Assembly (NCBI GenBank): GCA_003989075.1
Contig: RXIX01000029.1
Span: 1-33,271, forward strand
Source: Candidatus Competibacteraceae bacterium
GTDB taxonomy: Bacteria > Pseudomonadota > Gammaproteobacteria > Competibacterales > Competibacteraceae
Direction of reading: 5' to 3'
Length of the DNA: 33,271 nt
The translations under genes and the position numbers were made by a program. This document shows, piece after piece, positions 1-33,271 of the stretch (the stretch's first letter is position 1; every line of letters starts with the position of its first letter). The notes under the pieces are model-generated. The model was given only the letters and a program-made list of their open reading frames with translations, was not told the origin of the DNA and searched no databases.

Positions 1-503
1 AACACGGCTTTGGCGTTGCAGAAAGCGCGCTACGAGCACGGCGAGAAGAAGCTCGGCTACGCCGGGCTGTGCAAGCGGCTCACCGAATGGCGCAACGGGC
101 CAAAAACCCCGTGGCTAAAGGACGCGCCGACGCATCCCTTGCAGCAGACGCTCAAATCCTCGATCAGGGCTGGTTCGAGTTCCGCCGCCAGTTGGATTAC
201 AAGCTGGCCTGGAACGGCGGGCATCTGATCGCCGTGCCGCCGAAGAACACAAGCCGCACCTGCCCGTGCTGCGGCCATGTTTCGGCGGACAACCGGCAGA
301 CGCAGGCAAGGTTCGCGTGCGTCGAGTGTGGCTATGAAAATAACGCCGATGTGGTCGGCGCGATCAATGTTTTAAGGGCGGGACACGCCCGTTGCGCCTG
401 TGAAGTGAGCGGTGCGGTCATGCCGCCAGCAGCAGGAACCCACCGAAGCGACTCATTCCGGATCAATGCCGGCTTGAGCGCCGTAGGAATCCCCCGCCTT
501 TAG
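1..503 (+). pseudogene. tnpB: IS200/IS605-family TnpB, internally deleted remnant (5' end outside window)
   Basis: TnpB is the RNA-guided nuclease of IS200/IS605-family elements. Two pieces are visible in different frames. Frame 1, from base 1 to about 150, reads like a TnpB N-terminal region (KARYEHGEKKLGYAGLCK, then HPLQQTLK). Frame 3, from about 150 to 503, is the C-terminal part (ILDQGWFEFRRQLDYK, then a CxxC/CxxC zinc finger with CPCCGH and CVECGY, then NADVVGAINVL with the last RuvC aspartate). An intact TnpB has roughly 200 further residues between these pieces, including the first two RuvC motifs. The gene has therefore lost its catalytic core and shifted frame at the junction, and cannot make an active nuclease. 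The stop codon TAG (501-503) lies in the right-end hairpin, as is usual for this family. The gene begins before the window. Confidence 0.88.
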
Positions 504-520
504 GCGGGGGAGGATGTCAA
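491..520 (+). mobile_element. IS200/IS605-type right end: hairpin plus TCAA terminus
   Basis: A perfect 8-bp stem, CCCCCGCC (491-498) with GGCGGGGG (503-510), closes a TTTA loop and is followed by AGGATGTCAA. This is the form of the subterminal hairpin and cleavage site at the right end of IS200/IS605 elements, where TnpA cuts after a tetranucleotide such as TCAA. In this family the tnpB 3' end and the right end also encode the guide RNA (reRNA/omegaRNA), whose guide begins in flanking DNA just past the end, here about 521. The exact end is inferred from family knowledge; the left end is outside the window. Confidence 0.75.
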
Positions 521-546
521 GGAATTTGCTGCTTCTATTGTAAAAA

Positions 547-984
547 ATGCGCCACTTCACCCTCCTGCATCTCGAACCACGGCCCTCGCGACTGCTCCTG
601 CTGAGTGGCGGCGTTGCACATGGCCTGGCTGCGACCGCAACCTTTCTGGCAGGCGTGCCCTTCATGGTCAAGGCCGTGCTGCTGGCGGGCATGCTGGGGT
701 CGCTGCTATGGCTGGCGTATGAGTACGGCTGGCGGACCAGTGCCGGTTTTATAGCCCGTGCCGATTATCTGGACGGACGCTGGCGGCTGGAAACCGGTGC
801 TGGCCTTGTGTATCGCGCCCGACTGACCGACGGCTACGCGCAGCCGTATCTGCTAATCCTGAACTTCCGGCTTGATAACGGCCGCGCCCGAACCCTGCTG
901 CTGCTGCCGGATGCGCTCGCGGCCGAAGAGTTGCGCCGGGTGCGGGTTTGGCTGCGGACCCGGCGCAGCGCCGACCGGATCTGA
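547..984 (+). CDS. ygfX: YgfX (CptA)-family membrane protein
   Basis: A small inner-membrane protein of 145 residues with two predicted membrane segments (about 15-36 and 40-60) and a basic cytoplasmic C-terminal domain ending RVRVWLRTRRSADRI. The size, the two-helix hairpin and the location beside nadB fit the YgfX family, usually encoded with sdhE (ygfY), the succinate dehydrogenase flavinylation factor. In E. coli YgfX has been described as a toxin-like protein acting on the cytoskeleton, but its role here is unknown. The gene is convergent with nadB, with 7 bp between stops. The start ATG has no clear ribosome binding site and lies only 26 bp after the IS right end. An in-frame TAA just upstream rules out a longer reading frame. 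sdhE is not between the IS and ygfX; it may lie upstream of the window or be lost. Confidence 0.7.
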   Translation: MRHFTLLHLEPRPSRLLLLSGGVAHGLAATATFLAGVPFMVKAVLLAGMLGSLLWLAYEYGWRTSAGFIARADYLDGRWRLETGAGLVYRARLTDGYAQPYLLILNFRLDNGRARTLLLLPDALAAEELRRVRVWLRTRRSADRI

Positions 985-991
985 ATATATC

Positions 992-2644
992 TCAGGCGTC
1001 AGCGGCAGGCCGGCGCGGCGGATAGTCCTTGCCGGCGAAGTTTTCCGGCACCAGGATGGTGTCGCGCGGCGGCAGATTCTCCTGGGTCGCCGGATAGTCA
1101 AGCGTGTAATGCAGGCCGCGGCTTTCCTTGCGCTCCATGGCCGAGCGAATGATCAGGTCGGCGACCACGGCCAGATTGCGCAGTTCGATCAGATCACTGC
1201 TGATACGGAAATTACCATAATACTCAGCGATTTCCCGCAGCAGCAGTTCGACGCGGTTCTTGGCCCGCTGCAGGCGCTTATCGGTACGCACGATGCCGAC
1301 ATAGTCCCACATGAAGCGCCGCAGTTCCTGCCAGTTGTGCGTGACCACCACCTCTTCATCGGAATCGGTGACCCGGCTTTCATCCCATTCGGGCAGGGCC
1401 AGCGGCGCGGAAACCCGCGGCAGGCGCGCCCGGATATCGTCCGCAGCGGCCGCAGCAAACACCAGGCATTCCAGCAGCGAATTACTGGCCATGCGATTGG
1501 CGCCGTGCAGCCCGGTGAACGCCGTTTCACCGATCGCGTACAGGCCATCCAGATCGGTGTGACCGTCCAGATCGGTCAGCACGCCGCCGCAGGTGTAATG
1601 CGCCGCCGGCACCACCGGCAGTGGCTGGCGGGTCATGTCGAAGCCGTATTCCAGACACTTGGCATAGATATTCGGGAAGTGGGCGCGGATGAATTCGGCC
1701 GGCTTATGGCTGATATCGAGATAGACGCACTCGGCACCGAGGCGCTTCATTTCATGGTCGATGGCCCGGGCGACGATATCGCGCGGCGCCAGCTCCAGGC
1801 GCGGGTCAAAGTTCTGCATGAAGCGAGTGCCGTCGGGCAGCAGCAGCACACCGCCCTCGCCACGCACCGCTTCGGAAATCAGGAAGGACTTGGCCTGCGG
1901 GTGGTAGAGGCAGGTCGGATGAAACTGCATGAATTCCATGTTGGTGACCCGGCAGCCCGCTCGCCAGGCCATGGCAATGCCGTCGCCGGTAGAGCCATCG
2001 GGATTGCTCGAATATAGATACACCCGGCTGGCGCCACCGGTGGCCAGGATGACAAAGCGGGCGGCGAACACCTCAACCCGGCCGGTGTGGCGGTTGAGGA
2101 CGTAGGCGCCCAGGCAGCGATTGCCGGGCAGGCCCAGCTTGCGCGTGGTGATCAGATCGATGGCGCTGTACTGGTCGTGCAGGGTGATATTCGGGTGGCG
2201 CAGGGCCTGGGCTTGCAGGGTGTCCTGGATGGCGCGCCCCGTGGCGTCGGCGGCATGCACGATGCGCCGGTGGCTATGGCCGCCCTCGCGATGCAGGTGA
2301 TAGTCGCTGCTGCCGTCGCTGCCGGCCTCGCGTGTGAACGGCACCCCCTGGCTGCTGAGCCAGTCGATGATGGCCGGGCCGTTTTCGACCGTGAAGCGCA
2401 CCGCGTCGGTGTGGCACAGACCCGCGCCGGCCACCAGCGTGTCCTGCAGATGGGCGTCGATGGAGTCTCCGGCATCCAGGACGGCGGACACGCCTCCCTG
2501 TGCGTAGTAGGTGCTACCCTCGTGCAGCGGCCCCTTGGCCAGGGCAACGATGCGGGCGGTATCGGCGAGCCGCAGGGCCAGGCTCAGACCGGCGGCTCCG
2601 CAGCCGATGATCAGCACATCGGTGGATGAGGGTGCAGTGGACAT
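992..2644 (-). CDS. nadB: L-aspartate oxidase (quinolinate synthase subunit B)
   Basis: NadB oxidises L-aspartate to iminoaspartate, the first step of de novo NAD synthesis; NadA then condenses the product to quinolinate. The 550-residue protein has the N-terminal FAD-binding Rossmann motif ([16 protein letters not shown]), the YYAQGGVSA substrate loop, [10 protein letters not shown], the FMQFHPT and SEAVRGEGG motifs of the succinate dehydrogenase/fumarate reductase flavoprotein family, and [15 protein letters not shown] near residue 390. Length matches the E. coli enzyme (540). I chose the ATG at 2644 because FAD-binding sequence begins ten residues later. The reading frame stays open 56 codons further upstream, but that stretch has no family resemblance. 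The gene is divergent from rpoE, as in Pseudomonas. Confidence 0.96.
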
Positions 2645-2893
2645 GGCTTGTGAGCGACTCCGTGGATAGAGTATCGTTGGAAGAGCGTCATGGAGGGACG
2701 GGCAACCCCGCCGGCTCAGGGAAAGAACCGGGACGCACCGATGCCGATGCGCAGGAGCCGCAAGGTCTGCCTGTCGGTCTGTGGCATGGAAACGCTGATC
2801 GATCAGGCGCACGAGGCGCGTCAGGAACGAGGTCGCAAGTCAGGGCGCGGATTCCCCAGGCGCCATCCCGCCGTCCCGCCATTGAATGCCCAC

Positions 2894-2923
2894 ACTATAA
2901 CCGCATCCTGGCAGCTATGCGAA
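2894..2923 (-). promoter_or_regulatory. possible sigma-70-type promoter for nadB
   Basis: On the minus strand, TTCGCA (2923-2918) and TATAGT (2899-2894) are separated by 18 bp. This is a four-of-six match to the -35 and five-of-six match to the -10 consensus. The -35 hexamer shares three bases (2921-2923) with the divergent sigma-E -35 element of rpoE, so the two promoters would compete for the same DNA face. It is a visual match only. Confidence 0.4.
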
Positions 2924-2947
2924 CTTACCGGACCGGGTCCGGTCTAT
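2921..2947 (+). promoter_or_regulatory. sigma-E (RpoE) promoter upstream of rpoE
   Basis: GAACTT (2921-2926) matches the sigma-E -35 core exactly. After a 16-bp spacer comes TCTAT (2943-2947), close to the TCTGA/TCAAA -10 element. The spacing and elements agree with the known autoregulated rpoE/algU promoters, and transcription would start near 2954, about 43 bases before the rpoE ATG. A 17-base palindrome (2927-2943) fills the whole spacer. Confidence 0.75.
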
Positions 2948-2996
2948 CGTTTTGTTCGCATGGACATTGCCATTGAATCGAAAGGGGTCAGCCCGG

Positions 2997-3572
2997 ATGG
3001 GCGAAGTGCATCTGGATCGCGAGCTGGTTCAACGGGTACAGAAAGGCGATAAAAGTGCGTTCGACCTGCTGGTGCGCAAGTATCAGCTCAAGATCATCAA
3101 GCTGATTTCCCGCTACGTGCATGATCCTAGCGAAGCTCTGGATGTCTCGCAGGAAGCCTTTCTCAAGGCCTACCGGGCCTTGCCGGGCTTCCGTGGAGAC
3201 AGTGCCTTCTACACCTGGCTGTACCGGATCGCCATTAATACGGCCAAGAACTATCTGGTTGCCCAGGGCCGGCGCCCGCCGGGTTCCGATATCGATGCTC
3301 ACGAAGCCGAGCAGTATGAAGGCCAGTCGCTGCTCAAGGAGTACGAGACGCCTGAGCGACTGCTGCTCAAGGACGAAATCGAGGCGACCGTGTTCCGGGC
3401 GATTGAGGCGTTGCCAGAGGATTTGCGCACGGCCATTACTCTGCGCGAGCTGGAAGGCATGAGCTACGAGGAAATCGCCCAAACCATGGGGTGTCCGATC
3501 GGTACGGTGCGTTCCCGGATCTTCCGGGCCCGTGAGTCGATCGACGCCAAATTGCGTCCACTATTAAGCTAG
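2997..3572 (+). CDS. rpoE: RNA polymerase sigma-E factor (RpoE/AlgU, ECF group)
   Basis: An extracytoplasmic-function sigma factor that directs RNA polymerase to envelope-stress promoters. The 191-residue length equals that of E. coli RpoE. Region 2 is seen in AFDLLVRKYQLKI and DVSQEAFLKAYRALPGFRG, followed by FYTWLYRIAINTAKNYL. Region 4 helix-turn-helix is ELEGMSYEEIAQTMGCPIGTV with RSRIFRARE. The ATG at 2997 is preceded by AAAGGGG at 2981-2987. An upstream in-frame start is possible, but those 15 residues have no sigma-factor resemblance. It is the first gene of the rpoE-rseA-rseB-rseC operon and is probably transcribed from its own sigma-E promoter. Confidence 0.97.
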   Translation: MGEVHLDRELVQRVQKGDKSAFDLLVRKYQLKIIKLISRYVHDPSEALDVSQEAFLKAYRALPGFRGDSAFYTWLYRIAINTAKNYLVAQGRRPPGSDIDAHEAEQYEGQSLLKEYETPERLLLKDEIEATVFRAIEALPEDLRTAITLRELEGMSYEEIAQTMGCPIGTVRSRIFRARESIDAKLRPLLS

Positions 3573-3587
3573 TTTCGGGATAGAGTC

Positions 3588-4220
3588 ATGGCTGATAAAC
3601 CCGCTGAGCAATTATCGGCACCGGTCGAAATGAACATGAACAGCGCAGCTAGCCAGTTGTCGGCGATGATCGACGGCGAGCTATCCGACCGGGAGAGTGA
3701 ACTGGCCCTGCGTCGTCTGGGCCGGGACCGCGACTTGCAGGGACGCTGGGAGCGCTATCACCTGATCAGCGATACGCTGCAGGGCCATCTGCCGGTGAGC
3801 ATGGATGCCGGATTTGCCGAGCGCATCCGTCTGGCCATCGAGGCTGAACCTCTGCCACAGCCAGCGATGCGACCTCTACCGGCCTGGTACAAGCCGGTTA
3901 CCGGTTTTGCCTTGGCCGCCTCGGTGGTGCTGGTGGCCCTGTTCGGCCTGCGCCTGAGTCAGACCGACGCCACTCTTGCGCCGGTCGAGACTGCCGCCGT
4001 GTCGCGCCCCGCCGTGATGGCGGTCGCTGCCGCGCCCGTTGCCAGGCCCGTGCAGCTTGCGGCAATCGATCAGCCTGCCAGCAACGACGCTGATGCCGGC
4101 GTGCCGATTGATGCCCGGCTCAACAGCTATCTGGTCAGTCATAACGGCTACGCGTCCATGAACAGCATGCACGGCATGCTGCCCTATGTGCGCATGGTCG
4201 GCTATCAAACCAACCGCTAA
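3588..4220 (+). CDS. rseA: anti-sigma-E factor RseA (MucA)
   Basis: A single-pass inner-membrane protein that sequesters sigma-E until regulated proteolysis releases it. The N-terminal cytoplasmic domain shows the family signature (LSAMIDGELSDRESELALRR, then RWERYHLISDTLQGHLP near residues 53-69). One membrane helix lies at about 104-122, followed by a periplasmic tail that ends in a segment rich in Tyr, Met and Asn, the side bound by RseB and cut by the site-1 protease. It is 210 residues long, near the Pseudomonas MucA length. It follows rpoE by 15 bp. The ATG at 3588 has a weak ribosome site; internal ATGs at codons 15 and 17 are alternatives. Confidence 0.93.
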   Translation: MADKPAEQLSAPVEMNMNSAASQLSAMIDGELSDRESELALRRLGRDRDLQGRWERYHLISDTLQGHLPVSMDAGFAERIRLAIEAEPLPQPAMRPLPAWYKPVTGFALAASVVLVALFGLRLSQTDATLAPVETAAVSRPAVMAVAAAPVARPVQLAAIDQPASNDADAGVPIDARLNSYLVSHNGYASMNSMHGMLPYVRMVGYQTNR

Positions 4221-4228
4221 CACCGCGA

Positions 4229-5245
4229 ATGAAGCGGACACTCTTGTACTGCGCAGTCCTGGCGCTGGCCGCCGGGTCCGTGGCCCCGGCCACGCATGGC
4301 CAAGTGAACGGGGATGCCAAACCCACCGCGGATGCCAGACACTGGCTGCAGCGCATGGTGCAGTCTGCCCAGACCCTGAGCTACGAAGGCACCTTCATCT
4401 ACGTGCAGGGGCCGCACATCGAAGCGATGCGCATCGTGCACGGCAGCGGTCCCGATGGTCAGCGGCAGCGGCTGTTCTCTCTCAATGGCGCGCCGCGGGA
4501 AATCCTGGTCGCCAATAACGGCGTGACCTGCCTGCTCCCGGAGCAGAAGGCGCGCTTTCCCGGCGCCGACTATCGGGGTTCGCCCTTCCTGCCGGCCATC
4601 CCCCAGGACCTGGATCGACTGGAGCAGTACTACGATCTGCGCAGCCTGGGCGAGGACCGGGTTGCCGGCCTGGATGCACAGGTGATTGCCATCAAGCCGC
4701 GTGATGGCTGGCGCTATGGCTACCGCTTGTGGCTGGATCGGCGCAATGGCATCGTCCTGCGTTCGGCGCTGCTGGATGAGCATGAGCATCCGGTTGAGCA
4801 GCTGATGTTCACCGATCTGCAGCTTAAGCCCGCGATCGATGAAGCCTCTTTGCAGTCGCCGGCATTGCCCGCGGTCGAATCCGCAGCGCTACCGCCGCCT
4901 GCCGAGCAGGCCGCTGGCGAAACCGTTACCCAATCGCCTTGGCGGGTGGAGCCGCTGCCGGCCGGCTTTGTCAAGGTTCTGCACAATCGGACCAGCCCTG
5001 CGGTGGCCGGTCGAGCGGGCAGCGAGCACATGGTCTTTGCTGATGGCCTGGCTACGGTTTCGGTGTTTCTGGAGGCGCTGCAGGAGGGAGCCACCCCGCT
5101 GCTACAGGGCGAATCCCGCCTGGGTTTGATGAACGCCTATGGCACAGTGGTCGATGGCCACCAGGTGCTGGTGGTCGGTGAGGTACCGGCGGTGACCGTG
5201 CAGCGCATTGCCGCTGCGCTGCACCGCGATCCGGCGGAAAAATAG
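4229..5245 (+). CDS. rseB: periplasmic sigma-E regulator RseB (MucB)
   Basis: RseB binds the periplasmic part of RseA and protects it from cleavage; it senses mislocalised lipoproteins or lipopolysaccharide. The 338-residue protein has a signal peptide (1-24, probable cleavage after THG). A LolA-like N-terminal domain follows, beginning around WLQRMVQSAQTLSYEGTFIY. A proline/alanine-rich linker (about 215-230) leads to a C-terminal domain around WRVEPLPAGFVKV and MVFADGLATVSVFLE. The stop of rseA and the ATG are 8 bp apart, consistent with one operon. Confidence 0.94.
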   Translation: MKRTLLYCAVLALAAGSVAPATHGQVNGDAKPTADARHWLQRMVQSAQTLSYEGTFIYVQGPHIEAMRIVHGSGPDGQRQRLFSLNGAPREILVANNGVTCLLPEQKARFPGADYRGSPFLPAIPQDLDRLEQYYDLRSLGEDRVAGLDAQVIAIKPRDGWRYGYRLWLDRRNGIVLRSALLDEHEHPVEQLMFTDLQLKPAIDEASLQSPALPAVESAALPPPAEQAAGETVTQSPWRVEPLPAGFVKVLHNRTSPAVAGRAGSEHMVFADGLATVSVFLEALQEGATPLLQGESRLGLMNAYGTVVDGHQVLVVGEVPAVTVQRIAAALHRDPAEK

Positions 5246-5255
5246 GAAAATCACC

Positions 5256-5729
5256 ATGATCGAGGAGCGCGGCATTGTCGTGGCCCTGGAAGAGGGCGCG
5301 GCCTGGGTGGAAACCCGGCGTCAATCGGCTTGTGGCGCCTGTCAGGCCAGTGAAGCCGGTTGTGGTACGGCGGTGCTGGGCAAGATCTGGAGCGGCCAGC
5401 GTACCCGGGTGCGGGTCAGCGCGCTGATCGCGGTGCATCCCGGGGATGCAGTAATCATCGGACTGGCTGAGGGTGCCCTGCTGCGCAGCGCGCTGCTTGC
5501 CTACCTGCCGGCGCTGCTGCTGCTGCTGGCCGGTGCACTGCTCGGACGGCTTGTCTTTGCCGACGCTGGCGATGAGCCCGTGGTAGTGCTGGGTGCTCTG
5601 GGGTTGGGGCTGGGCCTGTGGGTGACCCGGGTGCTGGCGCGGCATGTGCAGCATGACAGCCGCTTTCAGCCGGTCATTCTCCGTCATCAGGCACCCGTTG
5701 CGGAAACGGTGCCGGATGCCTGGCAATAG
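5256..5729 (+). CDS. rseC: RseC/MucC family inner-membrane protein
   Basis: A 157-residue protein with the RseC/MucC layout: a short N-terminal domain with Cys26, Cys29 and Cys36 (CGACQASEAGC), then two membrane helices (about 78-98 and 108-126). RseC is a modest modulator of sigma-E and, in E. coli, contributes to reduction of the SoxR iron-sulfur cluster; the cysteines may bind metal or an Fe-S centre. I placed the start at ATG 5256 because AGGAAA (5244-5249) sits just upstream and homologues begin MIEE-like; the frame is open 16 codons further. The Shine-Dalgarno sequence overlaps the rseB stop codon, suggesting translational coupling. Confidence 0.92.
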   Translation: MIEERGIVVALEEGAAWVETRRQSACGACQASEAGCGTAVLGKIWSGQRTRVRVSALIAVHPGDAVIIGLAEGALLRSALLAYLPALLLLLAGALLGRLVFADAGDEPVVVLGALGLGLGLWVTRVLARHVQHDSRFQPVILRHQAPVAETVPDAWQ

Positions 5730-5732
5730 CGC

Positions 5733-5738
5733 TATAAT
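5733..5738 (+). promoter_or_regulatory. isolated TATAAT -10-like hexamer before lepA
   Basis: A perfect TATAAT stands three bases after the rseC stop codon, but no good -35 element lies 16-18 bp upstream and there is no TGn extension. If used, transcription would start near 5745 and run straight into the hairpin at 5768-5801. Promoter activity is uncertain. Confidence 0.3.
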
Positions 5739-5767
5739 TGCCTTCTCAGCCCGGTGGTATTGTGCTT

Positions 5768-5801
5768 AAAGCCCCCGCAGCCATCCCGGCGCGGGGGCTT
5801 T
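5768..5801 (+). terminator. strong hairpin between rseC and lepA, probable terminator
   Basis: AAAGCCCCCGC (5768-5778) pairs perfectly with GCGGGGGCTTT (5791-5801) around a 12-base loop. The 3' arm runs into a short T run (TTTT at 5799-5802), so this is a rho-independent terminator with a short U tract. It would end the rpoE operon, and it could instead attenuate a transcript that begins upstream and enters lepA. Confidence 0.7.
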
Positions 5802-5884
5802 TAGTGTGCAGGGTGCGGCTGGCCTAAGGCCAGGGCTCTCGTTGGGCAGCGTGTGGTGGGCTACCGTTTTTCACAGTGGGATTC

Positions 5885-7681
5885 ATGGATCACATTCGCA
5901 ACTTTTCGATCATCGCGCATATCGATCACGGCAAGTCGACCCTCGCCGATCGCTTCATCCAGATCTGCGGCGGCCTCAGCGCGCGGGAGATGGCCGAGCA
6001 GGTGCTCGATTCCATGGATCTGGAGCGGGAGCGCGGCATCACCATCAAGGCCCAGAGCGTGTCCTTGCGCTATCCGGCCCGTGACGGCTGTACCTATCAG
6101 CTCAACATCATCGACACCCCCGGTCACGTCGATTTCTCCTATGAAGTGTCGCGCTCACTGGCCGCCTGCGAGGGCGCGCTGCTGGTCGTGGACGCTGCGC
6201 AGGGCGTTGAAGCACAGAGCGTCGCCAACTGCTACACCGCTATCGAGCAGGGCCTCGACGTGCTGCCGGTGCTGAACAAGATCGACCTGCCTTCAGCCGA
6301 GCCGGAGCGGGTAGCGAACGAGATTGGTGACATCATCGGCCTGGACGCCAGTCAGGCAGTGCGGGTCAGCGCCAAAACCGGCCTGGGCGTCGAGGATCTG
6401 CTGGAAGCGATTGTGGCCCACATCCCCGCGCCCAAGGGGCAGCCGGATGGCCCGCTCAAGGCGTTGATCATCGATTCCTGGTTTGACAATTTCGTCGGCG
6501 TGATCTCGCTGGTGCGGGTGGTCGATGGCCGGATCGTGCCCAAGCAGAAGATTCAGGTCATGTCCACCGGGCGCAGCTTCCAGGTGGAATCGGTAGGCAT
6601 TTTTACCCCCAAGCGCAGCGACCGGCCGGCGCTGGAGGCTGGCGAAGTCGGCTATGTGATCGCCGGCATCAAGGACATTGATGGCGCCCCGGTTGGCGAC
6701 ACCTTCACCAGCACGGATCGCCCGGCCGCGCAAGCGTTGCCCGGTTTCCAGAAGGTGCAGCCACGGGTGTTTGCCGGGCTGTTCCCGGTTGATTCGGATG
6801 ATTTTGGCAACCTGCGCGAAGCCCTGCAGAAGCTGCGCCTGAACGATGCTTCGCTGTTCTTCGAGCCGGAAACCTCGCAGGCGATGGGTTTTGGCTTCCG
6901 CTGTGGTTTTCTTGGCCTGCTGCACATGGAGATCGTTCAGGAACGGCTGGAGCGCGAATACAACCTCGATCTGATCACCACCGCGCCAACTGTGGTCTAC
7001 GAAGTGCTGACCACCGCGCAGGAACTGCTGAAGATCGACAACCCGGCCAAGCTGCCCCCGGCCAACGAGATTGCCGAGGTCCGCGAGCCGATCATCGTCG
7101 CCCATATTCTCACCCCACAGGACTATCTGGGCTCGATCATCACGCTGTGCATCGAAAAGCGCGGCGTGCAGCGCGGCCTGCACTATGCCGGCGGCCAGGT
7201 GCAACTGAGCTTCGAGATGCCGATGAGCGAAGTGGTGATGGACTTCTTCGACCGGCTCAAATCGGTCAGTCGCGGCTTTGCGTCCTTCGAATACAGCTTC
7301 GAGCGCTTCCAGGTGGCGCCGCTGGTCAAGCTGGACGTGCTGATCAACGGCGAGCGGGTTGATTCGCTATCGGCCATCGTCCATCGCGATCAGGCCCAGT
7401 ACCGTGGCCGCGAACTGACGGTCAAGCTCAAGGAGCTGATTCCGCAGCAGATGTTCGAAGTGGCGATCCAGGCCGCCATTGGCAGTCAGATCATCGCCCG
7501 CACTACGGTCAAGGCACTGCGCAAGAATGTGCTCGCCAAGTGCTACGGTGGCGACATCACCCGCAAGCGCAAGCTGCTGGAAAAGCAAAAGGCCGGCAAG
7601 CGCCGCATGAAGCAGGTCGGCAAGGTGGAAATTCCCCAGGAAGCCTTCCTGGCGGTGTTGCAGGTCGACAAGAACTCGTGA
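5885..7681 (+). CDS. lepA: elongation factor 4 (LepA/EF4), ribosome-associated GTPase
   Basis: LepA is a translational GTPase related to EF-G that acts on stalled or assembling ribosomes. The protein follows E. coli LepA nearly throughout: [17 protein letters not shown] (G1), [10 protein letters not shown] (G2), DTPGHVDF (G3), NKIDLP (G4), and the unique C-terminal domain with [29 protein letters not shown] and the ending [15 protein letters not shown] chose ATG 5885, giving 598 residues, because homologues start MxxIRNFSII; a GTG at 5876 would add three residues. lepB follows 37 bp later. In Pseudomonas a mucD protease gene sits between the rse genes and lepA; here it is absent. Confidence 0.97.
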
Positions 7682-7718
7682 ACACTTCCATCCCGTCCCG
7701 GACCCGTATCAAAGCCCT

Positions 7719-8552
7719 ATGCCCATGAATATCGATTTTTCCGCTGTGCTTGTGCTGCTGACCGTGTTGACCGGCGCAGTCTGGCTGCTGGATGTGCTGA
7801 TTCTGGCGCCGCGTCGCGTGGTTGCTGGCGCAGGAGTGCCGACCGATCCGGCCCGGTTACCGTGGTACGTCGATCTGTCGAAGTCATTCTTTCCCGTGAT
7901 CCTGGCGGTGCTGGTGCTACGCTCATTTCTGGTTGAGCCGTTCCGTATTCCCTCCGAATCAATGGTGCCGACCCTGCTCAAGGGCGATTTCATCCTGGTG
8001 AATAAGTTTGCCTATGGTCTGCGCCTGCCGGTGCTGAATACCCGGATCGCGGGCGCCGGGCATCCGGAACGCGGCGATGTGGTGGTGTTCCGTTATCCGC
8101 TGGAGCCCACGGTCGCCTATATCAAGCGGGTGGTGGGCCTGCCCGGCGATCGCCTTGAATACCGCGACAAGCAACTGTTCATCAACGGCCAGCCAGCGGT
8201 GCAGCAGCCTCTGGCCGGCGCGGCCGATCCCGGTTACCGGCGTTTCGAGGAGCAGTTGGGCACGGTAGCGCACGCGAGCCAGGTGCAGGTCGAGGGCCGC
8301 TGGGGCATGGGCATGCTCTGGTCGGGGCTGCAGGCGCGGCGTGAGGCTGATGGCGGGATCGTCTGGCACTATCAGGTGCCGTCGGGCCACTATTTCATGA
8401 TGGGCGATAATCGCGACAACAGCAGCGACAGCCGGGTCTGGGGACCCTTGCCGGAAGAGAATCTGATTGGCAAGGCCTTCTTCATCTGGATGAACTGGGA
8501 TTGCATTACCCTGAATGGCCAGTGCGGCCGGATCGGGTCCCGTATTGAATGA
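7719..8552 (+). CDS. lepB: signal peptidase I
   Basis: Type I leader peptidase, which cleaves signal peptides from exported proteins on the outer face of the inner membrane. The 277-residue protein has two N-terminal membrane segments (about 7-30 and 56-72), the catalytic serine in the PSESMVPTLL box (Ser81), the general-base lysine in YIKRVVGLPGD (Lys136), and box E GDNRDNSSDSRVWG. LepA-LepB pairing is standard in Gammaproteobacteria. The start ATG at 7719 is followed two codons later by another ATG; the choice changes only the first residues. Confidence 0.96.
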   Translation: MPMNIDFSAVLVLLTVLTGAVWLLDVLILAPRRVVAGAGVPTDPARLPWYVDLSKSFFPVILAVLVLRSFLVEPFRIPSESMVPTLLKGDFILVNKFAYGLRLPVLNTRIAGAGHPERGDVVVFRYPLEPTVAYIKRVVGLPGDRLEYRDKQLFINGQPAVQQPLAGAADPGYRRFEEQLGTVAHASQVQVEGRWGMGMLWSGLQARREADGGIVWHYQVPSGHYFMMGDNRDNSSDSRVWGPLPEENLIGKAFFIWMNWDCITLNGQCGRIGSRIE

Positions 8553-8577
8553 TTTCATGACAGGGGAGGGTAGGAAA

Positions 8578-8955
8578 ATGGCCAATCGAACAGCAGTGCG
8601 GCAGCGGGGCATGAGCGTGATCGGCCTGCTGCTGCTCCTGGTCGTGATCGGCTTCGTGGCCCTGATCGCCATGAAGGTGATCCCGATGTATGTGCAGTAT
8701 TTCTCGATCAAGTCGACCATCGAGAGCGTGCGCAAGGAACCGCAGCTGGCGCAGATGACGCCACAGGATATCCAGGCTGCGATCCAGAAGCGTTTCGATA
8801 TCGGCTATGTTGAGAACATCAGGGCCAATCAGTTGCGAATCCGCAACGATCGCAACGGCCGGGTGATCGATCTGGTGTATCAGGAGGAGCGGCCGCTGTT
8901 TTATGGCCTGTATGTGCTCCTGAAGGTCAATGAGTCATTGCCGCTGAATCCGTGA
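8578..8955 (+). CDS. DUF4845 family protein with pilin-like N-terminus
   Basis: A 125-residue protein that by position (between lepB and rnc) and sequence fits the DUF4845 family, whose function is unknown. The start has a strong ribosome site (GGGGAGGGTAGG at 8563-8574). After a short basic stretch (MANRTAVRQR) comes GMSVIGLLLLLVVIGFVALI, one membrane helix at about 12-33 that resembles a type IV pilin N-terminus. It lacks the glutamate at position +5 that pilins normally carry, so processing by a prepilin peptidase is not assured. The rest (about 35-125) is a small soluble domain. The coding end overlaps the rnc start by 4 bp, which suggests coupled translation. Confidence 0.8.
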   Translation: MANRTAVRQRGMSVIGLLLLLVVIGFVALIAMKVIPMYVQYFSIKSTIESVRKEPQLAQMTPQDIQAAIQKRFDIGYVENIRANQLRIRNDRNGRVIDLVYQEERPLFYGLYVLLKVNESLPLNP

Positions 8956-9617
8956 GTCCATCCCTCGCCCCCTTGTGTGCTGTCCTGGGTTATCGCTTCC
9001 AGCGGCTGGAGCTGCTGGAAGAAGCGCTGACCCATCGCAGCTTTGCGGCGCGCAATAACGAGCGCCTGGAATTCCTTGGCGATGCGCTGCTGAATCTGGC
9101 CGTGGCCGAGTATCTGTTCCAGCAGTATCCGAAAGCCAGCGAAGGCGAGCTGAGCCGGCTGCGTGCCAGTCTGGTGCGCGCCGAGACGCTGGCCGAGCTG
9201 GCCCGGAGTCTGAAGCTCGGCGACTGGTTGCGGCTGGGGCCGGGCGAACTCAAAAGCGGCGGCAATCGACGCGAATCGATTCTCTCCGATACTGTCGAGG
9301 CCATCGTCGGCGCTACCTACCTGGATGGCGGTTTCGAGGCCTGTCGCGCGCTTGTGTTGAATCTGTATGGGGATAGCCTGGCGCGCCTGAACAGCGCCAG
9401 CGAGCTGAAGGATCCCAAGACCCGCCTGCAGGAATATCTGCAGGCTCGCCAGCTGGGCCTGCCGGTCTACAACGTGCTGGAGATTCGCGGCGAGCCGCAC
9501 GCGCAGAGCTTCATGGTTGAATGCGTGATCGGGAACTGCCGCGCCACAGCGGTCGGCGGCAGCCGCCGCAAGGCCGAGCAGGAAGCCGCCCGGCAAGTGC
9601 TGGAGCAAATGCGATGA
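8952..9617 (+). CDS. rnc: ribonuclease III
   Basis: RNase III cleaves double-stranded RNA, including the rRNA precursor. The 221-residue protein shows the signature NERLEFLGDALLNLAVAEYL (36-55), the second acidic catalytic pair in SDTVEAIVGATYLDGGF (Asp113, Glu116), and a C-terminal double-stranded RNA-binding domain (DPKTRLQEYLQARQL to EQEAARQVLEQM). The GTG start at 8952 overlaps the previous stop as GTGA. The gene is immediately followed by era with an ATGA overlap, so the two are probably translated together, as in E. coli. Confidence 0.96.
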   Translation: MSPSLAPLCAVLGYRFQRLELLEEALTHRSFAARNNERLEFLGDALLNLAVAEYLFQQYPKASEGELSRLRASLVRAETLAELARSLKLGDWLRLGPGELKSGGNRRESILSDTVEAIVGATYLDGGFEACRALVLNLYGDSLARLNSASELKDPKTRLQEYLQARQLGLPVYNVLEIRGEPHAQSFMVECVIGNCRATAVGGSRRKAEQEAARQVLEQMR

Positions 9618-10543
9618 ATTCCGAAACTGAAACCGGCGCCACCGGCCAGGTCCGTGCGGGCTATGTGGCGCTGCTCGGCCGGCCCAACGTCGGCAAGTCG
9701 ACACTGCTGAACCGCCTGATCGGGCAGAAAATCAGCATCACCGCGCCCAAACCGCAGACCACCCGCCATGTGATCCTCGGCATCCAGAGTCTGCCGCAGG
9801 CGCAGATCGTCTATGTGGATACGCCGGGCCTGCACCGTCAGGGTCAGCGGGCCATGAACCGCTATCTGAACCGCACCGCCGCCAGCGTGCTGGCCTATGT
9901 CGATGTGGTGGTGTTTCTGGTTGAGGCGCTGCGCTGGACCGCTGAGGATGCCGACGTATTACTGCGTCTGGCTGATTATTCGGGACCGGTGGTGCTGGCG
10001 GTCAACAAGGTCGACCGCATCACCGACAAGCCGCGCCTGCTGCCGTTTCTGCAGCAGCTTGCCGGCAAGCGCGAATTCACCGGTGTGGTACCGCTGAGCG
10101 CCACCAGTGGCGATAACGTCGTCGCGCTACAGGATGTGATCGCCGGGCTGCTGCCGGCAGGGGATTTTCTGTTCCCTGAGGACCAGATCACCACCAGCAG
10201 TGAGCGTTTCCTGGCCGCCGAGTTGATTCGCGAAAAGCTGACCCGCCTGCTGCGCGAGGAATTGCCCTATGCGCTGACCGTGGAAATCGAGCGCTTTGCT
10301 GAGGAAGGCCGGCTGGCACGCATCCATGCGGTGATCTGGGTGGAGCGCGACAGCCAGAAGGGCATCATCATCGGCGAGGGCGGGGCCACCCTGCGCGAGG
10401 TTGGACGTCAGGCGCGGGCGGATATGGAGCGCCTGTTCGATCGCAAGGTGTATCTGGAAACCTGGGTTAAGGTCCGCGAAGGCTGGTCCGACGACGAGCG
10501 TGCTCTGCACAGCCTGGGTTATGCCGAACCGGGCGCTCCCTGA
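9614..10543 (+). CDS. era: GTPase Era
   Basis: Era is a GTP-binding protein that assists maturation of the 30S subunit by binding the 16S rRNA 3' end. The GTPase motifs are G1 GRPNVGKST (22-30), G3 DTPG (69-72), G4 NKVD (131-134) and G5 SAT. The C-terminal KH domain includes KGIIIGEGGATLREVGRQAR. The chosen ATG overlaps the rnc stop (ATGA at 9614-9617) and gives 309 residues, close to the family norm of about 300; the reading frame is open for 31 codons upstream, which only overlap rnc. Confidence 0.97.
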   Translation: MNSETETGATGQVRAGYVALLGRPNVGKSTLLNRLIGQKISITAPKPQTTRHVILGIQSLPQAQIVYVDTPGLHRQGQRAMNRYLNRTAASVLAYVDVVVFLVEALRWTAEDADVLLRLADYSGPVVLAVNKVDRITDKPRLLPFLQQLAGKREFTGVVPLSATSGDNVVALQDVIAGLLPAGDFLFPEDQITTSSERFLAAELIREKLTRLLREELPYALTVEIERFAEEGRLARIHAVIWVERDSQKGIIIGEGGATLREVGRQARADMERLFDRKVYLETWVKVREGWSDDERALHSLGYAEPGAP

Positions 10544-10561
10544 CGCATCGCCTGCCGCGCC

Positions 10562-11284
10562 GTGACCATGCGCGTCCTGCTGCAGCCGGCGTTCATCCTG
10601 CACCGCCGTCCCTATCGGGATAGCAGCCTGCTGCTGGAAGCGCTCAGCATGGAGCATGGCCGGCTGGGTCTGGTGGCGCGCGGCGCGGCCGGACCTCGAT
10701 CGCGGTTGCGCGGTCTGCTGCAGCCCTTCGTGCCGCTGCTGCTGTCCTGGAGCGGTGCTGGCGATCTGGTCACCCTGACCGGCGCCGAGGAGCAACAGCC
10801 GCAAAGCTCTCTGCCACCCGCGCGCCTGCTGAGCGGTCTTTACGCCAATGAACTGCTGGTGCGGTTGCTGCCACGCCGTGATCCCTGCCCGGAGCTGTTC
10901 AAGGCCTATGCGCGCCTGCTGGCCGAACTGGCCACGGCTGCCGCTGAGGAACCGGTGCTGCGCAGTTTTGAAAAGTGCCTGCTGTCTGAACTGGGTTATG
11001 GCCTGAATCTGGAGCACGAGGCACACAGCGGCGCACCGATCGTTGCCGAGGCGCAGTACCAGTATGTACTGGACTGCGGGCCGCTGGCGGTCGCCGGTAA
11101 CGCCACGGGCGTGCCGATCTCCGGGCGCGGTCTGCTGGCTTTGCGCGACGGTACCCTGGACGATCCAGTGCTGCTGCGCGAGGCCAAGCGCCTGACCCGC
11201 GCTGCCCTGGCCGTGCAGTTGCAGGGCCAGTTGCTGAAAACCCGGGAGCTGTATCGGGTTAAGCGTACACCGCGCCCGGAGTGA
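10562..11284 (+). CDS. recO: DNA repair protein RecO
   Basis: RecO works with RecR and RecF to load RecA onto gapped DNA. The 240-residue protein has the N-terminal OB-fold domain (AFILHRRPYRDSSLLLEALS, then GRLGLVARGAAGPRSRLRG) and a helical C-terminal domain (LLSGLYANELLVRLLPRRD, FEKCLLSELGYGL). The order rnc-era-recO is conserved. In most Gammaproteobacteria pdxJ and acpS follow; here a convergent kinase gene does. The start is GTG 10562 or, six bases later, ATG 10568. Confidence 0.94.
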   Translation: MTMRVLLQPAFILHRRPYRDSSLLLEALSMEHGRLGLVARGAAGPRSRLRGLLQPFVPLLLSWSGAGDLVTLTGAEEQQPQSSLPPARLLSGLYANELLVRLLPRRDPCPELFKAYARLLAELATAAAEEPVLRSFEKCLLSELGYGLNLEHEAHSGAPIVAEAQYQYVLDCGPLAVAGNATGVPISGRGLLALRDGTLDDPVLLREAKRLTRAALAVQLQGQLLKTRELYRVKRTPRPE

Positions 11285-11309
11285 GACAGGCGCGGTCAGG
11301 GCGCGGCGC

Positions 11310-12299
11310 CTACACGAAACGTCGCAGAATGGCCTGAGTATCGGCTGCCGTCATGCGCGGTCCGAGGCGGGTGACCAGTTGCGCCGCTGCCGCTGCAGCC
11401 AGAGCCCCGGCGCGGTGATGATCCCAGCCCTGGCCGCGGGCAAAGAGGAAGGCTCCGGCGAACATGTCGCCCGCGCCAACGGTGTCCACCGGCTGTACCG
11501 GCACCGGGTCGATGTCGAGCAGCGCCTGGCCATTCCAGACCAGCGCCCCCTGCGGGCCGCGCGTGATCACGAATTCGCGGCTGATGGTTTTCAGATAGTC
11601 CATGGTATGGCCCAGATCGCTGCTGCCCGCCATGCCCTTGGCCTCGTCCTCGTTGGCGAACAGCAGGTCAACGCCGCTGCCGATCATCTCCAGCAGTCCA
11701 TTCTTGAAAAAACGCACCATATTGGGATCGGACAGGGAAATGGCGGTTTTGACCCCGGCGGCTTCGGCGACACTGCGCGCGGCGATGCAGGCCTGCCGGG
11801 CGCTGTCCGAGGTCACCAGATAACCTTCCATGTAGAAATAGGCCGAATCGCGCAGGGCATCCTCGACCAGTTCCCGGGTGGACAGATCGCCGCTGATGCC
11901 CAGGAAGGTGCACAGGGTGCGATCACTGTCCGGTGTGACCAGGACCACGCAACGGCCAGTATGGCCCTGTTCCTTCTCGGTATGGTGGTTGGTATCGACA
12001 CCGCCATCGAGCAGATCCTGCATATAGAAGTGGCCGAGCGCATCGCCGGCGACCTTGCAGGAATGGAAGCTGTTGCCGCCAAACTGGCTCACCGCGATCA
12101 TCGAATTGGCCGCCGAACCACCGGAACTGCGCTGGTGATGGCGGCTGGCCAGATGCGCCATCATCCGCAACTGGCAGTCTTCGTCCACCAGGGTCATCAC
12201 GCCCTTGTCGATACCCAGCGCCTCCAGATCGGCAACTTCAACCTCGTATTCCATATCCACCAGTGCGTTGCCAATTCCGTACACGTCATACTTCGCCAT
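11310..12299 (-). CDS. PfkB-family carbohydrate/adenosine kinase
   Basis: A ribokinase-family enzyme that phosphorylates a sugar or nucleoside using ATP. The 329-residue protein has the N-terminal substrate region (SSGGSAANSMIAVSQFGG, 58-75) and the C-terminal PfkB signature DTVGAGDMFAGAFLF (272-286) with the catalytic base Asp278. The overall form resembles proteins annotated as adenosine kinase in Gammaproteobacteria, but the substrate cannot be proven from sequence. A strong ribosome site (GGAGG, minus strand, 12308-12304) precedes the ATG. It lies 45 bp downstream of the phosphotransferase-like gene and is probably co-transcribed with it. It is convergent with recO. Confidence 0.88.
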   Translation of the reverse strand: MAKYDVYGIGNALVDMEYEVEVADLEALGIDKGVMTLVDEDCQLRMMAHLASRHHQRSSGGSAANSMIAVSQFGGNSFHSCKVAGDALGHFYMQDLLDGGVDTNHHTEKEQGHTGRCVVLVTPDSDRTLCTFLGISGDLSTRELVEDALRDSAYFYMEGYLVTSDSARQACIAARSVAEAAGVKTAISLSDPNMVRFFKNGLLEMIGSGVDLLFANEDEAKGMAGSSDLGHTMDYLKTISREFVITRGPQGALVWNGQALLDIDPVPVQPVDTVGAGDMFAGAFLFARGQGWDHHRAGALAAAAAAQLVTRLGPRMTAADTQAILRRFV

Positions 12300-12344
12300 G
12301 AGTCCTCCGTCGTTGAATAGGGTGAAAAGCGTAGGGGGCGTCGA

Positions 12345-13919
12345 TCACAGGGCTGCTGCAAGCGCTGCGTGCAGGCGTTGCGCGTCACTGTCACCTTGCG
12401 CGGTCAGCGGACGTTCATCGGCCTGCGGCGGTTCGTCATAGCGCAACTGCCGTTCCAGCACTGCAACATCCGCTTCGGCGGCATCATCGCCGCGCGCGCG
12501 CCGCGCCGCGACCCGCGTTCGCAGCGTGGCCGGATCGGCGATGCAGTCGAGCAGGATGAACGGTACGCCGTGGCGGGCGGCCAGTTCGCGGAAGGGCTGC
12601 CGGTGCACGCGCTTCATGAAGGTGGCATCGACCAGCACCGCATGGCCGATGGTAAGCAGTTCATCGCTCAGGCTGTACAGACGCTGATAGGTGCGGGCGC
12701 TGGCTTCCGAGGTGTAGATGCCGCCGCCAACGCGGGAGCCGCTGTCATCCAGTGGACCCAGGCCAAACAGCCGTTTGCGTTCCACATCGGAACGCAGGCG
12801 GATGGCACCGGGGAACAGACCCATCAAGTGCCCGGTCCGATGGGATTTGCCGGAGCCGGAAACGCCGTGGGTGATGAGCAGAAACGGCGCTGGCGGCTGA
12901 GTCAGGGTGTGCGCCAGTTGCAGATAGGCCTTGCAGCGGACACGGGCTGCGGCGCGTTCCACATGCGGCAACCCGGGCTGGCTGGCCTGGATTGCGTTGA
13001 CTTTGGCGCGCACCATGGCCCGGTAGACCTGGTAACAGGACAGCAGCGCTACACCGCTAAAGTCGCCGCTGTATTCGAGATAGATGTTCAGCAGCCGCTG
13101 AGCGAGCGCGCCGGCGCCATGGCAGCGCAGGTCCATGAGCAGGAAGGCCAGATCGTTGATGACGTCGATCCAGCGCAGTTCGTCGTTGAACTCGATACCG
13201 TCAAAGATCGTAATCTGGTCGTCGTCGCTCAGCAGCAGATTGCCCAGATGCAGATCACCGTGGCATTCGCGGATCCAGCCGCCGGCCTTGCGTTCGGCCA
13301 GGCGTGGCCACAGGCGTTCGGTCGCTGCCAGGGTCCAGTTTTCCAGGGCATGCAACTGTTCGCGCCCGGCAGGATCAGTCAGCCGCGGTTGGATGTGGGT
13401 AAAGTCGTCCAGCATGGGCTGGCGCACCCGTTCCGGGGTGCCAAACGGCAGTTCGGGACCGGCGACGGCAATGCTGCGATGAAACGCCGCCAGCCGGCGG
13501 GCCAGGGCGTCGATGTGGCGTGTTTCCAGTTGCCCGGCGGCCAGCACCCGGTCGAGCAGCGCAGTCTGCGCGAAGCGGCGCATGCGCACCGCGTATTCGA
13601 TGGCCGGCGTGATGCCGGGCCGTGGCTGCTCTGGACTGCCGCCGATGGGCACGCAATCCAGGTACAGTTCGGGTGCGAGACGGCTGTTCAGGCGCAGTTC
13701 TTCCATGCAGTAGTAATGACGACGCTCCAGGCTGGTAAAATCCAGAAAACCCAGATTTAAAGGTTTCTTGATCTTGTAGGCATAATCACCAGCCAGCAGG
13801 ATATGTGAGATGTGGGTTTGCAGGTGCTCGACACTGGTGACCGGGTGCGGGTAGCGGCTCGGCTGTTGCAGGGCGGCGATCAGCGCGGCCTGATCGCGCA
13901 GTTCGTGGGTGGATGGCAC
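12345..13919 (-). CDS. bifunctional aminoglycoside phosphotransferase-like / P-loop ATPase protein
   Basis: A 524-residue two-part protein. Residues about 30-330 carry a phosphotransferase (kinase-like) domain, with the catalytic-loop motif HGDLHLGN (220-227) and metal-binding FDGIEF (239-244). Residues about 345-524 carry a P-loop kinase domain with Walker A GVSGSGKS (352-359). This architecture is a known but functionally undefined family, often annotated as a bifunctional aminoglycoside phosphotransferase/ATP-binding protein; antibiotic resistance should not be assumed. The start is GTG 13919, with GGAG about 10 bases upstream. It is divergent from mrcB and tandem with the PfkB kinase. Confidence 0.85.
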   Translation of the reverse strand: MPSTHELRDQAALIAALQQPSRYPHPVTSVEHLQTHISHILLAGDYAYKIKKPLNLGFLDFTSLERRHYYCMEELRLNSRLAPELYLDCVPIGGSPEQPRPGITPAIEYAVRMRRFAQTALLDRVLAAGQLETRHIDALARRLAAFHRSIAVAGPELPFGTPERVRQPMLDDFTHIQPRLTDPAGREQLHALENWTLAATERLWPRLAERKAGGWIRECHGDLHLGNLLLSDDDQITIFDGIEFNDELRWIDVINDLAFLLMDLRCHGAGALAQRLLNIYLEYSGDFSGVALLSCYQVYRAMVRAKVNAIQASQPGLPHVERAAARVRCKAYLQLAHTLTQPPAPFLLITHGVSGSGKSHRTGHLMGLFPGAIRLRSDVERKRLFGLGPLDDSGSRVGGGIYTSEASARTYQRLYSLSDELLTIGHAVLVDATFMKRVHRQPFRELAARHGVPFILLDCIADPATLRTRVAARRARGDDAAEADVAVLERQLRYDEPPQADERPLTAQGDSDAQRLHAALAAAL

Positions 13920-14020
13920 GCGCCGGACTCCGAGTCGTGAGCTGTTTGGGGTGTTTAGGATAAGACAAAATGACCGGGACGCGCCAAGCCGCTGGGCAGG
14001 CGCACTGAACCCGGGCTGGA

Positions 14021-16525
14021 ATGGGCATGGCTAAACGTCAATCTTCGGGTCAATCCGCAGCGAAGGGCAAAACCCGGCCATTTGGGCTGTTTCGGTCGCT
14101 GCTGTCGCTGTTTTTTTCGCTGCTGCTGGGCGCGCTGCTGCTGGGCGCACTGGGCCTGGGTCTGTACACGCTGTATCTGGATGCGGTGATCCGCGCCGAG
14201 TTCGACGAAAAACGCTGGGCGATGCCGGCCAAGGTCTATGCCCGGCCGCTGGAGCTGTTTACCGGCATGTCGCTGAGCGCTGATGCCTTCGCCCAGGAAC
14301 TGCTGTTGTTGCGTTATCGCGATGTGAACTGTCCGATCGAGCCGCCACCGCCGCCAGCCAGCGGCAAGCGCGCGCTGCGTCGCAAGCCACCTCCGCCCGT
14401 GACCTGTGCGCCGCCACCAGGAGGTGGCGAAACCCCGAACCGTCCCGGCAGTTACGCCCGTCAAGGGGAAACCTTCGAGGTGATGACCCGCGATTTCGTA
14501 TTCGGTGATGGTGCCGAGCCGGCGCGGCGGGTGCGCCTGGTGTTCGCTGGCAATATCCTGGTCGATATCACCAGTCTCGATGGCCAGGAAGCGCCGGGTC
14601 TGCTGCGCATGGATCCGCCGGAAATTGCCGGCATTTATCCCGCCCGTTATGAAGATCGTGTCCTGCTCAAGGGGAAGGATCTGCCGCCGGTGCTGGTCGA
14701 CACTTTGCTGGCGGTGGAAGACCGTTCGTTTTTTGAGCACGCCGGCATTAATCCCAAGGGTATCTTCCGGGCGATGGTGGCCAATCTGCGCGCCGGGCGC
14801 ACGGTGCAGGGCGGCAGCACCCTGACCCAGCAGCTGGTCAAGAATCTGTTCCTGAGCAATGAGCGCACCTTCAAGCGCAAGGTCAACGAGATCCTGATGG
14901 CGATCCTGATTGACTCGCGCTATGGCAAGGATGACATTCTCGAAGCATATAGCAACGCCATTTATCTCGGTCAGGACGGCAGCCGGGCGATCCACGGCTT
15001 TGGGCTGGCCAGCCAGTTCTACTTTGGCCGGGCGCTGGAGGATCTGGACCTGCACCAGATCGCCCTGCTGGTGGGCATGGTCAAGGGGCCGTCGCTGTAC
15101 GATCCGCGCCGCCATCCGGATCGCGCCCGCGAGCGTCGCGCCCTGGTGCTGGACGTGATGGTCGAGCAGAACCTGATCAGCGCCGAGGATGCCGCCCTTG
15201 CCAAGGAGATGCCGCTGGACGTGACGCCGCGCGCCGCCGGTGGCACCGCCTATCCGGCGTTTATCGATCTGGTACAGCGGCAACTGCGCCAGTATTACAA
15301 GTCCGAGGATCTGGTGTCGGAGGGCCTGCGGGTGTTCACTACCCTCGATCCGCGCATCCAGGCGACGACCGAGAATGCCGTGGCCAATGGCCTGCCAGAA
15401 CTGGAGAAGAGTCAGCCGCGCGCTCGCCCCCTGCAGGGTGCGGCGATTGTTGCCGACACCCAGACCGGTGAGGTGCTGGCCCTGGTGGGTGATCGCGAGC
15501 CCAAGACCATTGGGTTTAACCGGGCGCTGGATGCGCGGCGGCTGGCCGGTTCGCTGGTCAAGCCGGTGACCTATCTGGCGGCGCTGGAACAGCCCGACCG
15601 GTATACGCTGGCAACCCTGATCAACGATAGCCCGCTGGTCTATACCTCTGCCGGGCAGCGTTGGGCGCCGGGCAATTACGACCGCCGCTTTCATGGCCGG
15701 GTGATGCTGCGCGATGCGCTGGCCCGCTCCTACAACATCCCGGCGGTGCGTGTTGGTCTGGATATCGATGTGATCCATGTGGTGGAGATGTTCCAGCGCC
15801 TGGGTCTGGAGCAGGAGTTGAAGCCGTATCCGTCCTTGCTGCTGGGCGCCTTGAACGCGACGCCGCTGGAGATTGCGCAAGTGTACGCAACCATGGCCAG
15901 CGGCGGTTTTCGCATTCCGCTGCGGGCGATCCGCGAAGTGACCGATGCCCGGGGCCGGCCGGTGCAGCATTACGCTCTGGATGTGGTCAAGGTAGTCGAA
16001 CCGGGACCGGCGTATCTGATCGTAAATGGTCTGCAGGAGGTGGTGCGGGCAGGTACCGCCAGCGCAGCCAAGAGCAAGCTGGCGCCCGAACTGAACCTGG
16101 CCGGCAAGACCGGTACTACGGATGATTATCGCGACAGCTGGTTTGCGGGTTTCAGCGGTAACCGGCTGAGCGTGGTCTGGCTGGGACGCGATGATAACAA
16201 GCCCACCGGCCTGAGCGGCGCGAGTGGGGCGCTGCGGGTGTGGATTGATCTGATGGCTGGCCTGTATCTGGAACCGGTTGAGATGCCCATGCCGGCTGAT
16301 GTCGAGGATGTGGTGATCGATCCGCGCAGCGGCCTGCGCCTGAGCGCTGGGTGTCGGCGTGGCATGTCGATTCCGTTCATGACCGGATCAGCGCCGCGTG
16401 GCTCGGCCTCCTGTAGCCCGCCGGCTCCACGGCGCAAGCCGGCTAGCGAGCCGAGCGGCGGCGGTGATGGTGGTGGCGGCGGTGATGGCGAGATGAGCGA
16501 TTTCTTTCGGCGGTTGATGAATTAG
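14021..16525 (+). CDS. mrcB: class A penicillin-binding protein 1b (transglycosylase/transpeptidase)
   Basis: PBP1b polymerises glycan strands and cross-links peptides on the periplasmic face of the inner membrane. The 834-residue protein has a membrane helix (about 28-52), a UB2H-type regulatory domain (about 68-185), a glycosyltransferase domain with EDRSFFEH (catalytic Glu233) and GGSTLTQQLVKNLFL (264-278), and a transpeptidase domain with SLVK (Ser511), SYN (570-572) and KTGTT (696-700). Compared with E. coli PBP1b, about 35 extra residues (roughly 104-140) lie between YRDVN and RPGSY inside UB2H. They are rich in proline and have cysteines 104 and 129 at the edges. The C-terminal tail is glycine-rich. 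A second ATG lies two codons after the first. Confidence 0.95.
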   Translation: MGMAKRQSSGQSAAKGKTRPFGLFRSLLSLFFSLLLGALLLGALGLGLYTLYLDAVIRAEFDEKRWAMPAKVYARPLELFTGMSLSADAFAQELLLLRYRDVNCPIEPPPPPASGKRALRRKPPPPVTCAPPPGGGETPNRPGSYARQGETFEVMTRDFVFGDGAEPARRVRLVFAGNILVDITSLDGQEAPGLLRMDPPEIAGIYPARYEDRVLLKGKDLPPVLVDTLLAVEDRSFFEHAGINPKGIFRAMVANLRAGRTVQGGSTLTQQLVKNLFLSNERTFKRKVNEILMAILIDSRYGKDDILEAYSNAIYLGQDGSRAIHGFGLASQFYFGRALEDLDLHQIALLVGMVKGPSLYDPRRHPDRARERRALVLDVMVEQNLISAEDAALAKEMPLDVTPRAAGGTAYPAFIDLVQRQLRQYYKSEDLVSEGLRVFTTLDPRIQATTENAVANGLPELEKSQPRARPLQGAAIVADTQTGEVLALVGDREPKTIGFNRALDARRLAGSLVKPVTYLAALEQPDRYTLATLINDSPLVYTSAGQRWAPGNYDRRFHGRVMLRDALARSYNIPAVRVGLDIDVIHVVEMFQRLGLEQELKPYPSLLLGALNATPLEIAQVYATMASGGFRIPLRAIREVTDARGRPVQHYALDVVKVVEPGPAYLIVNGLQEVVRAGTASAAKSKLAPELNLAGKTGTTDDYRDSWFAGFSGNRLSVVWLGRDDNKPTGLSGASGALRVWIDLMAGLYLEPVEMPMPADVEDVVIDPRSGLRLSAGCRRGMSIPFMTGSAPRGSASCSPPAPRRKPASEPSGGGDGGGGGDGEMSDFFRRLMN

Positions 16526-16650
16526 GAGATCTCGGGTTCGGGGTCTTTGGCACGGCGAGTTGTATGAAGGTTCTGGATCTAATCGTTGATTCATGGCGCC
16601 GCCACGGTTCGGATCGGTCCAGCCGGCGGGCGAGTGAAGGGAGAGGTTCG

Positions 16651-17838
16651 GTGAAAAAGACGTTGATCAAGCCTTGTATGAGCGTGGCGGTGCTGCTGCT
16701 TGGCGTTGCCGGTTGCGCGACGACTCCGCCACCCGACCGGAACGCGGCAAACCGGGCACCGGTGACGGACCGTTCGCGACAGGTACCGGGTGCTTATCCG
16801 AATGCGCCCGGTTCCTACCCCAATGCACCGGATGCATATCCGGCAGCACCGGGTGCCTATCCGGGTGCGCCGCCCCCGGGTGCCTATCCGGAAGATCCGT
16901 CATTGCCGCGTGAATATGCGCCTGCCTATCCTGATGGCTATGGCCGGGCACCGGCAGCGCCGCAACCGTACCCGACTCCGGCGCCTGCCTATCCTGATGG
17001 CTATGGCCGGGCACCGGCAGCGCCGCAACCGTACCCGACCCCGGCACCTGCCTATCCCGATGGCTATGGCCGGGCACCGGCAGCGCCGCAACCCTATCCG
17101 CCGGCCAGCGGGGGCTATTATGCCGCACCCGCATATCCACCGGGCGCTGCTACGCCACGTCCTACCTATCCAGATTATCCAGCCGCACCACCGACCGCAG
17201 CGCCGGGTTATGGTGTTACGCCGCAGGGTGCCCTGCCCGAACCACAGCCGGTGGTGCCGCGTGCCCCGGTGCGCCCGGTTTCGCCGCCACCTGCGCCGGC
17301 ACCCGCTCCAACGACGGCACCGGCACCGGCACCGGCACCCGCTTCAACGCCAGTAGCATCAATTCCAGCACCGGCGCCAGCTCCCGCAACCCCGGCGCCA
17401 GCTCCAACCCCGGCGGCGGAAACGTCTGCGCCTGCGCCCGCGCCGGTAGTCCGTCCTGCGCCACGTCCGCGCCCGCCGACCGACCTGCCACCCGCCGAAA
17501 TCAACCGCGAAGGCAATCAGGCCGTGGTCGCGCTGCTGGACAGCGCCGACAAGTACGTCAAGAGCAACCAGCTCGACAAGGCCGGCGCAGCACTGGAACG
17601 TGCACTGCGCATCGAACCGCGCAACGCCGGTATCTGGCATGATCTGGCGCAGATTCGCCTGCATCAGGGCGAATATCAGCAGGCCGAATCGCTGGCCAGT
17701 AAGTCCAACAATCTGGCGACCGGCAACCGTTCGCTGCAGGCACGCAACTGGAAGCTGATCGCTGTCGCCCGCAAATCCACTGGCAACAGCGCAGGTGCCG
17801 AGGAGGCCGAGGCCCAGGCCACGCAACTGGCCAACTGA
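16651..17838 (+). CDS. lpoP: proline-rich TPR lipoprotein, probable LpoP-type activator of PBP1b
   Basis: A 395-residue lipoprotein. The signal peptide ends in a lipobox LGVAGC with lipidated Cys22; Ala at +2 predicts the outer membrane. A long disordered region (about 25-285), rich in Pro, Ala and Tyr, is built of AYPxAP and APAYPDGYGRAPAAPQPYP repeats and then Ala-Pro runs. The last 110 residues form a tetratricopeptide-repeat domain (LDKAGAALERALRIEPRNAG and QGEYQQAESLASKSNNLA). In Pseudomonas, LpoP is a TPR lipoprotein encoded next to PBP1b and stimulates it. The same arrangement here supports that role, though no test is possible from sequence. I chose GTG 16651 for the lipobox context and a ribosome site (AAGGGAGAGG); the frame is open 29 codons upstream. 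Confidence 0.78.
   Translation: MKKTLIKPCMSVAVLLLGVAGCATTPPPDRNAANRAPVTDRSRQVPGAYPNAPGSYPNAPDAYPAAPGAYPGAPPPGAYPEDPSLPREYAPAYPDGYGRAPAAPQPYPTPAPAYPDGYGRAPAAPQPYPTPAPAYPDGYGRAPAAPQPYPPASGGYYAAPAYPPGAATPRPTYPDYPAAPPTAAPGYGVTPQGALPEPQPVVPRAPVRPVSPPPAPAPAPTTAPAPAPAPASTPVASIPAPAPAPATPAPAPTPAAETSAPAPAPVVRPAPRPRPPTDLPPAEINREGNQAVVALLDSADKYVKSNQLDKAGAALERALRIEPRNAGIWHDLAQIRLHQGEYQQAESLASKSNNLATGNRSLQARNWKLIAVARKSTGNSAGAEEAEAQATQLAN
16788..16871 (+). repeat. four approximate 21-bp tandem units encoding GAYPNAP-like heptads
   Basis: Within the lipoprotein gene, four successive 21-bp units encode GAYPNAP, GSYPNAP, DAYPAAP and GAYPGAP. They share the Tyr-Pro core at fixed spacing and probably form an extended, flexible periplasmic segment. 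Confidence 0.75.
16918..17106 (+). repeat. three 63-bp tandem repeats in the lipoprotein gene
   Basis: Units span 16918-16980, 16981-17043 and 17044-17106, each 21 codons (APAYPDGYGRAPAAPQPYPTP in the first). Units one and two differ by a single base (ACT to ACC). The third has a few changes, mostly near its end. The near identity indicates recent duplication and likely length variation between strains. Confidence 0.93.
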
Positions 17839-17857
17839 GCCGCCGCGCGCCGCCGCC

Positions 17858-19792
17858 ATGGATATCGCCCGTCTCCTCGGAGCAGACGGTCCGCTGACCC
17901 GCTGGTTACCGGGTTTTGCCCCGCGTCTGGCGCAGCAGCGCATGGCGGCCGCAGTTGAAACCATCCTGAGCGGCGGTGGTACGCTGGTAGTCGAGGCCGG
18001 CACGGGCACCGGTAAAACCTATGCCTATCTGGTGCCGGCCCTGCTGGCTGGACGGCGGGTGATGATCTCCACTGGCACCCGCCACCTGCAGGACCAGCTC
18101 TATCACCGTGATCTGCCCCTGCTGCGCCAGGCCCTGCAGATCCCGGTGAAAACCGCCCTGCTCAAGGGACGGAGCAATTATCTGTGCCACTATCGTCTGG
18201 AAGCCACCGAGCGCGAAGGACGGTTGGCGACGCGCGAACAGGTTGCCGCGCTGCAGCGTATTCGCGACTGGGCCACGCGCACCCGGAGCGGTGACATCGC
18301 CGAGGTTGGCGACGTGCCCGAGGATGCGTCGATCTGGCCACGGGTGACCTCAACCGTGGACAACTGCCTTGGGCAGGAATGTCCGCGCTTACAGGACTGT
18401 TTCCTGGCGCGGGCGCGGCGCGAGGCGCAGGCAGCCGACCTGCTGGTGATCAATCACCACCTGTTCTGCGCCGACATGGCGATCCGCGAAACCGGCTTTG
18501 CCGAGATTCTGCCCGGCGCTGAGGCGATCATTTTTGACGAGGCGCACCAGTTGCCCGAGGTGGCCAGCTATTTCTTCGGACGCTCACTGAGTGGTCGGCA
18601 ACTGCTGGAGCTGGCTCGCGATACCCGGGTTGAGCAACTGCGTGATGCCGCCGATTTCGGCGATCTGCGCGTGCGCGCCGCAGCCCTGGAACCCGCAGTA
18701 CTGGCGCTACGCGAAGCGCTGGGCCTGGGAGATCGGCGCGCCTTGTGGCGGGAAGTGGCGACCGGACCGGCGCTGCGGGCAGCGGTCACGATGGTGGCTA
18801 CGGCATTGGAGCAGTTGCGCACGGCCCTGCAGGAAGCAGCAGTGCGCGGCAAGGGGCTGGAGCATTGTCTGCAGCGCTGCGAGGACCTGGCGCAGCGCCT
18901 GGAACTGCTGAGCGAGCCGGCCGAGGATGAAGTGCGGGTGCGCTGGTTCGAGACCCAGGGCCGCAGCTTTGTGCTCAGTGCTACGCCGTTGGATATCGCC
19001 CCAGTGTTCCAGGAGCGCATGAACGCACTGCCGGGTTCCTGGATTTTTACCTCGGCAACGCTGGCGGTGGAGCAGGGTTTCACCCACTTTGCCGCGCGCC
19101 TGGGTCTGCTCGATTACACGGCGCTGCGCCTGGACAGCCCCTTCGACTTTGCCCGCAACGCGCTGCTCTATCATCCGCCCGAATTGCCCGATCCGGCCAC
19201 GCCGCAGTACACCGGCGCGCTGGTCGAAGCGCTGCTGCCGGTGCTGGAGGCCAGCCGTGGCCGGGCATTCCTGCTGTTCACCAGCCATCGGGCTCTGCAG
19301 GAAGCAGCGCGCCTGCTGGCGGGGCGGCTGCGCTATCCGCTGCTGGTGCAGGGCGAGCGCGCCAAGGCGGCTCTGCTGGCGCAGTTTCGTGCCCTGGGCA
19401 ATGCGGTGCTGCTCGGTACCGCCAGTTTCTGGGAAGGAGTGGATGTGCGTGGCGAGGCGCTGTCCTGCGTGGTGATTGACCGGCTGCCGTTTGCCGCGCC
19501 GGGCGATCCCGTGGTACAGGCACGCATCGAAGCGCTGCGCCAGCGCGGGGAAAATCCGTTCCTGAGCTACCAGGTGCCGCAGGCGGTGATAGCCCTGAAG
19601 CAGGGGGCCGGCCGGCTGATTCGCGACACCGGCGATCGCGGCGTGCTGGTGCTCGCTGATCCGCGCCTGCTGAGCCGCTTCTACGGGCGGCTGTTTCTGG
19701 ACAGCCTGCCGCCGATGCCCCGCACGCGCCGCCTTGACCGGGTACGCGCCTTCTTCGCCAGCGCTGACGCGGGGTCCGGTCCCGCCAGTTAA
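17858..19792 (+). CDS. yoaA: YoaA/DinG-family ATP-dependent DNA helicase with Fe-S cluster
   Basis: A superfamily 2 helicase of the XPD-like group that unwinds DNA 5' to 3' during repair of stalled forks. The 644-residue protein matches E. coli YoaA along its length: Walker A EAGTGTGKTYAYLVPALL, LLKGRSNYLC, DEAH box IIFDEAHQLPEVAS, SFWEGVDVRGEALS and QGAGRLIRDTGDRGVLVLAD. Four cysteines (110, 170, 175 and 181) fit the Fe-S cluster site. The start ATG 17858 is 20 bp after the lipoprotein stop; the frame is open 21 codons further, overlapping that gene. E. coli YoaA partners with the polymerase subunit HolC; whether that holds here is unknown. Confidence 0.92.
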   Translation: MDIARLLGADGPLTRWLPGFAPRLAQQRMAAAVETILSGGGTLVVEAGTGTGKTYAYLVPALLAGRRVMISTGTRHLQDQLYHRDLPLLRQALQIPVKTALLKGRSNYLCHYRLEATEREGRLATREQVAALQRIRDWATRTRSGDIAEVGDVPEDASIWPRVTSTVDNCLGQECPRLQDCFLARARREAQAADLLVINHHLFCADMAIRETGFAEILPGAEAIIFDEAHQLPEVASYFFGRSLSGRQLLELARDTRVEQLRDAADFGDLRVRAAALEPAVLALREALGLGDRRALWREVATGPALRAAVTMVATALEQLRTALQEAAVRGKGLEHCLQRCEDLAQRLELLSEPAEDEVRVRWFETQGRSFVLSATPLDIAPVFQERMNALPGSWIFTSATLAVEQGFTHFAARLGLLDYTALRLDSPFDFARNALLYHPPELPDPATPQYTGALVEALLPVLEASRGRAFLLFTSHRALQEAARLLAGRLRYPLLVQGERAKAALLAQFRALGNAVLLGTASFWEGVDVRGEALSCVVIDRLPFAAPGDPVVQARIEALRQRGENPFLSYQVPQAVIALKQGAGRLIRDTGDRGVLVLADPRLLSRFYGRLFLDSLPPMPRTRRLDRVRAFFASADAGSGPAS

Positions 19793-19933
19793 TGGTGATT
19801 GGTTATAAATTTATGGTTAAAAAATTCTTTATTTGCATATAGGCGCAATGCTAAGGTGCAGCGCAAATCATCCAGTGCGGTTTCTGAGCGCGCTGGGATG
19901 CCTGCAACGGATGTCCAGTGAGAACCCAAGACG
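19793..19933 (+). promoter_or_regulatory. AT-rich leader of cysI, candidate CysB-type control region
   Basis: This 141-bp gap contains an unusually AT-rich stretch for this genome (19800-19840), including the palindrome ATAAATTTAT (19805-19814) and runs such as TTAAAAAATTC. Sulfite-reductase genes are commonly activated by the LysR-type regulator CysB, which binds AT-rich sites upstream. I see no confident -35/-10 pair. Assignment to CysB is inference from context only. Confidence 0.4.
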
Positions 19934-21631
19934 ATGTACCAGTACGACGCTTATGATCAGGCGCTCGTCGACGAGCGGGTAGCGCAGTACCGTGGCCAGG
20001 TGCAGCGCTACCTGGCGGGCGAGCTGAGCGATGACGAGTTCCGGCCGCTGCGCCTGATGAATGGCCTGTATCTGCAGCGTCACGCGCCGATGCTGCGGGT
20101 CGCCATTCCTTATGGTCTGCTGTCTTCGCGGCAGTTGCGCACCCTGGCGGCCATCGCCCGCCGCTATGACAAGGGCTATGGCCATTTCACCACCCGGCAG
20201 AATATCCAGTTCAACTGGCCGAAGCTGGAGGATACTCCGGACATCCTTGCCGAATTGGTGCGGGTCGAAATGCACGCTATCCAGACCAGCGGCAACTGCA
20301 TTCGCAATGTCACCGCTGACCATCTGGCCGGGGTCGCCGAGGATGAGATCGAGGATCCGCGCCTGTACTGCGAGATCATCCGCCAATGGTCGACCTTCCA
20401 CCCGGAATTCTCCTACCTGCCGCGCAAGTTCAAGATTGCCGTCACCGGTGCAGCCCATGATCGCGCCGCCGCGCAGGTGCATGACATCGGTCTGAATCTG
20501 TTGCGCGATGCCGAAGGTGGCATTGGCTTTCGGGTGCTGGTTGGCGGCGGATTGGGGCGCACGCCGATCATCGGTCAGGTGATCCGCGAATTCCTGCCCG
20601 AGCGCGACCTGCTCAGCTATCTGGAAGCCATTTTGCGCGTCTACAACCAGTACGGTCGCCGCGACAATCTGTACAAGGCGCGCATCAAGATCCTGGTCAA
20701 GGCGCTCGGCATCAACGCCTTCCGCGAACAGGTCGAAGCAGAGTGGATGCACATCAGGGATTCCGGTCTGGTGCTGGACGCCGCTGAAATCGATCGGGTG
20801 CGCGCTTTCTTCAGCCCACCGCCCTATGATCCGGGCGCCGCTGCCGATAACAGCTTTGCCGAACAGCTGGGTCGTGATCCGGCCTTTGCCACCTGGGTGC
20901 GCTACAACGTTGCCGGCCACAAGGTCGCCGGCTATCGCAACGTGTTCGTGGCCCTCAAGGCCCCAGCGGTGCCACCGGGCGATATTACCGCTGCGCAGAT
21001 GGACGCAGTTGCTGATCTTGCCGATCGCTACAGCTTCGGCCAGGTGCGCGCTACTCATCAGCAGAATCTGCTGCTGGCCGATGTGCGCCAGGCCGATCTT
21101 TATCCACTGTGGCAGGCGCTTCAGGAACAGGCGCTGGCGACGCCGGTGATTGGCACCCTGGCCGATATGATCTGCTGCCCGGGCCTGGACTTCTGCAGCT
21201 TGGCTAATGCCAGCTCGATCACCATTGCCCGGCAGATCAATGAGACCTTCGACCGGCTCGATTATCTCTATGACCTGGGTGCGATCCGCCTAAACATGTC
21301 CGGCTGCATGAATGCCTGCGGTCACCATCACGTTGGCCACATTGGCATTCTCGGCGTCGATAAGAAGGGCGAGGAGTGGTACCAGATCTCGCTGGGCGGC
21401 TCCTCGGAAAACGAGGCGACGCTGGGCGATATCCTCGGTCCCTCGGTGCCCAAAGCTGAGGTTGCCGCGACCCTGGAGCGCATCCTGCAGGTTTACCTGG
21501 CGCAACGCGAAGGCGACGAGCGCTTTATCGATACCCTGCGGCGGATTGGTCTGGAACCGTTCCGGGCTGGCGCCTATCGCGTGACGCCGCACAGCGAAGT
21601 GGAGGAGCGACGCCATGCGGCGCATCATTAA
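19934..21631 (+). CDS. cysI: sulfite reductase hemoprotein (nitrite/sulfite reductase family)
   Basis: The siroheme/4Fe-4S enzyme that reduces sulfite to sulfide for cysteine synthesis. The 565-residue protein has the two ferredoxin-like halves of the family, the early motif YGHFTTRQNIQFNWPKLED, and the cluster-binding cysteines C-x5-C (415 and 421, in CCPGLDFC) and C-x3-C (458 and 462, in SGCMNACGHHH). It is most like the Pseudomonas-type CysI found with a DUF934 partner rather than the enterobacterial CysIJ pair. Nitrite reduction cannot be fully excluded, but the DUF934 neighbour favours sulfite. The 3' end overlaps the next gene by 17 bp. Confidence 0.9.
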   Translation: MYQYDAYDQALVDERVAQYRGQVQRYLAGELSDDEFRPLRLMNGLYLQRHAPMLRVAIPYGLLSSRQLRTLAAIARRYDKGYGHFTTRQNIQFNWPKLEDTPDILAELVRVEMHAIQTSGNCIRNVTADHLAGVAEDEIEDPRLYCEIIRQWSTFHPEFSYLPRKFKIAVTGAAHDRAAAQVHDIGLNLLRDAEGGIGFRVLVGGGLGRTPIIGQVIREFLPERDLLSYLEAILRVYNQYGRRDNLYKARIKILVKALGINAFREQVEAEWMHIRDSGLVLDAAEIDRVRAFFSPPPYDPGAAADNSFAEQLGRDPAFATWVRYNVAGHKVAGYRNVFVALKAPAVPPGDITAAQMDAVADLADRYSFGQVRATHQQNLLLADVRQADLYPLWQALQEQALATPVIGTLADMICCPGLDFCSLANASSITIARQINETFDRLDYLYDLGAIRLNMSGCMNACGHHHVGHIGILGVDKKGEEWYQISLGGSSENEATLGDILGPSVPKAEVAATLERILQVYLAQREGDERFIDTLRRIGLEPFRAGAYRVTPHSEVEERRHAAHH

Positions 21632-22100
21632 GGACCGGCGGATCGTCGAGGACGTCTGGCAGCATCTGGCTGACGATGCCGAACTGGTAGAGGGCCCGGT
21701 GCTCGTATCGCTGGCCCGCTGGCGCCAGGACGAGGCCCTGCGCGCGCGTGCCGGAGCAGTAGGCGTGCGCCTGCCCAATACCCTGGATCTGGCCACGATT
21801 AGCGCTGACCTGCCGCGCTGGGCGCTGGTGGCGCTGGAATTTCCCAAGTTCGCCGATGGTCGCGCCTATTCGCAGGCCCGGCTGCTGCGCGAGCGTCATG
21901 GCTTTCGCGGTGAAATCCGCGCGGTGGGTGATGTGCTGCGCGATCAACTGTTTTTCATGGCGCGCAGCGGTTTCGACGCCTTCGAACTGCGTGCCGATCG
22001 CAGCCTGGAAGATGCGCTGCAGGCATTCACCGAGTTCAGCGACAGCTATCAGCCGGCGGTTGACCAGCCGCTGCCCCTGTATCGACGCCGGTCGCGCTGA
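21615..22100 (+). CDS. DUF934 protein, probable sulfite-reduction partner
   Basis: A 161-residue cytoplasmic protein of the DUF934 family, which is nearly always encoded directly after Pseudomonas-type cysI and is annotated as an oxidoreductase probably involved in sulfite reduction. Recognisable family stretches are WALVALEFPKFADGRAYSQA and FFMARSGFDAFELRAD. There are no redox cysteines, so an electron-carrier role is not supported by the sequence; a structural or assembly role is possible. The ATG lies inside the cysI 3' end, implying translational coupling. Confidence 0.85.
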   Translation: MRRIIKDRRIVEDVWQHLADDAELVEGPVLVSLARWRQDEALRARAGAVGVRLPNTLDLATISADLPRWALVALEFPKFADGRAYSQARLLRERHGFRGEIRAVGDVLRDQLFFMARSGFDAFELRADRSLEDALQAFTEFSDSYQPAVDQPLPLYRRRSR

Positions 22101-22103
22101 GCA

Positions 22104-22139
22104 GCGGCGCCCGCACCAGGCCTCATGACCGGGCGCCGC
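22104..22139. terminator. GC-rich hairpin between convergent DUF934 and pppA genes
   Basis: GCGGCGCCCG (22104-22113) and CGGGCGCCGC (22130-22139) form a perfect 10-bp stem with a 16-base loop. There is no U tract on either side. Its position between two convergent stop codons suggests a shared terminator or a transcript-end stabiliser. Confidence 0.5.
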
Positions 22140-22161
22140 AATCCATGCGGCACCGGTTGGC

Positions 22162-22980
22162 CTACTGCATGTACCAGTCTGGCGGAATCGGATTAGCCAG
22201 CGTCTGGCCACCCGCATCCCCGTTGCCATCAGCCAGTGGGGTAGCGTTCACATTCACCACCACCGTAGTGACGTTGTCACTGGCATCGCGCATCAGCGCC
22301 AGATGGATGAAGGCCTTGACCGCTTCCTGGCAGTTGTGGCGGCTGTTGGCCAGCAGACGGGCGATCTCCTCGTCGCTGACGGTCTTGTTGAGGCCGTCGC
22401 TGCACAGCAGGAACATATCGCCGGTCTGCAGCGGATACAACGCCTCGTCGATGCGCAGTTCATCGGTCGAACCGACCGCACGGGTAATGACGTTGGCCAG
22501 CGGATGGCGATGCGCATCCTCGGCGGCAATCAGACCCTGATCGACCAGATCCTGGACATGGCTGTGATCGCGGGTCATCTGCTGCAACTGCCCATCGCGC
22601 AGGCGATAAATGCGGCTGTCACCCACCCACAGGCAGGCGCACTGTGTGTCATAAGTCAGCAGCACCACGACCGTGCTGCCGATAGTGCGGTGCTGATAGC
22701 GGTGCGCCGATTCCTCGCGCAGGCGCTGGTTGACGTTTTGCAGGCAACTACGCACCGAGATCAGGAAATCGTTCCAGTCGCTCGGCGGCGGAATCTGCTG
22801 CAGACTCTCGATCACCATCTGGCTGGCCACATCACCGGCCTCGTGCCCACCCATGCCATCGGCAACTGCCCACAGCCCCAGTTCGGGCATGACCAGGCAG
22901 GCATCCTCGTTGATGGCTCGTACCATGCCGACATGGCTGCGCCCGGCCGATGACCATTGAAAAGGGGGTTTTTCACTCAT
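22162..22980 (-). CDS. pppA: PP2C-type Ser/Thr phosphatase, T6SS regulator PppA
   Basis: A 272-residue PPM/PP2C protein phosphatase. The metal-binding motifs are in order: NED (24-26), VADGMGGHEAG (39-49), GDSRIYRLR (120-128), CSDGLNKTV (193-201) and DNVTTVVV (235-242). In T6SS clusters PppA opposes the kinase PpkA by dephosphorylating the FHA protein (TagH here), and so turns secretion off. No PpkA gene is in the window. The tagF stop and the pppA ATG are two bases apart, and the ribosome site GAGGAGT lies within the end of tagF, so the two are likely coupled. It is the last gene of the minus-strand T6SS arm. Confidence 0.93.
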   Translation of the reverse strand: MSEKPPFQWSSAGRSHVGMVRAINEDACLVMPELGLWAVADGMGGHEAGDVASQMVIESLQQIPPPSDWNDFLISVRSCLQNVNQRLREESAHRYQHRTIGSTVVVLLTYDTQCACLWVGDSRIYRLRDGQLQQMTRDHSHVQDLVDQGLIAAEDAHRHPLANVITRAVGSTDELRIDEALYPLQTGDMFLLCSDGLNKTVSDEEIARLLANSRHNCQEAVKAFIHLALMRDASDNVTTVVVNVNATPLADGNGDAGGQTLANPIPPDWYMQ

Positions 22981-22982
22981 GA

Positions 22983-23771
22983 TTACTCCTCGGCGGCGGC
23001 AGTGGTGGCGCGCTCGCTAGATGGCGGGTCGATGCGGACAAGCGGTTTCTCCTCCCAGCCGGCCTGACGCCAGTCGCCAGACAGCAACGCTGCAAAGCCG
23101 CTGACCGGCGGCAGGCCGTCGCAGACCAGCAGGCAGCGGGTAATACGGTCCGATCCCTCGGTCCACCAGAGACTGGGTTGTGGAAAACTGCGTCGCAGCA
23201 GATAGGCGGCCAGCAGCGGCGACTGGGATGCCGCAACCAGTGATTCATCGTACAGGGGGCAGTACCAGGCAGCGCCGGGTCTATCAGTCGCGTCCGGGCC
23301 GGCCATCAGCGGGCTGCCCAGGGCGGCCACCTGCTGCTCGAATTCGTCCAGGGCCAGATCGTCGCGATCCAGACCGAGCAGCGCCAGGGATTCGGCACGC
23401 TCAAACCAGTCCACGGCGCTGGTTGGCAGGGTTAGCAGGGGCCGGTCCGGTGCCAGCGGCGCGGCAATCACCAGCGGGTAATAGCGGCCGACCCGGTCCA
23501 CGCTCGGCATCAGCACCCCGGCATAGGCGCGCGGCCCACACACCCCTGCGCCGAGCGCGAAACGCCAGATCGGACTGGTGCAGTAGCATTCCCGCCAGGC
23601 GCCGCCCAGTTGCTGGCGGCTGCAGGCGATGGCGTTTTGCAGCCAGGCATCCCAGGGATCGAGAAAGGCGCGTGGCAAATGGCGGGCGATGAAGTCGCCC
23701 CGGCTAGGCAGCTTGCCGAAGAAACCGGTCGGACCGGTCGCGGGCGTGCTGCTTACAGTTGCTCCGGGCAC
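22983..23771 (-). CDS. tagF: T6SS-associated protein TagF
   Basis: TagF is a cytoplasmic negative regulator of T6SS assembly in Pseudomonas and related systems. The protein begins with the family signature GFFGKLPSRGDFIARHLP (about 17-34) and continues through YYPLVIAAPL, SLWWTEGSDR and FAALLSGDW. I chose GTG 23771, giving 262 residues, because GGAGGG lies 6 bases before it on the minus strand. The frame remains open for 81 codons upstream, but that stretch overlaps tssM and looks like shadow sequence. The first 19 bases overlap the tssM end. No phosphatase domain is fused; PppA is encoded separately next door. Confidence 0.9.
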   Translation of the reverse strand: MPGATVSSTPATGPTGFFGKLPSRGDFIARHLPRAFLDPWDAWLQNAIACSRQQLGGAWRECYCTSPIWRFALGAGVCGPRAYAGVLMPSVDRVGRYYPLVIAAPLAPDRPLLTLPTSAVDWFERAESLALLGLDRDDLALDEFEQQVAALGSPLMAGPDATDRPGAAWYCPLYDESLVAASQSPLLAAYLLRRSFPQPSLWWTEGSDRITRCLLVCDGLPPVSGFAALLSGDWRQAGWEEKPLVRIDPPSSERATTAAAEE

Positions 23772-26700
23772 CGGAAGCCCTCCAGTTCGCGCAGGCGGAA
23801 TGGATTGAAAGTGCCGCTGGTGCGCAGTTCGTAGCTGCCCTGACGACCGCCGAACTGAAAGACCACGCGGAAGCGGCCGGCGCCGGTGGGTTGTACCTGC
23901 GCCTGGTCGAGCAGGCGGAACCAGGCCCAGGGACCGCTTTCGCTGAGCTGTGCCGGACCCCCCGCCACCGGGGGTTGGATGTCGATATGGGCTTCGCCCC
24001 GCGCGCCGGGCCATTGTAAGTCAGCACTGCGCGCCGGCTGGCCGACGGTGTAGGCGAAGGTCTGGCCGTCGATGCCGATGGTGAACTGGCTGATGCCGCC
24101 GCTGAATTCGATTGGTGTCAGTTGAAACCGGATCGCCGGAGCCGTACTGCCCCCCGCGAACAAAGCATCGCGGATTGTCGCCGCGCGCTGGAAGGTCTGC
24201 AGGGCTTCCGGGCTGATGCTCTGATCGGCGCCGCTCGGGCCACGCCAGCGCCAGGCGCCTGCCGTGATCTCGACATGGGGTTTGAGATATTGCTGAAAAA
24301 AGCGGTCCATCAGGCCATTGACGCCAAAGAAGCGGCCGAAGGCATCCAGGGTGGCATCCGGGGGACCAGCGGCAGGACGCGCGGCGGCCGCTCCATTGTC
24401 CTGACCGACCCATTGAATACTGTTGACCGGTACGGTATTGGCCGCGCCGCTGGCGGGTCCGGCGCCGCTCCACTGGATTGCGCTGCGCGCGAGCGGATAG
24501 CGGCCCTGCAGGTTGTCCTGGAAGAAAGTGGCGATGCGCGCGGCCTTCCATTGCGCATTAAGGCGGTCGCGCAGGCTGCGCACGGCGTCGGCACTGTCGC
24601 GGGCGAGCTGGTCAAGCAGGGTGTTGAACGGCGGTGGCTTGCGGCTGGCATCGACCTGCAGCTGATTGATGACGCTGTCGAGCTGATCCTTGAGGGTTTG
24701 CGGCACGCTGCCGTCGGTGCTGGACTGACGGGCGCGGGCGAGCGCATTCATGTGCCCGTACAGGTCGTTGATCGTGGACAGGGTTTTATCGAGTACGGGA
24801 ATGGCGCCCTCGGCACCCTGGGTTTCGCGGCGATACTGGGCGCTGAAATCGAGAAAGCGCCCTTCCAGAGTGCAGGGCTGCAGCGCAGTGGCGGGCGCGC
24901 TGGGTGCAAGAATGTCGCCGACGCGCTTGTCGAGTGGCGTGTCGAGACTGGCTGCCTTGCCGGGTTCCGCCGGTGCTGGCGGTTTGTCGAGCGCGGTTTC
25001 GCGGCCGACGGTTTCGATCAGGCCGCGCAGCGGCGAGGCGGGTGCCGACAGCACCTGCAGGATGTCCAGCGCCGTTTCCAGGGTATCGAAGGGCTTGATG
25101 CGCACATCGTCCAGCAGTCCCTGCCACTGCTGCAGAAAATCGCCCAGATAGAGCCGGCAGACGCTGTCGGCAATGCGCTGGCGCTCGGCGGGGCTGGCGG
25201 ATACCTGCTGCGCCGTGCCCAGGATCCAGCTCTCATCGGCCAGTCGGTCGATCAGCTTCGGGCTTTCGACGAGAAAAAACTGGTAATAGCCCTTGTAGGT
25301 GTACAGGCCGGGCACACCGCTGTTGAGCGGCTGGCCGCTTTTGCGCGCGAACACCCGCGGCGTGTCGGGGCCGGCCGCCAGGGTCAGGCCAATCTCGACC
25401 GGCGTGCCCGCGCTGCGCTGCAGTTGCTGCAGGTGCTGGTAGATACGCTGCGCCAGCGGCATCTGGTTGAGCAGGGCGCGGCTGTTCTGGATCAGGGCGC
25501 TGTCCAGGGCGATCGGCGATTGCAGCGGTGCCTGTTCCAGCAGGGCGTCGAGATGCGCGGCGAGCTGTTCGCGCTGTTCGCGGGTGGTGCTGGCAGGCAG
25601 ATTGGCCTGCCATTCGCGCAGCATCCAATCACGCACCGTCGCCGCATCGAAGCGCGTTGGGTCGTCGAACATCAGATAGGCGCGCAGGGTATCGTACAAC
25701 TGGCTGGGATTGGCGGTGTTCTGGCGCAGGCGTTCTTCCATGCGCAGCACGATGCGCGGCAGCAGCGCCCGCGTCAGCAGCCGCTCATACAGCGCCCGCG
25801 CTTCGCCACCGAGCTTGTCGCCCTGATACAAGCCAAAGCCCATCAGCCAGGGCGTGCCGGCATCGCGATCGGCATAGCCACCGGGAATGGTGCGGGCCGC
25901 GTCGAGCAGGGCCAGGGTCGCAGCCGGGTCGGTCTGGTCGGGTGAAAGCGCTGTAATCTGCTGCTCGACCTGTTGCCGCTGCTTTTGCACCGCCTGCACA
26001 TACAGCTCGTTGCGGGCGTAGCTGGTCAGCCACAGCACCGCCGCCAGCACGGTAATCAGCACCGCGATAGCATAGGCACCGCGCTGCATCCAGGCCCGCC
26101 AGCGTTCCACGCGCAGATTGGCGCCAGCGATCTGCGCTTCCGGGAAGATGACATCGCGCAGCAGCCGGGTAATGAAATAGCTGCGGCCCTTGCCGGAAAA
26201 GGCGCCCAGCGCCTGTCGGCTCAGGCCAAAGGTGCTGGCCAGCGAACTCATCAGCCGATCGATCGGCGTCCCTTCCTGGGTGCCGCTGGTGAAATACACC
26301 CCGCGCAGTAGCACCCGTTCCTCGTAGCGGCTGGGCCGGAACACCTCGTGCAGGAAGCGGTCGGCGATCTGGCGCAGCGAGCCGAACTGCTGCGGCAGGC
26401 TGTAGATCAGGTCGCGGCGCTGCGGGTCGCGTTCATTTTGCAGGCGCTCGACCAGCCGGTCATTGAGGCGCTGCTGCAGCAGATCGAACTCGGCAGTGAA
26501 GCGCTCGACTACGCCTTGCGGATCGCTCGGATCGTCCATCGGCAGAGTCAGGCCCCAGACCTGCGCCCGCTCTTCCTGACCAAGATCGCTGAAAAACTCG
26601 ATGAACCCGGCGATCAGGTCGGCCTTGGTGAACAGTACATAGATCGGGAAGCGGATGCCGAAGTGTTCGTGCAGCTCCTGAATGCGCTGCTTGATGGCCA

Positions 26701-27502
26701 GTGCCTGGGCGCTGCGCTCTTCCTCGCGCTGCTGCATCAGGTCGGCGAGGCTGATGGCTACGAAGGCGCCGTTGATCGGCCGGCGTTTGCGGTGCTTTTT
26801 CAGCAGGTCGAGGAAGCCGCGCCAGGCCGCCCGATCGACCTCCTCGTGGCTGTCCTGGGTGGTGTAGCGGCCGGCGGTGTCGAGCAGCACGGCTTCGTCG
26901 GTGAACCACCAGTCGCAGTTGCGGGTGCCGCCGACACCGCGCACCTTGCCGGCGCCGACTGGGAAGCGCAGCCCGGAGTTGATCAGCGCAGTGGTTTTGC
27001 CTGAGCCGGGCGGGCCAATGATGATGTACCAGGGCAACTGGTAAAGGTACTGGCCGCGACCGCTCTTGCCGCCGAGTCGGGCCTTCTTGAGTACGCCCAG
27101 CGCATCATCCAGACCCTGTTTGAGAGTGGCGATTTCCTCCGCCGAGGCGGCTTCCTGCTCCTGGCGACGCTGCTGCTGCTCGCGGGGACTCGGACCGGCT
27201 TCGCCCGCGCCCGCGCCCGCACCCGCACCCGGGCTACCCATGCCGCCCACGCCCTGGCCGGCCAGATCGGCGAGCATGTCGCGATTCCGGCGCAGGGTGT
27301 CGATGTAGTAGTAGAGCTGGTAGAGGGCATACATGCCGCCGACGGTCATGATGCTGAATACCCGGCCCAGATCGGAGGCGAGCGGCGTTTCCCCGGCGAC
27401 CGCGACCAGGGGCCCGAGGTACCAGATCAGGGCGGCAACCGCCAGCAGGCCGGTGATGCCGATGAACCAGCGGCTTTTGAAGAAGCTGAGAATCGTGTTC
27501 AT
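23753..27502 (-). CDS. tssM: T6SS membrane-complex protein TssM (IcmF)
   Basis: TssM is the large inner-membrane subunit whose periplasmic part spans to the outer-membrane lipoprotein TssJ. The 1249-residue protein has two N-terminal membrane helices (about 12-37 and 48-67), then a Gly/Ala-rich linker (about 82-104) and a GTPase-like cytoplasmic domain with Walker A GPPGSGKT (163-170) and DTAGRY (208-213). A third membrane helix (about GAYAIAVLITVLAAVLWL) leads into a long periplasmic region containing the IcmF-related and C-terminal TssJ-binding domains. The ATG at 27502 is 10 bp from the tssL stop. The frame is open 39 codons upstream, but those overlap tssL. Confidence 0.96.
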   Translation of the reverse strand: MNTILSFFKSRWFIGITGLLAVAALIWYLGPLVAVAGETPLASDLGRVFSIMTVGGMYALYQLYYYIDTLRRNRDMLADLAGQGVGGMGSPGAGAGAGAGEAGPSPREQQQRRQEQEAASAEEIATLKQGLDDALGVLKKARLGGKSGRGQYLYQLPWYIIIGPPGSGKTTALINSGLRFPVGAGKVRGVGGTRNCDWWFTDEAVLLDTAGRYTTQDSHEEVDRAAWRGFLDLLKKHRKRRPINGAFVAISLADLMQQREEERSAQALAIKQRIQELHEHFGIRFPIYVLFTKADLIAGFIEFFSDLGQEERAQVWGLTLPMDDPSDPQGVVERFTAEFDLLQQRLNDRLVERLQNERDPQRRDLIYSLPQQFGSLRQIADRFLHEVFRPSRYEERVLLRGVYFTSGTQEGTPIDRLMSSLASTFGLSRQALGAFSGKGRSYFITRLLRDVIFPEAQIAGANLRVERWRAWMQRGAYAIAVLITVLAAVLWLTSYARNELYVQAVQKQRQQVEQQITALSPDQTDPAATLALLDAARTIPGGYADRDAGTPWLMGFGLYQGDKLGGEARALYERLLTRALLPRIVLRMEERLRQNTANPSQLYDTLRAYLMFDDPTRFDAATVRDWMLREWQANLPASTTREQREQLAAHLDALLEQAPLQSPIALDSALIQNSRALLNQMPLAQRIYQHLQQLQRSAGTPVEIGLTLAAGPDTPRVFARKSGQPLNSGVPGLYTYKGYYQFFLVESPKLIDRLADESWILGTAQQVSASPAERQRIADSVCRLYLGDFLQQWQGLLDDVRIKPFDTLETALDILQVLSAPASPLRGLIETVGRETALDKPPAPAEPGKAASLDTPLDKRVGDILAPSAPATALQPCTLEGRFLDFSAQYRRETQGAEGAIPVLDKTLSTINDLYGHMNALARARQSSTDGSVPQTLKDQLDSVINQLQVDASRKPPPFNTLLDQLARDSADAVRSLRDRLNAQWKAARIATFFQDNLQGRYPLARSAIQWSGAGPASGAANTVPVNSIQWVGQDNGAAAARPAAGPPDATLDAFGRFFGVNGLMDRFFQQYLKPHVEITAGAWRWRGPSGADQSISPEALQTFQRAATIRDALFAGGSTAPAIRFQLTPIEFSGGISQFTIGIDGQTFAYTVGQPARSADLQWPGARGEAHIDIQPPVAGGPAQLSESGPWAWFRLLDQAQVQPTGAGRFRVVFQFGGRQGSYELRTSGTFNPFRLRELEGFRCPEQL
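27202..27230. repeat. hexanucleotide-type simple repeat in tssM
   Basis: A run of CGCCCG/CACCCG units on the plus strand encodes the alternating Gly-Ala linker (GAGAGAGAG) of TssM on the minus strand. Such runs are prone to slippage in multiples of six, which would keep frame. Confidence 0.6.
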
Positions 27503-27512
27503 GGCCCCGGCC

Positions 27513-28883
27513 CTAGTTGATCCGCGCCAGCAGGATGATGTCGACGCGCCGGTTGAGGGCGCGATTGGGTGCGGTGTCGTTGGACGCGACCGGCTCGGTA
27601 TCGGCGCGGCCCTCGCCAATGAAGCGGCCGGGCTGGTTGCTGACTGCGGCCAGCAGTTTGACGACGCTGTCAGCGCGGGCCTTGGACAGATGCCAGTTGG
27701 ACGGGAATTGCAGGGTGCGGATCGGCACGCTGTCCGAGTGGCCGGTCACCAGTACCCGGCCCTGCACCGTGTTCAGCTCCTTGCCAATCTGCGCCAGCAG
27801 CGGTGTGAAGGCCGGTTTGATATTGGCGCTGCCGGAATCGAACAGGCCATCGCCGCGAATGCGCACCGTGGTCTTGTCGGCATCTTCGAGTACATCGACC
27901 AGGCCCTGGCGGATCTGCGGGTCGAGGAAGGCGCGCAGGTCGCGGGTGACACGGCTGAGATCGGCGGTGGCGCGTGGCTTGGGTGCTGGCGCAGCCACGG
28001 CAACACCGGCGCGGCGGGCCATGGCTACGGTCTCGCCCCGCACGCCGCTGAGCGCGGTCAGCGCTGGATCGGATGCGCTATTGAGCAGCCAGTTGAACAG
28101 GGCGTAGGCGATCAGCAGCAGCGCCGCAGCCACCGCCGCGACCACCCACAGCGGTACATAGCGGATCAGCGGATTGTGCTGCTCGACCACGCCGCGCCAG
28201 TGCGGTGACAGCTCGCGCTCGAACTCGCCGCGTGCGGTGCGGATGGCGTTGTAGACTCGCTCACGCTGCTCGTCGAGGCGGCTGCGGCCATTTTCCAGCA
28301 GCCGGTAGCGGCCCTGAAAGCCGAAGGACAGGCACAGGTAGAGCAATTCCAGTAGGTGCAGGTTCTTGCGTGGATCGGGCAACAGCGCATCCTGCAGTTC
28401 AAAGACTTTTTCGCCGCCCCAGGTTTCGTTGTGGAAGGTGATCAGCAGGCTGTTCTCGCTCCAGTCGCTGGCCCGGCCCCAGGGTGTGTTCAACACCACC
28501 TCATCGAGCAGGGTGCACAGGATGTAGCGGGCGCGGAATACGGTTTTCTCCGCTATGCCCTGCTCGCGGGCACGGGCGGTGAAGGTCTTGATCTCCTCGA
28601 TCATGCGCAGGCGCAAGCGCTCCGGGTCGGGATGCGAGGAGGTGTTCTTCAGGCGCATGACCAGCCCGAGCAGTGGCGCAGCGGCGCTTTCCAGCGGATT
28701 AAGGCCCGGGCCGGTAGCAACAAGGGGTACGGCTTCGGCAGCCAGACCAGGTGATGGCCCGGGGGAGGGTTCGGGTGGTGATGGCATGGCCGGGGGCGCA
28801 CGCCGGCCACCCGGCGCCGGACGGATCACGGTGCGGTCGCTGTCGTCACCGGCGTCGGTCGCAAAAGGGTCGTCGATGGTCAC
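27513..28883 (-). CDS. tssL: T6SS protein TssL (DotU) with C-terminal OmpA peptidoglycan-binding domain
   Basis: TssL partners TssM in the inner membrane. The 456-residue protein has an acidic and then proline-rich N-terminal tail (about 1-55), a DotU cytoplasmic domain (about 68-235, with ILCTLLDEVVLNTPWG and SLLITFHNETWGGEKVFE), one membrane helix (about 243-267), and a periplasmic OmpA-like domain (about 330-456, with GHSDSVPIRTLQFPSNWHLS and NRALNRRVDIILLARIN). This is the peptidoglycan-anchored (evolved) TssL type. Start is GTG 28883 with GGAG 9 bases before it. It lies 14 bp from the tssK stop. Confidence 0.94.
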   Translation of the reverse strand: MTIDDPFATDAGDDSDRTVIRPAPGGRRAPPAMPSPPEPSPGPSPGLAAEAVPLVATGPGLNPLESAAAPLLGLVMRLKNTSSHPDPERLRLRMIEEIKTFTARAREQGIAEKTVFRARYILCTLLDEVVLNTPWGRASDWSENSLLITFHNETWGGEKVFELQDALLPDPRKNLHLLELLYLCLSFGFQGRYRLLENGRSRLDEQRERVYNAIRTARGEFERELSPHWRGVVEQHNPLIRYVPLWVVAAVAAALLLIAYALFNWLLNSASDPALTALSGVRGETVAMARRAGVAVAAPAPKPRATADLSRVTRDLRAFLDPQIRQGLVDVLEDADKTTVRIRGDGLFDSGSANIKPAFTPLLAQIGKELNTVQGRVLVTGHSDSVPIRTLQFPSNWHLSKARADSVVKLLAAVSNQPGRFIGEGRADTEPVASNDTAPNRALNRRVDIILLARIN

Positions 28884-28897
28884 GGTGCCTTACTCCG

Positions 28898-30250
28898 TTA
28901 TTCCTTGATGGCCCAGAAGGCCATGTCCAGCCCCGGAAACTCGCCGCCGACGTGGAAGGCAAAACCGCCGGAACTGAGCAACTGTTTCCAGAACTCGCTG
29001 CTGCGGTCGAGCCGGAAGTAGATGAAATCGGCCCGATAGGGGATCTCACGCGGTGCGACCGGCAGGGCACTGACGCCGATGCCGGGCAGATGGTGGTTGA
29101 CGAACTGGGCGATGCGCTCGACCGGACCGATCTTCACCTGGGTCGGGAAGCGGGCACGCAGCAGATCGGCGGCCATGTCGGCGCGCACCGCCAGGATGAA
29201 GGTGGCCTTGGTAAGCAGCGGGCGCTCGCGGTCGGTGATGATCGCCACGCGGATGCCGTACTGGCGTTCCTCGATGGGAATCTGGATCGCTGCCTGTTCC
29301 TCGACCAGGCTGAGCGAACGGCGCAGTTCGGTCATCAGCACGTCGAAACTGCGCTGCAGGTCGTCGTGATCATAGGCCGGGAACGGTGGCGGCCGGCGCC
29401 GGGTCTTGCCGGTGAAGGTGGCCATCTCGCCGGCCAGTTGCAACGCCGCCTGGTAAAAGTCCGCCGGGTGCAGGCCGGGCATGATCGTCAGATGGGCGAA
29501 CAGCGGTTCAAAGCGGTTGATGGCCTGCAGGCGCAGGAACTGGGCGATATCGACCCCGGCACCGCGTGCCGTGCCGGCGCCACTGACCCGTTCCGCCAAG
29601 GCATCGCCGCGCTGGTGCAGCAGACCCAGTACCTCGGTCACGAAACCGTTGAGTACCGGCACGCCGCGACAATCCAGGCAGGGCGGCAGATAGGCCGGGT
29701 CCAGTACCACAGTCTGATCCGGTCGCTTTTCCTGCACCCGGGCAATGCCGATGCAGGTGTGCTCGCTGGAGTCCTTGCTGTCCAGGAACAGCCGCAGGCG
29801 CGGCTCGCCGATCTCGACGAAGGCGCTGTTGTTGGCGGTGTCGATGTTGTTGTCGCGCACCTCGCTGGCTGTGACCCGATAGCGCGCGGCGGTGTCCTGA
29901 CGCTCGCCGCGCTCGACCTCAGCCATGCCCGAACGCCGCAGCGGCAGGGCCAGTAGCACCCGGGTATCGCGGACACTGGCCTCGATGTCCAGTGGCGGCG
30001 GCGGTGGATCATGGTCGGGGATGTTGAATGGCGTGCCGTCCGGCAGCAGGCCGCGTGCCGTGGTGATGGCGACCTTGCCCAGGGCCAGGGCTTCGCGATC
30101 CAGCACCAGCTCAGCCACGCCCCAGGCATAGGGGCGCAGCAGGGTGCAGGATTGCCGGACCAGGGCTTCGATGTAGCGGTCCTGCTGCTGGAAATGCTGC
30201 GGGCGCAGGAACATGCCCTCGGACCACACGACCTTGCTATACCAGCTCAT
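28898..30250 (-). CDS. tssK: T6SS baseplate protein TssK
   Basis: TssK is the trimeric adaptor that joins the baseplate to the membrane complex. The 450-residue protein begins with the strongly conserved VVWSEGMFLRPQHFQQQDRY and ends with FAFHVGGEFPGLDMAFWAIKE; other family stretches include IPIEERQYGIRVAIITDR and LPGIGVSALPVAPREIPYR. It is encoded between tagH and tssL. The usual gene before tssK in this cluster type, tssJ, is not present: 124 bp separate the tagH stop from this ATG. A direct repeat of GCATCACTCG (30255-30264 and 30266-30275, plus strand) lies just upstream, and the ribosome site is poor. Confidence 0.95.
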   Translation of the reverse strand: MSWYSKVVWSEGMFLRPQHFQQQDRYIEALVRQSCTLLRPYAWGVAELVLDREALALGKVAITTARGLLPDGTPFNIPDHDPPPPPLDIEASVRDTRVLLALPLRRSGMAEVERGERQDTAARYRVTASEVRDNNIDTANNSAFVEIGEPRLRLFLDSKDSSEHTCIGIARVQEKRPDQTVVLDPAYLPPCLDCRGVPVLNGFVTEVLGLLHQRGDALAERVSGAGTARGAGVDIAQFLRLQAINRFEPLFAHLTIMPGLHPADFYQAALQLAGEMATFTGKTRRRPPPFPAYDHDDLQRSFDVLMTELRRSLSLVEEQAAIQIPIEERQYGIRVAIITDRERPLLTKATFILAVRADMAADLLRARFPTQVKIGPVERIAQFVNHHLPGIGVSALPVAPREIPYRADFIYFRLDRSSEFWKQLLSSGGFAFHVGGEFPGLDMAFWAIKE

Positions 30251-30374
30251 GAAGGCATCACTCGTGCATCACTCGGGTTGGGGATGGGGGCGGTAGTTGG
30301 CGTTGTCGATCTTCCGTAAATCTAGCATCCAAACGGCATGCCGACGCGCCAGACCAGCGGTGCGCGGGCGCGCG

Positions 30375-31907
30375 TCAGCGACTCCGTTGATGTTCTTCGT
30401 AGGCCCGGGCGAAGGCATCGCCGAACAGTTTATTGAAATCATCCTCGGCTTCGCGGGCGATGGAGGCGTACTCGGCCTTGAACAGATCCCAGTACTTGGC
30501 CTTGCGATTCAGCGGCAGGATGCTGTCAAGCAGACCGTGTTCGAGGCGGGTTTCCAGGTTTTCCGGGTCAAAACGCTCCAGCAGGCGGGCCAAAGCGGCC
30601 TGGATGCCGGCCATGACTGCCAGTTGATGCGCCTTGATATCGGTAAAGCCCTCGCGCACCGCCTGTACGGGCGCCATGTAGGCGCTTTGCTGGCCGAGCA
30701 GCAGCAGGGTCATGACTTCCTCGGCGCGCAGCGGTGGCTGGCCGGGCGGCGTCTTGAGCGGGTTGTTTTCGATCGGGCCAATGGCCGTGCGGTCCAGGCG
30801 GAATTCGCCCTTGACATCGCCGCGCGCCAGCAGGATTTCCATCAGGCCCTGCACGGTCTCGCGGAAGATCGCGCCCAGGCGGATCATGAGCTCCGGCAAC
30901 TGCTCGGCGGTGGTATGCAGGTGCGGCAGACCGGCGCCGTCGCAGAAGGCGTATAGCAGGGCTGCGTCCAGCACTGGCCTGGCAGCCGGTGGCGGTTCGA
31001 GTGGTGCGGGAGCGGGCGTGGGGCGGCTGACCGGTGGCGGTTCGATCGGTGCGGGAGCGGGCGTGGGGCGGCTGACCGGTGGCGCGACGTTCCACCAGTC
31101 ATCGGGAATGAGCGCGTCGGCGACTGGCGCGGGTTCCGGCTCCGGCAGCGGTATGGGTACAGGCACGGGTGTTGGCGCGGGTTCCGGCCTGGTGACGGGT
31201 TTTGGTTCAGGCTTTGGCGTCGGTACCGGGCCGATTTGGGAGACCAGCACGGGCGGTTCAAAGGCAGCCCGATCGGGACTGAGCAGATCGGCGGAGGGTT
31301 CGGTAATGGCAGCGCCCAGCGGTGCCTTGTCGCGCGGCCGCAGACCCAGGCTGTCCTCCTGTCCGCTGGATTCACCGCTTTCCTCGATCTCCTCGGTCTC
31401 CTCGGGATTATCGGTCAGGAGGTCGGAGAAGGAAGGGCGGGCGATATCGACCGCTGGCACCACCGGTGGCGTGATCTCGGGAATGGCGATATCCGGCATT
31501 GCCCCGCTCGCCGGCCTGGGCATGACATCGGTAACTGGCCCTTCTTCTTCAGTCGCTTGCGGTGCGACCGGGACGGCGCTGGCTGCGGTGGTGATGCTGA
31601 CAGCGATTTCATACTCGCCGAGGATGAAACGATCACCATCATGGAGCGCAACCGTCTGCTCGCGGGTGATGCGTTCGCTGGAATCGTTGAGAAAAGTGCC
31701 GTTGGTGCTGGTATCGGTCAGGAAATAGCGGCCATCCTGATGATGAACGGTACAGTGCTTGCTTGACAGAATCCGCTCGGGATCCTGCAGCACCCAGTCA
31801 TTGGATGGTGCGCGACCAATGCTGATCGAGCCCCGCTCCAGGGTGCGGGTGACTTCCTGGCCCGGCGAGAGCCTCTGAAAACTGGTGATGGTCAAGGTCA
31901 GGGGCAT
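30375..31907 (-). CDS. tagH: T6SS FHA-domain protein TagH (Fha-type)
   Basis: An FHA scaffold that, when phosphorylated by PpkA, promotes T6SS assembly; PppA reverses this. The 510-residue protein has the FHA domain at about 20-95 with GR (31-32), SSKH (48-51) and TSTNGT (66-71), the residues used for phosphothreonine recognition. A long acidic and Pro-rich linker (about 115-315) includes two copies of a PPVSRPTPAPAP-type unit. The C-terminal domain (about 320-510, including YAFCDGAGLPHL and ILPLNRKAKYWDLFKAEY) is typical of type VI FHA proteins. I chose ATG 31907 because FHA sequence starts directly after; a TTG start 11 codons upstream is possible. It is the first gene of the minus-strand arm. 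Confidence 0.93.
   Translation of the reverse strand: MPLTLTITSFQRLSPGQEVTRTLERGSISIGRAPSNDWVLQDPERILSSKHCTVHHQDGRYFLTDTSTNGTFLNDSSERITREQTVALHDGDRFILGEYEIAVSITTAASAVPVAPQATEEEGPVTDVMPRPASGAMPDIAIPEITPPVVPAVDIARPSFSDLLTDNPEETEEIEESGESSGQEDSLGLRPRDKAPLGAAITEPSADLLSPDRAAFEPPVLVSQIGPVPTPKPEPKPVTRPEPAPTPVPVPIPLPEPEPAPVADALIPDDWWNVAPPVSRPTPAPAPIEPPPVSRPTPAPAPLEPPPAARPVLDAALLYAFCDGAGLPHLHTTAEQLPELMIRLGAIFRETVQGLMEILLARGDVKGEFRLDRTAIGPIENNPLKTPPGQPPLRAEEVMTLLLLGQQSAYMAPVQAVREGFTDIKAHQLAVMAGIQAALARLLERFDPENLETRLEHGLLDSILPLNRKAKYWDLFKAEYASIAREAEDDFNKLFGDAFARAYEEHQRSR
30988..31077. repeat. two 45-bp tandem repeats in tagH linker
   Basis: Units 30988-31032 and 31033-31077 differ at two adjacent bases (GAG TGG versus GAT CGG, plus strand). 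They encode two 15-residue Pro/Ala-rich units of the TagH linker on the minus strand. Near identity suggests a recent duplication that varies linker length. Confidence 0.88.
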
Positions 31908-31974
31908 GGCGCGATGTCCGTGGGCAGGATGCCGCTGCAACTATCCGGGCGGGAGAGACTGGATGGATCCAAAT

Positions 31975-31993
31975 ATATGCATATGCAATATGC
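31975..31993. promoter_or_regulatory. ATATGC repeat/palindrome between the T6SS arms
   Basis: Three ATATGC units (31975-31980, 31981-31986 and 31988-31993) form overlapping palindromes ATATGCATAT and TGCATATGCA. The AT-rich block stands out against the GC-rich genome and lies 68 bp upstream of the tagH start, so it could be a regulator or nucleoid-protein site. No regulator is identified. Confidence 0.4.
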
Positions 31994-32044
31994 GATTTTG
32001 TAATGCGCAGTCTATACCGCGCGAACAGCTTGCGCCAAGCAGGC

Positions 32045-32050
32045 TATACT
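32045..32050 (+). promoter_or_regulatory. candidate -10 element for tssA arm
   Basis: TATACT differs from TATAAT at one position. No good -35 hexamer lies 16-18 bp upstream, which would fit an activated promoter. The Fur-type site begins six bases after it, covering the expected transcription start. Confidence 0.4.
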
Positions 32051-32055
32051 GAATC

Positions 32056-32070
32056 TGATAATGATTCTCA
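32056..32070. promoter_or_regulatory. Fur box between tagH and tssA
   Basis: TGATAATGATTCTCA matches the 7-1-7 core of the Fur consensus (TGATAATnATTATCA) in all but one defined position. It lies 45 bp upstream of the tssA ATG and just downstream of TATACT, the place where a repressor would block transcription start. Fur control of T6SS promoters is known in some enteric pathogens. Use here is inferred. Confidence 0.65.
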
Positions 32071-32115
32071 AGTGATCATGTCCTATGGTCAATGACCGGA
32101 TGAGGCCTGCGAGCG

Positions 32116-33180
32116 ATGAGTGTAATTGACGTTGAAGAGCTGCTCGGTGCCGTGACCGCTGCAGCGCCCTGCGGTGAGGATCTTGAATACGATCCGGCCT
32201 TTGCGGAAATGGAGACGCTGGCACAGGAAACCCCGGAACGCCAGTACGGCGACACCATTATTCCCGCCGAACCGCCCGACTGGCGTGCGGTGCGCAAGGC
32301 GTCGCTGACCCTGTTCGAGCGCACCCGTGATCTGCGGGTGGCGGTGCTGCTGTCCCGTGCGCTGCTGCAGACCGATGGCCTGACCGGGTTCAACGATGGC
32401 CTGGCGGTAGTCGAGGGCCTGGTCGAGCGCTACTGGGAGACGGTCTACCCGCTGCTCGATCCGGACGATGACAACGATCCGACCTTGCGCATCAACATCA
32501 TCGTGGCCTTGTGCGATGCTGAAACCACATTGCGCAGCCTGCGCGAAGCGCCGCTGGTCAGTTCGCGGGCGCTGGGACGCTTCAGCCTGCGCGATGTGCA
32601 GATTGCCGCTGGCCTGCTAGCGGCGGTGGCCAGCGAGGGCGAGGAGCTGCCGACTGCGGCGCGCATCGACGGCGCTTTTCAGGATGCGCCACTGGAGGAT
32701 CTGCAGGCGACCGCCGCCGTGGTGGCCGAGGCCATGGAGCGGGTCACGCACATCGAAGCGCTGCTCACCGATCAGGTGGGTGTGACTCAGGCGCCGGACA
32801 TGAGCGCGCTGCGGACGATGCTGCGCGATATCCTGCAGGTGCTGAGTGATCAGTTGCAGCGGCGGGGCAGTGGCCTGAGCGCTGCAGCGGCCGAGGTGGC
32901 CGGTGAGGAGGCGGTGGCTGGCCCGGGGGGGAATGGCGGGATGCAGCGGCTGGTGGTTGGCGAGATCACCAGCCGCGAGGATGCCATGCGCATGCTGGAC
33001 CGGATTTGTGAGTACTTCGAGCGCTACGAGCCGTCCAGCCCGGTACCATTCCTGTTGAAACGTGCTAAAAAACTAGTGACCAAGGACTTCATGGAGATCC
33101 TGAATGATCTGGCGCCCGGCGGCACCGAACAGGCTCACTTGATCTTTGGCCTGCGCGGTGAAGAGAGCAGTGGGTACTGA
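32116..33180 (+). CDS. tssA: T6SS protein TssA (ImpA N-terminal domain)
   Basis: TssA caps or primes baseplate and sheath assembly. The 354-residue protein has the ImpA N-terminal domain (about 8-130: PCGEDLEYDPAFAEME, PPDWRAVRKASLTLFERTRD, ERYWETVYPLLDPDDDNDPT). The C-terminal end has SPVPFLLKRAKKLVTKDFME and GGTEQAHLIFGLRGEESSG, typical of the shorter TssA class, as in the Pseudomonas H1 system. GAGG at 32102-32105 precedes the ATG. It is the first gene of the plus-strand arm, divergent from tagH, and tssB follows after 59 bp. Confidence 0.94.
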   Translation: MSVIDVEELLGAVTAAAPCGEDLEYDPAFAEMETLAQETPERQYGDTIIPAEPPDWRAVRKASLTLFERTRDLRVAVLLSRALLQTDGLTGFNDGLAVVEGLVERYWETVYPLLDPDDDNDPTLRINIIVALCDAETTLRSLREAPLVSSRALGRFSLRDVQIAAGLLAAVASEGEELPTAARIDGAFQDAPLEDLQATAAVVAEAMERVTHIEALLTDQVGVTQAPDMSALRTMLRDILQVLSDQLQRRGSGLSAAAAEVAGEEAVAGPGGNGGMQRLVVGEITSREDAMRMLDRICEYFERYEPSSPVPFLLKRAKKLVTKDFMEILNDLAPGGTEQAHLIFGLRGEESSGY

Positions 33181-33239
33181 GCGCCGGCTCGGGGAGTGGA
33201 CAGTGGCGACGATTGCGGACTGAGAGAGGTCATGTTCCG

Positions 33240-33271
33240 ATGGCGATGAGCAGTCAGAAATTTATTGCCCG
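33240..33271 (+). CDS. tssB: T6SS sheath protein TssB, 5' end only (window ends)
   Basis: Only the first ten codons are in the window: MAMSSQKFIA, plus two bases of the next codon. SSQKFIA matches the conserved TssB (VipA) start, and position after tssA agrees. TssB and TssC form the contractile sheath. GAGAGAGG at 33222-33229 is a suitable ribosome site. The second ATG (33246) is an alternative start. Confidence 0.8.
   Translation, partial: MAMSSQKFIA

What the first reader, a model, noticed from the sequence alone, without database searches (positions are those of the whole stretch)
32045..32115. Near-perfect Fur box over the tssA-arm start site
TGATAATGATTCTCA fits the Fur 7-1-7 core with one mismatch, six bases after a TATACT element and 45 bp before tssA. 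This predicts that the sheath/baseplate arm of the T6SS is repressed when iron is plentiful.
Basis: partly seen in the sequence, partly recalled or inferred. Interest (0 to 1): 0.6.

Follow-up and report, generated by a model that had tools for sequence, protein, structure and literature searches.

The report
Iron-repressor site at T6SS tssA promoter
In an uncultured sludge-type bacterium (Competibacteraceae family), the promoter for half of its toxin-injection machine (type VI secretion) has gained what looks like a genuine binding site for the iron-sensing repressor Fur, which none of its relatives share; this is a new example of a known kind of control rather than a new mechanism.

Summary
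In detail: TGATAATGATTCTCA lies at 32056-32070, starts 6 bp after TATACT and ends 45 bp before tssA. The Fur reading is well supported, but no binding or iron response was tested. A Fur consensus built only from other genomes of the family, upstream of an iron-type ABC transporter, is TGAGAATNANTATCA. This 3.4-Mb genome has two exact matches: the tssA site and its own copy of that transporter promoter. Of the two one-mismatch sites, one is the feoAB promoter and the other lies inside a gene. A true Fur is encoded (NCBIfam equivalog, 202.7 bits, cut-off 146). Two caveats. The bases flanking the core are poor, so the site probably takes one Fur dimer and may be weak. The site is absent from tssA promoters of all 36 other family genomes with tssA; it lies in roughly 25-30 extra bases between the conserved TATACT and the leader, so iron control here looks recently gained. 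The predicted effect is repression of tssA-tssB in high iron, with the divergent fha arm not directly blocked. Fur-repressed T6SSs are known (EAEC sci1, P. aeruginosa H2), so this is a new member of a known kind.

The parts
32056..32070 (+). Fur box core TGATAATGATTCTCA; the reverse strand TGAGAATCATTATCA matches the family Fur consensus TGAGAATNANTATCA exactly
32051..32078 (+). roughly 25-30 bases absent from relatives, holding the Fur box, between TATACT and the leader (edges uncertain)
   Evidence: TATACT-to-ATG gap 65 nt here, 33-42 nt in 23 of 25 relatives measured
32045..32050 (+). TATACT, probable -10 of the tssA promoter, conserved in most of the family
32009..32019 (.). AGTCTATACCG, the most conserved promoter element in the family; on the minus strand TATAGA could be the -10 of fha
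   Evidence: conservation; promoter role inferred
32033..32040 (.). CGCCAAGC, conserved; minus strand TTGGCG could be the fha -35 (16 bp from TATAGA) or part of an activator site
   Evidence: conservation; role inferred
32116..33180 (+). tssA (TIGR03363, ImpA_N)
33240..33271 (+). start of tssB (MAMSSQKFIA), cut by the contig end
   Evidence: tssB (T6SS_VipA) follows tssA in relative L025
30375..31940 (-). fha/tagH, first gene of the divergent arm; the mechanically called start at 31940 (TTG) is probably upstream of the true ATG near 31907
22162..30250 (-). rest of the divergent arm: tssK, tssL, tssM, tagF, PP2C-type phosphatase pppA (H1-type layout)

Best explanation
The site is a genuine single-dimer Fur operator laid over the transcription start of tssA. 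When iron is sufficient, Fe-Fur binds 32056-32070, just after the -10, and blocks RNA polymerase, so tssA-tssB and the genes behind them are repressed; when iron is scarce they are expressed. The divergent fha-tssK-tssL-tssM arm has its putative promoter on the far side and would not be directly blocked. Iron control was gained in this lineage by new bases between the conserved -10 and the leader. Shown here: the sequence, its genome-wide rank, the fur gene, and its absence from relatives. Inferred: binding, repression, the start site, and the operon extent beyond tssB.
For: The family Fur consensus was learned from 23 orthologous iron-transporter-type promoters in other genomes. The genome has exactly two perfect matches to it, tssA and its own fbpA-like promoter. 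One of two one-mismatch sites is about 25 bp upstream of feoA-feoB; the other is inside a UPF0114 gene. The 2-mismatch sites that were checked overlap open reading frames. Fur is an NCBIfam equivalog, distinct from a Zur-like paralogue, and it aligns with solved Fur proteins over its length. In other family genomes the same one-mismatch core recurs 8 times, mostly at ferritin-like, iron-SBP, DUF2325 and flavodoxin-fold genes. It matches the E. coli 19-bp box at 14 of 19; EAEC sci1 fur1, shown to bind Fur, matches at 13 of 19 (PMC3145626).
Against: The flanking bases do not fit: with flanks the site scores below all 23 training sites (17.7 against a minimum of 18.3). None of 38 tssA upstream regions from 36 other genomes has it. 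TATACT has no recognisable -35, so the start site is a guess. The genus has one held genome, so purifying selection on the box cannot be tested.
Confidence: 0.76

Rival explanations
1. Chance resemblance: the lineage-specific bases happen to spell a Fur core, and Fur does not regulate this promoter.
For: The generic-consensus mismatch series in the genome looks like chance; flanks do not fit; no conservation in relatives.
Against: Core score reached 0 times in 398 kb and expected 0.006-0.11 times in the whole genome; it falls over the start region of a promoter, and the only other equal site is an iron-transporter-type promoter.
Confidence: 0.15
2. Fur binds, but weakly or with another outcome: a low-occupancy site, a start-site roadblock with little effect, or activation rather than repression.
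For: Only one 7-1-7 unit, with poor flanks; Fur is reported to activate the T6SS in Aeromonas hydrophila (title of PMC9944043) and to be needed for it in Klebsiella (PMC10482370).
Against: A site overlapping the start region is the classic repressor position, as at sci1.
Confidence: 0.07
3. Fur-Dam epigenetic switch as in EAEC sci1: a GATC at 32074-32077 next to the box is methylated in competition with Fur.
For: A GATC starts 4 bp after the end of the box.
Against: No D12-class (Dam-type) methylase in the genome, although the same search finds it in E. coli; the GATC is outside the core.
Confidence: 0.02

Closest known systems
EAEC sci1 T6SS promoter, Fur-repressed (Brunet et al. 2011, PMC3145626)
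   Same: Fur box over the -10/start region of a T6SS operon; similar match to the 19-bp box (14/19 here, 13/19 for fur1)
   Different: sci1 has two boxes and three GATC sites with a Dam switch; here one box and no Dam-type methylase found; different T6SS layout
P. aeruginosa H2-T6SS, Fur-regulated (Sana et al. 2012, as cited in PMC10482370 and PMC3795662)
   Same: gammaproteobacterial T6SS under iron repression through promoter Fur boxes
   Different: the present cluster has the H1-type layout (fha, tagF, pppA, divergent tssA); for H1 the role of iron is described as little known (PMC12133291)
Salmonella SPI-6 clpV, Edwardsiella evp, Cupriavidus necator T6SS-1 (reviewed in PMC10482370)
   Same: Fur repression of T6SS genes
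   Different: other genes and lineages; reported from experiments there, predicted here

Membership tests
Fur-regulated promoter | 7-1-7 Fur core at or near promoter elements | tested here: met
   exact match to the family consensus on the minus strand, 6 bp after the probable -10
Fur-regulated promoter | site ranks with known iron targets of the same genome | tested here: met
   tied first with the fbpA-like promoter, ahead of feoAB
Fur-regulated promoter | extended 19-21 bp box, two overlapping units | tested here: not met
   flanks mismatch; 17.7 bits against 18.3-36.6 in training sites. The 15-bp 7-1-7 unit is itself a described Fur recognition unit, present twice in the 19-bp box (PMC3050691), so this lowers the expected strength rather than excluding a site
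Fur-regulated promoter | fur gene in the genome | tested here: met
   NCBIfam PRK09462 202.7 bits, cut-off 146; function itself not tested
Fur-regulated promoter | conservation across relatives (supporting, not strictly defining) | tested here: not met
   0 of 38 tssA upstream regions in 36 genomes; same-genus genomes not available
Fur-regulated promoter | Fur binding and iron response | not testable with these tools
   needs EMSA/footprint and reporter assays
sci1-type Fur-Dam switch | GATC within the Fur box and a Dam methylase | tested here: not met
   GATC outside the core; no PF02086 match

The most novel reading that the evidence does not exclude
A lineage of glycogen-accumulating sludge bacteria rewired an old, conserved H1-type T6SS promoter to iron by acquiring a single Fur operator between the -10 and the leader, so that the tail/sheath arm alone becomes iron-controlled while the membrane-complex arm stays on its ancestral control.
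Probability: 0.5. Interest if true: 0.5.

Novelty: new member of a known kind. Interest (0 to 1): 0.4.

Why it matters
If true, iron supply would set when this bacterium arms its T6SS. Competibacteraceae live in phosphorus-removal sludge, where iron salts are often dosed (general knowledge), so the link could matter in practice. It would also be a clear case of a Fur site gained de novo in a conserved T6SS promoter, with about 36 sister genomes as before-the-gain controls. The role of iron in H1-type systems is described as poorly known (PMC12133291).

Tried and rejected
Generic consensus counts alone were rejected as evidence, since 0:1:6:66 is a chance-like series. Dam switch: no D12 methylase. 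Zur instead of Fur: the second Fur-family protein is Zur-like and, by reading its neighbours, sits beside znuA- and znuC-like genes; its motif was not modelled. Wider taxonomy: the order search added only one genome, without tssA. Plasmid search for the same promoter: no match. Papers on T6SS in Competibacter: none found.

Full report
What is there. The window is contig C29 of a 3.4-Mb genome, G000. Its family relatives include records titled Candidatus Contendobacter and Candidatus Competibacteraceae, so it belongs to the Competibacteraceae; its genus has a single held genome. The T6SS locus has an H1-type layout. fha/tagH, tssK, tssL, tssM, tagF and a PP2C phosphatase run leftwards, and tssA, then the start of tssB, run rightwards. 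tssB follows tssA in a relative (L025). TGATAATGATTCTCA is at 32056-32070, between TATACT (32045-32050) and the tssA ATG (32116).

Is it more than chance? Against the generic 7-1-7 palindrome it is the genome's only site with up to one mismatch. The series 0, 1, 6, 66 sites for 0, 1, 2, 3 mismatches is, however, about what random sequence gives, so that alone proves little. A better yardstick was built. One 2-mismatch site in the genome lies 65 bp upstream of an ABC substrate-binding protein gene of the ferric-iron type (called fbpA-like here; Pfam SBP_bac_6/8; ligand not proven). Orthologues of that gene in the other family genomes nearly all carry the same box. The 23 sites from other genomes give the consensus AAATGAGAATNANTATCATTT.

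Result of the yardstick. The tssA site read on the minus strand is TGAGAATCATTATCA, an exact match to the 15-base core. A genome-wide pattern search finds only two exact matches: the tssA site and the genome's own fbpA-like promoter. Of two one-mismatch sites, one precedes feoA-feoB and the other is inside a UPF0114 gene. The 2-mismatch sites that were checked overlap open reading frames. The core scores 26.3 bits against 25.8 for the genome's own iron-transporter-type site and 18.0 for the best of 398 kb of the same genome. The chance expectation is 0.006-0.11 per genome, depending on base composition.

Weak points. Real Fur sites in this family extend into AAA...TTT flanks. The tssA site has TC...AG there, and its 19-bp score (17.7) falls below all 23 training sites. 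It therefore probably offers one 7-1-7 unit for one Fur dimer (inference). Against the E. coli 19-bp box it matches at 14 of 19; fur1 of EAEC sci1 matches at 13 of 19 and binds Fur (PMC3145626).

Regulator. The genome has a Fur above the NCBIfam equivalog cut-off (202.7 against 146) and a separate Zur-like protein next to zinc-transporter-like genes (by reading). The Fur aligns along its length with solved Fur structures.

Evolution. tssA upstream regions from 36 other genomes (38 copies; three of them short because the contig ends) were examined, and none has a comparable core; the best scored 14.1 bits. What is conserved is the promoter block AGTCTATACCG ... CGCCAAGC ... GCTATACT, with the two TATAC elements 32 bp apart here and 31-33 bp apart in most relatives. 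From TATACT (or its counterpart) to ATG there are 65 bases here but 33-42 in 23 of 25 relatives where it could be measured. The two exceptions, L044 and L058, have extra bases or an assembly gap nearer the start codon, and G021 also has a longer leader without a box. So the Fur core sits in bases that are extra in this lineage.

Mechanism proposed. Fe-Fur on 32056-32070 would cover the expected start site of tssA and block polymerase; low iron would release tssA-tssB and what follows. The conserved minus-strand pair TTGGCG / TATAGA (32038-32033 and 32016-32011) is a plausible fha promoter. The box lies upstream of it, so the fha arm would not be directly blocked. This asymmetry is inferred; no transcript start is known.

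Place among known systems. Fur repression of T6SS is established in EAEC sci1, P. aeruginosa, Salmonella, Edwardsiella and Cupriavidus (PMC10482370). A Dam switch as in sci1 is unlikely here because no D12 methylase was found. For H1-type systems the role of iron is described as little known (PMC12133291). The finding is a well-supported predicted new member of a known kind, with a neat evolutionary setting.

Noticed in passing
L062, L071, L077 (position 1501 in each): A DUF2325 protein gene of unknown function has a strong Fur box about 32-35 bp before its start in three genera of the family; it looks like an unrecognised iron- or oxidative-stress gene.
   Followed up: partly
window 32009-32050: A deeply conserved divergent T6SS promoter block with two TATAC elements 31-33 bp apart and CGCCAAGC between them; TATACT has no recognisable -35, which suggests an unknown activator.
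   Followed up: partly
L118 1501-1519 (G000 C73): Fur box upstream of feoA-feoB in the same genome.
   Followed up: yes
L061 1501-1515: TGATAATTATTCTCA upstream of dnaN in G001, possibly a chance match in AT-rich DNA.
   Followed up: no
window 19868-21058 and 21525-22229 (- strand): Open reading frames beside the T6SS arm without a convincing Pfam match; not analysed further.
   Followed up: no
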